Part shown: one piece after another, positions 1 to 64,000 of the stretch | Numbering within the stretch: the first letter of the stretch is position 1 | Layout: every line of letters starts with the position of its first letter | DNA from: an uncultured Bacteroidaceae bacterium | Lineage (GTDB): Bacteria; Bacteroidota; Bacteroidia; Bacteroidales; Bacteroidaceae | DNA: 64,000 nt | Assembly (NCBI GenBank): GCA_939800445.1 | Contig: CALNGU010000002.1 | Span: forward strand, 1 to 64,000 | Direction of reading: 5' to 3' | Made by a program: the position numbers and the translations under genes | The notes under the pieces: generated by a model | Database searches by the model: none | Told to the model about the DNA's origin: nothing | What the model saw: the letters and a program-made list of their open reading frames with translations, nothing else

Positions 1-129
1 TGTTTATATAAACAGAAGTTTTGAATATATAAACAAAACTTCTGAATATACTTTAAGCACCGAGACAAGCAACTTTTCTCGGCGAGTGGTGGAAGTTTAT
101 GTCTATCATCATCGGTTTTATCCCCTGCC
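1..129. repeat. Composite 21/22-bp dyad array, copy A (cut by window start)
   Basis: Homologous to the arrays at 33296-33508 and 46391-46548. Visible cores are CAGAAGTTTTG centred at 18, CAAAACTTCTG at 39, then degenerate GTCNGAC-type cores at 60 (GCACCGA), 82 (TCGGCGA), 104 (GTCTATC) and 126 (CCCTGCC). Spacing is 21, 21, 22, 22, 22 bp. The first two bases fit the end of another TTCTG core centred at -3, so the array continues upstream of the window. The spacers match copy C closely (for example the AACTTTTC stretch near 71-78) while the 7-bp cores have drifted. Function unknown. Confidence 0.75.
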
Positions 130-187
130 ATGCTTTGATGGAGGCAGGAGCGTTGCCGTCGGAGGCTCAAGTGGCAACGCCTGCAAC

Positions 188-222
188 GAAAAAGGCGGAC
201 AGGCTCATCGAGCCTGCCCGCC
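188..222 (-). terminator. Rho-independent terminator after the DUF5606 gene
   Basis: On the minus strand a 12-bp stem (GGCGGGCAGGCT pairing with AGCCTGTCCGCC, one mismatch) with a 5-nt loop is followed by a run of T. It lies 26 bp beyond the DUF5606 stop and probably ends the nusB-to-DUF5606 transcription unit. A second dyad (GCGTTGCC at 150-157 with GGCAACGC at 173-180) lies just beyond it. Confidence 0.85.
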
Positions 223-247
223 CCGCGTGCTTCTGGCAGCGTGCCAA

Positions 248-676
248 TCAGTCCTGACCCTCTTTCTGCTCGGGTTCAGCCGTCTCGGGTTCCTTGAACT
301 CTGTGAAACCGGCCGAGACGAGGAGGTTGTACCACGAAATCAGCTTCTTGATGTCGTTGGTGTAGACCCTGTCGCGGTCGTAGTTGGGCAATGCCTCGGC
401 CATGAACGCACGGAGCTCGTCGCCCGATGCCTTCTTGACGTTGATGTCCACCGCGCCGTTGTGCTTGGCGTAGATGTTGTCCATCACTTCGCCGAGCGGC
501 ACCTCCACGTCATCTGTATACATGGCCACGTCGCCGAGTGCCACGACTTTTTCGGTCATGTAGACGGGGAATCTTTTCTTGTCGGTCAGTGATTCGACAA
601 TCAGCATATTCTTGCCTTGGGAAAGGAGCTTGTACAAGCCGGGTCTCCCCGAGATTGAGAGTATTTCTTTCAACAT
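248..676 (-). CDS. DUF5606 family protein
   Basis: A 142-residue cytosolic protein of the Bacteroidetes-restricted DUF5606 family; its biochemical function is not known. The N-terminal part (LKEILSISGRPGLYKL at residues 2-17) forms a small conserved domain and the region around residues 80-120 is predicted helical. The tail after residue 126 is acidic and proline-rich and probably disordered. There is no signal peptide or membrane segment. It starts 45 bp downstream of coaE on the same strand and is the last gene before a strong terminator, so it is probably co-transcribed with nusB-yajC-ybbR-coaE. Family assignment rests on recognition of the N-terminal motif. Confidence 0.88.
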   Translation of the reverse strand: MLKEILSISGRPGLYKLLSQGKNMLIVESLTDKKRFPVYMTEKVVALGDVAMYTDDVEVPLGEVMDNIYAKHNGAVDINVKKASGDELRAFMAEALPNYDRDRVYTNDIKKLISWYNLLVSAGFTEFKEPETAEPEQKEGQD

Positions 677-721
677 ATCTTGTTTTGTTAAATTTGGTTT
701 GGCGGCAAATATAGCACAATT

Positions 722-1318
722 TCACTCAACGGGCTTGCCGGTGATGCTTTTTAATATGCCGAGCAGCTGCGGGACGAGACGGTCGCCGGGGTTGTTGCTG
801 ACGATATGGTCGCAGAGTGCCGCCTTGGCAGCGTCGTCCATCTGGCTGCCCATGCGGGCCAATGCCTGTTGCCTGTCGATGCGGTCACGGGCGATGATGC
901 GGGCAAGGCGCACGTCGGGGGCGGCAGTCACCATGATGGATGTGTCAACGCTCGCAAGCAGACCGGACTCGATGAGTATGGCCGACTCGACGAAGAGCAA
1001 ATCCTCGCCACTGCGCGACCCGCACCATCCGAGGAAGTCGGCGATGACGGCGGGATGGACTATGGCATTGACGGCATCGCGCACCGCGCTGTCAGCGAAG
1101 AGCATGGCGGACATCTTGGCTTTGTTGAGCGAGCCGTCGGGCAGGTAGGTGTCGTCACCGAGGAGCGACGTGAGACGCGAGATGACCTGGCGGTCCGAGC
1201 GCATCAACCTTGCCGCTGACTTGTCGCAATCATAGACGGGGTAACCCATGACCCTCAGTATGCGGGCGACGATGCTCTTGCCGCTGCCGATGCCGCCGGT
1301 TATGCCGACCCGGGTCAT
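722..1318 (-). CDS. coaE: Dephospho-CoA kinase
   Basis: Catalyses the last step of coenzyme A synthesis, ATP-dependent phosphorylation of the 3'-hydroxyl of dephospho-CoA, in the cytosol. The protein is 198 residues, a normal length. The P-loop GITGGIGSGKS occupies residues 5-15, followed by the family's YDCDKSAARLM segment near residue 29 and a lid-type RIIARDRID stretch. I chose the ATG at 1318 because it overlaps the ybbR stop as ATGA, which suggests translational coupling; an upstream in-frame start (1348) would add ten residues before the P-loop strand and is less likely. It lies in the nusB-yajC-ybbR-coaE order common in Bacteroidetes. Confidence 0.95.
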   Translation of the reverse strand: MTRVGITGGIGSGKSIVARILRVMGYPVYDCDKSAARLMRSDRQVISRLTSLLGDDTYLPDGSLNKAKMSAMLFADSAVRDAVNAIVHPAVIADFLGWCGSRSGEDLLFVESAILIESGLLASVDTSIMVTAAPDVRLARIIARDRIDRQQALARMGSQMDDAAKAALCDHIVSNNPGDRLVPQLLGILKSITGKPVE

Positions 1319-2331
1319 TGGCGTGCGGGGATTGTGTCCAATGCCCACTCAAGCAGGTAATCGACCTGCGGCTGGAGGAGACGGGCGTTGCGGACGTAGT
1401 CGGGAACGTATTGCAGTGAGACATCGGCCTTCTCCGACTTGAGGTCGAGCGTCCTGTAGTCGAGCACCACGCCGAAGCCCTTGTCTTGCAGCCGCCTCAT
1501 GTCGTCAGAGCCTATCTGAAAGGCGACACCTACTTTGGTGGGGAACGTCTTCAACTCCACTCCGTAGGGGAAATTCACCGGCGTGACCGGCAATTGCAGC
1601 ACCTTGTCAACGTAGACATCCACCTCATAGAATACTGCCACCTCCTCGGGGATGAGTTTCGCCCCGGGGATTTCCTTGAGCGGCACGGTGATGGTGGCCG
1701 AGTCACCTATCTCCCTCTGCGGGATGAGCAGCGTCTCGACGTAATCGTAGGGTGTAGTGTTTCGTTGCGGCAGATAGACCGTCACGCTGTCTGGGATGAC
1801 GTTGACCGACTTGACGTAGTGGTAGATGTCGGGGCGCACCCTCGAGTTGAGCTTGACCGGCAGCTTTATCGCCTTGGAGTTGGTGTATTCAAAGAAAAGG
1901 GTGTCGGGCTGGACCGACACGACCGATGTCGTCTGCGGGAACGAGCCTTTGGATGCCAGCAAATCACGGGTGAGGATGACGGCACGCCCCTCCTTGTTCT
2001 TGATGTCGCCAAAGTCTATGTCGAGCGACAAGTCACGCACCCTGAAGATGTAGTTGATGAGCTTCGTGCCCTTGTCCCTTATCCTGACGTTGACGGTCTG
2101 AGCCTGCGGGGTGATAAACATTATGTCGCTTGGCACATCCTTGACATCCACCTTGACGGCTATGTTGTCCTCAAGGTCATAGTTCAGGGCGTTGAGCAAC
2201 CAGAACACGAAGGCGATGAAGACGAAGAACAAAAAAAACAGAAACTCCTTGAATCTGTTACTGAACAAGAAGTTCCTGAATTGGTGGTAGCGCAGCTTGA
2301 CCAATGCCCTTATGTGTCTCCTCTTGAGCAT
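1315..2331 (-). CDS. YbbR-like domain protein (CdaR-related)
   Basis: A 338-residue membrane-anchored protein. A basic N-terminus is followed by a single hydrophobic helix (about residues 29-47), then an extracytoplasmic region with YbbR-type repeats containing signatures such as VRIRDKGTKL. In Firmicutes, YbbR/CdaR regulates the diadenylate cyclase CdaA; no cyclase gene is next to this copy, so that role is not implied here. The gene starts 12 bp after yajC and its TGA overlaps the coaE ATG. This position between yajC and coaE is typical for Bacteroidetes. Exact function in this phylum is unknown. Confidence 0.88.
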   Translation of the reverse strand: MLKRRHIRALVKLRYHQFRNFLFSNRFKEFLFFLFFVFIAFVFWLLNALNYDLEDNIAVKVDVKDVPSDIMFITPQAQTVNVRIRDKGTKLINYIFRVRDLSLDIDFGDIKNKEGRAVILTRDLLASKGSFPQTTSVVSVQPDTLFFEYTNSKAIKLPVKLNSRVRPDIYHYVKSVNVIPDSVTVYLPQRNTTPYDYVETLLIPQREIGDSATITVPLKEIPGAKLIPEEVAVFYEVDVYVDKVLQLPVTPVNFPYGVELKTFPTKVGVAFQIGSDDMRRLQDKGFGVVLDYRTLDLKSEKADVSLQYVPDYVRNARLLQPQVDYLLEWALDTIPARQ

Positions 2332-2343
2332 TGCGGCAGTGGC

Positions 2344-2670
2344 TTACTTTTTCTGCTGCTGTGCTTCGGCGACGTTGGCGTAGATTGAGTTCTTGTCAAT
2401 CTTGATTCTCACGCCATCGGCAATCTCAAGCATTACGTAAGTGGCCTCAACCACTCTTATGCGGCCATAGATTCCCCCGGCTGTCATCACCTCATCGCCC
2501 ACCTGCAAGTTGTTGCGGAAGTTGGCAAGCTCCTTTTGTTTCTTGTTCTGGGGACGAATCATGAAGAAGTACATGATGAGAATCATTGCCAGAATCATAA
2601 TCCAAAATCCCCAGCCGCTCCCTTGCTGTTGGGCAGTGGCAGTCAGAAAAACTGATGATAAGGTAGTCAT
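2344..2670 (-). CDS. yajC: Preprotein translocase subunit YajC
   Basis: Small auxiliary subunit of the SecDF-YajC complex, which helps the Sec channel export proteins. It is 108 residues with one membrane helix (about residues 21-38, WGFWIMILAMILIMYFFMI) followed directly by the hallmark RPQNKKQKE and then a cytosolic domain with GDEVMTAGGIYGRI. The N-terminus before the helix is rich in A, Q and G, as usual. It begins 33 bp downstream of nusB. A TAATTTTG sequence (minus strand, 2699-2706) could be a -7 element of an internal promoter but lacks a well-spaced -33 box. Confidence 0.95.
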   Translation of the reverse strand: MTTLSSVFLTATAQQQGSGWGFWIMILAMILIMYFFMIRPQNKKQKELANFRNNLQVGDEVMTAGGIYGRIRVVEATYVMLEIADGVRIKIDKNSIYANVAEAQQQKK

Positions 2671-2703
2671 AATTATTAAAGAGTTTTAGTGAATGCGACA
2701 AAA

Positions 2704-3636
2704 TTAAAAAGACTTCGACAACTTCCCATCTTTTTTCAATTGATTAACAATTCCCTCCATCGTCCCGTTGACGAAAGCCCCGCTCTTGGGAGTGCTGAAG
2801 ACTTTGGCAAGCTCGACGTACTCATTGAACGTCACCGACAGGGGTATCGAGGGGAAGCCCAGCATCTCGGCCAGCGCGACCTGCATGATTATGACATCCA
2901 TGAAGGCGATGCGCTCCAGGTCCCAATTCCTCACGCTGTGCTTGATTACGTCGCGGTAGTAGTCCATATTCACTATCGAGCGGTTGAACAGCGAGATTGC
3001 AAACTTCCTGTCCTCGTCGTCCTTGAATTGCGGGAGGATGATTTTGTCATCGGGCTGCGTCGATTCGTTGAAACGCTTGATGGTCTTCAGCACGAAAGTG
3101 TCGATGATGTCCTTGTCATCGTTCCAGTAGAGGCTCAGCTCCTCCAGGAACGCCGCCAGCTCCTCGTTGTTGCAGATGACGGTCTTGTATATCTTGCGCC
3201 AGAATTCGCGGTCGGCAGCATAGTCCGACGTCTCGGCTGCCATGTAGCTGGCATAGACATCGGAAGCCACGATTACGTCATAAAGCGACTTGACCATCTC
3301 GGGATGCACCTCCCAGCTCTTCTTCTGCCGCTCCTTGAAGTCGCGCAACTGCTGGTTTGCCTCAAGTTGTGCGATGAAAAGGTTGTCAACGAAACGCGTG
3401 TTGGGCTTGAGTTCATCCATAGTGGGCTTGAGCTTGGACTTGCCAATCTCAATCTTCTTCCTTGCATAATCGGTGATTGCGGGCATCAGCAGCAGGAGGT
3501 AATTGTAGAGGTCGTAGCCTTTTGACAAACTGTAAATCAACTCTTTTTCTGAAACCTCAAGCTGTTTCCCCTTGTTCAGGCAATGGGAGTAGACCAATTG
3601 CACCACTTTTGAACGGATAAGAACTCTGTTTATCAT
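2704..3636 (-). CDS. nusB: Transcription antitermination factor NusB
   Basis: NusB binds boxA RNA with NusE (ribosomal protein S10) and supports antitermination of rRNA transcription. The protein is 310 residues, about twice E. coli NusB, which is normal for Bacteroidetes: residues 1-165 are a helical extension starting MINRVLIRSKVVQLVYSHC, and the canonical NusB fold lies in the C-terminal half, including WDLERIAFMDVIIMQVALAE and the closing FVNGTMEGIVNQL. It is first in the nusB-yajC-ybbR-coaE-DUF5606 run and has its own promoter (3664-3695). Confidence 0.95.
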   Translation of the reverse strand: MINRVLIRSKVVQLVYSHCLNKGKQLEVSEKELIYSLSKGYDLYNYLLLLMPAITDYARKKIEIGKSKLKPTMDELKPNTRFVDNLFIAQLEANQQLRDFKERQKKSWEVHPEMVKSLYDVIVASDVYASYMAAETSDYAADREFWRKIYKTVICNNEELAAFLEELSLYWNDDKDIIDTFVLKTIKRFNESTQPDDKIILPQFKDDEDRKFAISLFNRSIVNMDYYRDVIKHSVRNWDLERIAFMDVIIMQVALAEMLGFPSIPLSVTFNEYVELAKVFSTPKSGAFVNGTMEGIVNQLKKDGKLSKSF

Positions 3637-3663
3637 AATCTTTAATCGCTATTAATTTGCCCG

Positions 3664-3695
3664 CAAAAGTAAGCAATTCCAATCAAACACGAAAG
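3664..3695 (-). promoter_or_regulatory. Candidate Bacteroidetes promoter for nusB
   Basis: Minus-strand -7 box TACTTTTG (3664-3671), a perfect TAnnTTTG match, with a weak -33 box (TTTC or CTTT) 19-20 bp upstream. It overlaps the 12-bp inverted repeat at 3673-3706, so the hairpin and promoter share sequence. The nusB ATG is 28 bp downstream of the -7 box. Confidence 0.6.
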
Positions 3696-3706
3696 ATTGG
3701 AATTGC
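3673..3706. terminator. Perfect 12-bp inverted repeat between the zinc peptidase gene and nusB
   Basis: GCAATTCCAATC (3673-3684) and GATTGGAATTGC (3695-3706) form a perfect 12-bp stem with a 10-nt loop. It lies 38 bp after the stop of the minus-strand peptidase gene and could terminate it (a T-rich stretch follows), but it also covers the spacer of the nusB promoter and could be an operator. The two roles cannot be separated from sequence. Confidence 0.55.
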
Positions 3707-3743
3707 ATTGTTCACCTCCACCAGCAGCATCTCGCCGCGCCGC

Positions 3744-4430
3744 TCACTCGTCCCTGCTCGCCCCGAGGAACAGCATCACGTAGTAGAGCAACGTAGCCAA
3801 CGACCCGAGCGCGGCGACGACGTAGGTGTAGGCAGCCGACTTCAGCGCATCCACCGCCATGCCATGATTGGCGGGGCTGGTGATGCCCGTCGTCTCAAGC
3901 CAAAGCAGCGCACGGCGGCTGGCATTGATCTCGACCGGCAGGGTGATGAAGCTGAACAGCGTCGTCAGCGCGAACAGGCATATGCCGAAAAGCATCAGCT
4001 GCGGGAACACGTAGAGCAGCAACATCCCCGCCAGCAACACCCACGACATGATGCTCGACGCGAAACTCACGACAGGCACAATCGCCGAGCGGAAGCGCAA
4101 CGGGGCATAGGCCGTGGCGTGCTGCAACGCGTGCCCGCACTCATGGGCGGCGACGGCTGCGGCGGCGACACTCGTGCTGTGGTAGACGGCCTCGCTCAAG
4201 TTGACCGTCTTGTTGACAGGGTTGTAGTGGTCGGTCAGAGTGCCGGGCGTGCAAGTCACCGACACGTCCCAGATGCCGTTGTCCCTCAACATCTTCTCCG
4301 CCACCTCACGTCCCGTCATGCCACTGTCGAGAGGGACGCGAGAGTAGCGTTCAAACTTGCTTTTCAATCTACTCGACACCAGCCAGCTCAGCAGGGTGAT
4401 GCCGATGAACAGAATCCAATAGGTTGCCAT
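3744..4430 (-). CDS. Zinc metallopeptidase, YugP family (membrane)
   Basis: A 228-residue membrane protein with the zinc-protease motif HECGH at residues 96-100. An N-terminal helix (about residues 2-20) precedes the peptidase region and three further helices follow (about 114-150, 150-165, 205-222). E167 in LPVEINASRRAL is a plausible third zinc ligand. The family (neutral zinc metallopeptidase, DUF-like YugP) has no well-defined substrate. I chose the ATG at 4430 because the protein then begins MATYWILFIGITLL, the usual N-terminal helix; an upstream start would add 28 unlikely residues. Convergence with nusB does not occur: both are on the minus strand, separated by a hairpin. Confidence 0.9.
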   Translation of the reverse strand: MATYWILFIGITLLSWLVSSRLKSKFERYSRVPLDSGMTGREVAEKMLRDNGIWDVSVTCTPGTLTDHYNPVNKTVNLSEAVYHSTSVAAAAVAAHECGHALQHATAYAPLRFRSAIVPVVSFASSIMSWVLLAGMLLLYVFPQLMLFGICLFALTTLFSFITLPVEINASRRALLWLETTGITSPANHGMAVDALKSAAYTYVVAALGSLATLLYYVMLFLGASRDE

Positions 4431-4853
4431 ATACTTTTGTTTTTCGTTAATATCCACTCCGTCGCGCCGCATCACGGCACGATGCAGCCACGGCCGACAA
4501 TGCAATGATAGCAAAAGCCGTGCTAAAGCGGAAACCCGCCCCGCCCGGCAGGCATCCGCTTGACAATTTTTGCGAAATTATAAGTCTTGTTGTCACGCCA
4601 CCACGGCAACATGGCAGGCATGACACCAGACGTTCACGCCCATGACATCTGACGATGTCGCGGAAGTCATGCCTTGTTATAGCCACTAACAAACCTTGTT
4701 ATAGGCACTAACAAACCTTGTTATAGGCACTAACAAGGCTTGTTATAGCAACTAACAACGCACGACTTCGCAAAAATCATCCCACCACCGCCGCAAAGCC
4801 TTGGGATGTCGTTAGGAAATGCTATCTTGCAGCATCATCAAAACATCTGTCAT
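4431..4853. other. 423-bp divergent intergenic region
   Basis: Lies between the divergent zinc peptidase and SPFH genes. It contains the four-unit TTGTTA array (4672-4759) and a short dyad GACATC-tga-c-GATGTC near 4644-4659. Only a weak promoter candidate for the SPFH gene is visible: CTTG (4800-4803), 19 bp, TATCTTG (4823-4829). No convincing small gene is present. Confidence 0.7.
4672..4759. repeat. TTGTTA...TAACAA array, four 22-bp units
   Basis: Four head-to-tail 22-bp units start at 4672, 4694, 4716 and 4738. Each has TTGTTA and TAACAA half-sites flanking a central 6-8 bp, for example CTTGTTATAGGCACTAACAA. This copy uses TTGTTATAG rather than TTGTTAGT on the left, so its central symmetry is poorer than at the other three loci while the outer half-sites are kept. 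It is 95 bp upstream of the SPFH ATG. Confidence 0.9.
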
Positions 4854-5816
4854 ATGGAAAACAAAGAATTCGATTACTCGGGCGTTTACCTCAACGGTTT
4901 CCTCGGCCTGTTCGTCAACCTCGCCATGTTCCTCGGCGGGGCATTCTGTTTCTACTCCGCCAGCACGCAGGGCGGCAACACGGTCCTCGCGGTGACTGGC
5001 ATAGTGCTGGTGGTCGTGGGATTCTTCATGCTGTTCGGCTACATGATGCTTGAGCCGAATGAGGCAAAGGTGATGGTGTTCTTCGGCAAGTACAAGGGCA
5101 CGTTCCGCCACACGGGCTTCTACTGGGTCAACCCCTTCATGACGACCAAGGCACTCTCGCTCCGCGCCAGGAACCTCGATGCCGAGCCCATCAAGGTCAA
5201 CGACAAGGTGGGCAACCCCATCCTGATAGGCATGGTGCTGGTGTGGCGTCTCAAGGACACCTACAAAGCAATGTTTGAGATAGACGCGCAGACAATGGCA
5301 TCCGTTGCAGGAGCTGGCAGCGGCAACGTGGCGACGAGGATGCTCGCATTCGAGAAGTTCGTCCGCATCCAGAGCGACGCCGCGCTGCGGCAGGTCGCCG
5401 GGCAATACGCCTACGACAACATAGAGACCTCCGAGAAAACGGATGTCCCGGGCGACGAGCTCACCCTGCGCGACGGCGGCGAGGAGATCAACGACCAGCT
5501 GGAGCAGAAGCTGAACGAACGCCTCGCCATGGCCGGCATCGAGGTCAAGGAAGCCCGGCTCAACTACCTCACATACGCCCCCGAGATAGCTGCGGTGATG
5601 CTGCGCCGGCAACAGGCCAACGCGGTGATAGCGGCGCGCGAAAAGATCGTCGAGGGAGCTGTCAGCATGGTGCAGATGGCTATGTCGGAGATGGAGAGGA
5701 AGGACATCGTGCAGCTCAGCGACGCGCAAAAGGCCGCCCTCGTCAGCAACCTGCTCGTCGTGCTGTGCGCCGACGAGACCGCGCAACCTGTCGTCAACAC
5801 TGGCACGAGGGATTGA
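4854..5816 (+). CDS. SPFH / band 7 domain membrane protein
   Basis: A 320-residue stomatin/prohibitin-type membrane scaffold protein. Two hydrophobic helices lie at about residues 14-30 and 41-62, followed by the SPFH domain (about 63-250), with the usual EPNEAKVMVFFGKYKGT entry and ARLNYLTYAPEIAAVMLRRQQA near residue 240, then a coiled-coil-like tail. SPFH proteins form membrane microdomains and often partner a protease or channel; no NfeD-type protease is adjacent. The ATG at 4854 is chosen because the upstream in-frame ATG adds 16 residues that do not match the family. The following hydrolase gene starts 2 bp after the stop, so the two are co-translated. Confidence 0.9.
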   Translation: MENKEFDYSGVYLNGFLGLFVNLAMFLGGAFCFYSASTQGGNTVLAVTGIVLVVVGFFMLFGYMMLEPNEAKVMVFFGKYKGTFRHTGFYWVNPFMTTKALSLRARNLDAEPIKVNDKVGNPILIGMVLVWRLKDTYKAMFEIDAQTMASVAGAGSGNVATRMLAFEKFVRIQSDAALRQVAGQYAYDNIETSEKTDVPGDELTLRDGGEEINDQLEQKLNERLAMAGIEVKEARLNYLTYAPEIAAVMLRRQQANAVIAAREKIVEGAVSMVQMAMSEMERKDIVQLSDAQKAALVSNLLVVLCADETAQPVVNTGTRD

Positions 5817-5818
5817 CC

Positions 5819-7126
5819 ATGAAAAAGGCATTGACTCTCGTCGCCGCCGCCCTGTGCCTGCTCGCGGCCAGCGCACAGCACGGCGGCACGGCACAACGTG
5901 GACAGCGGGTGCTGGCCATGTTGATGACAGGGGCGACGGACAGCCTCTACGCCGAGATGTCGGCAGAGATGCGGCAGGCGATGAGCAAGACGCAGTTGTC
6001 CGTCCTGTGGTACACGATGGAGATGACATACGGCAAAGTGCAGTCCACCGGGCAATGGGAGGAGCAGCACGTGATGGGCTATGACGTGGCAAAATGCCGC
6101 GTGGGCTTTGCAAGGGCGGATCTGGATTTTTCTGTCACATTCAGCGGCGATGAGGTCGCCGGGATGTTCTTCACGCCAGCCCCTGAAGCCGCGCCGCCGC
6201 AAGAGCCCGTGACGAGTGCCTCGTTCCAGGAGAAGCATCTGGTGCTGAGTTGTGACGGTTACGACATGCCCGCCCTGCTGACCCTGCCCAAGCAAGAGGC
6301 AAAAGCCCCGTGCGTCATCATCGTGCATGGCAGCGGCCCGAACGACAAGGACGGGACGATCGGCGGCAACAAGCCCTACGCCCAACTGGCGCGTATGCTT
6401 GCCGAGAGGGGTGTCGCCTCATTCAGGTACGACAAGCGCACTTTCGTCTACCGCGACTTGCCGGACAGCATTGCGGCGACGCTCACTGTTGACTATGAGA
6501 CCACGGACGACGCGGTGGCGGCGGCCGCGATGTTGCACGCCATGGCGGACGACATTGACACGTCAAGGCTGTTCGTCCTCGGGCACAGCCAAGGGGGGAT
6601 GATGATCCCGCGCATAGCGCAACGCACGACAGCACCGCACGGCTACATCATGATGGCCGCGCCCGCGAGGCGGCTGCTCGACTTGATGATGATGCAGCTG
6701 GACTACCTCCATGAGCACGGGCTCTACCCCGACTGGCCGAAGGCAAGGAAAGACATGGAGAGACAAATCGCCAACCTGAGGCTATGGGGGCAGGATGCGT
6801 TTGACAGCACGATGCCGATGCCCATGGGGCTGCCGCTGTCCTATCTCCTGGATCTGGAGGGATATGACCAGACAAACGAAGCCAAGACTATCGACAAACC
6901 ACTGTTGGTGCTCAACGGGGAGGCCGACTACCAAGTGACGATGGATGATTTCAACCTTTGGAAAGATGCCTTGCAAGGGAAGCCCAATGTGACTTTCAAA
7001 TCCTACGTCGGGCTCAACCACCTCTTCATGCCTGCCAGCACGCCGTCATTGCCATCCGACTACGCCAAGCGCGGGACAATCCCTGCCGAAGTGGCTGACG
7101 ACATAGCCAATTTCGTCAAAGGCTGA
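5819..7126 (+). CDS. Secreted alpha/beta hydrolase with N-terminal DUF3887-like domain
   Basis: A 435-residue exported serine hydrolase. A signal peptide (about residues 1-19, ending LLAASA) precedes a DUF3887-like domain (about 25-120) and an alpha/beta hydrolase domain (about 135-435). The oxyanion-hole segment HGSGPNDKDG is at 170-179, the nucleophile elbow GHSQGG puts the catalytic Ser at 257, and NGEADYQV (Asp) and GLNHLF (His) near residues 378 and 400 complete the triad. Substrate is unknown; relatives are esterases or peptidase-S9-like enzymes. The start is fixed by the signal peptide and by the 2-bp gap from the SPFH gene. Confidence 0.9.
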   Translation: MKKALTLVAAALCLLAASAQHGGTAQRGQRVLAMLMTGATDSLYAEMSAEMRQAMSKTQLSVLWYTMEMTYGKVQSTGQWEEQHVMGYDVAKCRVGFARADLDFSVTFSGDEVAGMFFTPAPEAAPPQEPVTSASFQEKHLVLSCDGYDMPALLTLPKQEAKAPCVIIVHGSGPNDKDGTIGGNKPYAQLARMLAERGVASFRYDKRTFVYRDLPDSIAATLTVDYETTDDAVAAAAMLHAMADDIDTSRLFVLGHSQGGMMIPRIAQRTTAPHGYIMMAAPARRLLDLMMMQLDYLHEHGLYPDWPKARKDMERQIANLRLWGQDAFDSTMPMPMGLPLSYLLDLEGYDQTNEAKTIDKPLLVLNGEADYQVTMDDFNLWKDALQGKPNVTFKSYVGLNHLFMPASTPSLPSDYAKRGTIPAEVADDIANFVKG

Positions 7127-7130
7127 CAGC

Positions 7131-7655
7131 TCAGCTAAGCAACTGGAACAACCGGGCATCAGAATAAACACCCTTGAAACAGAACCACCGCCGCAACACC
7201 GCCGTCTCCTCAAACCCGAGGCGGCGGAACAGACGGGCGGCATCGGTGTTTGCCTCGCTCACAAAAGCATAGACCTGCGACAAGCGGAAGTAGGTGAAAG
7301 CATAGCTGGTCATCAGCCTCAACGCCGCAGAGGCATAGCCCATGCCACGGAACTCCCTGAGGATGAAAACGCCGACCTCGGCACGGGCACACACAATGTC
7401 ATAATCAAAAAGATCGACAACACCCAACGTCATGCCATCGGCGGCACGCTCGACGACCAGCCTAAGCTGCTTGTCCTCCAAAAGGTCATTGGATGCCCCA
7501 TTGACATACTCACGCAGAAAATGCAAGGAACGGGGAGTGAAAAACAATGATGTCCCCCACTCGTCCGAGTCATTCTCAATTGCATAGAAAAACTCGGCAT
7601 CCCCAAGTTCCATGGGGCGAAGCCTGACCCCGCCGCCTTCAAAAACATTTGCCAT
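7131..7655 (-). CDS. GNAT family N-acetyltransferase
   Basis: A 174-residue acetyl-CoA-dependent acyltransferase of the RimJ/RimL-like branch. The start VRLRPMELGDAEFFYAIEN is the usual beta1-alpha1 of such enzymes and the acetyl-CoA-binding motif A is EFRGMGYASAALRLM near residue 100. Closest-looking relatives are SpeG-type spermidine acetyltransferases, but substrate cannot be read from the sequence. It is convergent with the hydrolase gene (4-bp gap, no strong hairpin) and lies 63 bp downstream of the small membrane protein gene, possibly as the last gene of the long thi-recR run. Confidence 0.88.
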   Translation of the reverse strand: MANVFEGGGVRLRPMELGDAEFFYAIENDSDEWGTSLFFTPRSLHFLREYVNGASNDLLEDKQLRLVVERAADGMTLGVVDLFDYDIVCARAEVGVFILREFRGMGYASAALRLMTSYAFTYFRLSQVYAFVSEANTDAARLFRRLGFEETAVLRRWFCFKGVYSDARLFQLLS

Positions 7656-7718
7656 AGCTTACGCCATTATGATTTCCTACATTCATAAAAATCAGCAAAG
7701 CAGGATTATGTCCATAAC

Positions 7719-8171
7719 TCAATCACCGAGGCCAAGGTCTCCCTTGACCCTCGCCGCTGTCGGTACACAGAATGCAAATGACAAGAGGCAGATGCAAAAA
7801 CACAACAGCCCGGCAGCACTCTCACAATTGACACTGAAATACAAGACTATGTTGTAAGCCGCAGCGACAAAAAGCATCGACAGCCTGACGATGCTCAGCA
7901 CGAGGTAACGTCGCAAAGCCTTGACCAGATGCTCCTCGGCAAGAACACGCGTCTGGAGCAGTTTGCTGAATGACTTCAACGACAACGGGACAAACAACAA
8001 CGTGACGAGCACGCCGCAGACATCATAGACGTAGCGGGATGCCGCATCGCCGATAGGAAAAGCCACATGGATGCCCCCTGCCAACGACAAGGCCGCATAA
8101 AGCAACGGCACGACAAGGAACAATGTGAAAATGATTTGTAGCGTTCTGACCGCCTTTTGCAATTCTTTCAT
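7719..8171 (-). CDS. Small four-helix membrane protein downstream of recR
   Basis: A 150-residue protein with four likely membrane helices (about residues 10-32, 46-66, 90-110 and 115-138) and a basic loop between helices 2 and 3. I do not recognise a characterised family; hypothetical proteins like this often follow recR in Bacteroidetes. The ATG at 8171 is 8 bp downstream of the recR stop; a TTG at 8183 overlapping recR would add four residues and cannot be excluded. The tight spacing implies co-transcription with recR. No function is proposed. Confidence 0.8.
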   Translation of the reverse strand: MKELQKAVRTLQIIFTLFLVVPLLYAALSLAGGIHVAFPIGDAASRYVYDVCGVLVTLLFVPLSLKSFSKLLQTRVLAEEHLVKALRRYLVLSIVRLSMLFVAAAYNIVLYFSVNCESAAGLLCFCICLLSFAFCVPTAARVKGDLGLGD

Positions 8172-8179
8172 CGCGGCAT

Positions 8180-8797
8180 TCAAATGTTTGTTTCAAAATT
8201 GACCCTGTTGATGATGCTTCTGCCGAGCGTAACCTCATCAGTATACTCCAATTCGTCGCCGACTGACAAGCCACGCGACAATGCAGTCACCTTGACACCG
8301 AGTGGGGAAAGCTTCCTGTATATAAAGAAATTGGTAGTGTCACCCTCCATCGTCGGGCTCAAAGCGAGAATCACCTCATTCACTCCCCCGGCAGAGACAC
8401 GGGCGACAAGGCTGTCAATGGCTATGTCACTCGGACCGATGCCATCCATCGGGGAAATCAAGCCGCCAAGCACATGATAAAGTCCATTGTACTGCATCGT
8501 AGCCTCTATGGACATCACGTCCTTGATGTTCTCGACCACGCATATCAATGCGCCGTCACGCCCCTTGTCGGAGCAGATGGAGCAGATGTCAGTGTCGGAA
8601 ATGTTGTTGCAAACCTTGCAATACTTCACATTCTTCTTCATGTCGGAAATTGCAGAGACGAATGATGCGACAAAAGCATCGTCCTGCTTCAACAGGAACA
8701 AAGCAAGACGCATCGCTGTCCTGCCACCTATGCCTGGCAACTTTGAAAGTTCCTCGACAGCCCTCTCAAGGCGAGCGGATGGAATTTGCCTATACAT
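8180..8797 (-). CDS. recR: Recombination mediator protein RecR
   Basis: RecR works with RecO (and RecF) to load RecA onto SSB-covered single-stranded DNA during gap repair. The protein is 205 residues, normal length. It has the helix-hairpin-helix [20 protein letters not shown] near residue 18, a four-cysteine zinc finger (CKVCNN...CSIC, about residues 55-72) and a Toprim domain beginning with [15 protein letters not shown]. The ATG at 8797 gives [14 protein letters not shown], the conserved N-terminus. It starts only 7 bp after thiH, so it may be read from the TPP-controlled thi transcript. Confidence 0.95.
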
Positions 8798-8804
8798 CAC
8801 GCAT

Positions 8805-9917
8805 TCAGTTAAGTGCCTGATCCCAGTCCTTCCAGACCGGCTCACGGCCAAGAGCTTTCAAATCCCTCTCGACCTGCACAGCCGTCCTCTCGTCGCTCAC
8901 ATGGAATTGTTCCAACGATTGCGGATAGGTGTAGTAGCCTCCTGGGTCGGTCTTGCTCTCGGCACTCATCGTGGTGACACCGAGGGTTGCCATCGCATTC
9001 CTGAACTCGGCAGACTCACGTGTGGAATAGGAGATGTCAACGTCATGGTCGAAAATCCTGAATGCAAATGTCAGTTGGGCCAGTTCGCGGTCAGTCATGA
9101 TGACATTGGGCTGGAAGCCACCGTTTTCAGCGACACGCATCCTCGGGAAGTTGACACTGTACTTTGTCTTCCAATAATTCTTTTGCAAATAGCGCAGGTG
9201 ATAGGCCATCATGGTCATGTCTGTCCTCCAGTCTTCGAGCCCGACGAGTACTCCCATACCTATCGAATGGACACCCGCCTGCCCCATACGGTCGAAAGCG
9301 TTTACCCTCCATTCAAAATTAGACTTCATCCCACGTGGATGATAAATGTTGTAATTGGCACGGTTGTAGGTTTCCTGGAAGCAAATCACACCGTTGAGAC
9401 CATGATTGGTCAACTCCTTATACTCCTCTGCCTTCAACGGCATCACCTCAATCTTAAGGTTGCTGAAATAAGGCTTTGCCAAATCCAAGGCACGGGCAAT
9501 GTAGGGAACTCCAGCCTTGGCAGGGTTCTCGCCAGTGACAAGGAGAAGGTTTTCAAACGGAGCAAGACGCTTGATGGCCTTGTATTCGTTAACCGTCTCC
9601 TCCTCTGTCAAGATTGTGCGTTTCATCGGGTTGCTGACATGGAAACCACAATAGACACACGAATTGGAACAAGAGTTGGTCAAGTAGAGAGGGACAAACA
9701 TAGAAATGGTCTTGCCAAACCTCTCCAAGGTGTAATGCCTGCTCAGTTGTGCCATCTCCTCCAGATACGGCTCCGCCGCAGGTGAAACGAGAGCCATGAA
9801 ATCATCGACCGTCAACGAGCGTTTGCGCAATGCGTGCTCGACATCTTTGGATGTTTTCGAGTAAATCGATGATGATGTAACATCCCAAGATATGTTGCTT
9901 AGATAATCTGAAAACAT
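8805..9917 (-). CDS. thiH: 2-iminoacetate synthase ThiH
   Basis: Radical SAM enzyme that cleaves tyrosine to dehydroglycine (2-iminoacetate) and p-cresol for thiazole formation in anaerobic thiamin synthesis. It is 370 residues. The cluster-binding CxxxCxxC is C83-SNS-C87-VY-C90, preceded by [10 protein letters not shown] and followed by GFHVSN. The C-terminal region includes [14 protein letters not shown]. Use of ThiH rather than the oxygen-dependent ThiO fits an anaerobe. It follows thiC by 13 bp and precedes recR by 7 bp. Confidence 0.96.
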
Positions 9918-9930
9918 TGTTTTGATGTTA

Positions 9931-12387
<2,457 letters not shown>

Positions 12388-12395
<8 letters not shown>

Positions 12396-13032
12396 ATACA
12401 TAAGTGTTATTACATTTCTCCACTACCTTTTTCATCTCGGCGACAGGGTCGGCAGCATTCAACACGGAACTTGACAATGCTATGCCATCCATGCCGATGC
12501 GAGCTAAATCGTTTATGTCATCAACGGCAATTCCACCTATCGCCACTATCGGAATATCTATCGACTGCTCACGCATTTCCTTTATTATTGCAGCATACCC
12601 TTCCAGCCCGAGCTGGGGGCTTAAATTCTTTTTAGTCGTAGTGAATCGGAATGGACCGCAACCGATGTAATCAGCTCCAGACTCGAATATCGCTACTACA
12701 TCTTCAATCGTATTAGCCGTGCCACCGATTATTACATCCTTTCCGAGCAATGTCCTTGCCTCTGCTATCGACATATCATTCTTGCCAAGATGAACCCCGT
12801 CCGCCCCTATGTCATTGACAAGATGGGCACGGTCGTCAAGTATGAAAGTGGCATTTGCCGATTTGCACAATTCGTTAGCAACGAGTGCAGTCTTACAGAA
12901 AACGATGTCATCAACGCCTTTCATCCGCAATTGAACCCAACGGCATCCTCCGTCGAGGGCAATCTTTACGGAATCAAGATAAGAATAGCGGTCATTGCTA
13001 TGTGTTATGAACTGCAAGCTCAACCTCCGCAT
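12388..13032 (-). CDS. thiE: Thiamine-phosphate synthase ThiE
   Basis: Joins hydroxymethylpyrimidine diphosphate and thiazole phosphate to give thiamin phosphate. The protein is 214 residues. Family motifs are [12 protein letters not shown] near residue 30, [29 protein letters not shown] and [13 protein letters not shown], then the phosphate-binding [10 protein letters not shown]. The ATG at 13032, overlapping the end of thiS by 13 bp, gives the usual short N-terminus; the upstream start at 13086 would add 18 residues inside thiS. Only one ThiE/TenI-like gene is present. Confidence 0.94.
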
Positions 13033-13220
13033 ACGGCCCTTATTATTATCAATTTTGCACCGTCCTCGAGCATAAAACCATTCCATTGGGAACGTGGGAT
13101 GACTTTGTGGTCAACAGCGATTGCTATTCCATCAGCATTTATCCCCACCTTTCCGATGAACTCGGCCAAAGTGAGAGGCGCGCCCAAAGTGTATTGCTTT
13201 GAATTCAAAGTAACATTCAT
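13020..13220 (-). CDS. thiS: Sulfur carrier protein ThiS
   Basis: A 66-residue ubiquitin-fold sulfur carrier that delivers sulfide to ThiG after adenylation of its C-terminus. The sequence begins MNVTLNSKQYTL and ends with the required Gly-Gly. The family signature AIAVDHKVIPRSQW is present near residue 33. It is the first gene of the thi operon, about 40 bp downstream of a TPP riboswitch. Its usual activating enzyme ThiF is not encoded anywhere in this window. Confidence 0.94.
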   Translation of the reverse strand: MNVTLNSKQYTLGAPLTLAEFIGKVGINADGIAIAVDHKVIPRSQWNGFMLEDGAKLIIIRAVCGG

Positions 13221-13262
13221 AACGATATAAGTGTTGGAAAGATAAAGAGGAGAGAAATTACA

Positions 13263-13342
13263 ATCCCTGCATCGGCATTATCCGTCAGCAGGTTATGAGG
13301 GTATGTTCTCAGCCTTGCCATAAATTGCCAAAGCACCCCTTT
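13263..13342 (-). promoter_or_regulatory. TPP (THI-element) riboswitch
   Basis: Read on the minus strand, the conserved TPP-aptamer blocks occur in order: AGGGGTGC, AAGGCTGAGAA, ATACCC, AACCTG, CGGATAATGCC, ATGCAGGGA. The P1 helix pairs AGGGGTG-type sequence at the 5' end with the CAGGGA end. It lies 42 bp upstream of the thiS ATG and is expected to lower thi operon expression when thiamin pyrophosphate is abundant. No strong terminator separates it from thiS, so control of translation initiation is the likelier mode. Confidence 0.95.
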
Positions 13343-13422
13343 GCCTTTCAATTTGATGCGAATTAAGCATTATTTCCTGAGAAGTCAAAGGCATAGTTCC
13401 AAAATAAACCGGCGATGGACAT

Positions 13423-13459
13423 AAAAAACGTGTGGGGGACACGGATGCCCCCCACACGC
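13423..13459 (-). terminator. Rho-independent terminator after the inositol-phosphate synthase gene
   Basis: On the minus strand a GC-rich stem (CGTGTGGGGG pairing with CCCCCCACACG) with a 9-nt loop is followed by six T. It lies 25 bp beyond the stop of the synthase gene and insulates the thi operon downstream. Confidence 0.93.
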
Positions 13460-13483
13460 TATGCATAATCTTTACGACTGTCC

Positions 13484-14782
13484 TCAGTCTATTTCTTGAT
13501 CAGCTTCATATCCGCCGAGTTCGCGCAATTTATTTTTCAACATGGCAAACTGCTCAGACAAGTCATGGATTGGCTTATGCTCGAAATCATGCATCGGGCT
13601 CTTCAAATAGAACGACAACCACGTCTGGATGCCAGACATACCTGCACGTTTCGCCAAATCAGAGAAAAGAACCAAATCCAACAACAATGGAGCAGCCAGG
13701 ATTGAATCCTTGCAAAGGAAATCAACCTTGATTTGCATCGGATAACCCATCCATCCGAAAATATCCAAGTTGTCCCAACCCTCCTTGTCATCATTGCGTG
13801 GAGGATAGTAGTTAATGCGCACCTTGTGATATATGTCCTTGTACAATTCAGGATATTCCTCGCCATCAAGGATGGTCTCGATGACTGACAGTTTGGAGAC
13901 CTCTTTCGTCTTGAAGTTATCTGGATCGTCAAGCACTTCACCGTCACGATTCCCAAGAATATTCGTTGAGAACCAGCCTCTCAGACCGAGCATTCTCGTC
14001 TTGAGCGCAGGAGCCAGCACGGTCTTCATCATCGTCTGTCCCGTCTTGAAGTCCTTGCCGGCGATAGGCACATTGTTTTTCTTCGAGAACTCCCACATAG
14101 CCGGTATGTCAACGCAAAGGTTTGGAGCACCCATGATGAACGGGCAACCTTCAGCTATTGCAGCATAAGCATAGCACATACTCGGGGAGATGACAGCCCT
14201 GTTGTCTTCCTTCATCGCTTTTTCCAGAGAAGCCAATGATTTGTGCTCGTCAGCCATCGGCACATATATCTCAGTGGAAGCAGCCCAAATCACGACAATC
14301 CTGTCACAACCGTTCTCAGCCTTGAAATTCCTGATGTCGGCTCTCACTTGCTCCATCAAATCCCAACGGTTCTTGCCTTCCTTGACATTAGTGCCGCTGA
14401 GTTTCTTGACATAGTTGTGGTCGAAAACGGCTTTCATCGGCTTGATTGCCATCAATTCATCCTTGACCGGCTCTATATCTTTAAATTTCAGCACTTCTGC
14501 ATGAAGAGCAGACTCATAGGCATTGTCTTCAAAAATGTCCCATGCGCCAAAGACGATGTCGTCCAATGAAGCCAAAGACACGACATCCTTTATCTTTTTA
14601 TATTCTTTATGCGAACCTTTTCCAACTCTTATCTTGGCCAATTGAGAGAGAGAACCTATCGGTTGCGCCAAACCTTTTCTGGCCATCAGTGTTCCTACCA
14701 TGAATGTAGAAGTGACAGCACCCAATCCTACGCAAAGGACACCAAGTTTCCCATTTGCAGGCTTTACGTCAATTCTTTCCAT
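13484..14782 (-). CDS. ino1: Inositol-3-phosphate synthase
   Basis: NAD-dependent conversion of glucose 6-phosphate to myo-inositol 3-phosphate in the cytosol. The protein is 432 residues. The N-terminal Rossmann motif is GVLCVGLGAVTSTFMVG (about residues 14-30), and the catalytic region includes KTGQTMMKTVLAPAL and GWFSTNILGNRDGEVL, with SILAAPLLLDLVLF near the C-terminus. In gut Bacteroidetes this enzyme supplies inositol for phosphoinositol lipids. The rest of an inositol-lipid gene set is not seen, but the neighbouring glsA-glsB pair is also for membrane lipids. A candidate -7 box TACCTTTG is at 14828-14835. Confidence 0.93.
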   Translation of the reverse strand: MERIDVKPANGKLGVLCVGLGAVTSTFMVGTLMARKGLAQPIGSLSQLAKIRVGKGSHKEYKKIKDVVSLASLDDIVFGAWDIFEDNAYESALHAEVLKFKDIEPVKDELMAIKPMKAVFDHNYVKKLSGTNVKEGKNRWDLMEQVRADIRNFKAENGCDRIVVIWAASTEIYVPMADEHKSLASLEKAMKEDNRAVISPSMCYAYAAIAEGCPFIMGAPNLCVDIPAMWEFSKKNNVPIAGKDFKTGQTMMKTVLAPALKTRMLGLRGWFSTNILGNRDGEVLDDPDNFKTKEVSKLSVIETILDGEEYPELYKDIYHKVRINYYPPRNDDKEGWDNLDIFGWMGYPMQIKVDFLCKDSILAAPLLLDLVLFSDLAKRAGMSGIQTWLSFYLKSPMHDFEHKPIHDLSEQFAMLKNKLRELGGYEADQEID

Positions 14783-14966
14783 AATTTTTCCCTTAGAAAT
14801 TACAATGGTTTAGATTTAATTTGCCGCCAAAGGTACATCTTAATCTGTTACAATTGACAACACAACACCCATTTTATTTCAATAAGGTTACAAATGCAAC
14901 ATAAAACCTTACTTATAGGACATCAATCGAGCCGCAATTGGCAAGACTGCTTGTATAATAGCAATA

Positions 14967-15944
14967 TCAGCTGATTACCTTATTAGCTCCTGAAGTGAAT
15001 CTGACCGTATCTGGATTGGCTTTGACAAATGACTCTATATGGCGGATGCGCTTTTCTTCCAAGATTTCATTGATAGCTATGAGGATGCCTGTTTCCTCAA
15101 CGTCACCGAAGCCGTAATTGATTGCAGTCCCGAACATCCTCATCGTAGGCGACAACCCCATATAAGCGTTGACGAGCGGTGGAATGCTATATCCGAGCTT
15201 GCTGATTTCAGCTTTCAATATTTTATAATCATCCTTGAACGTATCCCCGGAGAAAAGCTGTTCAAGCAGTTTCTCATCGGTTTCGATTTCCAACGGGCGG
15301 ATGGGAGTGATCAGGTTGTCCTTGTCTGCAAAATGCTTCTTGAGGAAATAAAGTATCATGTCACGCCCACCGCGATGGTAGTTGGGATACATAGTGACTT
15401 TGCCGAAGAAATATTTAGCCTGAGGCATTATGACCGTCAACGCCCCAAGACCATCCCAGAGATTGTCAAGGGCAAAGACGCTCTTGCTCCCCATGCGGGT
15501 TGACTGGTATTCCAATGACACAAACGAGCGTCCAAGCTCAATCGTCTGCGGCAAGTAATTGTCTATGAAATTCTGCGAGAACTTAAACAGATGGGATGTC
15601 GCTATGACCGGTTGCCCCTCGGCATCGAATGCGACATCTGTGCCGAGGATGTAACGGTAGCCCCCTATTATCTTTTCCCGCTCAGGATCCCAAACGATCA
15701 GCTGCTTGCACGGATTGGACATGGTGTCAAACTCATCGATGTCGAGGCTCTTGCCAGTTCCACCTCCAGCCGTACGGAAAGCTTCCTCACGCAGACGACC
15801 TATCTCCCTCATCACGTTAGGCGAGTCCTGGGAGGTGACGACATATATATCATTGTTACTTTTGTTCGTTACCCTGAGTTTCTTGTCATCCGTCAATTCC
15901 GACTTCAGCAAAGCCACGTCAACGGGACTGATGATTTCTTCCAT
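14967..15944 (-). CDS. glsB: GNAT-type N-acyltransferase, GlsB-like (glycine lipid synthesis)
   Basis: A 325-residue cytosolic acyltransferase. The region at about residues 60-220 resembles the OlsB/hemolysin-type GNAT family: REEAFRTAGGGTG, then the PCKQLIVWD strand, ELGRSFVSLEYQ and a TMYPNYHRGGRDMILYFL stretch. In Bacteroides thetaiotaomicron, GlsB transfers a 3-hydroxyacyl chain to glycine as the first step of glycine-lipid synthesis. That assignment here rests on similarity plus the glsA gene only 6 bp upstream on the same strand. An ornithine-lipid role is the main alternative. Confidence 0.82.
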   Translation of the reverse strand: MEEIISPVDVALLKSELTDDKKLRVTNKSNNDIYVVTSQDSPNVMREIGRLREEAFRTAGGGTGKSLDIDEFDTMSNPCKQLIVWDPEREKIIGGYRYILGTDVAFDAEGQPVIATSHLFKFSQNFIDNYLPQTIELGRSFVSLEYQSTRMGSKSVFALDNLWDGLGALTVIMPQAKYFFGKVTMYPNYHRGGRDMILYFLKKHFADKDNLITPIRPLEIETDEKLLEQLFSGDTFKDDYKILKAEISKLGYSIPPLVNAYMGLSPTMRMFGTAINYGFGDVEETGILIAINEILEEKRIRHIESFVKANPDTVRFTSGANKVIS

Positions 15945-15950
15945 ATATAA

Positions 15951-16781
15951 TTATTTAAGTCCATAGACGATTTCCCTCACATAGTCACACCACTCATGGA
16001 CGGTGCGCGACGAGTCGAATGTTGTGCACGGGATTGGTTTCCCTATCGTCATTTCAAATCTCTTTCCTTTGTTCTTGAACAGTTCGTCGGCAAGATAGAG
16101 CATCGCGACGTTGAACTTTATGCCCAACATCTTCCTCACCCTGTCGATGTTGTAAAAGAAGTTGGAATTGCGCCCGTTGAAGTGTATCGGGACGATGCCC
16201 CTCCCCGTCTGTATGCTCTTGACGAGGAACGTCTTCTTCCATTCCGGGTCGGTTATCTTGCCATTGATGCGACGCGAACACAGCCCGGCGGGGAACATGA
16301 TGAGCTGCTGGTCGGAGGCAAAGCCCGCCTCCACCATCTTGGGGAAATTGCGTGATTGCGCTCCAGTCTTGTTGACGGGGATGCACAACGGGGCGAGTCC
16401 CGGGAGATTCATCAAGAGGTCGTTGACGAGATATTTGATTTGCCCGTCATATTTGTGGCCGAGCACCGACCCTATCGCCACGCCGTCAAGCCCGCCGAGC
16501 GGGTGGTTTGAGACGAAAGTGTAGAGACCGTCATCCGGCAAGTTCTCACGCCCCTTGACCACAAGGTCCATCTCGAGGAAACTGAGCACGTAATCAAGGA
16601 AATCCACCCCGACCTTCCCTTTGGCGTAATCGTTCAGGAAGTAATTGACCTCATCCTGGTGCACTATCCTCTTGAGGTAGGAAATCACGAAACGGGGGAT
16701 GTACTTGTACTTGCCCGGAGCCTTGCTCTTCAAGATGTTCTCAACATCGATGGATACGTTGTCATTTTGCATCATTGGCAA
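15951..16781 (-). CDS. glsA: PlsC-type O-acyltransferase, GlsA-like (glycine lipid synthesis)
   Basis: A 276-residue membrane-associated acyltransferase of the lysophospholipid family. The active-site motif is NHPLGGLDG (H93 and D99), a variant with five residues between His and Asp; FPAGLCSRR is the substrate-binding block 3-like motif near residue 164, and VPIHFNGRNSNFF follows. In Bacteroides, GlsA adds the second acyl chain to N-(3-hydroxyacyl)glycine. It is the first gene of a glsA-glsB operon with a good promoter at 16796-16825. Several ATG codons cluster at the start (MPMM), so the exact first residue is uncertain. Confidence 0.85.
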   Translation of the reverse strand: MPMMQNDNVSIDVENILKSKAPGKYKYIPRFVISYLKRIVHQDEVNYFLNDYAKGKVGVDFLDYVLSFLEMDLVVKGRENLPDDGLYTFVSNHPLGGLDGVAIGSVLGHKYDGQIKYLVNDLLMNLPGLAPLCIPVNKTGAQSRNFPKMVEAGFASDQQLIMFPAGLCSRRINGKITDPEWKKTFLVKSIQTGRGIVPIHFNGRNSNFFYNIDRVRKMLGIKFNVAMLYLADELFKNKGKRFEMTIGKPIPCTTFDSSRTVHEWCDYVREIVYGLK

Positions 16782-16795
16782 TGCTTAACTGCGTG

Positions 16796-16825
16796 CAAAT
16801 GTAATCCATCTTTCCATATTGCAAA
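16796..16825 (-). promoter_or_regulatory. Bacteroidetes promoter for glsA
   Basis: Minus strand: -33 TTTG (16822-16825), 18-bp spacer, -7 TACATTTG (16796-16803), a full match to TAnnTTTG. The -7 box is 14 bp upstream of the first glsA ATG, so the leader would be very short. Confidence 0.75.
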
Positions 16826-16905
16826 AGGAATATACAGCAAAATGCCACGAATGCCTTGTCATTAGGCAAAAGAATGGTTTATTTTGCGCCACACATTTCA
16901 TACCA

Positions 16906-18396
16906 ATGACAATTCCCGCAACATTAATAAGATTCTTGGCTCTCTGCCTTGCCCTGCTGCCCGCTGTGGCGGCACCGGCACTGGGGCAGGCCAAGCACCA
17001 GGTGCGTGCCGTGTGGCTCACGACCGCCTATGGCCTCGACTGGCCGGTGCAAGGGGCAGCCGACCAGAGGGAGAGCCTCAGGGCTATGCTTGACGTGCTG
17101 GCCGGCACGGGCATCAACACTGTCATGTTCCAGTGCCGCATCAGGGGTGACGTCGCCTACGACTCAGCCATAGAGCCGCGCAACCGCCTGTTCAAGGCGA
17201 TGGACTTCGACCCGCTGGCCTTTGCCATCGACGAATGCCACAAGCGGGGCATGGAGTGCCACGCATGGATGGTCTGCATCCCCCTCGGCAGGCAAGGCAA
17301 AGTGCCACGGCAGACGCTGGCGGCCATCGACAGGGCCGGGCGCGGACTGGTCATGAGCCACAAGCGGCAACTCTACCTCGACCCGGCGCGGCGCGGCACG
17401 GGCGAGTACCTGGCAAGCATCGCCACCGAACTGACCTCCCGCTACGACATCGACGGGCTGCACCTCGACTACATACGCTACCCCGACGACTACCGCGCAT
17501 TCCCCAAGGCCAAGGGGATGACCGCCGCACAGAAGGCTGCCGTGCGGCGCGACAACATCACCGGAGTGCTCAGGACAATCCACGCGGCAGTCAAATCGAT
17601 CAAGCCGTGGGTGAGCCTCAGCTGCGCCACGATAGGCAAGCTCCGCTCCACCGCCCGCCTCGACAGCCATGGATGGGATGCCCGCGACTGCCTCGGACAG
17701 GACGTGCAGGCGTGGCTGGACGAGGGACTGGTCGATGAGGTCTACCCCATGATGTACTTTAAAGACGACAACTTCTATCCATTCGCAGCCGACTGGAGCG
17801 AGGCGGCCGGCGACGCGTCGCGGGTCATCCCCGTGCTGGGGCTCTACCGCATCGAGTACGCCGACCAGGGCTGGGAGGCCGATGAGATAGTCAGGCAGGC
17901 ACACTTCTGCCGAGCACTGGGGTTGGGCGGCATAGGCCTCTACCGCGCCGAGACCATCGTGCGCAACACACGCAACATCCGCGGCCTGCTCACCAGCGAA
18001 ATCTTCACCACCACTGCGTTGCCACGCGGCGGACGGGGACGGATGGAGGGCTGCACCGTCGCCATCACCCGTGCCGAAACCAACGGGCGGCGCACCCAGC
18101 TGCAATGGGAGTACCAAGGGGCGGCTGGTGACGGAGTGACGTTCACCATCTACGCCAGCGACACCTGGCCGGTTGACACCGCCGACCCCGCCAACATCAT
18201 CGAGGCTGGCGTGCGGGCGACGGGCTACACCTACGACTACACCTACGACAGCGGGCGGCGCGCCCATTTCGCAGTGACCGCCACCGACCACCTCGGCAAC
18301 GAGAGTGCGCCAGCCATGACCCCTCAGCCGCCTGCCACGCGCATGGGCGTGCTATTGCCGTCGCAGGCTCTCGATGCCACGCCCGTGACTCGGTGA
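16906..18396 (+). CDS. Secreted glycoside hydrolase-like protein (GHL10 / DUF187)
   Basis: A 496-residue exported protein. A signal peptide (about residues 1-27, ending ALGQA) precedes a TIM-barrel GHL10 domain (about 30-345) with the family start VRAVWLTTAYGLDWP, NTVMFQCRIRGD, GLHLDYIRYP (probable catalytic region) and VYPMMYFKDDNFY. A fibronectin-III-like C-terminal domain (about 385-475) follows. The family (YngK-like) acts on polysaccharide or peptidoglycan-type glycans, but substrate is unknown. The start is set by the signal peptide; a longer frame upstream adds 29 residues of non-signal sequence. It is convergent with the TonB-receptor-like gene. Confidence 0.88.
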   Translation: MTIPATLIRFLALCLALLPAVAAPALGQAKHQVRAVWLTTAYGLDWPVQGAADQRESLRAMLDVLAGTGINTVMFQCRIRGDVAYDSAIEPRNRLFKAMDFDPLAFAIDECHKRGMECHAWMVCIPLGRQGKVPRQTLAAIDRAGRGLVMSHKRQLYLDPARRGTGEYLASIATELTSRYDIDGLHLDYIRYPDDYRAFPKAKGMTAAQKAAVRRDNITGVLRTIHAAVKSIKPWVSLSCATIGKLRSTARLDSHGWDARDCLGQDVQAWLDEGLVDEVYPMMYFKDDNFYPFAADWSEAAGDASRVIPVLGLYRIEYADQGWEADEIVRQAHFCRALGLGGIGLYRAETIVRNTRNIRGLLTSEIFTTTALPRGGRGRMEGCTVAITRAETNGRRTQLQWEYQGAAGDGVTFTIYASDTWPVDTADPANIIEAGVRATGYTYDYTYDSGRRAHFAVTATDHLGNESAPAMTPQPPATRMGVLLPSQALDATPVTR

Positions 18397-18413
18397 ATCA
18401 AAATCGTGAAATG

Positions 18414-18457
18414 CCTTGTTAGTCGCACTAACAAGCGTTGTTAATCGCACTAACAAG
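18414..18457. repeat. TTGTTA...TAACAA array, two 22-bp units
   Basis: Units at 18414 (CCTTGTTAGTCGCACTAACAA) and 18436, 22 bp apart, starting 17 bp after the stop of the glycosidase gene. The first unit is a near-perfect dyad (CTTGTTAGT / ACTAACAAG around CGC). It could form a short hairpin but has no T-run. Confidence 0.9.
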
Positions 18458-18540
18458 GCACTTCAAAATCCTGAAGCACCGATCCTGCGCACCCACTCCC
18501 GCACCCCATCCACAATATCCCCTGACGTGCCTGCGGAAAT

Positions 18541-18615
18541 GGGTTACCCATTTTGCCCAAAAGGGTTACTCTCTTGACGGAAATGGGTTACCCACTTTGA
18601 CAAAGAGAGTAACCC
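18541..18615. repeat. GGGTTACCC array, four cores at exact 22-bp period
   Basis: Cores GGGTTACCC, GGGTTACTC, GGGTTACCC and GAGTAACCC are centred at 18545, 18567, 18589 and 18611, exactly 22 bp apart. The first and third sit in a longer dyad (AAATGGGTTACCCATTT). The second and fourth are inverted copies and can form a 13-bp stem. The array ends 24 bp from the 3' end of the TonB-receptor-like gene, in the convergent region with the glycosidase gene. Confidence 0.92.
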
Positions 18616-18639
18616 ATTCCCATAACCGCCTCGGATGGC

Positions 18640-21093
18640 TCACAGCCCTACCTTGAGCGACACGGCCAAGCCGCGCGGGATACACTCGGACATGGCGAAA
18701 CGCCCGTGCCCGACGCTGTAGTCGGGGTTGAAGCAATACTCCGTCAGCTCAGTCCCGAAGTCGTAGATGTTGTAGCACAGCACCTCGACCTCGACAGGCC
18801 TTTTCCTGATGCTGCCCTTGTAGCTGGCGCGGAGGTCGAAGTTGAAAAACATATCCTCGCGGCTGCCGAAGTCACCATCGAGGGGATTGATGCCCTTGGT
18901 GCGGCGGTTCCACACGGCCACTTGCGTGCTGCCGTCGGCATTGCGCTCGGTGACATAGTTGAAGCCCGAGAACGGCTGCCCGTCCTTGAACTTGCCGGTA
19001 AGCGCGAAGCTGAAGTGCTCGTCGATGTTCCACCCCAGATGGAGGCGGGCGATGTAGGCGCGGTCCTGGTCATAACGGCCTATGCCCTTGACCAACGCGT
19101 TGGGGTTGGCGGTCGTCTCGGTCAGGGCGGCGATGTCGTTGACGATGGGGCCGTTGCCCAGACCGGCGAAGCCCGCCATCAGGTAGGACTGCCACGAGAG
19201 CATGGCGAAGAATCGTGGGCCAACGTACTCGTACTTTATGACCGACGAGAAGTAGTAAGGGGTGTTTGATATGAAATCCGTCCACCCGTCCTTGTGCATA
19301 TAGCTCTTGGGCAGGTAGCCGACAACGTAGTCCACCGGCTTGCCGCCGTCAAACATGAAGACCTGCGTGCCGTCGTCGGCCGTGACATAATGCCCGTAGT
19401 CGCCAGCATCGCCGCCGAATGAGGTCATCCACGTGTTAAAGTATTTCCTGTATGAATTGAGGAAACTGATGGTGTGGCGGCCGAAACGGAAATGTATGGG
19501 TATGTCCAGCACGAAGTAGGCCGGCTGGTGGAGCAGCTCGACCTTGCTCCTCGATGCCCCGCCGGTTGAGAGGAAATAGCCGCCGCGCTCGCCGTCGTCG
19601 AGACGCTGGTTGCCATTGCCGTCCATCCAGTAGTGGACATCACCGTTCATGTAACGCTTGGAGAAGTAACGGATGTCGTCGTAATTGAAGGCGACGCGGT
19701 TCCTGCTCAGATTCACCTCCATCTCAAACCACTTGCACGGCGCAATCCTGAAGCCCGCCATGACCTGCCAGTTGGGGCGGAACATCGACCTGTCCTTGAC
19801 CAGCATCGCGTCAATCGTCACGTCGATGTTGGCCTTGAAGTCCAGCCACCGGGTAAGGCGGCGGTGGAAGCGCAGGCTCGCCGTGTTCTCCAACAAGCCG
19901 CTGGCAAACGCCTCGCTCGACCAGTCATAGACATACAGGGGAGTGAACGGCTCGCCCACCTGCCGCAGGTAGACGGCGTTGGAGAAACTGTTCTGCCTGG
20001 GTGCGAAGTGCATGACCGAGTTGTAGCCGTCAAACGTGAACGACAACCAGCTGTTTATCCTATGCTCAAGGTTCAAGGCATAGGACAGCTCAGAAGTCAC
20101 CCCGTCGGGCTGCCACGGTTCAAACCCTTCCCCGTCCTGGTCAATCAGGTTGCGGGAGAAGCCCAGGTCGTCATGCCGCACCGTGTTGAACGCCAACGTC
20201 AGACCCGACGTGTAACGGGTATGGCTGCGCCGCCTGGTGCCGTAGAGCGACAGGCTGTAGGTGTTCTGCTGCGCCGTCTCCTCCCGCCCGTAGTAGAACT
20301 CCGAGCCCATGTTGCTGCGCCCCGACACTCCTATTATATAATTCATCGTGTCGAAGAGGCGCACGGGCTTCACCGGGAGCTGCCCGTCAAGGCTCAGTTC
20401 GAAGAAGTCCTCGGGGTAGTAGTCATCTATGCCCGTCTCGTCGAAGTCCACCAGCTTCCTCACGCCATAGTCGAAGTAGAGGTGCTGCCTGTAGCCCGTC
20501 TCCCCCCGGCGCAAGGTGTAGTTGAGGTCTACGCTGCCCAGCCCCTGCATCTTGTTGCGGTGCTCCATGGGCTTGTATGCCCTCTCCTGCGCCGTGAGAT
20601 GCAGCAGGTTGATGAATTGCTTCGTGCCGCGCGATATTCCCCCGAGCCCTCCGAAGTTGTAGGTGGCAGTGATGGCATCAGGCACTGCCGCGTCCTTGGT
20701 CAGCCACAACTGCGACGTGTGATAGTCTATGTCAAGGCTGTGCGTGAGCATATCGGCATGATAGGTCGTACTGCCCGGCATGAACCGGCTGTCGATGCGG
20801 AATCCGTCAAGGTAGAAACGATTCCATCGGTAGGAATTGCCCGCCACCGAGAACGTGAGCCTGTCGGGCGCGGCAAAGCCCCCTGTCGTCTCGGTCTGGT
20901 AGGTGGTGTAGTCGTCAAGGTTGTCCAAGTAGTTGGTCAAATCACCTGACTTGTAGTATGTCCTGAACAATTGGCTGCTGCGGTGCTGCATCCCGTAGTC
21001 CGGCAACGTGTCCAACGGCTCTGCATCCACTGCGGCACTTGCTACAATGGACGATGACAGCAACGCCAAGGTCAATAGATGTGTCTTCATCAA
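18640..21093 (-). CDS. Outer-membrane TonB-dependent-receptor-like barrel protein
   Basis: An 817-residue outer-membrane protein. A signal peptide (about residues 1-20) is followed by a plug-like region (about 60-180, with RFYLDGFRIDS resembling the plug LDGVPI segment) and a long C-terminal region of alternating aromatic strands typical of a 22-strand barrel. No carboxypeptidase-like domain, clear TonB box or SusD partner is visible, so it is not a typical SusC. It starts 1 bp after the upstream barrel gene and is the last gene of a lipoprotein-barrel-receptor operon. Substrate is unknown. Confidence 0.75.
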   Translation of the reverse strand: MMKTHLLTLALLSSSIVASAAVDAEPLDTLPDYGMQHRSSQLFRTYYKSGDLTNYLDNLDDYTTYQTETTGGFAAPDRLTFSVAGNSYRWNRFYLDGFRIDSRFMPGSTTYHADMLTHSLDIDYHTSQLWLTKDAAVPDAITATYNFGGLGGISRGTKQFINLLHLTAQERAYKPMEHRNKMQGLGSVDLNYTLRRGETGYRQHLYFDYGVRKLVDFDETGIDDYYPEDFFELSLDGQLPVKPVRLFDTMNYIIGVSGRSNMGSEFYYGREETAQQNTYSLSLYGTRRRSHTRYTSGLTLAFNTVRHDDLGFSRNLIDQDGEGFEPWQPDGVTSELSYALNLEHRINSWLSFTFDGYNSVMHFAPRQNSFSNAVYLRQVGEPFTPLYVYDWSSEAFASGLLENTASLRFHRRLTRWLDFKANIDVTIDAMLVKDRSMFRPNWQVMAGFRIAPCKWFEMEVNLSRNRVAFNYDDIRYFSKRYMNGDVHYWMDGNGNQRLDDGERGGYFLSTGGASRSKVELLHQPAYFVLDIPIHFRFGRHTISFLNSYRKYFNTWMTSFGGDAGDYGHYVTADDGTQVFMFDGGKPVDYVVGYLPKSYMHKDGWTDFISNTPYYFSSVIKYEYVGPRFFAMLSWQSYLMAGFAGLGNGPIVNDIAALTETTANPNALVKGIGRYDQDRAYIARLHLGWNIDEHFSFALTGKFKDGQPFSGFNYVTERNADGSTQVAVWNRRTKGINPLDGDFGSREDMFFNFDLRASYKGSIRKRPVEVEVLCYNIYDFGTELTEYCFNPDYSVGHGRFAMSECIPRGLAVSLKVGL

Positions 21094-21094
21094 A

Positions 21095-22336
21095 TCAATG
21101 TTTCTTGTTGAAATCCTTTAGGAGAAACGACGGGGACAGCCTGAAATAGACCGCTGCGGCCAAGCTCGTCGCCATCGACTGCGAGCCCCGCACGCCGTCA
21201 GCCCCCGTCTCGTCACATTTGTGGAGGAAAAAAGCCTTGAGGTTCGCCCCCCATGAGTAGCATTTGCCAAAGGACTGGGCATACTCAAGGTTGAACGTCG
21301 TCACCTGCGGGTCGGTGAACCTCACCCCGGTGTAAGGCACGTCGATGCAGCCGAAGTGCGGATTGCCGAGCAGTGTGATGAAGTTGTGAGCCGCCCAATG
21401 CCCCACCCCGACGTTGAAACGCCAGATGTCCATCTCGGCAAGCCCGTAGACTCCCACTCCGCGCTTGAACGGGAAGAGTTCGCCCTTCCCCTCATTCGAC
21501 GCGAAAGCATTGACGCTCACGCTGACTTGCTTCACCAGTCTTGAGCGGAGGTTTATGTCCAACTGGCAACCGGCCGAGGCATTCATCCACGTTTGCACTC
21601 GGTTGGTGGCGATTGTGTCTATCTCTCCTCCACGATGCTGCACGACCACATTCAACGGGAAGAAGACATGGACACGCGAAGCATCGTCATTGACCTTCAC
21701 TTTGGCTGCCGCCCCGACAGTGAACGCCTCCTGGTGGTTGTCGTTGCGGAAGATGAAACTCTCCCAATTGACCCATGCGTCAAGGTCGAAATGGGATGTT
21801 CCGACCAACAGCTGTATGCCTGCCTCTGGACGCGATGCGAGCACGTTCTCCTCGTCATAGAGTGGTTCTGGCAGGCCGTGCGCCACTCCGCCATAAATAT
21901 TACCCATGACCAGATCGACTGCTGGCGACAGTTTGGCATGAACCCTCAGGAACGGGGTCATGTTGACCCGCTTGCTCTCGCCGGTGGGCAGATGCCTTAT
22001 CGGGTCGCGGAAATATAGTTCCTGGTAGGCAGTCGCCCCCCAATAGGTCGTCATGTTGAATCCCGCCTCGATTTTGAGGTTCGCAAGCGGTTGGTAGGTC
22101 AAGGTCGGACGCAAGAGAAACCCCGGGAGAGTGTAGCCATCGGTGCGTCCTCCCACGTATTCATTGTCACGCAGGAAGTCGATGTTCTCTATGTCGAGAC
22201 GCAACTCCCCTTGCCCGTCAGCGGCAACGGTGCGGTCTTCGTCAAAAATCAGCTGTTTCATCTGCGCCATGGCATCGCCACCTTGCACCAGTGGCAACAG
22301 CAGCATGGCGGCACAGGCAAGAATCTTTTTCATCAT
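21095..22336 (-). CDS. Outer-membrane barrel-like protein of unknown function
   Basis: A 413-residue exported protein I cannot assign to a named family. A signal peptide (about residues 1-25, ending GDAMAQ) is followed by many amphipathic strands with aromatic residues and no recognisable enzymatic motif, consistent with an outer-membrane barrel of about 12-16 strands. It sits 8 bp downstream of the Ig-domain lipoprotein gene and 1 bp upstream of the TonB-receptor-like gene, so the three proteins probably act together at the outer membrane. Confidence 0.75.
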   Translation of the reverse strand: MMKKILACAAMLLLPLVQGGDAMAQMKQLIFDEDRTVAADGQGELRLDIENIDFLRDNEYVGGRTDGYTLPGFLLRPTLTYQPLANLKIEAGFNMTTYWGATAYQELYFRDPIRHLPTGESKRVNMTPFLRVHAKLSPAVDLVMGNIYGGVAHGLPEPLYDEENVLASRPEAGIQLLVGTSHFDLDAWVNWESFIFRNDNHQEAFTVGAAAKVKVNDDASRVHVFFPLNVVVQHRGGEIDTIATNRVQTWMNASAGCQLDINLRSRLVKQVSVSVNAFASNEGKGELFPFKRGVGVYGLAEMDIWRFNVGVGHWAAHNFITLLGNPHFGCIDVPYTGVRFTDPQVTTFNLEYAQSFGKCYSWGANLKAFFLHKCDETGADGVRGSQSMATSLAAAVYFRLSPSFLLKDFNKKH

Positions 22337-22344
22337 TACTTCGT

Positions 22345-24204
22345 TTAAGCACCGGGGTATGTGCGGGTGCGGTTCTTCTTTTTCCTTACCTCTGGTTTCT
22401 GTTTGGTTATCTCAAGCGGCTTTTGCTTATCAAGCGGGCGGGAATACAAATCCCAGTCTTGCTCGATTGTCCACATAGCCTTGAGATCTATGACCGCGTT
22501 GTAATAAAAGACTTCCTCACCATGCCGTTTCTTCGAGTAGTCGCCAGTGTCCCACTCACCGTTGCCGTTGAGGTCGATGCACAGCCGTGCATAATATTTC
22601 CCGGCGGGCAGATAGTTGAACACTGCTTCACCGTCCTCCACAGTCACCCTCCTGATGGGAGCGTCATTCTTATTCAGCAGCTCAGTATAGGCGGGTCGCC
22701 CGTCAAGTCCCTTGACCTTGAAGACAATCATGCCGTATTCTTTTATTGCCCTTATCTTGAATGACTTGTCTATACGGTCATTGACAAGGCCGTATACGCT
22801 CCTTATCGTTCCCGAGTCCACCATGAGTTTGTAGTCGGCACTCTCCTCCCAATTGGCCACCCAGCGGTAAGTACGCACGTTCATCGTGTCATGCACGAAA
22901 TTGAATGGTATTTCCTCATAGACCGAGTCAACCTTCATCAAGATGTGCATCGCCGACCTTTGGAACGTATCCAACGGTTGCTCGAAGATGACTGTTATGT
23001 CCTTGTAGCCGTCAAAGGTAGATGTCAACGACTCAAGGTTGACACCGAGTGGCGGGATGACCGTGTCCTGTTCCTCTTTGTCACGGCGGCGGCGTTTGGG
23101 TTCAAAGAGTTTTTTGGTGACGGCATTCACCGTGTCGGTCTGCCGCACCGAGCGCAAAAGGCTGTCGGTCGTCATGTAGGAGACGGCCAGCTTTAGCGTA
23201 TCGACGTTGTAGATGAGTGAATCACGTATCCAATAGTCTATGGTGTCATTCTTCATGCTCGGCTCAATGATGAAAGCATCGGTGGCATCGAAGTTCAATC
23301 CTCTGACCTCGGGCAGCGAATCGGCCTTTGTGTTGAAAAACAAGGTGAATTTCCGTTTGTCCGAGCGGTCATTCTTCATCAGTTTTTGAACCTTGTAATC
23401 TTCCTGGAACGTGGCAAGCACAATGTTGTCAGGGACATAGTGGGTGTAATCTACCTTGATTATCGTGTCGATCGTCACCGTGTCAACCCACGTGGTGTCA
23501 AAACGCACATCGGGGAAACACGAGGGGACGATGAGCGAATCAAGAAACGCTATCTCCTCGCTCTTCTGGCTGAAGACATAGTTTTGGTCATTGTCATTGA
23601 GGGCATATATCCTGTATGTCCCGGGTTTCACGCCCTTTATGCGGAAATGTCCACGGCTGTCGGTGCGTCCGATACGTTCCATTTTCTTGGTCGTGAACGC
23701 CGTGTCGGACAAATCGCTATGAAGCCCTACAAGGAATCCTTTGACAGGCTCAAGGTTTTGTGCGTTGACGACAGTGCCCGAGACCTCCATCGTGTCGATG
23801 ACATCCCCGGTCGAAAACGTAAAGACGAAGTTTTCCAAAGGGTTTCCCTCGTTGTTATCGACAATGGCATCACTGAAATCTATCGTGTAGGTCGTGCTGT
23901 CGATCAACGTGTCCTGGAAGTTTATGTCGATGTGCTTGCCTATCGCCTCGATTTCCGGCTGGCGTTGCTGCGGCGGGGAGACGACTATCTTCTCACTGGC
24001 ATTCTCGATTTTGATGTATTCGTCAAAATCTATCGTGACTTTCTTGCGGCTGACACCCGTCGCCCCCTGCATGGGATTGCTCTTGAGCATGACCGGAGGC
24101 TGCTCGTCAAAAGGGCCTCCATCGGGACGGCCTATGTTGGCACACGCCACAGCAAGCATGGCTACGGCGGCGAGACACGACAGTCTGGTTATCTGCTTCT
24201 TCAT
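22345..24204 (-). CDS. Ig-like (Big_5) domain lipoprotein
   Basis: A 619-residue lipoprotein. The lipobox LAVACAN puts the lipidated cysteine at about residue 21. An Ig-like Big_5 domain follows (about residues 35-140; PPVMLKSNPMQGATGVSRK through FTFSTGDVID), then a carboxypeptidase-regulatory-like fold (about 140-230; GHFRIKGVKPGTYRIYALND) and a long C-terminal region with a second such module (ending PAGKYYARLCIDLNGNGEWD). This architecture is conserved in Bacteroidetes and its function is not known. It heads the three-gene operon with two outer-membrane barrels; a -7-like TATTTTTG lies at 24237-24244. Confidence 0.87.
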   Translation of the reverse strand: MKKQITRLSCLAAVAMLAVACANIGRPDGGPFDEQPPVMLKSNPMQGATGVSRKKVTIDFDEYIKIENASEKIVVSPPQQRQPEIEAIGKHIDINFQDTLIDSTTYTIDFSDAIVDNNEGNPLENFVFTFSTGDVIDTMEVSGTVVNAQNLEPVKGFLVGLHSDLSDTAFTTKKMERIGRTDSRGHFRIKGVKPGTYRIYALNDNDQNYVFSQKSEEIAFLDSLIVPSCFPDVRFDTTWVDTVTIDTIIKVDYTHYVPDNIVLATFQEDYKVQKLMKNDRSDKRKFTLFFNTKADSLPEVRGLNFDATDAFIIEPSMKNDTIDYWIRDSLIYNVDTLKLAVSYMTTDSLLRSVRQTDTVNAVTKKLFEPKRRRRDKEEQDTVIPPLGVNLESLTSTFDGYKDITVIFEQPLDTFQRSAMHILMKVDSVYEEIPFNFVHDTMNVRTYRWVANWEESADYKLMVDSGTIRSVYGLVNDRIDKSFKIRAIKEYGMIVFKVKGLDGRPAYTELLNKNDAPIRRVTVEDGEAVFNYLPAGKYYARLCIDLNGNGEWDTGDYSKKRHGEEVFYYNAVIDLKAMWTIEQDWDLYSRPLDKQKPLEITKQKPEVRKKKNRTRTYPGA

Positions 24205-24269
24205 TTATATTGATAGTGATGCGTTGATGAGCTGTGCAAAAATAAGACAAAACCGACTACCACCCGCCC

Positions 24270-25358
24270 TCACTCGAAATGAAAGTCGATGACGGCCATC
24301 TCGCTGTCAGACCCTATGCGGTAGGGAGGTCCCCACAACCCAAGACCCGATGAGACATAGACGTGCGTGCCACCCTCCTTGGTGTAGCCGTAGGCGTGCT
24401 TGTAAAGCGCGGAGACCAGATGGTTCATCGGCCACACCTGCCCCTTGTGCGTATGACCGCAAAGCACGAAGTCAGCCCCGCACGACACTGCCGCCCCAAT
24501 CTCGCTGTCATTGGGCTGGTGGTCAAGCACGAATACGGGCTTGCCGCCGTCAACTCCCCGCATCAACTCGGCGAGCGGCTTGCGCCCACGGTTGTAGTTG
24601 TCATCGCGCCCGACGACCTGGATGCCGCAAGGCAACGTGGCCACGCTGTCGCGCAACAGGACTATCGGGGTCATGCCCACGAAGCGCACGCTCTCGCCTA
24701 TGCCGCTGATGTACTCATGGTTGCCCGGCACCATGTAAATGCCTTGTGGCGCACGGATGTCACGCAGCGGCTCATACATCTTTTCTTCAAACAACGGAGC
24801 GACAGCCATGTCTATCAAGTCGCCGGCAATCAACACCACGTCGGGTTGCTCGGCGTTTATCATCCCGACAAAGCGTTCCAACCGCTCTCGGGTCACGCCA
24901 TAGCCGAGATGTACATCGCTCACCGCCACCACGCGCAACGACCTGGCGACGGCAGGCTTGCAGACATCGAGCGTCATCCGCCGCACGTCGGGCGTGGCGA
25001 AGTTGGCAAATCCCCACGCCATCACCAAGAGCGAAAGCCCGGCAGACCAGACAAACTGCCCCTTGACCTGCAAGCCGCACAGCCCTACCACCATGAACAA
25101 AAGCAGGAACAGCACGGTGTAAAGCGTGAAGACCAGCCACGATGTCGAGAACCAATAGAAAGCATGACCGACACGCGGCGGCAACACACGGTTGCCAGAT
25201 GCATACATATAGGCGACGAATGACAATGCCGCCACCCAATAGACCACCCCCACCGCGACTTTCGCCCAAAGCGGGGCGGCCGAAATGGCGGAGTTGCACT
25301 TCCAATAAACAAAGACATTGGCCAGGACATAGACCACGGCCATCACAGCAAATATCAT
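24270..25358 (-). CDS. Membrane-bound metallophosphoesterase
   Basis: A 362-residue calcineurin-type phosphoesterase. The N-terminal third carries four membrane helices (about residues 3-20, 30-52, 65-90, 100-118). The catalytic domain starts near residue 140 with SDVHLGYG, then AGDLIDM, VPGNHEYISG, and GHTHKGQVWP, giving all metal-binding motifs. Relatives (YkuE type) act on lipid-linked or nucleotide substrates; the substrate here is unknown. It has its own excellent promoter (25415-25445). Confidence 0.9.
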   Translation of the reverse strand: MIFAVMAVVYVLANVFVYWKCNSAISAAPLWAKVAVGVVYWVAALSFVAYMYASGNRVLPPRVGHAFYWFSTSWLVFTLYTVLFLLLFMVVGLCGLQVKGQFVWSAGLSLLVMAWGFANFATPDVRRMTLDVCKPAVARSLRVVAVSDVHLGYGVTRERLERFVGMINAEQPDVVLIAGDLIDMAVAPLFEEKMYEPLRDIRAPQGIYMVPGNHEYISGIGESVRFVGMTPIVLLRDSVATLPCGIQVVGRDDNYNRGRKPLAELMRGVDGGKPVFVLDHQPNDSEIGAAVSCGADFVLCGHTHKGQVWPMNHLVSALYKHAYGYTKEGGTHVYVSSGLGLWGPPYRIGSDSEMAVIDFHFE

Positions 25359-25414
25359 ATCTTTAAATCAATATTGCACAAGACCCGCCCGACGTGCGGT
25401 GACGGCAGGCGGTG

Positions 25415-25445
25415 CAAAGTTAAAATGTTGGGCGCACATAGCAAA
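25415..25445 (-). promoter_or_regulatory. Bacteroidetes promoter for the phosphoesterase
   Basis: Minus strand: -33 TTTG (25442-25445), 19-bp spacer, -7 TAACTTTG (25415-25422). Both boxes are perfect matches to the consensus. The predicted leader is about 50 nt. Confidence 0.85.
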
Positions 25446-25497
25446 CAAGCCGCCGTCAACGCAGGGAAAGGCGGCAGCACGCCGCGAAAAGTCTGTT

Positions 25498-25571
25498 TTC
25501 AACCTAAATCTATATAAACTAAGCCTAAAAATATATAGATTTAAGTTGAAATTATATATTTTCAATCTAAA
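25498..25571. repeat. TTYAA-N-YTRAA array, four cores at exact 21-bp period
   Basis: Eleven-bp dyad cores TTCAACCTAAA, CTAAGCCTAAA, TTTAAGTTGAA and TTCAATCTAAA are centred at 25503, 25524, 25545 and 25566, exactly 21 bp apart. AT-rich spacers contain TATATA. Flanking AAGTCT (near 25490) and AGACTT (near 25576) make the whole block an imperfect inverted repeat. Confidence 0.8.
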
Positions 25572-25824
25572 AATAGACTTTACAAGGCGTGGGCGCGAAT
25601 TATAGTCAGCTTGCGACAGGAAGGGGACGGAATAAATCTATGTTAAATAGCGTAGAAAAACATCCCACAACCCCACATTGCCATATTGACAATGCACGCC
25701 GTCATCGCTAAATTTGTAAGCAAATGGCGCGATGCACCCACCCGCAGGCATTGGCAAGCGCGGCAACAGCCTGCGGCGCACCGATGCCACGTGCGCGACA
25801 AGAAATAAAAAAACGGACAGCAAT

Positions 25825-26529
25825 ATGACTAAAAGACTTTGGGCAACCATGCTGCTGGCAACGACGCTCGGCATGACAGCGGCGACTGGCAACGCTGCCT
25901 GCACGGACAGCAGTGCCGAGGGAGGAAACTCCCCAAGCTGCGGCATGATACGGGCAGACAAAAACGACCCGGTGATGAGGATAGACAAGACGGGGAACTA
26001 TGACCGGTTGGAGATGAGGGCTATCGGCGAAGTGTTCTACACGCAGTCGGCCGTCCCGACATTCAAAGTGTATGGCCCGTCGGAGATTGTCGATGCACTC
26101 GATGTCAATTGCGACAACGGCACGCTCACTATCGATTGCCAGACTGAGCAGGGAAGCGGAAAGGACTTCAAGAACATAAGAATCTACATCTCCTCACCCT
26201 CGCTCGAGTATGTCCGCATCGACGGCATAGCGGAATTCTATGCCGAGGACAGATGGGAGGCTGACAATCCCGTCTTCATGCTGGACGGCATAGGCAAACT
26301 CCGAGTGCATGACCTGCGGTGCAAGACGCTGGACGTGATTGTCGAGGGCATCGGCGACGCGGAAATCAATGTCCACTGCGACACCATCAGGACAAGCAAC
26401 CACGGCATCGGGAAAATCAAGCTCAGGGGCGAGACCCAATCGCTGACAAGATACAAGGCGGGCATCGGCAAAACCTACACCAAAGGGCTGAAGGTCGGTG
26501 ACAACCGCAGCGGCAACGCACACAATTGA
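25825..26529 (+). CDS. Secreted GIN-domain (DUF2807) protein
   Basis: A 234-residue exported protein. A signal peptide (about residues 1-25, ending TGNAA) is followed by the DUF2807 head-GIN domain (about 50-230), a right-handed beta-helix built from short repeats such as VRIDGIAEFYAED, MLDGIGKLRVHDL and VIVEGIGDAEIN. These proteins are predicted cell-surface or periplasmic and some are called putative autotransporter adhesins, though no function has been shown. The ATG at 25825 is chosen for the signal peptide. It is convergent with the Omp28-like gene across a strong hairpin. Confidence 0.88.
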   Translation: MTKRLWATMLLATTLGMTAATGNAACTDSSAEGGNSPSCGMIRADKNDPVMRIDKTGNYDRLEMRAIGEVFYTQSAVPTFKVYGPSEIVDALDVNCDNGTLTIDCQTEQGSGKDFKNIRIYISSPSLEYVRIDGIAEFYAEDRWEADNPVFMLDGIGKLRVHDLRCKTLDVIVEGIGDAEINVHCDTIRTSNHGIGKIKLRGETQSLTRYKAGIGKTYTKGLKVGDNRSGNAHN

Positions 26530-26545
26530 GCATAGGAGCAAAAGC

Positions 26546-26580
26546 AGAGGGGCAAGTTCCACGGTGGAACTTGCCCCTCT
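26546..26580. terminator. Bidirectional terminator hairpin
   Basis: A perfect 17-bp stem from 26546-26562 and 26564-26580 (AGAGGGGCAAGTTCCAC and its complement) lies between convergent genes, 16 bp after one stop and 29 bp before the other. T-runs on both sides are short. Confidence 0.85.
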
Positions 26581-26609
26581 GTCTCATATCCGGCCTGCCG
26601 GCATCACAG

Positions 26610-27740
26610 TCAATCGACCATGACCTTGACCATGCGGCTCGCACCATCGGAAATGACGCGCACGAGGTATATCCCCCGTTGCAAGTTGTCACCATCGACC
26701 ATCTGCCCGGCAAGGTTGTAGACCTCGAATGCATCACAACCGCCATCGACGACGATGCGGCCATCGACGGCATAGGCACTGACCGTTCCATCTTCGGCGG
26801 CCGGTGCGACGATTGCCGAGGTCGAGTTGTTGCCCAGTTTGCATTTGACGGCATTGAGGACACCTATGTTCTCGCGGCCGTTTTTGCCTGGAGGCGTGGT
26901 CTCGTCGCGGTTATAAACGATGGCGGCAACGTGCAGTTGCGAATCATCCACCGGGACTTGCGCCCCGATTATCACACCATAGGCATCATAAGGTTCAACC
27001 GTCTCGGGGACATGGCACTCATACGTCATCTCCCACTTGCCATCATTGTCAAACACAATGCCGTCGCCAAGGTAGTCGGCGGAGAGTGACATCCTCACAG
27101 GATTGTGATGTTGGTAGAGTGTGTCAAACTGCATCGCGCCAAAACTCTGGAACCCGACAAAGATGTCCTGCGTCAGCCACACGCTGACGGCAGGCGACGG
27201 CGCATCCAGCCCCGCACCGCGCTGGCCGTAGACACGGGCTTTCATCATGCGGGTCGCCTCGTCATAGGTGACATCAATGTCCACCGAGATGTCGGCACGC
27301 TCATCCAATTGCGCCTCGATGAATGTCCGTCCCTCGGGGTCATATTGAGCGAAACGAGTGTTATAGGAGCTGAACTCCGTGGCTCTCTGCAACAGTTCCG
27401 GTATCCTTGAATTAACGGCGAGGAGCGAGCGGTTGTACACCAATTTGGGTGCTTCGTAGATTCCGAGGAAACCAGCCAAATCCACGCTTTCCTTCACCGT
27501 CAGCGAATCGTGCTTGTATCCCGCATGATGTGACATCCACACGAGGCGGTCATTGTCCTCCTGCCCCTCGACGATTTCCACAAGGGCTGATGCCGCACCC
27601 GGGCAACCTGAACAGCCTTGCCCGGTGAACAGCTCAAGCACCACGCCCCGCTCGAATGTCTGGGCTTGGGCGATGACCGGGACAGCAAGCAGCATCCCGG
27701 CCATCAATGATTTGAGAAATCTGAATTTGCCCATAGCCAT
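26610..27740 (-). CDS. Omp28-like protein with C-terminal sorting-like domain
   Basis: A 376-residue secreted protein. A signal peptide (ending AQAQ) precedes an Omp28/thioredoxin-like domain with FTGQGCSGCPGA near residue 45, whose CSGC is a potential redox pair, and a beta-rich middle domain. The last ~75 residues (from VSAYAVDGRIVV; FEVYNLAGQMV ... RGIYLVRV) match type A C-terminal signals of the type IX secretion system, so export to the surface is inferred. The ATG at 27740 overlaps the end of the next gene upstream by 3 bp, so the two are co-translated. Function unknown. Confidence 0.85.
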   Translation of the reverse strand: MAMGKFRFLKSLMAGMLLAVPVIAQAQTFERGVVLELFTGQGCSGCPGAASALVEIVEGQEDNDRLVWMSHHAGYKHDSLTVKESVDLAGFLGIYEAPKLVYNRSLLAVNSRIPELLQRATEFSSYNTRFAQYDPEGRTFIEAQLDERADISVDIDVTYDEATRMMKARVYGQRGAGLDAPSPAVSVWLTQDIFVGFQSFGAMQFDTLYQHHNPVRMSLSADYLGDGIVFDNDGKWEMTYECHVPETVEPYDAYGVIIGAQVPVDDSQLHVAAIVYNRDETTPPGKNGRENIGVLNAVKCKLGNNSTSAIVAPAAEDGTVSAYAVDGRIVVDGGCDAFEVYNLAGQMVDGDNLQRGIYLVRVISDGASRMVKVMVD

Positions 27741-27741
27741 G

Positions 27742-28899
27742 TCACTTCCTGAACTTAATGCTCTTGCCGCCGACACTCAGGACATAGTAGCCGTCATTCA
27801 ACCAGTAGATGTCCAGCGTGCCATAGGCCAACGTGCCGCTCATCATGACACGGCCGCTGAGGTCATAGAGCACGTAGTCGGCATCCTTGTCCTCCATGCC
27901 GAGGACGTAGGCCGTGCCGCCTGACACGAACACGCGTGGCTCGGATGCCGGTGACATCTCGGTGTCAACTACTGATGATGCGTGGAAATCTTCGTAATTA
28001 TACTCATACAGCTGCGTGAGCGACAGCTTCATGTCCATTTCCTCAAGCGAGTAGATGCTGTAGCCCTCCATCTTGCTCTTCAGGTACTGGTCAAAGTCCT
28101 TGGTCTCTTCCGGGTCTACGGCATAGACGATTTCATCAATGCCAACTGTCTCGTCATAGAAATACTCAGTGCTGTCCTGCGGCATATTGAACCCTCCCAT
28201 GCTGGTGGCAAGATAGTATATCAAAGTTTTCAGATTGCCGCTGCGGTCATAAGCATACTCACGCCTGGAATATCTCTGCGCTGTGCTGGCTGTCCCGTCA
28301 ACCGTGTTGTAGTTGGTCTCGGTCTCAAGGTTGCCACGCGCATCGTAGGCATATATATAATAGGAATTAAGCGAGCCATCGCCCCTGTAACAATCCATGC
28401 GCCCGAGACGACCATTGGAGTAAGTATAAGTGGTGGAGTCCATGAGGGCGTAGTCGTCGATGTTGGCAATGTACAAATCAGTCACCTTCGTTGCAACATT
28501 GCCGTCACTGTCATAAGTATAAGCTATCTGCGCGTCATAATTCTCGGGCATCTGGCCGTAGTCGTTGAAATTCCAGTTGCGACGCCACTCCAACAAGCCT
28601 TGGTCGTTGTAGGAATATTGGACGTAGGCATATTGGACAAACTCAAAGAAATTCCATGCATAGAGGTTGATCTCCGTCACCTGTCCTGCGTCGTTGTATT
28701 TGAATTCCTTCATCGACGTGCCGTAAGTGTCAGTGCACTCGAGCGACTTGAGTGTTTCGTCTTCGTTGTAAGTATATTCGATGTAGTAGTCACCGATGTT
28801 CTTTTCCTCAATCGATGACAACATTTGCTTGTTCTCCTGTGCAAAGGCTGCAACGAAAGCCATCAATGATGCGGCAGCCAGAAAGGTTCTCTTTACCAT
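27742..28899 (-). CDS. Secreted YD-repeat-like protein with C-terminal sorting-like domain
   Basis: A 385-residue exported protein (signal peptide ending AFA, about residue 20). The middle (about 40-270) is built of RHS/YD-like strands: FKYNDAGQVTEINLY, YSYNDQGLLEWRRNW, YTYDSDGNVATKVTD, YAYDARGNLETETNY and EYAYDRSGNLKTLIYY. The last 70 residues (VLYDLSGRVMMSG ... DGYYVLSVGGKSIKFRK) resemble a type A sorting domain. It overlaps the ATG of the downstream Omp28-like gene. The repeats suggest a carbohydrate-binding or structural shell, but no function is established. Confidence 0.8.
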   Translation of the reverse strand: MVKRTFLAAASLMAFVAAFAQENKQMLSSIEEKNIGDYYIEYTYNEDETLKSLECTDTYGTSMKEFKYNDAGQVTEINLYAWNFFEFVQYAYVQYSYNDQGLLEWRRNWNFNDYGQMPENYDAQIAYTYDSDGNVATKVTDLYIANIDDYALMDSTTYTYSNGRLGRMDCYRGDGSLNSYYIYAYDARGNLETETNYNTVDGTASTAQRYSRREYAYDRSGNLKTLIYYLATSMGGFNMPQDSTEYFYDETVGIDEIVYAVDPEETKDFDQYLKSKMEGYSIYSLEEMDMKLSLTQLYEYNYEDFHASSVVDTEMSPASEPRVFVSGGTAYVLGMEDKDADYVLYDLSGRVMMSGTLAYGTLDIYWLNDGYYVLSVGGKSIKFRK

Positions 28900-28936
28900 A
28901 ATCTATTGTCCTGTTTGTTTGTTATCATTAATGTTA

Positions 28937-30733
28937 TCATTCGTCAACTGCCACCTTGATGCCGTTGACGATGTATATGCCTGCCGGCAATCCTTGTGTT
29001 GCCTCCTTGACATCCGATGCCATGCGTGTCGTGAGCAACCTGCCGTCGATGGCATAGACCTGCATCTCGACCGGGTCGGCACTAACCTCATCGACAGAGA
29101 CGAGATTATAGAACTCGATTTCTATTGCCAAGTCGTCATAGACCTCAGTCTCATAGTTGTAGGTGTAGACATCATCCTCGCGGGTGAAAGTGACGACAGG
29201 CTCGCCATTGACCCTAATCTCGCTGATGGCGTAGTCAACGAACGCATAGATTGAGGCACGGATTCTCGTTCCTGCGCTGACCGTCTGCCCTTCTTCCAAC
29301 GTGAGCCACTCGTAGTCACCTATCTCTTGGTTGAATGACTGGTACTGGAGATAGGCTTCTCCCTCGACAGTCGGCTTCTCCATGGTGACTGAATACTGCT
29401 CGTTGCGGACATAGTCCAACGAAATCTCCATGTCACGGTCAACAGTGATGTAATAGTCCTCCAGCATCACCCCGTCAATCAGGAGACCGCGCACGACATA
29501 ATTGTAATCATAAGTGTAGTTCCACGTGCAGAACGCGCCGTCAGGCAGCTCGACCACCACGTCCTCCTGTCCGACACGGTAGACATCCTGCCGTCCTTCC
29601 TGCACGTTGGAATGACGGAGTTCCCACACCATTTCGCCATTGGCCTTGAGTGTGACCGTGTGTTTCACCACCTCGATAGGTCCGTCATGCTCATAAACCA
29701 TCTCCAGCTCGAAGTCTTCACGCCCAGTAGTGGAAGTGAGGGTGAAGTAACCATTCGCTTCATACTCTGCCAACGCCTCTTCATCAGCGACACCGCCAAG
29801 GTTGATTGCGGTCACGAGATAGTCTTCAGCGGGTCTGGGAGTCACACGCAAGCTGTAGTTGCTATCAAAGGCGATGTCATCAAAAACATTCTCGCCAAGC
29901 GCAAAGTAGCCTGTGACTTCTTCGCCCGTCGCCTCGGACACATAGCTGTAGTCGGTGCTGCCCGAGCCATAAACGGAATAATCGACAGCGATGTCATACT
30001 CCTCAGGTTCTTCAAAACGGACATCGAGGTTCTTGGTCACGCGGCTGTCATAATAAACGAGGTCTGCATAGCCTTGCTCCTCGTACTCTTCCAGCAGCGC
30101 ATATTCCTCGTAGTCGTCAGCAACGAGGTAGGTGCACGCCAATCCCTCGGCAGGCTGCGGGGTGATGCGCATATGGTAAGAGCCGTCGGACTCCTGCATC
30201 ACGTTCAGCATATTGCCACCTGCATTAAGGTTGATGGAGACCGGATTGCCCTCGGCATCAGTGTATTCGCACAGGACAGTCCCGTCACCTGAGATGTTGC
30301 CATAGATGTTGTGGGTGTAGACTTCTTCCTCGGCATCGTCATAAACGAACTTTATAGACAAATCCCAATCACGCTTTTCCTCCAGCAATATGACAAAAGA
30401 GCCAGTGGTCTCATAATCATACATATATTGGGTGTTTGTTATGCCATCGACAAGAATGTCTTTCAATTCACCCGCTGGATTTGGGAAAAAAGTCAATTGA
30501 TAGCACGGGATCCAATCATTGTTTATAAATTTAACTGACCAGTGTGGTGTAATTGTATTCGCACCTTCCTGGAGAGGAGACTGTCTAACATTCTGTGGGT
30601 CATATAAGTACTCGACCACAGGGCTTCCATTGCCTTCTTGCTCAAAATTGATTGTCACTGTTTGAGCATCCATTCCCATAGCACAAAACATGACTGCCAA
30701 TGCCAAGGAAATCTTCATGTAAAATTTTCGCAT
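28937..30733 (-). CDS. Secreted repeat protein with C-terminal sorting-like domain
   Basis: A 598-residue exported protein (signal peptide ending MDAQ, about residue 23). It contains tandem beta-rich modules of about 90-100 residues; two clear copies share RITPQPAEGLACTY / RVTPRPAEDYLVTA followed by an E/Y-rich helix-like stretch and a closing strand. The overall pattern resembles InlB-type B-repeats. The last ~65 residues (VYAIDGRLLTTR ... LPAGIYIVNGIKVAV) match a type A sorting domain. The protein is very acidic. Start could also be the ATG at 30718. Function unknown. Confidence 0.8.
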   Translation of the reverse strand: MRKFYMKISLALAVMFCAMGMDAQTVTINFEQEGNGSPVVEYLYDPQNVRQSPLQEGANTITPHWSVKFINNDWIPCYQLTFFPNPAGELKDILVDGITNTQYMYDYETTGSFVILLEEKRDWDLSIKFVYDDAEEEVYTHNIYGNISGDGTVLCEYTDAEGNPVSINLNAGGNMLNVMQESDGSYHMRITPQPAEGLACTYLVADDYEEYALLEEYEEQGYADLVYYDSRVTKNLDVRFEEPEEYDIAVDYSVYGSGSTDYSYVSEATGEEVTGYFALGENVFDDIAFDSNYSLRVTPRPAEDYLVTAINLGGVADEEALAEYEANGYFTLTSTTGREDFELEMVYEHDGPIEVVKHTVTLKANGEMVWELRHSNVQEGRQDVYRVGQEDVVVELPDGAFCTWNYTYDYNYVVRGLLIDGVMLEDYYITVDRDMEISLDYVRNEQYSVTMEKPTVEGEAYLQYQSFNQEIGDYEWLTLEEGQTVSAGTRIRASIYAFVDYAISEIRVNGEPVVTFTREDDVYTYNYETEVYDDLAIEIEFYNLVSVDEVSADPVEMQVYAIDGRLLTTRMASDVKEATQGLPAGIYIVNGIKVAVDE

Positions 30734-30753
30734 ATCTTTATTAGTTTTTATAA

Positions 30754-30790
30754 GGGAGTTTGAAGTGGATGCAAGCTCCCTTGGTTTTTT
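30754..30790. terminator. Hairpin with T-run upstream of the repeat-protein gene
   Basis: GGGAGTTTG (30754-30762) pairs with CAAGCTCCC (30772-30780) with one G-T pair, followed on the plus strand by TTGGTTTTTT. On the minus strand it sits between two same-direction genes, where it could terminate the upstream gene or act in the 5' leader of the downstream one. The T-run favours the plus strand, where no gene is seen. Confidence 0.45.
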
Positions 30791-30817
30791 ACATTACTAT
30801 TCGTTAGCTATGTCCGT

Positions 30818-32827
30818 TCATTCCATCACCGCCATCTTGGTCGTGAATGCCTTGCCGGCTGCATCGGTTGCACGGACGATGTAGGTGCCTGCCCCTATCC
30901 CGTTGTTGGGGAGTTGCATCCCGACGAGGTTGAAGACCTGCACGTCAAGTTCCTCACCCGCTGCCGTGGCATGGAATGTGCCATCGCTGACCCACACCGC
31001 CACAGGCTCGGAGATAGAAGCCTCGTCAATGCCGGATGGGTAGGTTTCCTCGATGAAACGCTCGTCCTCGGCATTGTAGACCATGCATTTCTCCCTGTCG
31101 TCGGAGTATTCGGAGACGAATGCCACCACCCTCATGTTCCTGCGGTCTGGGGTCGTGGTCACGTTGTTGCCATAGCTGTCGATGTATTCTGGTATCTCAT
31201 AGCGGTAGGTCATCTCATACCGCCCGTCGGCATCCCACTCGATCACGTCACCCTTGAGGTCTGACAGCACGTCGCGCATGATGTTGTTGTGGACATAGTT
31301 CTCCGACGCGCCGCTTTGGAACGCCACCTGCCCGTCCTCGAGCACCATGACGGTCAACCCTACGTGAGACCCTGCAAGCGGCTCGGTCCTGCGTCCCGAC
31401 ACGGTGATGTTGAGGACATCGGCCGCCTCGTCATAGTCCTGGTCGATGGCCACCGACACACGCGCCGGTTCCGCTATTTCAGCATCAAGGAAATTGCGGT
31501 AGTTGTTGGCATAAGCGAAGAATGTCGGATGGATGACAACCCCCGTGACCGAAGCCTCGCCCTCGCCCTCAAGGAAAAACAGCGTGCGCTTCATCCTGTT
31601 GAGCATCATCATCGGCGCAGAACCGCTGGTGTTGAACGTGGTGCCATAGAACCAAGCATCCTCGGAAGTGAAATCATCATAACCGTAAGTGTGGTGCATC
31701 ACACAGATGACATCGTCCTCATGTCCCAGCAGCAACGAATTGACAGCCTGCATCCCCGTGGGGCAATTGCCGCACCCCTGGCCGGTGAAGTACTCAAGCA
31801 CCAGCTTGCGCGGGAAACCCTCGCCCTCATAGACTCCGCAGTCCTGGCTCCACGCCTGCAATGTCGCAGCGTTGGCCTTGCCGTCCACCGAGCTTATCTC
31901 AAAAGTCACGTTGGCGGCAGCATCCAGCACCAGGCCGTCCCACACCACCTCGGCGGACGAGCGCGGCTGCAACCCGCCGTCGAAGTCATAGGTCACTGTC
32001 CCGACCTCCTCACCACCGACTGTCGCGGTCACGGCGATGCTGCCAGCAGCCTCCCAGCCTGTGTTGAAGATGTCGAGAGCCACGTCAACAGGCACATCCT
32101 GCTGCACATTGACCGGCAGGTCAGCACCGAGCAACGACACCGAGTGTCCGCAGTCCGAAATGTCATCGCCCACTATCGCCTGGATGAGCAGCATACCCAT
32201 GTTGTACATCTCGCTGCTGTAGTCGTCGAAATAGTGCTCCATCCGGCTCTCGTAGCCCATATAGCACGCCCCGTCCACGAAGTCGCTGCGGTCAGCACCT
32301 ATGACGTAACGCTCGCCCTCGTGGTAGTAGGAGTAGCCGACATACAACTCCGCGCCGCTGATGGCCAGAGGCTCGTCAAACTGCACATAGTTCCACGTCG
32401 CGGCGCACTTGGACACCGTCGCCTCGGCAACGTTTGCTCCCGTCAGCGTCTCGCGGACAAACACCGTCACATCATCGACCTCCTCGCCAACGCCGAAGCG
32501 CACACCCGACAGCTGCTCGCCCACATAGGGCGCAAGCATCTCACTCGTGAGCCTGACAGCCTGCAATGAGACACCCGGGTCGTCCGCCGCGTCAAAGCCC
32601 ACGCACCAATTGCGGTTGACCTCCATGTCCGAGTAGCCGAGGAATACCTCCCCCGCCTCGACCGCCGCCGGCGCATCACGGCGCGGCTGCACCTCGTGCG
32701 CGGCGGCCGTGCCACCGTCCCTCGCCACATAATCAACCTGGGCCGCCGACGGTGCGGCGGTCATCACCGAAAACAAAAAGGCAAGTGCCGACGACACTGT
32801 TGCCCTGCAAAGTAATCTTTTCACCAT
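30818..32827 (-). CDS. Large Omp28-like protein with C-terminal sorting-like domain
   Basis: A 669-residue exported protein. Signal peptide about residues 1-30 (ending PSAAQ). An N-terminal beta-sandwich region (about 55-300) precedes an Omp28/thioredoxin-like domain (about 320-450) with YFTGQGCGNCPTGM, whose CGNC resembles a redox motif, and APMMMLNRM. The C-terminal ~75 residues (VQVFNLVGMQLPN ... GAGTYIVRATD) match a type A sorting domain. The ATG at 32827 is chosen for the signal peptide; the frame stays open 54 codons further upstream. It resembles the 26610-27740 gene in its second half, suggesting duplication within this cluster. Confidence 0.85.
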   Translation of the reverse strand: MVKRLLCRATVSSALAFLFSVMTAAPSAAQVDYVARDGGTAAAHEVQPRRDAPAAVEAGEVFLGYSDMEVNRNWCVGFDAADDPGVSLQAVRLTSEMLAPYVGEQLSGVRFGVGEEVDDVTVFVRETLTGANVAEATVSKCAATWNYVQFDEPLAISGAELYVGYSYYHEGERYVIGADRSDFVDGACYMGYESRMEHYFDDYSSEMYNMGMLLIQAIVGDDISDCGHSVSLLGADLPVNVQQDVPVDVALDIFNTGWEAAGSIAVTATVGGEEVGTVTYDFDGGLQPRSSAEVVWDGLVLDAAANVTFEISSVDGKANAATLQAWSQDCGVYEGEGFPRKLVLEYFTGQGCGNCPTGMQAVNSLLLGHEDDVICVMHHTYGYDDFTSEDAWFYGTTFNTSGSAPMMMLNRMKRTLFFLEGEGEASVTGVVIHPTFFAYANNYRNFLDAEIAEPARVSVAIDQDYDEAADVLNITVSGRRTEPLAGSHVGLTVMVLEDGQVAFQSGASENYVHNNIMRDVLSDLKGDVIEWDADGRYEMTYRYEIPEYIDSYGNNVTTTPDRRNMRVVAFVSEYSDDREKCMVYNAEDERFIEETYPSGIDEASISEPVAVWVSDGTFHATAAGEELDVQVFNLVGMQLPNNGIGAGTYIVRATDAAGKAFTTKMAVME

Positions 32828-33295
32828 ATTATTATATAAGACATTTGATTCCCATACTAAAAGCGCGCGGCGCAACCGCCGGCAATTATGCAAATCCACC
32901 CTTGGCGGAGCGGCGGGCAAGGCAAAAACACCCGTTCCCCACAGCGCACGGAGGCAAATATATGTAAAAAAAGCACCGCACAACTCCAACTTCGCACCAT
33001 AAAAATATCCCCCAACTACCCCCAGATATAGGAAAAATCATTTTGTCTGACAAAACGCCCCACTCCATGCCACCACCGCCCACACACCGCGCCGCGACAA
33101 GGCGGACGGGCACATATATAATATGGTATAGGCACTCACACCCTCACCCAAGCCATGCACGCTCCGGCAGGACAGCCACTGCAAGCCCGACGGCCGCCCG
33201 CCTGCCGCGAATGCCACGCCCGTGGCGGCGATGCGCACCGCCCGTCCACACGTCCTCTCCGCCGCATCCGCGCCATGAGGACAGGGGACAAAACA
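32828..33295. other. Intergenic stretch with no gene seen
   Basis: GC-rich between about 33060 and 33290, AT-richer before. Short open frames exist on both strands, but none has a plausible start, family resemblance or promoter. I see no RNA gene. The region leads into the composite array at 33296. Confidence 0.6.
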
Positions 33296-33508
33296 CATCA
33301 CGTCAGACATAAACTTCCACCACGTCAGACAAGAAGTTGCATGAGGTCAGACGCAAAGTAAAAACAAAAGTTCTGTTTATATATTCAGAAGTTTTGTTTT
33401 AATATTCAAAACTTCTGTTTTTACTTTACATCTGACCTCATGCAACTTTTCGTCCGACCACACGCAGGTTTATGGCAGACGTGGTGGAAATTGATGTCCG
33501 ACGTGATG
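33296..33508. repeat. Composite 21/22-bp dyad array, copy B (ten cores)
   Basis: Cores and centres: GTCAGAC 33305, 33327, 33349; CAAAAGTTCTG 33370; CAGAAGTTTTG 33391; CAAAACTTCTG 33412; ATCTGAC 33433; GTCCGAC 33455; GGCAGAC 33477; GTCCGAC 33499. GTC-type cores are 22 bp apart; steps involving the central AT-rich cores are 21 bp. The whole is a long imperfect inverted repeat (CATCACGTC at the left end, GACGTGATG at the right), the right arm having one more 22-bp unit. It ends 63 bp before the porin-like gene's promoter. Confidence 0.93.
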
Positions 33509-33571
33509 GGGAAACGGAGTGGTAGTTTTTGCCGAAAACAACGCAGGTGTGACAATTTTTAACGAAAGATA

Positions 33572-33601
33572 TTTGCCGTTAACACAAAAGGCATAACTTT
33601 G
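33572..33601 (+). promoter_or_regulatory. Bacteroidetes promoter for the outer-membrane barrel gene
   Basis: -33 TTTG (33572-33575), 18-bp spacer, -7 TAACTTTG (33594-33601); both boxes match consensus perfectly. The predicted leader to the ATG at 33674 is about 65 nt. Confidence 0.88.
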
Positions 33602-33673
33602 CCACGTGCATTAGCGCAATGGGGGAACCGAAAACCCAATGAACAGAGTAGGAGGACAAAAACAAAGATTACT

Positions 33674-34396
33674 ATGAAAAAAGTTTTCGTGGCCGTCGCC
33701 ATCGCTACGGCAGTCGTTGCATCGGCATCAGCACAAAACAAGTACAAACCCGACGGGATGAGCTTCTCGGCCGAAATCAACTACTCATTCGGCTCTGGCA
33801 GCATCAACACCGGCAATGGTGCTTGGGACAATGGCGGCTTTGAGTTGCCGGAGTATGGCGCGAAGTTCCGCCTGTTCATCAACGACGCTTGGGCTGTGCG
33901 CCTGAACTTCGGGCTTGGGACTGGCACTGACAAGACGACCAACTACTTCACCAACCCCACCGACCCGGCTGACAAGAAGGAATATGAGGAGGTAAGAAAG
34001 AACACCACGACGACGTTCTCATTGATGCCTGGTTTCGAGTACCACTTCAATAAATTTGAGAGGGTATCCCCCTACGTCGGTGCTGAAATCGGCATCCTGA
34101 CAAGCACGAGCAAGACTTCGACGGAGGAAGACCTCAATGAGACAAAGAACAGCACCAAGACCCCTGGCATAGGTTTCGCGTTCAACGTTGTCACTGGCTT
34201 TGACGTATATCTCTGCAAAGGCCTTTACATGGGCTGCGAGCTTGGCCTTGGCTACGACTCGATGACCTCCAAACGTTCCACGACGACCTATGAGGCAGCA
34301 GGCACGACCGAAGAGACTGACGGGGCGAGGTCGAAGCGTGACAGCTTCTTCGGCTTCCACGCACAACCGTCGTTGCGCATCGGTTGGCACTTCTGA
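33674..34396 (+). CDS. Small outer-membrane beta-barrel protein
   Basis: A 240-residue exported protein with signal peptide (about residues 1-20, ending SASAQ) and about eight amphipathic strands, e.g. MSFSAEINYSFGSGS, AKFRLFINDAWAVRLNFGLG, FSLMPGFEYHF, YVGAEIGIL and a final SLRIGWHF ending in phenylalanine, the usual barrel-assembly signal. It belongs to the OmpW/porin-like 'outer membrane beta-barrel' group; no substrate is implied. Strong promoter and terminator make it a single-gene unit, and the consensus promoter suggests high expression. Confidence 0.88.
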   Translation: MKKVFVAVAIATAVVASASAQNKYKPDGMSFSAEINYSFGSGSINTGNGAWDNGGFELPEYGAKFRLFINDAWAVRLNFGLGTGTDKTTNYFTNPTDPADKKEYEEVRKNTTTTFSLMPGFEYHFNKFERVSPYVGAEIGILTSTSKTSTEEDLNETKNSTKTPGIGFAFNVVTGFDVYLCKGLYMGCELGLGYDSMTSKRSTTTYEAAGTTEETDGARSKRDSFFGFHAQPSLRIGWHF

Positions 34397-34422
34397 GCCG
34401 ACTGCCATGACGGCATGACAGG

Positions 34423-34452
34423 CGAGGCTTCCCCACGGGGAGGCCTCGTTTC
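34423..34452 (+). terminator. Terminator after the outer-membrane barrel gene
   Basis: CGAGGCTTCCCC pairs with GGGGAGGCCTCG around a 2-nt apex and is followed by TTTCGT. It begins 27 bp after the stop codon. Confidence 0.85.
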
Positions 34453-34512
34453 GTCTGTGGGCAGTGAGGTTGGGGGCGGCGGGACGGGGATGTTAAATTC
34501 GGTTTCGCCGCT

Positions 34513-34543
34513 ATTGCCAATTGATGCCAATGGTTTACTTTTG
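34513..34543 (+). promoter_or_regulatory. Promoter giving a possibly leaderless TPR-protein mRNA
   Basis: -7 TACTTTTG (34536-34543) is a perfect match and -33 ATTG (34513-34516) a 3/4 match, spaced 19 bp. The ATG of the signal-peptide-bearing TPR gene follows at 34549, only 6 bp after the -7 box, where transcription should start. Confidence 0.65.
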
Positions 34544-34548
34544 CACCT

Positions 34549-36561
34549 ATGTTAAACGCCATTGCAAAGAGCATCCGCAACCTCTTGTTGCCCATTGCGT
34601 TGCTCTCCGTCCCGGCGGGGCTGGAGGCGCAAATAAACACCGACAGGGTGATGGACATAGGGCGCAACGCCCTGTATTTCGAGGACTATGTGCTGTCCAT
34701 CCAGTACTTCAACCAGGTCATCAGCGTCAAGCCGTACCTCTGCGAGCCCTACTTCTTCAGGGGGCTTGCCAAGTTCAACCTCGGGGATTACCAGGGGGCG
34801 GAGGACGACTGCACGAGGACGATCGACTGCAACCCGTTTGTCGTCAACGCCTACCAGGTGAGGGGGCTGGCGAGGATAAACCTTGAGGACTATGCCGGGG
34901 CGATAGAGGACTACCGCACGGCGTTGCGCTATGACCCCGAGAACATCGGAGTGCTGCACAACGTCAGCCTGTGCTACTTGCAGGAGAAGCAATATGAGAT
35001 GGCCGACAGCACGCTGGACTACCTGCTCAAGGTGTCGCCCGGCTACACCGATGCCTATATGCTGAAAAGCGAAGTCAGCCTTGAGCGCGGCGACACGGCG
35101 GCAGCATTCACCTACGCCGACACGGCGGTCAGCCGCGACCCCTACGACGCACGCTACTGGTCGGCAAGGGCTACTATCAGGCTGATGCAGGAGGACTACA
35201 AGGATGCCGAGGGCGACCTCACGCAAGCCATACGGTTGGGCATCGACAACGCGCCCAACTTCATCAACCGCGCCTTGGCACGCTACAACCAAAAAGACCT
35301 GAGGGGGGCGATGGCGGACTACAACGAAGCGTTGGATTTAGACCCCGACAACTACATAGGGCTGTACAACCGTGGCCTGCTCCGCGCCCAGGTCGGCGAC
35401 GACAACCGCGCCATTGAGGACTTCGACAAGGTGCTTGAGATGAATCCACGCAACATGATGGCAATGTTCAACCGCGCATTGCTCCGCGAGAACACGGGAG
35501 ACTATGCCGGGGCGATAGACGACTACACGAGGGTGTTGCAACGCTACCCCGAATTCGCCTACGGATACCGTCGCCGCGCCGACCTGTACAAGAAGACGGG
35601 CAACCCCCGACTCGCCGCCAAGGACGAGGACAAGCTGCTCAACATGGCACTCGACGAGCAATTCGGCAAACAGACGAAAGCCGACGACACCCGCCAGACG
35701 CGCAGAGAGTCGGACGATGACGACGTGGACAACTATGAGAAGATGATCGTCGCCGACGACAACAACCTCACGGGCTACAACAACGACTACCGTGGACGCA
35801 TCCAGAACCGCAACGTCGAGGTGCGTATGCAACCGATGGTGGCGATGACCTACTACGAACAGCCGAGCGAAATCATCAACCACAGCCTCTACCACAAAGC
35901 CATCGACGCACTCAACAGCGGCCAGGGCGGCACGCCCAAACTGCTCATGACCACACGCGAGCGACCGCTGACAGAAAGTGAGGTCGAGCGGCACTTCACA
36001 CTCATCAACAGCCGCAAGCTGGATGAGGCTACAGGCCACGGATGCGCCGAGCAGCACTTCCGCCGCGCGTTGGACTTCTACCTGGTGCAAGACTTCGACA
36101 GCGCGGTAGGCGACCTCGACGATGCCGAAGCGTGCGACGGCAGCTTCTTCCCCACCTACTTCCTGCGCTCGCTCATCAATTGCAAGAAGATTGAAGTCGA
36201 GCGGTCGCAGCAGACTGCCGAAGCGGGCCTCTTCAAACCCGAGGGCGGCACGGGGCTCCCCTTCCACGACTACGACACAGTGCTGGCCGACCTTGACAAG
36301 GTTGTCGAACTCGCGCCCGACTTCCCCTACGCCTACTACAACCGCGCCTGCGTCAAGGCGATGCTCAGGGACTTCCTCGGCGCACTCGATGATCTCGGCA
36401 AAGCCATCGAACTCGACGGCAGCTTTGCCGAAGCCTACTACAACCGAGGCCTCGTCAACGTCTTCCTCGGCAACAACCGCCAAGGCATCGACGACCTGAG
36501 CCGCGCCGGCGAACTGGGGATTGCATCCGCCTACAATGTCATAAAGCGATTCCGCAAATGA
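34549..36561 (+). CDS. Exported tetratricopeptide repeat protein
   Basis: A 670-residue protein. Signal peptide about residues 1-26 (LLLPIALLSVPAGLEAQ). Residues 30-370 form about ten TPR units with typical consensus stretches such as AYQVRGLARINLEDYAGAIE, LYNRGLLRAQVGDDNRAIED and AMFNRALLRENTGDYAGAID. A charged linker (about 375-430, KADDTRQTRRESDDDDV) follows, then a unique region and four more TPRs (about 500-665), ending YYNRGLVNVFLGNNRQGIDD. It likely scaffolds protein complexes in the periplasm. The start coincides with the predicted transcription start. The gene is followed by a TTGTTA array. Confidence 0.9.
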   Translation: MLNAIAKSIRNLLLPIALLSVPAGLEAQINTDRVMDIGRNALYFEDYVLSIQYFNQVISVKPYLCEPYFFRGLAKFNLGDYQGAEDDCTRTIDCNPFVVNAYQVRGLARINLEDYAGAIEDYRTALRYDPENIGVLHNVSLCYLQEKQYEMADSTLDYLLKVSPGYTDAYMLKSEVSLERGDTAAAFTYADTAVSRDPYDARYWSARATIRLMQEDYKDAEGDLTQAIRLGIDNAPNFINRALARYNQKDLRGAMADYNEALDLDPDNYIGLYNRGLLRAQVGDDNRAIEDFDKVLEMNPRNMMAMFNRALLRENTGDYAGAIDDYTRVLQRYPEFAYGYRRRADLYKKTGNPRLAAKDEDKLLNMALDEQFGKQTKADDTRQTRRESDDDDVDNYEKMIVADDNNLTGYNNDYRGRIQNRNVEVRMQPMVAMTYYEQPSEIINHSLYHKAIDALNSGQGGTPKLLMTTRERPLTESEVERHFTLINSRKLDEATGHGCAEQHFRRALDFYLVQDFDSAVGDLDDAEACDGSFFPTYFLRSLINCKKIEVERSQQTAEAGLFKPEGGTGLPFHDYDTVLADLDKVVELAPDFPYAYYNRACVKAMLRDFLGALDDLGKAIELDGSFAEAYYNRGLVNVFLGNNRQGIDDLSRAGELGIASAYNVIKRFRK

Positions 36562-36645
36562 GAGGAAACGCCGTCACACATCCCGCCACGCACGGGCAAC
36601 AAGGCACTCCACAGGAGCACCTCGGGAGGGCGGCGCGAAGACATC

Positions 36646-36711
36646 AGTTGTTAGTGCGACTAACAAGCATTGTTAATGGCACTAACAAGCCTTGTTAGTC
36701 GCACTAACAAA
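36646..36711. repeat. TTGTTA...TAACAA array, three 22-bp units
   Basis: Units start at 36646 (AGTTGTTAGTGCGACTAACA), 36668 and 36690, exactly 22 bp apart. The first and third are near-perfect dyads around GCG or CGC; the second has TTGTTAATGGCACTAACAA. It lies 84 bp after the TPR stop and ends 42 bp before the next ATG. Confidence 0.9.
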
Positions 36712-36753
36712 GCACCTCAGAAACGTGGACACCTAACTTCAAAAAACACAAAT

Positions 36754-37068
36754 ATGAAACAAGACGACAAACACACCGTCACATGGAGGCAACAAGCCTC
36801 GGACATCGAGAGACAGATAAGCGAAATGACAGCCACACTGAGCCGCCTGCGCGCCGAGCGTTCACGCATCTACGCCGCACGCCTCGCCGAACTCAAGCGC
36901 GCCAGCGGCGTGGGAGCGGCGACACTGTGCAAGGAATGGCTCGACGCCCGCCTCTCCCAAGCAACCCTCGCCCACAAGATAGCCGGCAGGCAACCCGCCC
37001 TGCTGCACGATGTCGAGATGCTCGAGAACGCGCTGCAACGGCACGGCGTGGCATTGCCCGAGGACTGA
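36754..37068 (+). CDS. Small coiled-coil protein of unknown function
   Basis: A 104-residue basic cytosolic protein with no family I recognise. Residues 10-45 form a probable coiled coil (QASDIERQISEMTATLSRLR), followed by a helical region with ATLCKEWLDARLSQATLAHK. The second half could be a small DNA-binding helical fold, but this is speculation. Start chosen as ATG at 36754 immediately after the TTGTTA array; longer frames would read through the repeats. Codon use resembles its neighbours, so I think it is real, but support is moderate. Confidence 0.6.
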   Translation: MKQDDKHTVTWRQQASDIERQISEMTATLSRLRAERSRIYAARLAELKRASGVGAATLCKEWLDARLSQATLAHKIAGRQPALLHDVEMLENALQRHGVALPED

Positions 37069-37105
37069 CACACGCGACAAAAGGCAACATTTCGGGCATG
37101 GAAGC

Positions 37106-37136
37106 CTTGCTTTTCAAGATAAAAACATTATACTTG
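37106..37136 (+). promoter_or_regulatory. Candidate promoter for the PUR-like gene
   Basis: -33 CTTG (37106-37109), 19-bp spacer, -7 TATACTTG (37129-37136), each one mismatch from consensus. The ATG at 37168 follows after about 25 nt of leader. Confidence 0.65.
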
Positions 37137-37167
37137 CACACATAATACAACAATCAGTCATACCATC

Positions 37168-37545
37168 ATGGAAGATTTAACGAAGAAAAGTGCAGTTGAG
37201 GCCAACGACAAGGACATCATTTTCTCAAAATCAATCAAGGCCGGAAAGAGGATTTATTATCTCGACGTAAAGAAGAACAGGAAAGACGAGCTGTTCCTCG
37301 CCATCACCGAGAGCAAGAAAGTCATGGTAGGCTATGGCGACGAGGCACACCTCAACTTTGAGAAGCACAAGATATTCCTCTACCGCGAGGACTTCGAGAA
37401 ATTCACCGAGGGGCTCAGGCAAGTGATAGACTACATCAACGAGCAGTCGGGCGATGTCGCACCCACAAGGACCGTTGATGACAACAGCGACGGTGCTGAG
37501 GAGGAAAAAGAGGACAACTTGAAGTTTGACATATCATTTGAATAG
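37168..37545 (+). CDS. PUR-like nucleic-acid-binding protein (DUF3276)
   Basis: A 125-residue cytosolic protein of the DUF3276 family, a bacterial relative of PUR-alpha. The PUR-type fold spans about residues 15-92 (DIIFSKSIKAGKRIYYLDVK, ELFLAITESKK, HKIFLYREDFEKFTEGL), followed by an acidic tail (GAEEEKEDNLKF). Relatives in Borrelia bind DNA and RNA and regulate gene expression; in Bacteroidetes the role is not well defined. It has its own promoter and terminator, so it is a single-gene unit. Confidence 0.9.
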   Translation: MEDLTKKSAVEANDKDIIFSKSIKAGKRIYYLDVKKNRKDELFLAITESKKVMVGYGDEAHLNFEKHKIFLYREDFEKFTEGLRQVIDYINEQSGDVAPTRTVDDNSDGAEEEKEDNLKFDISFE

Positions 37546-37639
37546 TCAACACCCAAGCCGACGTGCCACTGGCACGGCGACAGGCACCCGCGTCAGGACA
37601 TGGCATGGCCGACGCGTGTGATGTAGACACAACCCTCGT

Positions 37640-37696
37640 GACATCCTGCCCGCCGCTCTCAACCAGAGTTTGGCACGGGCAGGATGTCGCGTTTTT
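37640..37696 (+). terminator. Rho-independent terminator after the PUR-like gene
   Basis: A perfect 13-bp stem (GACATCCTGCCCG at 37640-37652 with CGGGCAGGATGTC at 37676-37688), a 23-nt loop and a GTTTTT tail. It is 94 bp after the stop codon and ends 37 bp before the next ATG. Confidence 0.88.
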
Positions 37697-37732
37697 AACC
37701 AACCCAATAACCAACCATCAAACCAAAATGTT

Positions 37733-39262
37733 ATGAAAACAAAAGCATTTCCCTTGAAGCTGATGGCGATGCTCGCCATCCTCATCACGCCAGCTTGCAC
37801 TGACGAAGAAACGACTGGCGAAAGCACACAGACCCCACCTCCCGACATCACAGGCGGCACGGTGGAACTCGCCTCGACAGGCGAACAGGCCAACGTCACC
37901 ATCCCCATAAGCACACCCTGGGAAGCATCATCATCAGCCGACTGGCTGCAGTTGTCGCAGATGGGAGGCAAGGGCGGCGAAACAGTGCAGGTCATTGCCG
38001 CACGCAACGTGACGGGACAAGACCGCACTGGCTACATACGCTTCAGCGACACCCCAGGCACGAAATCGGCAGCAGACTCGACCGAAATCGTCGTGCACCA
38101 GCCCGCCGACGAGACAGCATCGCCGGGCGTGGTGCTCACGGAGGCATACTACAGCGACGGCAACGTATATGTCAAGATTTACAACGGACGCGAATCGTCC
38201 AGCTCGATGCAGCAACTCGACATCGTGGCGGGCAGCGACTTCAGCTTCACCGACCCTGACGCGCTGTACCCAGGCAAAGCACCGATTGTGTACATTGGCC
38301 AGGGCGAGGACTACCTTGCCAACCCCTACGTCCTGCTTGACGGCAACGGGATGGCCGAGGGCAAATTCTCGATAGCAGGCGAGCCGTCGGTCAACACCCT
38401 GCGAGTGAAACAAAACATCGTCTGCACCGAGATGGGACAACTCGGCAACGAAGGTTCGGCGACTCTGCACTTCACAGACGGCAGCACCATATACTACGGC
38501 GGCGGCATAGTGAAAGACACCGACCTCGGGCTGGGGGAACACGTCTACAGCACCGAATTCCGCTCCTATGACACCGCGACGGGCGAAGAGAAGCAGTATG
38601 CCGACATCCCCGACACCGGTGCCGGTTTCTGCTGGGACGGCGCACCGTTCATCATTGGCGAGAGTGCTGTCTACCGCCTGTCGGATGACGAGTGGTCGGT
38701 GGTCACATCACGCAGCGGCGCGGTCCTGGCTGCGGCAATCGATGGCAACGAGGTCTATGCCGTCACACCAGATGCCGTGCAGACATACGTGCTTGACACC
38801 GACGACAACGGCGTTGTCACCATGAGCGAGACCGCCAGCGCGCCGCACGGCGTATACTTCAACGACGTGAAAGTCACGACCGACGACGACGGGGCAACCT
38901 GGCTGCTCGACGACATGAGCCATGCCGCGCACCGCGTCGCTGATGGCAGTCTGGAGACCTTCGATTGCCAGCCAGCCGACACGCTCGGCACGACGTTCCA
39001 ATTCATCGGGGTGTGCGGCGGGTGCATCTATGCTTTCAATGACGAGACGGTGACGCGCTATGCCATCGGCGATGAAAATCCCGAGCCGCTCAAGATGCTC
39101 GGCGGTTTTGAGTGGTATGGCGAGACCGAGTGCGTCAATGGCGTGCTCTACAACTTCGGCGGCACGACCTCGTTCCGTGGGACGGCGACGGCATCACACG
39201 AGCTGAGGCGGTTTGTTCCGTCAGAGTATGTGCCAATCTCGGTGGCTATCATGCCTGAATGA
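37733..39262 (+). CDS. BACON-domain lipoprotein
   Basis: A 509-residue lipoprotein. The lipobox region LAILITPACTDE places the lipidated Cys near residue 22. A BACON domain (about 35-122: TPWEASSSADWLQLSQMGGKGGE through GYIRFSD) usually binds mucin or glycan or acts as a spacer. The remainder (about 125-509) looks like a beta-propeller, with repeated strands such as GTTFQFIGVCGGCIYAFND and VLYNFGGTTSFRGT. There is no SusC/SusD pair or glycosidase directly beside it. It is probably displayed on the cell surface; ligand unknown. Confidence 0.85.
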   Translation: MKTKAFPLKLMAMLAILITPACTDEETTGESTQTPPPDITGGTVELASTGEQANVTIPISTPWEASSSADWLQLSQMGGKGGETVQVIAARNVTGQDRTGYIRFSDTPGTKSAADSTEIVVHQPADETASPGVVLTEAYYSDGNVYVKIYNGRESSSSMQQLDIVAGSDFSFTDPDALYPGKAPIVYIGQGEDYLANPYVLLDGNGMAEGKFSIAGEPSVNTLRVKQNIVCTEMGQLGNEGSATLHFTDGSTIYYGGGIVKDTDLGLGEHVYSTEFRSYDTATGEEKQYADIPDTGAGFCWDGAPFIIGESAVYRLSDDEWSVVTSRSGAVLAAAIDGNEVYAVTPDAVQTYVLDTDDNGVVTMSETASAPHGVYFNDVKVTTDDDGATWLLDDMSHAAHRVADGSLETFDCQPADTLGTTFQFIGVCGGCIYAFNDETVTRYAIGDENPEPLKMLGGFEWYGETECVNGVLYNFGGTTSFRGTATASHELRRFVPSEYVPISVAIMPE

Positions 39263-39290
39263 ACACTGGCCATCCCGCCACAAGACAGCA

Positions 39291-39324
39291 ATGCCCCGTG
39301 CCGCACATCAGTGGCACGGGGCAT
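39291..39324. terminator. Bidirectional terminator between lipoprotein and helicase genes
   Basis: A perfect 12-bp stem (ATGCCCCGTGCC at 39291-39302 with GGCACGGGGCAT at 39313-39324) and 10-nt loop between convergent genes. T-runs are short, but position and stability favour termination from both sides. Confidence 0.8.
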
Positions 39325-39353
39325 TTGCTTCCCTATCCTTGTGGGGGTAGTCC

Positions 39354-41606
39354 CTACTCCACTTTGGTGAATTTGGCATATTTGAGCAGCAGCTGCTTGC
39401 TGCCGACATTCTCAAACTCGACGTGAGCCTTTGTGCTGTCGCCCGTGTTCTCGATTTTGACGACAGTCCCGATGCCGAACCTCTCATGACGTATCCTGTC
39501 ACCGACGGAGATGCCGTATTCGGGTGAGGATGTGCGCTCGACGGGGTCGGATGCCGCCGGTGTTTGCATACGACGGTAAGTCGGTTTGCTTGCAATGATT
39601 TTGGGCTTGGCATCAGATGCCGCCGCGCCTTTGGCCGCCTGTTGCATGAACGAAGGGTCTATGTCAGTGATGAAACGGCTGGGACGGCAGAACTCCGTCT
39701 TGCCGAACCTCATGCGTGTCACCGCATAGGACAGGCAACACCTCCGCTTGGCCCGCGTGATGGCGACATAGCACAACCGCCGTTCCTCCTCGATGTGCGG
39801 CGGCGACTCGAAGTCCATGACGTAGGGGAACAGCCCCTCCTCCATCCCGACGATGAATACGTCGCCGAACTCAAGCCCCTTGGCGGCGTGGATGGTCATG
39901 AGGTTGACTTTCTTGCCGGCATCCTCGCCTTTGTTTTCCTCTATGTCGGTCAGCAGTGAAATCTCAGTTATGTAGTCATAGATGGTGACAATCCGTCCCG
40001 ACTCCTCCAACTGTTCGCTGCAATAAGCGGCGATGGCGTTGCACAGTTCCTCGATGTTTTCCCTCTTCGACACATCCTCAATGTCGGTCGATTGGGACAA
40101 CTCGCGCTTGATGCCGCTCGCCGCCAGGACCCTGTCGGCAACATCCATGGCCGACACACCGTCTTGCAGCGAGTAGGTGCGCAGCTCCTCGATGAGCGAG
40201 ACAAAGCTGCCGACCTTGACAGCCGCCGACGGCGAAAGCCCCGTCTCATGCTGGCGCAAGTCGGAAGCGACACCCCAGATGGATGTAGCATCCTGCGTCG
40301 CGGCAACTGCAAGCCTCTCGACAGTGGTGCCGCCAATGCCGCGCTTGGGGTAGTTGATGACGCGCTTGAACGCCTCATCGTCGTTGGGGTTGCACAGCAG
40401 GCGGAAGTAGGCAAGCACGTCCTTGATTTCCTTGCGCTGGTAAAACGACTGGCCGCCATAGACCTTGTAGGGGACGTTCCTCTTGCGCAACTCTTCCTCG
40501 AATGCACGTGACTGCGAGTTGGTGCGGTAGAGGATGGCTATCTCCTCGCACGGTTCGCCGGCATCGACCATGCGTTTTATGCGGTTGGCGACGACGACGG
40601 CTTCCTCGATGTCAGACTGCGTGCGGATGAGTTGCAGCTTGTCGCCGACGTCGCCTTTGGAAAATGTGTCCTTCTGGATTTGGCGGCGGTTTTTGGCTAT
40701 GAGGCTGTTGGCCGCCGACACTATGTTTTGGGTGGAACGGTAGTTCTGCTCCAGCTTGAAGACCTGCGCCGTGGGGAACAGCTTGGTGAATGTCAGTATG
40801 TTGTCTATCTTGGCACCACGGAAGGAGTATATGCTCTGCGCATCATCACCGACGACACAGATGTTGTTTGTGCCGGCCTTGGTCAGCTGGAGCATTATTT
40901 TGTGCTGGGCAAAGTTGGTGTCCTGGTACTCATCGACGAGTATGTAGCGGAACATCTCCGAATAGTGGCGGCAGACCTCCGGATGCTTCTCAAACAACAG
41001 GTAGGTGTAGACGAGCATATCGTCAAAGTCCATCACGCCGCACTGCCGGCATCGCTCCCAATAGGCTTTGTAGAGCATCCCCATGGCAGGCTTGCCCGAG
41101 ATGCGGTCATACTCGGCCAAACGTGCGTCATTCATATATTTTGTCGGCGAAATCAGGCTGTTCTTGGCGTTGGATATGCGCGAAAACACATCGGCCGGCT
41201 TGTACTGCTTGTTGTCGCCCAGCCCTTGTTCCTTGAGCAACGCCTTGATGAGACTGCGCGAGTCGGTGTTGTCGTAGATGGTGAAGTTGCGCGGGAAGCC
41301 TATCAACTCATGCTCGGTCTGCAAGATGCGCATGAACACCGAGTGGAACGTACCCATCCACAAGCGGCGTGCCAAGTTGCTGCCGACCATGGCGGCAATC
41401 CTTTCCTTCATCTCGTTGGCCGCTTTCTTGGTGAATGTGAGCGCAAGGATGGATGACGGGTCGTAGCCGTTGTCGAGCAGGTAGGCTATCTTGTAGGTGA
41501 GCACCCGTGTCTTGCCCGACCCCGCTCCTGCCACGACGAGCGACGGACGGTCGATGCACTCGACTGCGGCGAGCTGGCTGTCATTGAGAGTTGTAAGGTC
41601 TATCAT
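39354..41606 (-). CDS. UvrD/PcrA-type ATP-dependent DNA helicase
   Basis: A 750-residue superfamily 1A 3'-5' helicase of DNA repair and replication. Walker A AGAGSGKT is at residues 26-33, LVDEYQDTN is motif II, FRGAKIDNI and KLEQNYRST are motifs III/IV, and TIHAAKGLEFGDVFIVGMEEGLFP and VAITRAK cover motifs V-VI. The C-terminal ~50 residues (VGDRIRHERFGIGTV) are the Tudor-like RNA-polymerase-binding module seen in PcrA/UvrD. Name choice between pcrA and uvrD is a matter of convention. It starts 2 bp after lptG-family gene's upstream neighbour on the same strand, so it is likely the tail of the lon-tgt-lptG unit. Confidence 0.95.
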   Translation of the reverse strand: MIDLTTLNDSQLAAVECIDRPSLVVAGAGSGKTRVLTYKIAYLLDNGYDPSSILALTFTKKAANEMKERIAAMVGSNLARRLWMGTFHSVFMRILQTEHELIGFPRNFTIYDNTDSRSLIKALLKEQGLGDNKQYKPADVFSRISNAKNSLISPTKYMNDARLAEYDRISGKPAMGMLYKAYWERCRQCGVMDFDDMLVYTYLLFEKHPEVCRHYSEMFRYILVDEYQDTNFAQHKIMLQLTKAGTNNICVVGDDAQSIYSFRGAKIDNILTFTKLFPTAQVFKLEQNYRSTQNIVSAANSLIAKNRRQIQKDTFSKGDVGDKLQLIRTQSDIEEAVVVANRIKRMVDAGEPCEEIAILYRTNSQSRAFEEELRKRNVPYKVYGGQSFYQRKEIKDVLAYFRLLCNPNDDEAFKRVINYPKRGIGGTTVERLAVAATQDATSIWGVASDLRQHETGLSPSAAVKVGSFVSLIEELRTYSLQDGVSAMDVADRVLAASGIKRELSQSTDIEDVSKRENIEELCNAIAAYCSEQLEESGRIVTIYDYITEISLLTDIEENKGEDAGKKVNLMTIHAAKGLEFGDVFIVGMEEGLFPYVMDFESPPHIEEERRLCYVAITRAKRRCCLSYAVTRMRFGKTEFCRPSRFITDIDPSFMQQAAKGAAASDAKPKIIASKPTYRRMQTPAASDPVERTSSPEYGISVGDRIRHERFGIGTVVKIENTGDSTKAHVEFENVGSKQLLLKYAKFTKVE

Positions 41607-41608
41607 GT

Positions 41609-42709
41609 CTATTTCAATGCTCTCCGGTAAAGGAAGACCGCAATGACGGCATAAAGGATGTTAGGTATCCACACGGCAAGTGCCGGCGGCATCCCCCCGT
41701 TGATGGCGAATGTGGACGAGACGGTCTGGAACAGTATGTAGGAAAAACTCAACGCCAGACCTATGCCAAGGTGCAGCCCCATGCCGCCCTTGACTTTCCG
41801 CGACGAGAGTGACACGCCTATCGCCGTGAGGATGAACGCGGCAAATGACATGGCGATGCGTTTGTGGTACTCGATTTCAAACTCTTTGATGTTTGCAAAG
41901 CCCCGGGCCTTCTGCTTTGAGATGTACGAGCTCAGTTCCGGCGACGTCATTATCTGTTCCTGGCCACGCATGATGAGGAAGTCCGACGGCTCCATGTTTA
42001 TCACCGTGTCGAGTTCATAGCCGTGTGAGATGTGTTCCTTCATGCCGTCGAACTCGCGGATCATATAGTTCCGCAATTTCCAAGTGTGGTTGTCGGCCAG
42101 AGTGTCGTAGACTATGCTCCTGGCAGTCATGTGAGACACGAGCATCTTGTCATCAAATTTGTCGAGCGAAAAGCGGTAACCCGTGTTGTTATGGCTTGAG
42201 AACTGGTCGAGATAGGCAATCATCCCGTCGCCCACGGCGAGCTGCACGTTTGTGGCAAAGTCCACTTTCTTCTTCTTTATATACCGGTCCTCGAACTCCA
42301 GACGCACCGCGCTGCCGCGTGGGATGACGTATGCCCCGAGGCAGAATGTCATCACGGCTATCAATGCCGCTGAAATCATGTAGGGGCGCATCAGACGCTG
42401 GAAACTGACGCCTGAGGAGTACATGGCTATTATCTCTGAATTCTCAGCAAGCTTGGATGTGAAGAATATGACCGCCACGAAGACAAACAACGGGCTGAAG
42501 AGATTGGCGAAGTATGGGATGAAGTTCATGTAGTAGTCAAATATGATGCCCGACAACGGGGCATCGTTGCCGATGAACTTATCCATCTTCTCATTGATGT
42601 CAAAGACGACAGCTATCGATATGATCAATGCTATGGCAAAGAGATAAGTACCCAGGAACTTGAAAATGATGTATCTGTCAAGTCTTGTCAACAACTTCCT
42701 CATGGCCAA
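41609..42709 (-). CDS. LptF/LptG family permease (LPS export)
   Basis: A 366-residue inner-membrane protein of the YjgP/YjgQ family, part of the ABC transporter that extracts lipopolysaccharide from the inner membrane. Six membrane helices are visible: three in the N-terminal third (about residues 16-36, 56-80, 100-122) and three at the end (about 285-305, 312-330, 337-358), enclosing a periplasmic beta-jellyroll region. It begins directly after the tgt stop, with no gap, and ends 2 bp before the helicase. The LptG name is common in Bacteroidetes; F versus G cannot be decided by eye. Confidence 0.92.
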   Translation of the reverse strand: MAMRKLLTRLDRYIIFKFLGTYLFAIALIISIAVVFDINEKMDKFIGNDAPLSGIIFDYYMNFIPYFANLFSPLFVFVAVIFFTSKLAENSEIIAMYSSGVSFQRLMRPYMISAALIAVMTFCLGAYVIPRGSAVRLEFEDRYIKKKKVDFATNVQLAVGDGMIAYLDQFSSHNNTGYRFSLDKFDDKMLVSHMTARSIVYDTLADNHTWKLRNYMIREFDGMKEHISHGYELDTVINMEPSDFLIMRGQEQIMTSPELSSYISKQKARGFANIKEFEIEYHKRIAMSFAAFILTAIGVSLSSRKVKGGMGLHLGIGLALSFSYILFQTVSSTFAINGGMPPALAVWIPNILYAVIAVFLYRRALK

Positions 42710-43840
42710 TTACAATCTTACGGATATTTGCTCTACCGTCCTTGCCTTCCACACGGCGAAATCGCCACTGATGATATGCTTCCTCGCCTCGCCCACAAGC
42801 CACAAATAGAATGCAAGGTTATGTATCGACGCAATCTGCATGGCAAGGAACTCATGAGAATGGAAAAGGTGACGCAGATAGGCTTTGCTGTAAAGGGTAT
42901 CGACATAGGAAGCCCCGTCCTCTTCAATCGGGGAGAAATCAAACTCCCACTTCTTGTTCCTCATGTTCATGATGCCGCTTTTGGTGAAAAGCATGGCATT
43001 TCGCCCGTTGCGTGTCGGCATCACGCAGTCAAACATATCGACCCCGCGCTCTATGCCTTCGAGGATGTTGACAGGAGTGCCGACCCCCATCAGATAACGC
43101 GGGCGGTCTTTGGGAAGGATGGCATTGACGACTTCTATCATCTCGTACATCTTGTCCACAGGCTCGCCCACTGCCAGACCGCCGATGGCGTTGCCAAACG
43201 TCCCTTTGGATGAGATGTATTCTGCCGACCTACGCCGCAAATCCGGATAGACACAGCCCTGCACGATGGGGAACAACACTTGCTCGTAGCCATACTTCGG
43301 TTGCGTCTCCTCAAACCGTGCAACACAACGGTCGAGCCACCGGTGCGTCATCTCCATGGATTGCTTGGCATAATCATAATCAGCTGTGCCTGGCGTGCAT
43401 TCATCCAGTGCCATGACGATGTCTGCACCGATTGTGCGCTCGATGTCCATCACCCTCTCGGGAGAAAAGAAGTGTTTGCTGCCGTCGATGTGTGAGCGGA
43501 ACTCGACCCCCTCTTCCCTCAACTTCCTTATGCCAGACAACGAAAAGACCTGGAAGCCCCCGCTGTCCGTCAGCATCGGGCGGTCGAAACCGTTGAAACG
43601 GTGCAGCCCGCCAGCCCTCTCAAGCACTTCCAACCCTGGACGCAAATAGAGGTGGTAGGTGTTGCCGAGGATGATCTGCGCCTTGATGTCGTCGCGCAAC
43701 TCGGTCAGATGCACTGTCTTTACGCTGCCTTGCGTCCCGACAGGCATGAAGATGGGGGTCTCTATGTTGCCATGGTCAGTCTCAATCAGCCCGGCACGGG
43801 CATTGGTGAGGCTGTCAACCGCTGTGAGTGAGAACTTCAT
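42710..43840 (-). CDS. tgt: tRNA-guanine transglycosylase (zinc cysteines missing)
   Basis: Exchanges guanine-34 of GUN tRNAs for preQ1 on the queuosine pathway. It is 376 residues. The catalytic TDSGGFQVFS has D92, and MFDCVMPTRNGR contains the nucleophile D271. The zinc site, normally CxCxxC plus a His, is altered: where E. coli has Cys-Asp-Cys-Tyr-Thr-Cys, this protein has G309-A-S311-Y-V-D314, so all three cysteines are gone while the His in ASIHNLAF (H340) remains. Neighbouring AYLRHLF is intact, so this looks like a natural zinc-independent form, not a damaged gene. It lies between lon and lptG, a common Bacteroidetes order. Confidence 0.94.
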   Translation of the reverse strand: MKFSLTAVDSLTNARAGLIETDHGNIETPIFMPVGTQGSVKTVHLTELRDDIKAQIILGNTYHLYLRPGLEVLERAGGLHRFNGFDRPMLTDSGGFQVFSLSGIRKLREEGVEFRSHIDGSKHFFSPERVMDIERTIGADIVMALDECTPGTADYDYAKQSMEMTHRWLDRCVARFEETQPKYGYEQVLFPIVQGCVYPDLRRRSAEYISSKGTFGNAIGGLAVGEPVDKMYEMIEVVNAILPKDRPRYLMGVGTPVNILEGIERGVDMFDCVMPTRNGRNAMLFTKSGIMNMRNKKWEFDFSPIEEDGASYVDTLYSKAYLRHLFHSHEFLAMQIASIHNLAFYLWLVGEARKHIISGDFAVWKARTVEQISVRL

Positions 43841-43842
43841 CG

Positions 43843-46296
43843 TTACTTGCTCAAGTCTATCGGGTTTGCAACTTTCTCGTCAAGCAACGCGAAGTCGAGC
43901 ACCTCGGTGACATCATCGACATAGTGGAAGGTGACACCTTTTATATATATAGGCTCGATGTCTTGGATGTCGCGCTCATTCTCGCGGCAAATCAGGATGT
44001 CGGTGATGCCTGCCCGCTTGGCAGCAAGGATTTTCTCCTTGATGCCCCCGACAGGGAGCACTTTGCCGCGCAAGGTCATTTCGCCCGTCATGGCAAGGTT
44101 CTTCCTGACTTTGCGCTGCGTCAATGCTGAGGCGATGGCGACGACCATCGTTATGCCGGCAGAAGGCCCGTCCTTGGGTATCGCTCCCTCGGGGACATGG
44201 ACATGGATGTTCCAGTTGTCAAAGATCTCATAGGGGATGCCCAGCGACGCGGCATGGGAATGCACGTACTCGAAGGCCAGCATAGCCGACTCCTTCATCA
44301 CATCACCGAGGTTGCCAGTCAGGGTAAGTTTGTTGCCTTTGCCCTTGCTGAGGCTGGTCTCGATGAACAGTATCTCGCCGCCCACCGCAGTCCAAGCCAA
44401 TCCGGTAACGACACCGGCATAGTCGTTGCCTTGGTATTTGTCATTGAAGTACTCCTCCTTGCCCAGATAAAATGCAAGATTGTCAGGCTTGATCACCTCG
44501 TCATGCAACACACCCTCGTCGGCATAGTAGCGTGCCTGCTTCCTCATCACCTTGCTGATCTTCTTCTCCAGCTCACGCACACCGCTCTCACGGGTGTAGG
44601 ACTCAATCATCTTCTCGATGGCAGGTTTGGTGAAGCGCATTTTGGTGTCCGCCAGCCCGTTGGCCTCAAGGGCTTTCGGGATGAGGTGACGGCGGGCGAT
44701 CTCCACTTTCTCCTCCATTATGTAGCCGCTCACCTCGATGAGCTCCATGCGGTCGAGCAGCGGCGGGGGGATAGTCCCTATGTTGTTGGCCGTGGCGATG
44801 AACATCACCTTGGACAGGTCATAGTCAAGGTCGAGGTAGTTGTCGTGGAATGCATTGTTCTGTTCCGGGTCGAGCACCTCAAGCAAAGCCGACGACGGGT
44901 CGCCCTGCCTGTCTGCCCCCACCTTGTCTATCTCGTCGAGGATGAACACGGGGTTGGACGAGCCGGCCTTGATGAGCCCCTTGAGTATCCTGCCCGGCAT
45001 GGCACCGATGTAGGTCTTGCGGTGGCCGCGTATCTCAGCCTCGTCATGCACGCCGCCGAGCGACATACGGATGTACTTGCGCTTCAACGCGGCGGCTATC
45101 GACTTGCCGAGCGATGTCTTGCCCACGCCCGGAGGGCCGTAGAGGCATATTATTGGTGACTTGAAGTCCTTTTTCAACTTCAGCACTGCCAGGTGCTCCA
45201 GGATGCGCTCCTTGACCTTCTTCAGCCCGAAGTGGTCCTTGTCGAGCGTCCTCTCGGCGTTCTTTATGTTGAGGTTGTCCTCGGTGTATTCGCCCCACGG
45301 CAGGTTGAGCATCGTCTGGAGGTAGTTGAGCTGCACGCTGTAGTCGGGCGATTGCGAGTTCATCCGCGACAGCTTGTTCAGTTCCTTTTGGAAGTACTCG
45401 CCGACCTCCTTGCTCCACTTCTTCTCCTGCCCCTTTTTGTACAGTTCGTCATACTCCTGGTCTTCGGTCGAGTCTCCCAGTTCGTTCTGGATGGTCTTCA
45501 TCTGCTGCTGGAGGAAATACTCACGCTGTTGCTGGTCGATGTCCTCCTTTGCCTTGGAGATGATGGAAGCCTTTATCTCGGCATACTGGATCTCGCGGTT
45601 GAGCACCTCGAGCAAGTGGAATGCGCGCTGCGACAGCGTGGGGAAGCTGAGCAGGCGCACCTTCTCGTCCTTGGAGATTGGGAAGTTGGCGCAGACGAAG
45701 TTGATCATCGACTGCTGGTTGCCTATGTTCTGCACGGCGAAGCCGAGTTCCCCCACCCCGCCTGTGTCGGTCGTCTTGACAAACTTCATGACACGGTCCT
45801 TGCAGCTATCGACCAGCATCTTGTAGCCGTCGTCCTTGCCGTCGGGGGCAATCTCCTCGTAGGGGGCGATGTGCCCTTGCAGGTAGGGTTCGGTCAACGC
45901 CACGTCGCTCAGCGTGATGCGCGTCAGCCCGTGCAGGATGACCGTCACCGACTGGTCGGGCATCTCGAGCACGCGCACTATCTTGGCCAGCGTGCCGACG
46001 GTGTGCAAATCGACGAATTCGGGGAAATCGACCTCGGCGTTTATTTGGCAAAAGACGGCAATCTCAAGGTCGTCCTTCATGGCTGTGCGGATCAATTTGA
46101 GCGAAGAGCTGCGCCCCACGCTCACGGGCATCACTATCCCGGGGAACAGGACCATGTTGCGCAGCGGCAGCACGGGGAACATCTTGTCCCAGTCCAGGTG
46201 CTCGACAATCGCGTCGGCGTTGCCATCGACATCGGCAATCAGCGAAAACGGGTTGTCGCCCTCGGTGCCATTGAATAAATGCTTCTTTAATATCAT
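43843..46296 (-). CDS. lon: ATP-dependent Lon protease
   Basis: Cytosolic AAA+ protease degrading misfolded and regulatory proteins. It is 817 residues. The N-terminal substrate domain begins near [19 protein letters not shown] (about residue 40), the Walker [14 protein letters not shown] is near residue 390, Walker [13 protein letters not shown] follows, and the catalytic Ser lies in [14 protein letters not shown] (about residue 705) with the partner Lys in [13 protein letters not shown]. The ATG at 46296 gives the usual short N-terminus. A good promoter is at 46321-46352, with a composite repeat array just upstream of it. Confidence 0.97.
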
Positions 46297-46320
46297 AGGT
46301 AATAGATGTGCAATGAGCCG

Positions 46321-46352
46321 CAAATTTAGTCATTTCGGATTGTTCCCTAAAA
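46321..46352 (-). promoter_or_regulatory. Bacteroidetes promoter for lon
   Basis: Minus strand: -33 TTTT (46349-46352), 20-bp spacer, -7 TAAATTTG (46321-46328), the latter a perfect match. The -7 box is 24 bp upstream of the lon ATG. Confidence 0.75.
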
Positions 46353-46390
46353 TTTTAAGTTTCCTTATGACTGGCATAGCTGGCGGGAGA

Positions 46391-46548
46391 GGCGGACATA
46401 AACTTGCATGAGGTCAGACGTAAAGTAAAAACAAAACTTTTGAATATATAAACAAAACTTCTGAATATACTTTACGTCTGACCTCATGGAACTTTTCGTC
46501 TGACGTGGTGGAAGTTTTGGCCTGGCATCATGGGGTTTGTCACCTGAC
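46391..46548. repeat. Composite 21/22-bp dyad array, copy C (eight cores)
   Basis: Cores and centres: GGCGGAC 46394, GTCAGAC 46416, CAAAACTTTTG 46437, CAAAACTTCTG 46458, GTCTGAC 46479, GTCTGAC 46501, GCCTGGC 46523, ACCTGAC 46545. Steps are 22, 21, 21, 21, 22, 22, 22 bp. It has two central AT-rich cores, against three in copy B. The array fills the space between the glycosyltransferase stop and the lon promoter. Confidence 0.92.
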
Positions 46549-46579
46549 CTACCCGCACGGCCGGCTGCATCGCCCGGCA

Positions 46580-47731
46580 CTATGATTGCTTGGAGAGCAA
46601 CGAATCGAAGAGCCTCTCCCACTGCTCCATCACCGCCTCGGTGCTGAAGCGGGCGGAGTCGGCATAGGCGGCCGCCCCCATCCTCTGCCTGAGAGCGGGG
46701 TCGCGCATCAGCGTGAGCAGCCTTGCGGCGAGGGCATCGGTGTCGCCGGCGGGGACGAGGAAACCGTCGCGGCCGTCGGCCAGTATCTCGGATGGACCGT
46801 ATTCGCAATCGAAGCTGACGCAGGGCAGCCCGCAGGTCATCGCCTCAAGCAGCACCAGCCCGAAACCTTCGTAGCGGGAAGAGAGGACAAAAACCGACGC
46901 TTGGCGGTAGATAGGCACTATGTCGGATGTCGGCCGTGCCAGGCGGACGCTGTCCTCCAGCCCGAGCCGTGCGACCTGCCTCTCCATCTCGCCGCGCAAC
47001 TCGCCGTCGCCGACAATCCTCAGCGTCCATCCGCTGACCTCGCGGCACACGGCAGCCCAGGCTTGCAACAGCAGGTCGAATCCCTTCTGGTAGGTGTAAC
47101 GGCCGACGGCGAGGACTTCCCTGTTTTCCAACTGCGCCGGACTGTCGGTGGTGAACGTGCGGGCGTTGGGGATGACGTGCAGGTTGGGCAGAGCACCCCA
47201 CTTGGCGGCATCTTGCCTGGTCAGGATGACGAATGCGTCATAGTGGCGGATGAACCTCCGCTTGCGCCACTCCTTGAACAACGTGAACTGCCGCTTTGCC
47301 CACGAATATCCTTGGCTGCGGCTCTCGACGTCGCGGTAGTCGCGTGAGAAGTGGAATTCGGAAATCTTCTTGCTGCCGTCCTTGATTTTGTACAGAAACG
47401 ACATCTCATGCCCGAACATCGTCACGACAACGTCCGCCCGCAGCTCCATGAGCAATGCCGTGAGACGCGCCCTGTGCGTGCGGCCACGGCGCAGCCTCCC
47501 CAACAGTTTGGACGGCGAGAGGCCGCCATCGACGTCGCGGTAGCCTATGGCGAGGTTGTGGAAACGTATCTTATCGGAAAAATCGTATGCAGGGACAGCG
47601 TTGGCGGGTGTCTCTGTCGTTACGATATGGACTTCGTGCCCGTGCCCGGCGAAATAGTTGGCCTGCACCGACAGGGTGCGTTCAGTTCCGCCCGGTTGCG
47701 AGCAGTCGAGGATGCAATAGACGATTTTCAT
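46580..47731 (-). CDS. Glycosyltransferase family 4 protein
   Basis: A 383-residue cytosolic GT-B-fold enzyme that transfers a sugar from a nucleotide donor. The N-terminal GGTERTLSVQANYF is the acceptor-side glycine loop, and the C-terminal domain has AVGRYTYQKGFDLLLQAW, RIVGDGELRG, and the donor-binding RYEGFGLVLLEAMTCGLP (E-x7-E motif). The likely role is envelope glycan or LPS core synthesis; substrate is unknown. No other glycan genes are adjacent. It is divergent from the methyltransferase gene. Confidence 0.9.
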   Translation of the reverse strand: MKIVYCILDCSQPGGTERTLSVQANYFAGHGHEVHIVTTETPANAVPAYDFSDKIRFHNLAIGYRDVDGGLSPSKLLGRLRRGRTHRARLTALLMELRADVVVTMFGHEMSFLYKIKDGSKKISEFHFSRDYRDVESRSQGYSWAKRQFTLFKEWRKRRFIRHYDAFVILTRQDAAKWGALPNLHVIPNARTFTTDSPAQLENREVLAVGRYTYQKGFDLLLQAWAAVCREVSGWTLRIVGDGELRGEMERQVARLGLEDSVRLARPTSDIVPIYRQASVFVLSSRYEGFGLVLLEAMTCGLPCVSFDCEYGPSEILADGRDGFLVPAGDTDALAARLLTLMRDPALRQRMGAAAYADSARFSTEAVMEQWERLFDSLLSKQS

Positions 47732-47819
47732 GGTCAGTCATTTGTGCCGCAGGAAGCCTATGCCACGAGGCGGACTCCCTGCATATTTCACAGTATTAAC
47801 GGGGGAAAGCGTCATATAT

Positions 47820-47850
47820 TTTGTCCCGACAGCCGTTATCGTTAATTTTG
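47820..47850 (+). promoter_or_regulatory. Bacteroidetes promoter for the methyltransferase gene
   Basis: -33 TTTG (47820-47823), 19-bp spacer, -7 TAATTTTG (47843-47850), both perfect matches. The ATG follows at 47880. Confidence 0.87.
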
Positions 47851-47879
47851 CCGCGCTTAACAACCATACACACGACAAG

Positions 47880-48671
47880 ATGCAAGAGAGGCAACGCAAC
47901 AGGCAACAGTACTTCGACGAACTCGCCACGACGAGCGAGCGGTGGTTTGTCCCCTACATCACGAGGTTCAAGCCGCTCAGCCCAGGCATGAGGGTGCTTG
48001 AGATTGGTTGCGGCGACGGCGGCAACCTGCTGCCTCTGGCACGGATGGGGCTGGATGTGACCGGTGTTGACATCTCGGTCAACCGCATCGGCGACGCGCG
48101 ACGCTTCTTCGCCGAGGCTGGGGCAAGGGGGACGTTTGTCGCGTCGGACATCTTCAAGATGACTGACATAGAGCATTCTTTTGACGTGGTGCTGTGCCAC
48201 GACGTGTTTGAGCACATCACGGACAAGCGGGGTTTCGTCACCAACCTCGGGCGGTACGTCCGCGAGGGCGGCGTGGTCTTCATGTCGTTCCCGGCATGGC
48301 AGATGCCATTCGGGGGGCATCAGCAGATATGCCGCAGCCGTCTGGTGTCGCACTGGCCGTTCCTGCACCTGCTGCCAGGGGCACTCTACCGCGCCGTGCT
48401 GAAGTCGTGCGGCGAGCCGCAGGCACGCATCGACGAGATGATGGACATCAAATCGACGAGGGTGACTGTCGAGATGTTTGAACGTCTGGCACGTGGATGC
48501 GGGGCTGGAATCGTCAACCGCGAGTTGTGGTTCATCAATCCCCACTATGAAATCAAATTCGGGCTGCGTCCACGGCATCTGTGGCGGTGGATAGGGGCAA
48601 TCCCTTGGGTGAGAAATTTCTTCACGACCTCCTGCTTCTACATCATACGCTACGACGGCAGCAAGGAGTGA
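47880..48671 (+). CDS. Class I SAM-dependent methyltransferase
   Basis: A 263-residue methyltransferase. The SAM-binding motif I VLEIGCGDGGNL is at residues 39-50, with TGVDISVNRI (motif II) and VVLCHDVFEHI (motif IV-like) after it; the C-terminal third is a helical, possibly substrate-specific region (FGGHQQICRSRLVSHW). It resembles enzymes acting on lipids, quinones or glycans; the substrate cannot be called. The start is supported by the promoter at 47820-47850; a longer upstream frame would overlap that promoter. It is divergent from the glycosyltransferase gene and may share its pathway. Confidence 0.88.
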   Translation: MQERQRNRQQYFDELATTSERWFVPYITRFKPLSPGMRVLEIGCGDGGNLLPLARMGLDVTGVDISVNRIGDARRFFAEAGARGTFVASDIFKMTDIEHSFDVVLCHDVFEHITDKRGFVTNLGRYVREGGVVFMSFPAWQMPFGGHQQICRSRLVSHWPFLHLLPGALYRAVLKSCGEPQARIDEMMDIKSTRVTVEMFERLARGCGAGIVNRELWFINPHYEIKFGLRPRHLWRWIGAIPWVRNFFTTSCFYIIRYDGSKE

Positions 48672-48687
48672 GAGGGGCAAAAAGACG

Positions 48688-48730
48688 ATTCGCCGCATCG
48701 GCAATGACCGGTGCGGCGAATTGTTTCTTT
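48688..48730. terminator. Bidirectional terminator between methyltransferase and glyA
   Basis: ATTCGCCGCATCGG (48688-48701) pairs with CCGGTGCGGCGAAT (48708-48721) with one wobble and a 6-nt loop; the plus strand continues TGTTTCTTT and the minus strand has T residues too. It separates convergent genes. Confidence 0.9.
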
Positions 48731-48747
48731 ACACTCCCAAACGGAAA

Positions 48748-50028
48748 TCAATAGGCGAAAATCGGATAAGCCTTCATCGTCTCGTTGACACGGTGGCGGA
48801 CAGAGGCGATTACATCCTCATTGTCCACGTTGGAGAGGACGGTCTCAATCATCTCGGCTATGACCTCCATCAAATCTTCCTTGGCCCCGCGGGTCGTGAT
48901 GGCAGGTGTCCCGAGCCTTATGCCCGATGTCTGGAATGCCGAGCGGGTGTCAAACGGCACCATATTCTTGTTGACAGTGATGTCGGCTGCGACGAGAGCT
49001 TTCTCGGCGACCTTGCCTGTCAGGTCGGGGTACTTGGTGCGCAAGTCCACCAACATAGAGTGGTTGTCAGTGCCACCCGACACAATGGAGAAGCCACGGC
49101 GCATGAGGGCATCGGCAAGAGCGGCCGCGTTCTTTTTCACCTGCTTCTGGTATTCCTTGTACTCGGGCTGGAGGCATTCCCCAAAGGCGACGGCCTTGGC
49201 GGCAATGACGTGCTCGAGCGGACCGCCCTGTATGCCTGGGAATACGGCAGAGTCAAGCAGCTGCGACATCATCTTTATCTGCCCCTTGGGCGTTGTCTTG
49301 CCCCAAGGATTGGGGAAATCCTTGCCCATGAGTATGATTCCTCCACGCGGGCCGCGCAGTGTCTTGTGCGTCGTCGATGTGACTATGTGGGCATACTTCA
49401 CCGGGTTGTCGAGCAGGCCTGCGGCGATGAGGCCGGCAGGGTGCGCCATGTCAATCATGAGGATAGCCCCCACCTCGTCGGCGATGGCACGCATCCGCTT
49501 GTAATCCCATTCCCGCGAGTAGGCCGAACCACCTCCGATAATCAGCTTCGGACGCTCACGCAGCGCAATCTCCTCCATCTGGTCATAATCGACGCGCCCA
49601 GTCTCCTTGTTCAAGTTGTATTCACAAGGCTTGTACAGGATGCCCGAGCTGTTGACCGGCGACCCGTGTGACAGGTGTCCGCCGTGGGCGAGGTTCAAGC
49701 CCATGAATTTATCGCCTGGATTAAGCACCGCCAGCAACACTGCAGCGTTGGCTTGTGCGCCGGAGTGCGGTTGCACATTAGCCCACTCTGCACCGAAAAT
49801 CTCTTTCACACGGTCGATGGCAATCTGCTCGCTCTGATCCACCACTTCGCAACCGCCGTAGTAGCGTTTGCCAGGGTAGCCCTCGGCATACTTATTGGTC
49901 AGGCATGAGCCCATGGCTTGCATGACCTGGTCGCTGACAAAGTTCTCTGATGCGATGAGTTCCATGCCTTTCAACTGGCGTTGGTGTTCACGCTCGATGA
50001 TGTCAAAAATGATGTCGTCACGTTTCAT
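48748..50028 (-). CDS. glyA: Serine hydroxymethyltransferase
   Basis: PLP enzyme interconverting serine and glycine with transfer of a one-carbon unit to tetrahydrofolate. It is 426 residues. Landmarks: [20 protein letters not shown] (about 20-40), [15 protein letters not shown], the PLP-lysine in [15 protein letters not shown], and [14 protein letters not shown] near the C-terminus. The ATG at 50028 gives the normal [11 protein letters not shown] start; the frame is open further upstream but non-conserved. A -7-like TACATTTG lies about 60 bp upstream. It may supply glycine for the glycine lipids made by glsA-glsB, which is inference only. Confidence 0.97.
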
Positions 50029-50208
50029 AGTATAAACAAAATGTTTTTGTGTCAGTAATTTCGTTGGTTTGGTTGTTTGCTTACAAATGTATAATAAAAG
50101 TTTATTCCACCGCACATTGCACAAAGAATCTTTTGACATTTTGACATCACAGGCGGATTGCCGGGCACAATCAGCACCTCCAATCTGACAAAATGCAAAA
50201 ACGGCAGG

Positions 50209-51336
50209 TCAAAAGTCGAGTTTGGCGAGCAAGCCGTCTATGCGGCGCACTGCCTCCTCAATCCTTTCCCGCCGTATGTCACCATTCTCCACCGCATCGA
50301 CGATGATGTCAACCACCTCGTCAGGACGCTCGGGAGAGTTGCCTGCCGGCGAATTGTTGCCGAGCACCAGCAAATCGACACCGGCATTGATGGCACGCAC
50401 CACCGCCTCACGCAGGGTGAAATGGCTCACGATGGCCTCCATGTACATATCATCAGAAGCCACCACGCCGTCATACCCGAGTTTGCCGCGCAACAAGCCT
50501 CCTATCACATTTGCGGATAGCGTTGCCGGATAGGTGGAATCAAGGTGGGAATTGTAGATGTGGGCTGTCATCACAACGTCAACAAGGCCGGCATCAATCA
50601 GATGCCTGAACGGCGCAAGCTCGGCCTCGCTCCATGTGTCACTCACATCGACCAGCCCGAGGTGTGAATCAGAGGCCGCACTGCCATGACCGGGGAAATG
50701 CTTTATGGCGGTGGCAACCCCTTCCCTCCTGTGGGCTTTGACAAACCACCCTGCATTGGCGGCTACGACGGCAGTGTCTGACGAGAAGCTCCTCCCCAAG
50801 CGTCCGATGATGGGACAAGCAGGATTGACATCGACATCAACGGATGGGGCAAAATTGAGGTTTATCCCTGCCTCGCGCAAAGTCCTCGCTATGCCGGCAG
50901 CAGCCTCGGTCGTGGCGGTGCTGTCATTGCGTGCGCCGAGCGACTTGGGCGTGACCGTCGGGGGAAAGCCATAGGTGGTCTTGAGCCTATCGACATTGCC
51001 TCCCTCCTCGTCTATGGCGACTATCAGCTTGCGCCCTGCGGTATTCTTCAACGCCTGGCAAAGAGTTTTCAACTGCGATGGCGACTTTATGTTGCGCGAG
51101 CCACGTGTGCCGTCGCCCGTCAGGTCGCGGTCAAACAGGATGACACCGCCCACCCCGAGGTCTTGCAAGTAGTGCCGCACGTCCTCACCCACGCTGTCGC
51201 CACGGAAACCGACAATGAGCATCCGCGCAGCCTGCTGTCTCAACGACGGCGGCATCGCACCCTGTGCCATGGAGGGTTGTATGCAAACGACGGCGGCATA
51301 CAATGCCAGGAGGAAAAACATCAGATGATTTTTCAT
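50209..51336 (-). CDS. Glycoside hydrolase family 3 protein (beta-N-acetylhexosaminidase-like)
   Basis: A 375-residue exported NagZ-like enzyme. A signal peptide (about residues 1-24, ending SMAQ) precedes one GH3 TIM barrel. LIVAIDEEGGNVDRL near residue 103 and the loop KHFPGHGSAASDSH (about 210) carry the NagZ-type catalytic His, and GVVASDDMYMEAI (about 295) holds the nucleophile Asp. It probably trims N-acetylglucosamine from peptidoglycan or glycans in the periplasm. Its ATG overlaps the aldo/keto reductase stop as ATGA. Confidence 0.92.
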   Translation of the reverse strand: MKNHLMFFLLALYAAVVCIQPSMAQGAMPPSLRQQAARMLIVGFRGDSVGEDVRHYLQDLGVGGVILFDRDLTGDGTRGSRNIKSPSQLKTLCQALKNTAGRKLIVAIDEEGGNVDRLKTTYGFPPTVTPKSLGARNDSTATTEAAAGIARTLREAGINLNFAPSVDVDVNPACPIIGRLGRSFSSDTAVVAANAGWFVKAHRREGVATAIKHFPGHGSAASDSHLGLVDVSDTWSEAELAPFRHLIDAGLVDVVMTAHIYNSHLDSTYPATLSANVIGGLLRGKLGYDGVVASDDMYMEAIVSHFTLREAVVRAINAGVDLLVLGNNSPAGNSPERPDEVVDIIVDAVENGDIRRERIEEAVRRIDGLLAKLDF

Positions 51337-52355
51337 ACGGCATCCGATGTTTTCAGCAGTTTCAACACACCCTCGATCCGGGCAATCTCTTCATCCGAAA
51401 AAGGTGCGGAGTACAGGCATTGCAGATTGTCGCCGAGCTGCTCCACCGAGCTCGCACCCATGATGACGGTGGTCACGTTGCGGTCGGCAAGAAGCCACGC
51501 CAACGCCATGTCGGCAAGGCTTTCACCACGGTCGAGGGCTATGCGGTTAAGTTCCGAGACCACGCTGATGACCTCGGGGACAAGCTGCTCTTTCTTCAAG
51601 AATCCCCCACGCGCCACCCTCGAATCGGCGGGGATGCCGTGCAGGTATTTGTCCGTCAGCAGCCCCTGCGCAAGGGGCGAGAACGCTGCAAAACCGACCC
51701 CGGCGGCAGCGGCATCGTCAATAATTCCGTCATCATCGACCGCCGTGGTCAGCATATTGTAACGCCCTTGGTAGACAAGGCAGTGGACATCACGCCTTGC
51801 AAGGTAGTCATAGGCGAACATGGCCTGGTGCTTCGGGTACTTGGACAAGCCGACATAGAGGGCTTTGCCGCTCCTCACGATGTCAACCAACGCCTGCAAC
51901 GTCTCCTCAATCGGTGTCTCGGGGTCATAGCGGTGGGAGTAGAAGACATCAACATAGTCCAGCCCCATCCTCTTCAAGCTCTGATCCAACCCTGCCATGA
52001 GATGCTTGCGCGAATTCCAAGTGCCATACGGGCCGCTCCACATATCGTGTCCGGCCTTGGTGCTGATGAACAGTTCGTCTCGGTGCGGCGCAAACGAATC
52101 TTTCATCAACCTCCCGAAATTTTCCTCGGCACTGCCGGGCACCGGCCCATAGTTGTCAGCAAGGTCGAAATGGACTATCCCGTGGTCGAAAGCGTAGTGC
52201 GCGACCGACTTCATGTTGTCATACCGGTCAACACTCCCGAAGTTGTGCCACAGCCCAAGGGACAACTCTGGCAACATCACGCCGCTGTCACCGCAACGGC
52301 GATACTTCATCCCGCTGTCATAACGGTCGGCAGCGGCGACATATACGTTTCCCAT
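51333..52355 (-). CDS. Aldo/keto reductase, YghZ-like (glyceraldehyde 3-phosphate reductase group)
   Basis: A 340-residue cytosolic NADPH-dependent oxidoreductase. Active-site residues of the family are visible: Asp and Tyr in HFDLADNYGP (about residue 60), Lys in LFISTKAGHD, and His in VFYSHRYDPETP. The start MKYRRCGDSGVMLPELSLGL is the conserved AKR N-terminus; the annotated ATG adds 15 residues before it, so the ATG 45 bp further in is an alternative. In E. coli the related enzyme reduces L-glyceraldehyde 3-phosphate or methylglyoxal. It is co-translated with the GH3 gene. Confidence 0.9.
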   Translation of the reverse strand: MGNVYVAAADRYDSGMKYRRCGDSGVMLPELSLGLWHNFGSVDRYDNMKSVAHYAFDHGIVHFDLADNYGPVPGSAEENFGRLMKDSFAPHRDELFISTKAGHDMWSGPYGTWNSRKHLMAGLDQSLKRMGLDYVDVFYSHRYDPETPIEETLQALVDIVRSGKALYVGLSKYPKHQAMFAYDYLARRDVHCLVYQGRYNMLTTAVDDDGIIDDAAAAGVGFAAFSPLAQGLLTDKYLHGIPADSRVARGGFLKKEQLVPEVISVVSELNRIALDRGESLADMALAWLLADRNVTTVIMGASSVEQLGDNLQCLYSAPFSDEEIARIEGVLKLLKTSDAV

Positions 52356-52383
52356 AACAATGGATTTAATTGGTAATGCGCAT

Positions 52384-52414
52384 CAAATATAATGGTAAAT
52401 GTCCGCCGTGCAAC
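52384..52414 (-). promoter_or_regulatory. Candidate promoter for the aldo/keto reductase-GH3 pair
   Basis: Minus strand: -33 GTTG (52411-52414), 19-bp spacer, -7 TATATTTG (52384-52391), a perfect -7 match. The -7 box is 28 bp upstream of the ATG. Confidence 0.7.
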
Positions 52415-52475
52415 AACACCATCTGCCCAATCGCACCTTCGACGAGCCATACTGGCACTGGTCGTGGCATGAAGG

Positions 52476-55400
52476 TCAACGCTTGCCCGTCTTGTCCGCA
52501 TCTTTCCGTTTGCGGATTGAGAAGTCAAAGAGGTCACGGATGTTGTCGAAGTCACGTTTGAACACCAATCCGAGCCCCTGCGTCGTGAGCGTCGTCTTGG
52601 TGTAGTAGCGGTCATTGGTGCGGTTGTAGGCCTTGAGACGGAATATGCCAAGACGGTCAAGCAGATACTCGACTTCAAAGTCACCGATGAAATTGGACTG
52701 CGAGAGGGCGTTGTCCCTATACCCGAAATTACCATTGATTAGCAAACGGTTGTTGAGCAACTGTCCAGACAACATCCCCTCGAATTCCACGTCCGTCCAG
52801 CCATCAGTGCCGGTGCTAAGATTGGTGCCGATGTTCCAGTTATTATTGTCGATGAGGTTGGAAAACATATTGTTGAGCTGACCCGAGATTGTTGACGAGA
52901 CCACCGAGCTGAGCGCACTCGAGCTCTGGTTGGTGTTGTCGGCATTGTAATCACTCACATAGAAACGGCCAATGCTCAAGAGATAGAGAATCTGCATATT
53001 CATCTGCTCGTCCGTGCTTATGGCATTGAGGACAGTGCGCTGGACTTCTTCGCCCTCGTTGGGGAAATCAAGCCCGAGCTTTATTTCCGGGTGCGTCAAC
53101 GCCCCGGTCAGATTCATGGTGCAATTGACCTTGACGTTTGACTGCCCTATCTGGTTGACGACATCATTCCCCAAATCGCTCAACGGCACCGAATTGACCG
53201 TGTAGGCGGCATTGATGCCAAGCTCGGCATTGAGCGGGTTGCCATTGAAAGAGATGGTACTGCCAGCATTGATGATGAAGTCCTTGCGGATGATTTCCTG
53301 TATGCTGAATTTATAGATGCCCTTGTCAATCGTGTAGTTGCCGTACATCTTGACATCTCCCTTGTTATAGAAGTCTATCCTGATGTTACCGCTGCCCGTC
53401 CCGCCAATGTAATCTCCTGCGGAACGATCCATAATCATCTTCAGGTATATGCCGGGCGTGGCTTCCACATTCAGGTTCAACCGCACGTCAGAACCGATGT
53501 CATGTTGCTGGGAAAGGAAGTCATCGGCCTCATCCGCCGAACTCTTGAGCAATTCACTGCGTCTGCGCCTTGTCTTGTCCACGAATGTGACAAATTGATT
53601 GCTGGTTGCCGACGAAGTACTGTTTATCAAATATGAGAATGTGCTGTTTGCCCCAGTCCTGACATCGGCATTCACGTTTGTGCTCCCCTTGCCACCATGG
53701 ATGCTGACCTCACCGCTGGCGAATATCTTACCGTAAAAAGGCAAATCGACACTCTCCGCCCTGTCCATGACGAGCATATTGTCAAGCATGGCATCGACAT
53801 CGTAACGCAAGTTCTTCAGATGGGTGTGCGGCAAGCGTATGGTGGCACGTGCCGTGTTGCCGACGGCATCACGCACGAGAATGTTATCCATAAATATAAG
53901 GTTGGGACGGAACTCCACCGAGTCGGTGACGTGCAGCGTAGTGTTCAGGAGGTCTATCTTGAACTTGAAATCCTCGGCCAGCGCACGTCCTGTCAGATTG
54001 ATGCCGCCTTTGAACGGGCCATGTATCCTTATCTCACCACTCGCCCGTCCACTAATGTCCGAAGCGATGGAAGCCATATACTTCCTCAAGAATCCCAAAT
54101 CGACGTGGGAAGTGTTTATAGCCAAGTCGATGCTGCCAGGCTTGATGGGATGAATTACACCATCGACCGTTGTCGTTGACAGGTCGCGGTCGGTCATGTC
54201 GGCATCTATGACGATGCCCTTGATGTCATTGTCCCAACCGCCCTTGATTTCCATATCTCCGAGACGGCTGCCGTTGAAGCTGAAGTTGTCAATATAAAGA
54301 TCAGCGTTCAAACGCAACGTGCTCAGCACCCCGTTGGCATAGACCTGTCCTGTCACACCACCCGAGAAATCAACCACACGGCGGATATTGACAAGCTCGA
54401 AGATGTAGCTCATGTCTATCTTGCTCAAGTCCACGAATATGGAGTCACCATTGTCATGGCTCACCACACCGTCCACGCTCAGGTATTGGTCCTTATGCTC
54501 TATCCTGAAGCGCGACACGTCAACCTTGCCCGAATCGACCACAATCTTCGACGGATGGATGTCCCAGAGGCTGTCCTTCAATATGAAATTGCCTTTGCCC
54601 AATCTCACTTCGGTGCGCAAATCATCCCCATGGCGCGACAAGAGGGTCTCGGCTGTGATGTTGCCGCTGTAAGTCTCCGCTTGGTTGTTCCCCCAGAAGA
54701 GGTCGGTCATTATCTTATTGCCAGCCAAGGATGAGTGCAAGGCGAGCGCATAGACATTGTCATTCTTCATCAGCAGGTTTGACCTGAAATCCACCGAGAC
54801 ACCGCCAAGGCCGGCAGTGCCGACGCTCAGCGATGAGGAGTCAAAAGATTTGCCGCCAAATGCCACCTGCGGGACGGCACAATCAAGACGGACCAGCCCC
54901 GTGGCATCATCGTAGCAGCCGTTGGCGACGATTTTGCCATCCCCAACCGAGACAGGCAAATCAAACAGCCTTGCGATGAAACCGCCGTCCTTCACCTCAA
55001 ACCCGAAGCGGAGGTTGTTGTGCCGCACCTCATGCCTCTGCTTCCGCCCGGCATCCTCATGCACCACGATTGGGAGATAATGCCCCGTCATCCTGACCAT
55101 GCTCGGGAAAAGTCCAGCGTATGAGTAGTCGCCACGGACATAAGCATCAAGGAAATCGGAATTGACATACAGCGACTTTCCTCCCCCTGCCACATTCTCC
55201 AAATCCACAGAGAACGAGGGGCAGGCGAAAGCCTCATCAGGCAAGACCAAGGCGAAATCATTCACATCGACACCCCCCGCCATGTCGTCGGGCGAAGTCC
55301 CACGCACCGCACCAGACAGATGGAAAGCCATCTTACCGCCCACATAACGTTTGTCGGCCGTGAAGCCCAGGGCATACAAATCGACCCCCGAGGCCGCCAC

Positions 55401-56969
55401 ATCGACCATCGCCCCATTGACACCGCCGGCCGCTGACACCTCGGCACGCGCCTCGACATCGGCATTGGAGTCATGCAGGGCGAGTTGCGCGGCATAGACA
55501 CCCTTCCCTGCCGTGCAAGCGATTTTGATGCCGTTGTAAGCATACCCGTCATAAACCAGGCTGCCAACGTCAACCGCGCCATCCAGGCTCAACGCAGCAG
55601 GACTGGCAAAAGGCACACGCATCCGCACATCGGTACCAAAGGCAAGCGACGACAGCCGGGATTGCGGCATGATGCTGTCCACCGCGATGCCGTCGGTCGA
55701 TAGTTTCGCAGACTTGACGGTGAGCGCACGCTTGTCCACACCGAGCGACGATGCCAGGGACAAGCCACCGACGGGCGACGACACGTCCAGCGCAAGGGCA
55801 AGGTCTGAATATTTGCCATAGACCTCCCCCGCCGCATCGACGAAGCCTGGCATCCGCAGCTTGGCATCAGACGGGCGCAACAGTTCAAGCAACGGGCGGC
55901 TGACATGGAAGTCCTCGAGCCGGGCATACAGCCCCGCCGTATCTGCCAACGCCACCAAGTCCAAGTTGAATTCGTCACCGATGTCCATCCGGCACCGCCG
56001 CAGCTCCACGCCGCCACCGTCGCCACGCAGCTCGACATCGACCGACAAGTCCCTGTCAAAGCGGGCAAACCGCTCGTCAAAATAGGCAAGGTCGCTCAAC
56101 CTGACCCGCGTGCCGCTGATGCTCATGCCGAATGACAAGTCACCGCGCCCCCGTGCCAACAACCTGCCATTGGCATCGGCGACCCAGACCGAATCGACCT
56201 TGAACCCGCTGCGCCCCACGTCGATGACGAAATCGTCGAGCAGCAGGCGGTCGTCATTGGCCCGCAGGCGGAAAGCCGTCCTGCGCAAGGCCAGCCCCGA
56301 GCGTTCCACGAATGCCAGACGCTTGACGCTGGCGTTGATTGAGTCGGCGGTGAGCGTCTTGAGGGAGATGTTGGCACTGATGTCGCCCAACGCCACGTGC
56401 GAAGCGTTGAACAGCCCTGGCGTGGAGTCTTCGGACAGCACGTCATAGGTGAAACGCCCCTGGCGCAACATCAGGTAGTTTATCCGCAAGTCAATCGGCG
56501 AATCCTGCCCGCCATCCTTCTTGGCAAAGCGGTCGATGATGTACTGTATGTTCAGCTCCCCCCCCACCGTGTCGCGCGACAGGGCGATGTCGAAGCCGAA
56601 CAGCTGGACGGAGTTGATGCGCACCTTGCCGTTGAACAGCGGCAGCAGGTCCATCGTCACCGACAAGCGGTTGACATCGGCCAGCACCCGCCCCTCGCGG
56701 TCGCGCACCGACACGTCGTTGAGGATGACACGGTCGATGGCCGAGATGTCGATGCCGGCTATGCTCACGGGCGAGCCTATCAGCCGCGACAGCTCCTCGG
56801 TCGCCACGTCGCCGATGCGGTGCTGCACGGCCGGAGTCCTGAGCAGGACATAGAACGACACGTAGATGACCACGCCGATCACCAGCAACGTCAGGATTAT
56901 GTTCCTTATCTTTTTGATACGCCTGTCTCCTCTTCGTTTCTTCTTCACCTTGCCACCGGCACGCCGCAC
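52476..56969 (-). CDS. TamB-like translocation/assembly or lipid-bridge protein
   Basis: A 1497-residue protein. A highly basic N-terminus (KKKRRGDRRIKKIRN) and a single membrane helix (about residues 25-46) anchor it in the inner membrane; the rest is a long beta-rich periplasmic chain, with the DUF490/TamB domain in the last ~400 residues (GNIRIDFYNKGDVKMYGNYTIDKG..., ending in QLLNNRLLINGNFGYRD). TamB-type proteins bridge inner and outer membranes and are now thought to carry phospholipids or help barrel assembly. No TamA-like gene is adjacent, as is usual in Bacteroidetes. A TTGTTA array lies 88 bp upstream. Confidence 0.9.
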   Translation of the reverse strand: MRRAGGKVKKKRRGDRRIKKIRNIILTLLVIGVVIYVSFYVLLRTPAVQHRIGDVATEELSRLIGSPVSIAGIDISAIDRVILNDVSVRDREGRVLADVNRLSVTMDLLPLFNGKVRINSVQLFGFDIALSRDTVGGELNIQYIIDRFAKKDGGQDSPIDLRINYLMLRQGRFTYDVLSEDSTPGLFNASHVALGDISANISLKTLTADSINASVKRLAFVERSGLALRRTAFRLRANDDRLLLDDFVIDVGRSGFKVDSVWVADANGRLLARGRGDLSFGMSISGTRVRLSDLAYFDERFARFDRDLSVDVELRGDGGGVELRRCRMDIGDEFNLDLVALADTAGLYARLEDFHVSRPLLELLRPSDAKLRMPGFVDAAGEVYGKYSDLALALDVSSPVGGLSLASSLGVDKRALTVKSAKLSTDGIAVDSIMPQSRLSSLAFGTDVRMRVPFASPAALSLDGAVDVGSLVYDGYAYNGIKIACTAGKGVYAAQLALHDSNADVEARAEVSAAGGVNGAMVDVAASGVDLYALGFTADKRYVGGKMAFHLSGAVRGTSPDDMAGGVDVNDFALVLPDEAFACPSFSVDLENVAGGGKSLYVNSDFLDAYVRGDYSYAGLFPSMVRMTGHYLPIVVHEDAGRKQRHEVRHNNLRFGFEVKDGGFIARLFDLPVSVGDGKIVANGCYDDATGLVRLDCAVPQVAFGGKSFDSSSLSVGTAGLGGVSVDFRSNLLMKNDNVYALALHSSLAGNKIMTDLFWGNNQAETYSGNITAETLLSRHGDDLRTEVRLGKGNFILKDSLWDIHPSKIVVDSGKVDVSRFRIEHKDQYLSVDGVVSHDNGDSIFVDLSKIDMSYIFELVNIRRVVDFSGGVTGQVYANGVLSTLRLNADLYIDNFSFNGSRLGDMEIKGGWDNDIKGIVIDADMTDRDLSTTTVDGVIHPIKPGSIDLAINTSHVDLGFLRKYMASIASDISGRASGEIRIHGPFKGGINLTGRALAEDFKFKIDLLNTTLHVTDSVEFRPNLIFMDNILVRDAVGNTARATIRLPHTHLKNLRYDVDAMLDNMLVMDRAESVDLPFYGKIFASGEVSIHGGKGSTNVNADVRTGANSTFSYLINSTSSATSNQFVTFVDKTRRRRSELLKSSADEADDFLSQQHDIGSDVRLNLNVEATPGIYLKMIMDRSAGDYIGGTGSGNIRIDFYNKGDVKMYGNYTIDKGIYKFSIQEIIRKDFIINAGSTISFNGNPLNAELGINAAYTVNSVPLSDLGNDVVNQIGQSNVKVNCTMNLTGALTHPEIKLGLDFPNEGEEVQRTVLNAISTDEQMNMQILYLLSIGRFYVSDYNADNTNQSSSALSSVVSSTISGQLNNMFSNLIDNNNWNIGTNLSTGTDGWTDVEFEGMLSGQLLNNRLLINGNFGYRDNALSQSNFIGDFEVEYLLDRLGIFRLKAYNRTNDRYYTKTTLTTQGLGLVFKRDFDNIRDLFDFSIRKRKDADKTGKR

Positions 56970-57056
56970 ACGGTGTTGCGGGGGCAGTGCAGGGTGTTTT
57001 TCACCAATAGTTCCGATGCCCGCCGCGCCACGTCAGCTTGCCCGCGCCGCAGGGTG

Positions 57057-57122
57057 CTTTGTTAGTCCGACTAACAATGCTTGTTAGTGCCATTAACAAC
57101 GCTTGTTAGTGCGACTAACAAG
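57057..57122. repeat. TTGTTA...TAACAA array, three 22-bp units
   Basis: Units start at 57057 (CTTTGTTAGTCCGACTAACA), 57079 and 57101, exactly 22 bp apart; the third, CTTGTTAGTGCGACTAACAA, is a near-perfect dyad. The array is 36 bp downstream of the deaminase stop and 88 bp upstream of the TamB-like ATG (both genes on the minus strand). Confidence 0.9.
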
Positions 57123-57157
57123 GCGTGTCATTCCGCCGACTGGCGGTGGCACGTTTT

Positions 57158-57625
57158 TCAATACTTTATTTTGTCCGTTTTCTCACCCCAAGCGCGGAAA
57201 GCCGCCATGGCTTCGTCGCCGAGAATACGCTCGGACGCGAGCCGCCTTGCCTCGTGCGGCAATGCCATCTCGTCGTAGATGAACGAGTCGTCGAAACCCG
57301 CCTCCTTGGCATCGGCCTTGGTGCATCCGTAGTAAACCTTGTCGATGTGCGCCCAGTAGATTGCCCCGAGGCACATCGGGCACGGTTCGCATGATGTGTA
57401 AAGCTCGCAGCCCGACAGGTCGAATGTCCCGAGCGTGGCTGCCGCCTGCCTGATGGCGTTGACCTCTGCGTGCGCCGTGGGGTCGTTGGCGAGGGTGACG
57501 CGGTTGCTGCCACGGGACACTATGCGCCCGTCCTTGACCACGACCGCGCCGAATGGCCCGCCCCCGGCGGCGACGCTCTCAACGGCGAGGGCGATGGCCT
57601 CGCGCATGAAATCTTGCTTGTCCAT
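57158..57625 (-). CDS. Nucleoside/guanine deaminase (cytidine deaminase fold)
   Basis: A 155-residue zinc deaminase. The zinc and catalytic motif HAE is at residues 52-54 and PCPMC at 81-85 supplies the two cysteines. The N-terminal GGGPFGAVVVKDGRIVSRGSN and the C-terminal MALPHEARRL tail resemble guanine deaminase (GuaD) rather than tRNA adenosine deaminase TadA, which usually has a different C-terminus. The gene starts 14 bp after the fructose bisphosphatase gene and ends a five-gene run. Confidence 0.88.
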   Translation of the reverse strand: MDKQDFMREAIALAVESVAAGGGPFGAVVVKDGRIVSRGSNRVTLANDPTAHAEVNAIRQAAATLGTFDLSGCELYTSCEPCPMCLGAIYWAHIDKVYYGCTKADAKEAGFDDSFIYDEMALPHEARRLASERILGDEAMAAFRAWGEKTDKIKY

Positions 57626-57639
57626 GGATTGTCGTTGGT

Positions 57640-59640
57640 TTATCGTTCCTTAATCAGACCTTTCCTGTATGCCTCAAGCAGCATCGTGAGGTCTGTGATT
57701 TGCTCGCGCAGGACGAGTCCCTTGTCGGTGTCCTTGACCATCATCCTCTGGGTGTTGAACTCGACGATGAACGTCGTCGATTTGATGTCCTTGCCCTCCG
57801 ATATGGCCTTCCACGTCGATTCAAACGGCTCGTGCTGCACCAGCTGCATCCCGTGCGAATGGTAGACGAGCGTGTAGCCGGCAATGCCCGTCTCGGGCTG
57901 GTAGGCTCGTGAGAAGCCGCCGTCGATGACCAGCAGTTTGCCGTTGGCCTTGACTGGGCTCTCGCCCTTGATGGTCTTGACCGGCACGTGGCCGTTGATG
58001 ATGTGGCGGTGCGCGCCTTTGACGCCGAACTCATCGAGTATCATGTCGCACACCTCCTCGTTGTTGCGCAGCGAGTAGTAGTAGCCCTTGCGCTCGGCCC
58101 GCGCCTCCTTGTCGTCGATGAAGTAGCGTTCAAACGTCGCCATCTTCTCCTTGTCAAACGGTGGCGCGTCCTTGCCGCACCACAGATACCAGATGTAGTC
58201 GAGGGCGAAGGCATAGTCGTCCATCGAGCTGTTGCCGTAGTAGGCCAGGCGCACCAGGGTGTCAATCTTGTCGAGCAGTGCCTTGCCGTGGTAGGTCTCG
58301 CCGAGGATTTCCACGTCCTTGAACGTCCCGTCCTCGTTCAACGGGATGGAGGCGTGGAAGAGGAGGTTGGAGTTGCAGACGAGGTACATACTGCCGCGCT
58401 TGAACAGGCACTTCATGTGCTTCTTCAGCTTGTCGCTGTGGCGGAACGAATGTACCAGCTGGTTGACAATCTGCTCCTCCTCATCGGTGAGGGCGTAGGG
58501 GTTGTCCCTGTCCACCGTCGGGAAGTTGAGGTCGGACATGGTGTAGTCCTTGCCATCGATGGTGCAAGTGCCCCGTGCGAAGTCTATCTTGTCGAGCAGC
58601 AGGCGGCCGTCAAGCCCGAACTCGGGATGGCGGCGGATGATTTCCGCCTCCAGTTTGAATTGGATGACCGTTATCGCCTTGTGCATCTGCGCCACCAGCC
58701 GCAAGGTCTTCTCGGGGACGTTGCGGTCGGAGAGGTCTATCTTGGGCTGGAACTTCGCGCAATCGTCGTCGGCATAGTGCTCCATCGAGTAAGTGGCGAG
58801 GGGCAGGAGGTTGATGCCGTAGCCGTCCTCCAGCGTCGATTGCGTGCCATAACGCATGGCTATCCTGATGACGTTGGCGATGCACGCCCTGTTGCCCGCC
58901 GCAGCACCTATCCACAGTATATCGTGGTTGCCCCACTGGATGTCCACGTTGTGATAGTCGCACAGGATGTCCATGATGTGATGCGGCCCCATGCCACGGT
59001 CGAAAATGTCGCCCACGATGTGCAGCGAGTCAATCGTCAGACGCTGGATGAGGTTGCACATGGCTATGATGAAGTCGTCCGCCCTCTGCGTGGAGATGAT
59101 GGTGGAGATGATGACGTTGATGTAGGCTTGCTTGTTGGGCTCGACCGTTGACTCGTGCATCAGCTCCTGTATGGTGTAGGAAAATTCTTTTGGTATCGCC
59201 TTGTGAACCTTTAAGCGGGTGTACTTCGACGAGACGTTCTGGCAGACTTTGATCAGTTGGTTGAGGGTGATGTTGTACCAATCATCGAGGTCGGTTTCCT
59301 TTGCCTTGACCAACTCCAGCTTTTCCTCTGGATAATAGATGAGGGTGCAAAGGTCCTTCTTCTCTGTCTCCCTCAACGTGTGGCCGAAGATTTCGTTGAC
59401 TTTCCTCTTGACAGCCCCCGACGCATTCTTGAGCACGTGGCGGAAAGCTTCGTATTCGCCGTGCACGTCGGTCAGAAAATGTTCCGTGCCCTTGGGAAGG
59501 TTGAGGATTGCCTCCAGGTTTATGATTTCTGTACTTGCCTCGGCAATGTTCGGGAAAGAGCGCGAAAGCAGTTGCAAGTAACGTAAATCCTTCTTTATTT
59601 GCTCCTCTTTGACATCTTGATTATGATTGACCATGACCAA
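57640..59640 (-). CDS. fbp: Class III fructose-1,6-bisphosphatase
   Basis: Gluconeogenic enzyme of the Firmicutes/Bacteroidetes (YydE-type) class III. It is 666 residues. Metallophosphatase motifs are visible: LTDVHGEYEAF (D58, H60), GDIFDRGMGPHH near residue 213 and WGNHDILW near residue 237; later IIDGGFSRAYQPETGIAGY is typical of the class. The start is either ATG (59640 or 59634). It begins 9 bp after the transporter stop, so the two are co-transcribed. Confidence 0.95.
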   Translation of the reverse strand: MVMVNHNQDVKEEQIKKDLRYLQLLSRSFPNIAEASTEIINLEAILNLPKGTEHFLTDVHGEYEAFRHVLKNASGAVKRKVNEIFGHTLRETEKKDLCTLIYYPEEKLELVKAKETDLDDWYNITLNQLIKVCQNVSSKYTRLKVHKAIPKEFSYTIQELMHESTVEPNKQAYINVIISTIISTQRADDFIIAMCNLIQRLTIDSLHIVGDIFDRGMGPHHIMDILCDYHNVDIQWGNHDILWIGAAAGNRACIANVIRIAMRYGTQSTLEDGYGINLLPLATYSMEHYADDDCAKFQPKIDLSDRNVPEKTLRLVAQMHKAITVIQFKLEAEIIRRHPEFGLDGRLLLDKIDFARGTCTIDGKDYTMSDLNFPTVDRDNPYALTDEEEQIVNQLVHSFRHSDKLKKHMKCLFKRGSMYLVCNSNLLFHASIPLNEDGTFKDVEILGETYHGKALLDKIDTLVRLAYYGNSSMDDYAFALDYIWYLWCGKDAPPFDKEKMATFERYFIDDKEARAERKGYYYSLRNNEEVCDMILDEFGVKGAHRHIINGHVPVKTIKGESPVKANGKLLVIDGGFSRAYQPETGIAGYTLVYHSHGMQLVQHEPFESTWKAISEGKDIKSTTFIVEFNTQRMMVKDTDKGLVLREQITDLTMLLEAYRKGLIKER

Positions 59641-59649
59641 TACGAATAG

Positions 59650-61320
59650 TTACAAAAACATTATCAATAAAAGTTGGGCTATTATGACCCGTGCGAACAT
59701 CGACAAAGGGTAGACGGTCGCATAAGCTACTGATGCCCTGTCGCCGCTTGTGGTCGAATTGACATAGTCCAGAGCCATGGGGTTGGCCATGCTCCCGCAG
59801 ACCATGCCGTAGATGACATTCAAATCGGTCTTGGTTGTGACCGCAAGCAACACGATGGCAAGTAGCACAGGCACAAATGTAATCAACGCCCCACACAAGA
59901 GCAACATCAACCCATTGGCACAGATGACCGTCTCGAAAAAATGCCGTCCCGCGTCCAAACCGAGACAGGCAAGGTAGACGGAAAGCCCGAAAGCGCGCAA
60001 CATCAGATTGACACTGCGCGTCGTGTAGGTTATCATGTGTATCCGTGGTCCGAAAGCCCCGACCAATATGCCTGCGACAATCGGCCCACCGGCCAGTCCC
60101 AAACGGATAGGATTGTCCATGCCCGGGAAGTATATCGGGATTATGCCGAACAACAGCCCGATGATGATGCCGATGAAGATGGCTATCAGATTGGGTTCTT
60201 TGAGGCTCTTTATGGCATTTCCGAGCAGAGCCTCTACATTGCGCAGCGAAGCCTTCTCACCCACGACCGTGATTTTGTCACCCACCTGCAGCCGCAAGTC
60301 CGACGTTGCCAGCAACTGCACCCCGGCACGATAGATGCGGGTTATGTTGACGCCGAAATGATTTCTCAACTTCAGGTCGCCCAACCTCTTACCATTTATC
60401 TCATGGCGCGTGACCACATAACGCTGGGACACGAGCTGGCTGTCAATTTTATTCCAGTCAATGTTCTTCTTGTTCCAATCCTTTTCTTCTTGCTCACCGA
60501 AAAGGGATGTCAGCAGCCCCACCTCGTTTTCTGTAGTTATGACGAGGATGTGATCGCCAAGCCTGAGCTGAGTGTCGAACACCGGTATCTGCACTTTTTC
60601 ATTCCTCCATAGACGTGAGACCACAAAATGCAGATGGGCGCGACGTGAGACTTCAATTATTTTTTTCCCATCCAATTCCGGATTGACAATGCGGAACTCG
60701 GCTATGTAAGTCTTGTTTTTTGATGGCTGCGAACTGCCATCCTGTTCTTTTGAGCGTCTGCCGCCCACAATTTTCCTTGTCAGGACGATTGCGAGAATGA
60801 CCCCTACCACTCCAAGAGGATATGTGACGGCACAGCTCAACGCCGCACCCGAAGTGTCAAGTCCGAACTGTTGCAGAGTCTGCTGCGCTGCCGCCAATGC
60901 AGGAGTATTGGTCGTAGCCCCGCACAATACACCCACCATGTCGGGCAACAATATCCCGGAAACCGGAACCAACGCCATAGCAAAGACAGTCCCCAGCAAC
61001 ACTAGCGAAAGGGATTGGAGATTGAGCCTGATGCCTCCCTCGCGAAGTGAAGAAAAGAAGCCCGGCCCCACTTGCAGGCCAAGCGCATAAACGAAGATTA
61101 CCAAACCTAAACTCTCGGCATAAGACAGCATATCATGGTTTACTTCCAAACCGAAATGACCAGCTATTATGCCTACGAAAAAGACAAAAGTGACTCCCAA
61201 CGAAATGCCTGCCACTTTCAGTTTGCCAAGAGCCAGCCCTAATGCCGAGATGCACGCTATCACGACTATTGCCTGTATTTCAGGATAGCCCGACAACAAG
61301 CGATTGATTTGGTCAATCAT
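59650..61320 (-). CDS. AspT/YidE/YbjL-type transporter
   Basis: A 556-residue inner-membrane protein with two halves of about five membrane helices each (residues 1-180 and 385-556), flanking two tandem RCK_C (TrkA C-terminal) domains in the middle (about 205-370: VNPELDGKKIIEVSRRAHL and VTRHEINGKRLGDLKLRNHF). This architecture is that of the AspT/YidE/YbjL family; AspT itself exchanges aspartate for alanine, but most members have unknown substrates. It follows yggS by 30 bp and precedes fbp by 9 bp. Confidence 0.92.
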   Translation of the reverse strand: MIDQINRLLSGYPEIQAIVVIACISALGLALGKLKVAGISLGVTFVFFVGIIAGHFGLEVNHDMLSYAESLGLVIFVYALGLQVGPGFFSSLREGGIRLNLQSLSLVLLGTVFAMALVPVSGILLPDMVGVLCGATTNTPALAAAQQTLQQFGLDTSGAALSCAVTYPLGVVGVILAIVLTRKIVGGRRSKEQDGSSQPSKNKTYIAEFRIVNPELDGKKIIEVSRRAHLHFVVSRLWRNEKVQIPVFDTQLRLGDHILVITTENEVGLLTSLFGEQEEKDWNKKNIDWNKIDSQLVSQRYVVTRHEINGKRLGDLKLRNHFGVNITRIYRAGVQLLATSDLRLQVGDKITVVGEKASLRNVEALLGNAIKSLKEPNLIAIFIGIIIGLLFGIIPIYFPGMDNPIRLGLAGGPIVAGILVGAFGPRIHMITYTTRSVNLMLRAFGLSVYLACLGLDAGRHFFETVICANGLMLLLCGALITFVPVLLAIVLLAVTTKTDLNVIYGMVCGSMANPMALDYVNSTTSGDRASVAYATVYPLSMFARVIIAQLLLIMFL

Positions 61321-61350
61321 GCTCCAGATTCTGATGAAATAAGATAAAAC

Positions 61351-62010
61351 TCAGTTCCTTAAACCGAAGATTTTACTGCCTATCCGCACCATCGTCGTTC
61401 CCTCCTGCACTGCCACCTCATAGTCTTCAGACATTCCCATCGACAAGACAGAGAGGCGTTGCGGCATCATCGCACGTGCTTCTTCAAAAAATGCTTTCAA
61501 CCCTGCAAATTCATTACGCACCACATCCATGTCATCGGTATAGGTCGCCATACCCATCAGACCCACCACATTGACATTTGCAAGGGGAGCATCCGCCAGT
61601 TCCTTGAGCACAGCCCGGCACTCGTCGTATGTGAAACCGAATTTCGTTTCCTCCTGCGAGATATGGACTTGCAAAAGGCAATCGACACTGCGTCCATGAT
61701 TACGGGCCTGTGCATCTACCTCTTCAAGCAGTTTAAGGCTGTCGATGCTGTGGATCAACGTCACAAACGGGATGATGTATTTTATTTTATTTGTCTGCAA
61801 ATGCCCGATGAAATGCCACTGGATGTCCTTGGGCAAAGCCTCGTGCTTGTCACGCAGTTCCAATGCGCGGCTTTCGCCAAACACGCGTTGTCCTGCGCCG
61901 TATGCCTCCATGATGTCGTCACAAGACTTGAACTTTGACACAGCGACAAGCGTAACATCATCAGGCAACGATGCTTTCGTCTGTCGGATATTATCGGCTA
62001 TGCTGCTCAT
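61351..62010 (-). CDS. YggS family pyridoxal-phosphate homeostasis protein
   Basis: A 219-residue cytosolic PLP-binding protein of alanine-racemase fold (PLPBP/YggS). The PLP lysine is K26 in LVAVSKFK. Other family motifs are VFGESRALELRDKHEALP, WHFIGHLQTNKIKYI, and GLMGMATYTDD, with SVLSMGMSEDYEVAVQEGTTMVRIG near the end. It has no known enzymatic activity and helps PLP homeostasis. Its ATG overlaps the DUF4494 stop by 4 bp. Confidence 0.94.
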   Translation of the reverse strand: MSSIADNIRQTKASLPDDVTLVAVSKFKSCDDIMEAYGAGQRVFGESRALELRDKHEALPKDIQWHFIGHLQTNKIKYIIPFVTLIHSIDSLKLLEEVDAQARNHGRSVDCLLQVHISQEETKFGFTYDECRAVLKELADAPLANVNVVGLMGMATYTDDMDVVRNEFAGLKAFFEEARAMMPQRLSVLSMGMSEDYEVAVQEGTTMVRIGSKIFGLRN

Positions 62011-62480
62011 AACCCTTGGCCTTTTGTCTCATATTCCGGTTTGTCGTCAGCTTTGACCTCATAGGGATAGACATCCATAATCGCTGTTTCATTCACTGCC
62101 GCGACGACATAATCAGACATCGTGCCCTTCATGCCCTCGTCTATCTTGTCAAGTGCGTCACGCAGGTTTGATGCCTGGACAAGCATATTGGTAGAAGACC
62201 TTTTTTCCGCCCCGCTCTTTTCATCAATGGTTATGAACTGCACCTTGGCCTTAAACCACCTGTCACCATCTTCGTTGAAGAACACCTCGCTATAATTCGC
62301 ACGCTTTATGTCAGCAATTGTGAACTCTCCGGAGACATAATGGCTTATGATTTCGATTATCCTGCTTTCGGCCTCGGTGAAGCTCATGGCATCCACCACG
62401 TACGGTTCAGTAATCTTCTTCACCATTCCATTCTCCATCGTCTTTTCGTAACGAACCTTGCATTCAAACCATATATACAT
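62007..62480 (-). CDS. DUF4494 family protein
   Basis: A 157-residue cytosolic protein of the Bacteroidetes DUF4494 family, whose function is unknown. The sequence starts MYIWFECKVRYEKTMENG and continues with YVVDAMSFTEAESRIIEI; the tail (about 140-157) is polar and charged. It precedes yggS with a 4-bp overlap, an association common in the phylum. A perfect -7 sequence TAATTTTG (minus strand, 62510-62517) lies upstream without a clear -33 box. Confidence 0.88.
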   Translation of the reverse strand: MYIWFECKVRYEKTMENGMVKKITEPYVVDAMSFTEAESRIIEIISHYVSGEFTIADIKRANYSEVFFNEDGDRWFKAKVQFITIDEKSGAEKRSSTNMLVQASNLRDALDKIDEGMKGTMSDYVVAAVNETAIMDVYPYEVKADDKPEYETKGQGL

Positions 62481-62607
62481 ATCAATATCACATTTAATTT
62501 TAGTGTCTGCAAAATTAAGAATAATATGCCACCTCGACCTCTGCCCATTGCATTAAAATTGCATAACATCATCCGTTTCCTTGAGTGCCGCCTGCTTGTC
62601 TTGTGCG

Positions 62608-62641
62608 CTTGCAAACTATTACGTTTTTATCCCTATCTTTG
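62608..62641 (+). promoter_or_regulatory. Candidate promoter for the FtsX-type permease gene
   Basis: -33 CTTG (62608-62611), 22-bp spacer, -7 TATCTTTG (62634-62641), a perfect -7 match with a slightly long spacer. The ATG follows at 62678. Confidence 0.55.
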
Positions 62642-62677
62642 CGCCACCTGCCATCCTACTAACCGACCAAGACCACA

Positions 62678-63904
62678 ATGTCAACAAGGCTCATTGCAAA
62701 AAGGATTTACCACGCGATTGACGGCCGTTCAAAAGGCATCTCGTCACTCGCAATCAAAATATCTGTGAGCGGCATCGCGCTTGGCATAGCGGTCATCATG
62801 CTGTCATTCGCAATCATCCTCGGTTTCAAGAATGAAGTGAAACAGAAGATTCACGGCTTCACGTCAGATGTCCGGATTTGCAATCTGGACTATGCCACCT
62901 CCTACGCCGCATCACCCATCACGACCAGTGAAGAGCTTGAAACTTCGTTGTCCGCCATCGACGGTGTCGCCCACCTGCAAAGCTACTCGATAGTGCCCGG
63001 GATGATAAAGACCGCATCAGACTTTCAAGGCATGGTGCTCAAAGGCATCGGGGACGACTATGACACCCTCTACCTCTCCACATCGATGGTCGAAGGCCGG
63101 CTGCCCGCACATGGCGGCAACGGGATTGCGATTTCCAAGGCATTGTCGTCGAAACTCGGATTGGGGACAGGCGATGACATCCACGCCTACTTCTTCAACA
63201 AGACGCTGAAAGCACGCAAGCTGCACATCACGGGCATATACCAGACTAACATCAACGAGCACGACAATCTTTTCGTAATCACGGACAAGGATGTCGTCAA
63301 CAGGATTAACAGTTGGAGTGACGATGAAGCAACCGGCCTCGAAATCCTCCTCAAGCCTGATGCGCCACGGGACAAAGTGCTGGACGACATCTACGCCGCC
63401 ATCCACTCGCACCCAGGCAACGAAGACATGACTATGGAGACACCGGAAGACATCTACCCCGAAATCTTCTCCTGGCTCGACGTGCTGGATGCCAACGTGA
63501 CGGTAATACTGATACTGATGATCGGCCTCTCGGCATTCTCCATAGTGTCCGGGCTGCTGATAATCCTGCTCGAAAAGGTCAACACCATAGGCATCCTCAA
63601 GGCACTCGGCGCAAGCAACGGCTTCGTCAGGCGGGTGTTTTCCGACATTTTCACCTACATCGTCGCGCGAGGCGTGCTGTGGGGCAACCTGATCGGGCTG
63701 GGACTTTATGCTCTGCAAAAACTGCTGCAACCGTTCAGGCTCAACCCCGCCATCTACTACGTTGACCATGTGCCGGTGGACATCGGCGTGTGGCTCGTGC
63801 TGGCAATCAACCTGGCGGTCATTGCCATCTCATTTGCCGTGTTCCTCATCCCGTCCATAATGATTTCAAGAGTCAACCCCACCAAGACGATGAAGTTTGA
63901 CTGA
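62678..63904 (+). CDS. LolC/LolE-type ABC transporter permease (FtsX family)
   Basis: A 408-residue inner-membrane protein. The N-terminal helix (about 24-48, ISVSGIALGIAVIMLSFAII) and periplasmic MacB-like domain (about 50-260) are followed by three helices (about 270-300, 316-345, 365-395) of the FtsX domain, with LLEKVNTIGILKALGASNGFVRR between them. This matches the lipoprotein-releasing LolC/E group; the ATPase partner is not in the window, as is common in Bacteroidetes. A strong terminator follows. Confidence 0.9.
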   Translation: MSTRLIAKRIYHAIDGRSKGISSLAIKISVSGIALGIAVIMLSFAIILGFKNEVKQKIHGFTSDVRICNLDYATSYAASPITTSEELETSLSAIDGVAHLQSYSIVPGMIKTASDFQGMVLKGIGDDYDTLYLSTSMVEGRLPAHGGNGIAISKALSSKLGLGTGDDIHAYFFNKTLKARKLHITGIYQTNINEHDNLFVITDKDVVNRINSWSDDEATGLEILLKPDAPRDKVLDDIYAAIHSHPGNEDMTMETPEDIYPEIFSWLDVLDANVTVILILMIGLSAFSIVSGLLIILLEKVNTIGILKALGASNGFVRRVFSDIFTYIVARGVLWGNLIGLGLYALQKLLQPFRLNPAIYYVDHVPVDIGVWLVLAINLAVIAISFAVFLIPSIMISRVNPTKTMKFD

Positions 63905-63930
63905 ACATTATACCATTATTATATACACAG

Positions 63931-63968
63931 ACTGGGGTGCGCCGCCATGTGGCACGCACCCCAGTTTT
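63931..63968 (+). terminator. Rho-independent terminator after the permease gene
   Basis: A perfect 11-bp stem (ACTGGGGTGCG at 63931-63941 with CGCACCCCAGT at 63955-63965), 13-nt loop, and TTTTCG tail, 27 bp after the stop. Confidence 0.92.
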
Positions 63969-64000
63969 CGTGATAAAATGTTCTGATTACTTCAGCGGGG

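Follow-up and report, generated by a model that had tools for sequence, protein, structure and literature searches.

Intergenic arrays of 22-bp palindromic units hold their positions and differ in spelling between two sister species of Bacteroidaceae

The window analysed here, a stretch of 64,000 nucleotides from an uncultured Bacteroidaceae bacterium, carries four members of a dispersed set of arrays built from palindromic units in exact 22-bp phase. The arrays lie between genes, preferentially in the zone just behind them, retain their positions in two species of one genus, and change half-sites and spacers in step in each species. They also run without a break into a second type of array, spelled CATNNNATG. 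We suggest, with a probability of about 0.45 and on the basis of sequence comparison, that the arrays are rows of dyad sites, working at the DNA level, for a putative sequence-specific protein, and that they have been turned over in concert.

A preliminary description of the window had reported arrays of 4, 2, 3 and 3 units with TTGTTA and TAACAA half-sites. An exact-pattern search recovers all four (12 units altogether), with the first coordinates right to within 2 bp (Table 1). The unit is TTGTTA-N7-TAACAA (19 bp) followed by a 3-bp linker. The 22-bp phase and the half-sites stand as described. The gap between the half-site hexamers is 7 throughout, so that a search with gaps of 8-12 returns no matches. 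The genome-wide motif search that had been proposed finds 152 exact units in this assembly (G000; 2.22 Mb in 136 contigs, 89% complete) and none for the reversed pattern, which rules out chance. For further analysis, a set of 46 arrays was taken, the four in the window plus 42 stretches around further G000 arrays; it contains 132 units and does not take in every two-unit or single G000 site. Forty of the arrays have three units, one has four, three have two and two are single.

The majority of units are spelled TTGTTAGT-NNN-ACTAACAA or depart from this in one arm, and an array is a row of 8-bp half-sites (mostly TTGTTAGT) in alternating inversion with 3-bp spacers, with a dyad each 11 bp. Palindromy exists at two levels, the unit itself consisting of two 8-bp half-sites with 3 bp between them. 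The preliminary description, overall partly supported, had missed this feature along with the degenerate units around the arrays, the CATNNNATG continuity, the species-wide respelling and the many further arrays. G and C dominate the central 3 bp, with CGC/GCG in 71 and GCC/GGC in 43 of 129 G000 units. Unique spacers are absent, as first noted, and the linkers are drawn from six triplets when strands are collapsed. In the 40 three-unit G000 arrays the outer units are exact mirrors in 19, against 6.2 expected, and the two linkers are complementary in none, against 4.6 expected. In three-unit arrays of the sister species, G004, the two linkers fall in the same class in 2/33, against 11.2 expected, and AGA is typically paired with AGG. 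In a consensus of 90 flank sides, ATGAC[AT]T... stands out as a mirrored motif that keeps the 22-bp register of the arrays, and shared homology is lost by about 34 bp. Further units of 22 bp, degenerate but still in register, surround the arrays: the dyad score is 5.10 at the array border, 2.75 one unit outward and 2.19 two units outward, over a background of 1.92. Within arrays, flank pairs are without clear covariation (z of 0.3, 2.0 and 1.2 in the conserved part).

Table 1. Arrays and related features in the window
Feature	Position	Strand	Setting or remark
Array 1: 4 TTGTTA-N7-TAACAA units	4674..4758	.	divergent genes 3744-4472 (-) and 4854-5816 (+)
Array 1 left flank GGAAGTCATGCC	4662..4673	.	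degenerate ATGACT...AGTCAT-type half-site, same 22-bp register
Array 1 right flank CGCACGACTTCGC	4759..4771	.	mirrors left flank
Array 2: 2 units	18416..18456	.	convergent genes 16966-18396 (+) and 18640-21030 (-)
Palindromic array spelled GGGTTACCCA, 22-bp phase	18537..18618	.	geometry score 1.45; shares array 2's intergenic gap
Array 3: 3 units	36648..36710	.	tandem genes 34549-36561 (+) and 36754-37068 (+)
Three CATNNNATG dyads, 22-bp spacing, superfamily type D	51297..51349	.	geometry score 1.17
Array 4: 3 units	57059..57121	.	tandem genes 52476-56969 (-) and 57158-57625 (-)

Genes were called with a purpose-made codon-based caller, which reproduces the four gene settings first described for the window (divergent, convergent and two tandem). 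The earlier argument that the arrays are not one promoter's operator holds well beyond the window, as the 46 arrays stand beside different genes and none lies within a gene. Their settings are 27 tandem, 10 convergent and 6 divergent, with 3 at contig ends; for comparison, gaps of more than 100 bp in the window, arrays disregarded, are 12 tandem, 6 divergent and 1 convergent, and array-free gaps of that size in the stretches are 16, 6 and 0. In tandem settings the array is closer to the 3' end of the upstream gene in 24/27 cases (medians 51 vs 150 bp), a bias that promoter avoidance would equally produce. The eight genes that flank the window arrays are unrelated to one another. Pfam families comprise a zinc peptidase, a Band_7 protein, a GHL10 protein, a TPR protein, TamB and a deaminase, and two of the eight are without a family. 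The CATNNNATG dyads at 51297-51371 straddle the point where the called genes 50209-51336 and 51333-52355 meet; the explanation is either a misplaced start codon or an array that extends into coding sequence. Another long palindromic repeat occurs at window positions 1-120, 33300-33520 and 46380-46560, with an AT-rich 21-bp centre, AAACAAAACTTCTGAATATAT, and arms of about 22-bp units, CTTTTCGTCTGACNTCATGGAA. It has dozens of copies in G004, many of them identical over 55 bp of the centre. The single Rfam match in the window, DUF805b RNA (RF02914; 33619-33654, + strand, 40.3 bits), is unrelated to the arrays, and a tRNA search of the window found none.

Among the 399 genomes of the family sample, two contain the exact two-unit pattern: G000, with 90 occurrences, and G004, with 14. 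Both belong to one five-genome genus, in which adjacent pairs number 90, 14, 0, 0 and 0. Pairs respelled as TTGTAA-N7-TTACAA number 47 in G004 and 0 in G000, and when one mismatch and a free letter 5 are allowed the counts become 97 in G000, 84 in G004 and 2 in G057, a member of another genus. A scan of GTDB species genomes, a collection that may omit G000 itself, returned 33 stretches for a generic 2.5-unit pattern, 32 of them in G004's genome and one a one-strand match in a Dehalococcoidia. Letter 5 is T/T in all 129 G000 units, while the 119 G004 units divide into 77 A/A, 28 T/T, 13 mixed and 1 other.

This respelling takes place at fixed loci. We matched 22 orthologous array loci between the two species, with neighbouring DNA mostly 78-92% identical; on the G004 side 17 are of TTGTAA type and 5 of TTGTTA type, each class including one array with a mixed unit. 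Spacers differ as well as half-sites, and unit number ranges from 1 to 5 among arrays. Array 1 of the window corresponds in G004 to three TTGTAA-N7-TTACAA units, again between divergent genes, and the array is absent from this locus in G001. Array 2 corresponds to a single unit, TTGTAACTCGCACTTACAA, array 3 to three TTGTTA units with other linkers and another middle core, and array 4 to three TTGTAA units. One of the five TTGTTA loci lies in a 4 kb array-bearing segment (L032, L063) that is 98.9% identical between the species and was probably transferred recently. Of the 24 remaining G000 stretches, 21 could be placed in G004 and were judged by eye: nine carry TTGTWA-type units, some decayed, five another 22-bp array, of CATTGTATG type (D-type), three no evident array, and four are resolved on one side only. 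A 22-bp-phased array is thus present at 36 of 39 resolvable G004 places. Letters were compared one by one in 16 pairs of equal unit number, the transferred pair excluded. Half-site agreement is full at letters 1-4, 99% at letter 6 and 25% at letter 5, the values for letters 1-4 and 6 being inflated as that pattern was used to find the arrays; outside the half-sites, agreement is 26% in linkers and 43-50% in flanks. Orthologous cores are no closer to each other than random partners (0.616 vs 0.610; 1235/3000 shuffles).

The TTGTTA arrays belong to a larger superfamily, and half-sites unrelated to theirs take up the same geometry in other genera of the family. Sets of three CATNNNATG dyads (dyad CAT-NNN-ATG) at 22-bp spacing number 114 in G000, 120 in G004, 56 in G001 and 0 in both G002 and G003, with reversed-control counts of 2, 0, 0, 0 and 0. 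In some arrays the phase is unbroken from this type into the TTGTTA/TTGTAA type, for example at G000:C6:28322 and G004:C3:140626. A four-dyad CAWNNNWTG pattern matched 4 of 61 genomes (75, 69, 20 and 3). Its reversed control scored 29 in G011, from another genus, because that genome has arrays of its own, TACTTAGG-NNN-CCTAAGTA-NNN, at 10 loci. One of these is a run of 17 near-identical tandem dyads (G011:C1:1443818-1444178). G057 carries arrays of TTGTAATG-NNN-CATTACAA, and in both G011 and G057 a second spelling adjoins the first; in L156 (G011:C1 near 128472) it is AAACAC-CTG-TGTTTG that adjoins the TACTTAGG type.

A detector that scores geometry alone gave 6 real against 0 shuffled peaks at period 22 in the window. 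Applied to an unselected sample, 290,706 bp of stretches from 8 other genomes that were not chosen for arrays, it gave real against shuffled counts of 6/0 at period 22, 17/4 at 18, 4/1 at 20 and 3/0 at 24. The excess at 18 and 20 probably reflects codon structure, and for the other genomes more weight therefore falls on explicit arrays and on the period count of Tandem Repeats Finder over the same DNA, in which 22 is the commonest period (8 of 23 arrays; other periods at most 3 each). Period-22 repeats in G009 and G013 are weak or spelled differently. In six other genomes 22 arrays were checked, and all fall between called genes; 7 of the 22 come from stretches picked for earlier matches (L173, L174, L175). 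Fifty kb of E. coli K-12 held nothing at period 22, and viral contigs gave 0 matches to three array patterns. Together these results are suggestive, though not proof, of the 22-bp geometry as a family-wide habit.

If the arrays are protein-binding sites, one dimer may occupy each 22-bp interval, which spans about two helical turns, and binding may be cooperative, the half-sites being read by a sequence-specific DNA-binding protein. Drift in the specificity of this putative binder could have driven the respelling, and a bound array might form an intergenic boundary, whether of DNA architecture or as a barrier to supercoils or transcription. We favour such a binder because the half-sites are exact with their arms in step, because the switch occurs at fixed loci and because arrays also lie between divergent genes. 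The lack of T-runs, the unclear wobble bias and the absence by letter matching of a pairing signal in G004 point the same way. The concerted change of spacers and flanks is not easily explained by it, however, and is better fitted by the spread of a selfish repeat; the covariation of outer cores in G000 is what a hairpin would predict.

An RNA hairpin at transcript 3' ends, serving processing, stability or termination, would agree with the 3' bias in tandem settings, though avoidance of promoters leads to the same expectation. All 8 pieces folded form strong hairpins (z -3.7 to -10.5), as any palindrome would. Outer cores covary in G000 (0/5000 shuffles), but the signal weakens once duplicates are removed (8/5000, and 386/5000 for the N3 letters alone), and no argument is built on it. 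In G004 this covariation is absent by letter matching (2736/5000), although exactly complementary outer cores number 7 against 2.1 expected. Base-pair covariation is inconsistent, and pairing is not the common rule: sense-strand G.U against A.C stands at 13 to 8, an unclear bias, and linkers are never complementary in either species (0/39 and 0/33). Divergent genes flank 6 of the 43 arrays whose neighbours are both known. A T-run follows 2/92 array ends, the background level (37/2210), and intrinsic terminators are rejected; the plain terminators that the preliminary description had named as its refuting case are disfavoured on the same two counts. We consider an RNA element of this kind improbable.

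A selfish, REPIN-like population, in which palindromes are copied or converted by a transposase or recombinase and the respelling reflects a new variant spreading, is less easily dismissed, and we regard it as possible, if on the unlikely side. Copy number is sharply unequal among the five congeners, genes are avoided by 46 of 46 arrays, half-sites, spacers and flanks all change together, orthologous cores keep no locus-specific memory, and G000 has two frequent array haplotypes. Co-evolution of REPINs with RAYTs is also on record (PMC3116915). Such copying sits poorly, however, with array positions mostly common to both species, with 39 of 40 three-unit arrays being distinct, and with mixed G004 arrays that resemble stepwise change. 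Y1 transposase (PF01797) has 0 matches in G000, at 89% completeness, where a control search matched 5/14 named genomes. No clean insertion boundary was seen; 3 of 17 further resolvable G004 sites are array-free to the eye, their flanks too diverged to display one. Function-free minisatellites or MITE relics of the BrickBuilt kind would account for tandem units of variable number and for the 17-dyad array of G011, and BrickBuilt is likewise intergenic with 23-nt units (PMC4596501). Neutral decay would nevertheless not hold half-sites exact amid flank divergence, a point tempered by the arrays having been found through their half-site pattern, nor would it give 17 of 22 orthologous arrays one common difference. 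A leader and tail are absent, flank homology simply fading out, and we think this origin very unlikely.

The arrays might also be part of a chromosomal system shared across the Bacteroidaceae, which we put forward as a rather doubtful extension. Its constant part would be a geometry in which 8-bp half-sites alternate in orientation each 11 bp, in arrays between genes; its letters, private to a lineage or array type, would be respelled together at fixed loci, probably through co-evolution with a family of fast-changing DNA-binding proteins. If this reading of the arrays holds, bacterial dispersed sites can stay put while their sequence changes in step, one geometry carrying several spellings, and an intergenic boundary or chromosome-organising factor new to a major gut family would be indicated. 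A literature search, covering mainly titles and the starts of abstracts, with subscription journals mostly outside its scope, did not find such arrays described.

Among known systems the arrays resemble RAYT-driven REPs, BrickBuilt MITEs, iterons and CRISPR, yet part from each. With REP, BIME and REPIN elements (PMC3116915, PMC3733652), they share short dispersed palindromes outside genes, alternating orientation and a species-specific class, and 152 units in G000, with 46 arrays in the set, are many short intergenic palindromes. Unlike REPs and REPINs, they stand in strict 22/11-bp phase without intervening DNA, and their positions are kept while their letters turn over; a RAYT-driven REP is rejected, given the lack of PF01797 in G000 and of a GTAG/CGTC end tag in the flank consensus (90 sides). 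Porphyromonas gingivalis, the host of BrickBuilt, also belongs to the Bacteroidales. Its BrickBuilt MITE (PMC4596501) is intergenic with a short tandem unit (23 nt) and stable locations, but consists of direct repeats in an element with leader, tail and inverted ends, and the same source mentions earlier 22-nt tandem repeats in strain W83. The units here are palindromic, their flanks keep dyad symmetry in 22-bp phase over about 34 bp, and no terminal repeats, leader or tail were found. Iteron arrays of replication initiators are likewise tandem protein-binding units of about 22 bp; those described here occupy tens of dispersed loci, and iterons are rejected, as Pfam finds no replication initiator among the eight neighbours of the window arrays, six of which have a family, and no replication gene is recognised beside them. 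CRISPR is rejected on linkers that are 3 bp long and from a small set, not unique spacers of tens of bp. The DNA uptake sequences of Neisseriaceae are single short motifs in far higher number, where the present arrays are multi-unit and palindromic; their dialects are nevertheless, as here, a genome-wide motif whose spelling varies among related species.

Follow-up and report, generated by a model that had tools for sequence, protein, structure and literature searches.

Phased dyad arrays at conserved intergenic positions in Bacteroidaceae genomes as candidate platforms for a putative oligomeric nucleoid protein

Introduction

Why does an intergenic gap of an uncultured Bacteroidaceae bacterium carry ten short dyads set 21 or 22 bp apart, and what would hold them there? 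The locus lies in a 64,000-nucleotide stretch of DNA, here called the window, which is taken from contig C2 of the 2.22-Mb, 136-contig assembly of genome G000. A preliminary description of the window reported the ten dyads at 33296-33508, together with two further copies, and proposed that they are bound by a dimeric protein on one face of the helix or constitute an undescribed BIME-like element. We examined the locus in its own genome and in related genomes, and we describe below the arrays, their distribution, and the explanations that can be given for them.

The arrays in the window

Inspection of the sequence confirmed each of the ten core centres at its reported position. Eight of the ten cores match GTCNGAC or CARAANTTYTG exactly, and the cores centred at 33433 (ATCTGAC, from 33430) and 33477 (GGCAGAC, from 33474) carry a single mismatch each. 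The proposed spacing rule was upheld, in that consecutive GTC cores lie 22 bp apart and any step that involves a CARAA core measures 21 bp. The two kinds of core are also as described, but they do not alternate; instead, the CARAA cores form a central block with GTC cores on either side. The complete array with its arms spans 33253-33520, as delimited by a profile based on arrays of G000 and of its sister species, G002; it has three central cores and 22-bp arm units on both sides. The left arm (33302-33352, plus strand) has GTCNGAC words at 33302, 33324 and 33346, which are 22 bp apart with ATAAACTT/AAGAAGTT units between them. The central block (33365-33417) has CARAASTTYTG cores at 33365, 33386 and 33407, which are 21 bp apart and joined by AT-rich linkers. 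The right arm (33430-33502, minus strand) consists of ATCTGAC, GTCCGAC, GGCAGAC and GTCCGAC, again 22 bp apart, and is inverted relative to the left arm.

Shuffled DNA did not reproduce these phased dyads. The window contains four pairs of CARAANTTYTG at 21 bp, compared with 0.00 in 100 dinucleotide shuffles, and seven pairs of GTCNGAC at 22 bp, compared with 0.17 in dinucleotide-preserving shuffles of the window. A chance origin of the pattern in the window is excluded.

The two further copies, reported at 1-129 and 46391-46548, proved to be real. The former is truncated by the start of contig C2; its profile match covers 1-163, with cores at 13 and 34 and one arm, and its flank is syntenic with that of the G002 array at C11:48365, which is complete with four cores. 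The latter is complete but short, with cores at 46432 and 46453 between matching arms (profile match 46393-46577), and is syntenic with G002 C9:96932. With two or three central cores compared with the usual four, the copies in the window are thus short or truncated. The main array sits between two divergently transcribed genes, and the neighbours of the window arrays are unrelated, encoding an Omp28-domain protein, an outer-membrane β-barrel protein, Lon and a glycosyltransferase. The Rfam DUF805b RNA (RF02914, cis-regulatory; 40.3 bits) was matched at 33619-33654 on the plus strand, between the main array and the outer-membrane β-barrel gene that starts at about 33674.

A dispersed family and its anatomy

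The preliminary description was correct about the array at 33296-33508 but understated it, as the locus is one short copy of a family dispersed over the genome. A scan for cores at 21-22 bp found about a hundred intergenic array copies in G000, and the sister species likewise carries them. The core-pair pattern gave 275 forward matches in G000 (at most two mismatches) and 322 in G002 (at most one mismatch), compared with none for the reversed-pattern control in either genome. The pattern was absent from the remaining three congeners and from 96 additional relatives, save for one match at chance level in G076, and a survey of 301 genomes of the family showed the same restricted distribution and added G277 as a carrier of related arrays. 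The reversed control pattern (GTYTTNAARAC pairs, 21 bp) matched three times in G003, once in G051 and in none of the other genomes. With the array profile, 74 arrays were located in 1.50 Mb of G002.

The usual array of G000 and G002 has four contiguous 21-bp sites, each of which is a CARAA-S-TTYTG core with an AT-rich half-linker on each side; the middle linker of the four-core block is mostly TTTATATAAA. In 320 cores from 80 four-core arrays the centre is always C or G, which corrects the core from CARAANTTYTG to CARAASTTYTG. The R, S and Y positions and the AAA/ATT flanks are free to vary between arrays, and the remainder of the core is fixed. The arms beyond the core block are made of 22-bp units, in which a conserved (A)TAAASTTC-type piece is joined with a word of 9-11 bp (GTCNGAC, CTCGGYG-, CCCGTAC-, CCTGAC- and others), and they peter out outward over three or four units. 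The words in opposite arms (u1-u3) tend only slightly to be different from each other.

The genomes are draft MAGs, and the sequence examined in detail amounts to about two-thirds of G002, one-fifth of G000 and one-tenth of G004, a congener described below. Several contigs terminate at arrays; in G000, contigs C1, C2, C7, C28 and C81 begin or finish inside or beside one, which indicates that arrays break MAG assembly.

The same architecture with other words

The congener G004 lacks the array sequences of G000 and G002 and carries arrays of its own, 26 of them in 252 kb. In 23 of these 26 arrays there are precisely four dyads of 13 bp, spaced 22-22-22 bp, and two more arrays have a 22-44 pattern. 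The sites are of two types, GATGTRCGCCATC and GAYCGAGCCGATC, in either orientation, and the pair pattern has 140 forward and 146 reverse matches genome-wide and none in controls. These arrays can be read as strings of A+, A-, B+ and B-, mostly with two A and two B sites (for example L098, at G004:C1 31566-31644; about 25 more sites fall within L098-L138). In a different Bacteroidaceae genus (g14), CAAARSYTTTG cores recur every 21 bp in the genomes G277 (66 pairs) and G341 (18 pairs), in runs of up to four whose linkers are partly position-specific. No CAAARSYTTTG arrays were found in the other 43 g14 genomes, bar one weak match each in two. The sequences show that one geometry is common to at least three lineage-specific vocabularies that differ in their letters. 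The carriers are patchy (three of five congeners and two of 45 genomes of genus g14), which shows that not every member of the family has the function.

When G001 and G003 were searched de novo for lattices of four dyads, no clear excess emerged, and the four hits inspected had no array-like repeat; enriched words in G003 that we had at first read as arrays were dropped. The 21-bp CAAA..TTTG tandem repeats in the more distant Bacteroidales G452 and G530 are direct repeats at few loci, which are probably minisatellites, and we did not count them as the same family.

Placement and spacing

Arrays occur on nearly all contigs sampled. When genes were called with a purpose-written hexamer caller, no array fell inside a called gene in G000, G002 or G004, and all of them are intergenic. 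The orientation of the genes around arrays is the same as around other gaps in G000 (p=0.21) and G002 (p=0.11), and no promoter or terminator bias was seen in this test of the two genomes. G004 shows a weak difference (p=0.046), with a relative surplus of divergent and convergent gaps around arrays. Convergent genes flank 16 of the 73 arrays in G002 and 5 of the 24 in G004.

The distances between arrays were compared with nulls in which arrays were placed uniformly or among intergenic gaps. The closest pair in G002 is 4.4 kb apart, and none of its 63 gaps is shorter than 4 kb, compared with 11.6-13.5 expected (p<0.001). The closest pair in G004 is 4.3 kb apart, and again no gap is shorter than 4 kb (0 of 12, compared with 4.3-5.4 expected; p<=0.0024). 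The few gaps available in G000 show the same tendency to avoidance. With a density of about one array per 9.7 kb, the gaps in G004 are also unusually even (CV 0.37, compared with 0.75-0.77).

Conserved positions with sequence turnover

G000 and G002 share 86% nucleotide identity when arrays are masked. A syntenic flank no more than 1.5 kb away was available for 15 G000 arrays, and at 14 of these places G002 has an array as well; most of the position matches rest on one flank only, and two G000 arrays share a single partner in G002 (C6:16053). At the fifteenth place G002 is array-less but retains an arm remnant. Fourteen orthologous positions out of 15 at this identity show that the arrays are not the random decay of a transposon end, an outcome that the preliminary description had said would speak against its reading.

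The similarity of orthologous arrays, calculated for ten pairs, was 0.776 in the centre and 0.474 in the arms, compared with 0.748 and 0.440 for non-orthologous arrays, so that a shared position brings scarcely any extra likeness, although the aligned DNA beside the arrays is 86% identical. Within G002, the similarity of arrays drops with contig distance, from about 0.95 in the centre at less than 20 kb to 0.90 between contigs (p<0.001). The array at G000 C5:8849 (L074, 8849-9106) unites the left flanks of two G002 arrays, C7:88964 and C6:16053, which is consistent with an exchange between two arrays. We rejected the idea that array gaps are hotspots of synteny breaks, since the enrichment (1 of 4 array gaps, compared with 5 of 201 gaps elsewhere) is not significant (p=0.11). 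From these observations we infer, as the simplest reading, that the sites are inherited vertically and are rewritten by array-array recombination that favours neighbours.

Avoidance of perfect palindromes

Cores with identical halves are rare in G002, where 6 of 276 were found and 73.8 are expected from independent halves; G000 shows a weaker effect in the same direction (8 of 44, compared with 14.2 expected). Likewise, inverted copies of a core within one G002 array are rarer than expected (1.7% compared with 7.0%). The shared ancestry of the arrays means that the palindromy p-values overstate independence, although the deviation is large. Such avoidance would equally be expected of a site that is asymmetric by nature. 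The complementarity of the G002 arms is also lower within one array than between arrays. Because the cores avoid perfect palindromes, hairpins are not what selection keeps.

Alternative explanations

This last result bears directly on the proposal that the arrays act as RNA hairpins, either as terminators or as 3′-end stabilisers. The window array does fold strongly as RNA, to about -103 kcal/mol, but in G002 complementarity falls below the level of random pairing in both arms and cores, with arm mismatches in excess of those of randomly paired arms and the opposite of the compensatory arm changes that were looked for. In addition, the arrays do not favour 3′ ends or convergent gaps and match no Rfam family, and we rejected a hairpin or RNA function as highly improbable. 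Palindromy is equally relevant to membership in the REP/BIME family, which is mobilised by RAYT (TnpA-REP) and with which the arrays share high copy number, intergenic position, regular units in both orientations and mosaic arms (PMC2817692). Against such membership, the Y1_Tnp (RAYT) domain PF01797 has no match in G000 or G002, whose assemblies are 89% and 94% complete, and it was found in 5 of 14 control genomes; self-palindromic cores are far below the roughly 74 expected; arm complementarity within an array does not exceed the between-array level; and no REP-type conserved foot motif was seen in the printed arrays. The lack of a Y1 transposase and the avoidance of palindromy indicate that the arrays do not belong to this family, membership in which is scarcely credible, although they may work similarly; the term "BIME-like" thus survives as a loose analogy. 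A non-autonomous MITE-like element, whose arms would be transposase-binding sites and whose target immunity would explain the minimum spacing, fits the high copy number, the intergenic position, the roughly mirror-image arms and the exclusion distance, as well as some array pairs with a similarity of about 87-92% across more than 200 bp; a 22-bp lattice of transposase sites is known at the ends of Tn7. We nevertheless regard such an element as distinctly unlikely. The shared positions at 86% identity, including the arm remnant at the fifteenth, speak against it, neither a target duplication nor a clean empty site came to light, and no multi-copy transposase family was found among 1138 G002 proteins (1.50 of about 2.3 Mb). 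The mirror-like arms fade outward, and transposon-like ends were not found. Carriage on a plasmid, phage or viral contig was also rejected, as no genuine match to the arrays was found in plasmid, phage or viral-contig records. A pattern hit in the IMG/VR contig IMGVR_UViG_3300015370_000003 (L217, 4538-5140) is an unrelated coding repeat of about seven residues (SGNVSRI-like) with a 21-bp period.

Two further explanations were weighed. If the arrays were operators of a conventional global regulator, with an Lrp-type regulon in which each array regulates the adjacent promoter, then dyad clusters at two helical turns would be expected, since they are typical of Lrp-type operators (PMC2995911), and the somewhat over-represented divergent gaps in G004 and the divergent genes around the main window array would find an explanation. 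This reading is unlikely, because a share of the arrays in G002 and G004 occurs where two genes converge, a position in which promoters are not expected, because the minimum spacing of about 4.3 kb and the under-dispersion are not expected of operators, and because the genes beside the window arrays are unrelated. Sites of chromosome segregation or of site-specific recombination, either dispersed and centromere-like or crossover sites, would have a precedent in plasmid centromeres and iterons, whose phased multi-dyad layout resembles the arrays, and the joined flanks at C5:8849 point to exchange between arrays. However, about a hundred copies over all sampled contigs are unlike a centromere, homologous recombination between repeats accounts for the single exchange, and synteny breaks are not significantly enriched at array gaps, so that we consider this explanation very unlikely.

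A putative nucleoid platform

The combination of fixed and free letters, rigid two-turn phasing and a four-site count that is kept with other letters points to recognition by protein dimers that are spaced by a larger assembly. On the evidence of the motif pattern, the spacing and the retained geometry, a dimeric protein on one face of the helix is probably the better of the two original proposals. The fuller reading, in which the arrays serve as platforms for a putative oligomeric nucleoid protein, with four dimers in an Lrp/AsnC-like geometry, and are rewritten in place by inter-array recombination, is in our judgement about as likely as not. In such a platform one dimer would occupy each dyad, with all dimers on the same helix face; four adjacent dimers would act together as a tetramer of dimers, comparable to Lrp/AsnC octamers; this unit would bend or wrap about 84-88 bp; and the arms may admit additional protein. 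About a hundred such nodes would organise the nucleoid, through loops, supercoil domains or segregation, and would not serve single promoters, as the distribution suggests. Selection would hold the arrays in place, while recombination or gene conversion, mostly with nearby arrays, would rewrite them. Because arrays occur on nearly all contigs sampled and in convergent gaps, and keep an exclusion distance, an architectural function is favoured over that of simple operators.

Lrp is the nearest geometric model for such a protein, because its dimers bind imperfect inverted repeats of 13-17 bp that are two or three helical turns apart from centre to centre, and its octamers wrap DNA (PMC2995911, PMC10201364). 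Spacing of the Lrp type (PMC2995911) is seen in all carriers, at 21 bp in G000, G002, G277 and G341 and at 22 bp in G004; on the other hand, the G004 dyads are not AT-rich at their centre, in contrast to typical Lrp sites. The preliminary description had suggested looking for a co-distributed DNA-binding gene, and the distribution of the AsnC family does not follow the arrays. G000 and G002 have a single AsnC-family gene apiece, and G004, G277 and G341 have two, but such genes are also present in the array-less relatives G003, G342, G301, G333, G236 and G343, among them several genomes of g14. Consequently, Lrp is a geometric analogue and a candidate rather than a co-distributed partner, and we do not accept it as a proven binder. 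In G004, the array at C2:837-915 (L100) lies between a divergent gene and the upstream side of the second AsnC gene (C2:1035-1541) and is possibly a site of autoregulation. At the array density of G004, an array beside this gene is not improbable by chance.

We put forward a broader reading more tentatively, as a possibility that we rate below even. According to this reading, the arrays belong to an undescribed chromosome-organising system of four-dyad arrays bound by a putative tetramer-of-dimers protein, at least about 4.3 kb apart and conserved in place throughout species lineages, with words that are rewritten and co-evolve with the protein. If this is true, the arrays would be a chromosome-wide, sequence-encoded bacterial scaffold that can be read from DNA, with about one node per 10-20 kb and an enforced minimum spacing, and both the protein that sets domain boundaries in Bacteroidota and the change of its specificity between sister species would become testable. 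The strong asymmetry of the dyads would make them a clean case of putative protein-binding near-palindromes that avoid perfect self-complementarity. Eukaryotic centromeres and recombination hotspots are familiar cases of sequences that are rewritten while their positions are kept, and we know of no bacterial example. The differing vocabularies on one four-site geometry would, if the broader reading holds, parallel these fast-evolving, position-stable sequences.

Comparison with known systems

We found no description of such arrays in the open-access literature, and the view of the preliminary description that they match no known class of Bacteroidetes repeat was borne out, as no known repeat family fits after comparison. 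The BOX elements of Streptococcus pneumoniae are modular intergenic repeats with about 100 copies and a variable number of units; their modules are longer and non-palindromic and, unlike the arrays described here, have no two-turn dyad lattice. In the MatP/matS, RacA/ram and SlmA systems a dimeric nucleoid protein binds palindromic sites dispersed on the chromosome, but those sites are single and lie in one chromosome region, whereas here multi-site arrays are spread over nearly all contigs. BrickBuilt, a MITE of Porphyromonas gingivalis with 19 copies of 23-nt tandem direct repeats and IS-like terminal inverted repeats (PMC4596501), is also an intergenic composite of short tandem units with inverted ends in a member of the Bacteroidales (PMC4596501). 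The arrays differ from it in being 21/22-bp dyads with inverted arms, in about 110 copies and with no transposon-like ends found, and the difference in unit length and type led us to reject membership. The REP/BIME elements of Enterobacteria and Pseudomonas are likewise intergenic, exceed 100 copies, consist of regular two-orientation units with mosaic arms, and have been proposed to organise the chromosome. In contrast to them, the arrays have no RAYT, avoid perfect dyads, keep a rigid 21/22-bp phasing with usually four units, and occupy conserved places. The closest likeness in geometry is to the operators of Lrp/AsnC (FFRP) proteins, such as BarR, FL11 and E. coli AsnC, in which imperfect inverted repeats are spaced by two or three turns and several dimers on one helix face wrap the DNA (PMC2995911, PMC10201364). 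However, the known Lrp/AsnC cases are single operators beside regulated genes, whereas the arrays number about 100 per genome, lie at least 4.3 kb apart, occupy convergent gaps as well, and are written in lineage-specific words.
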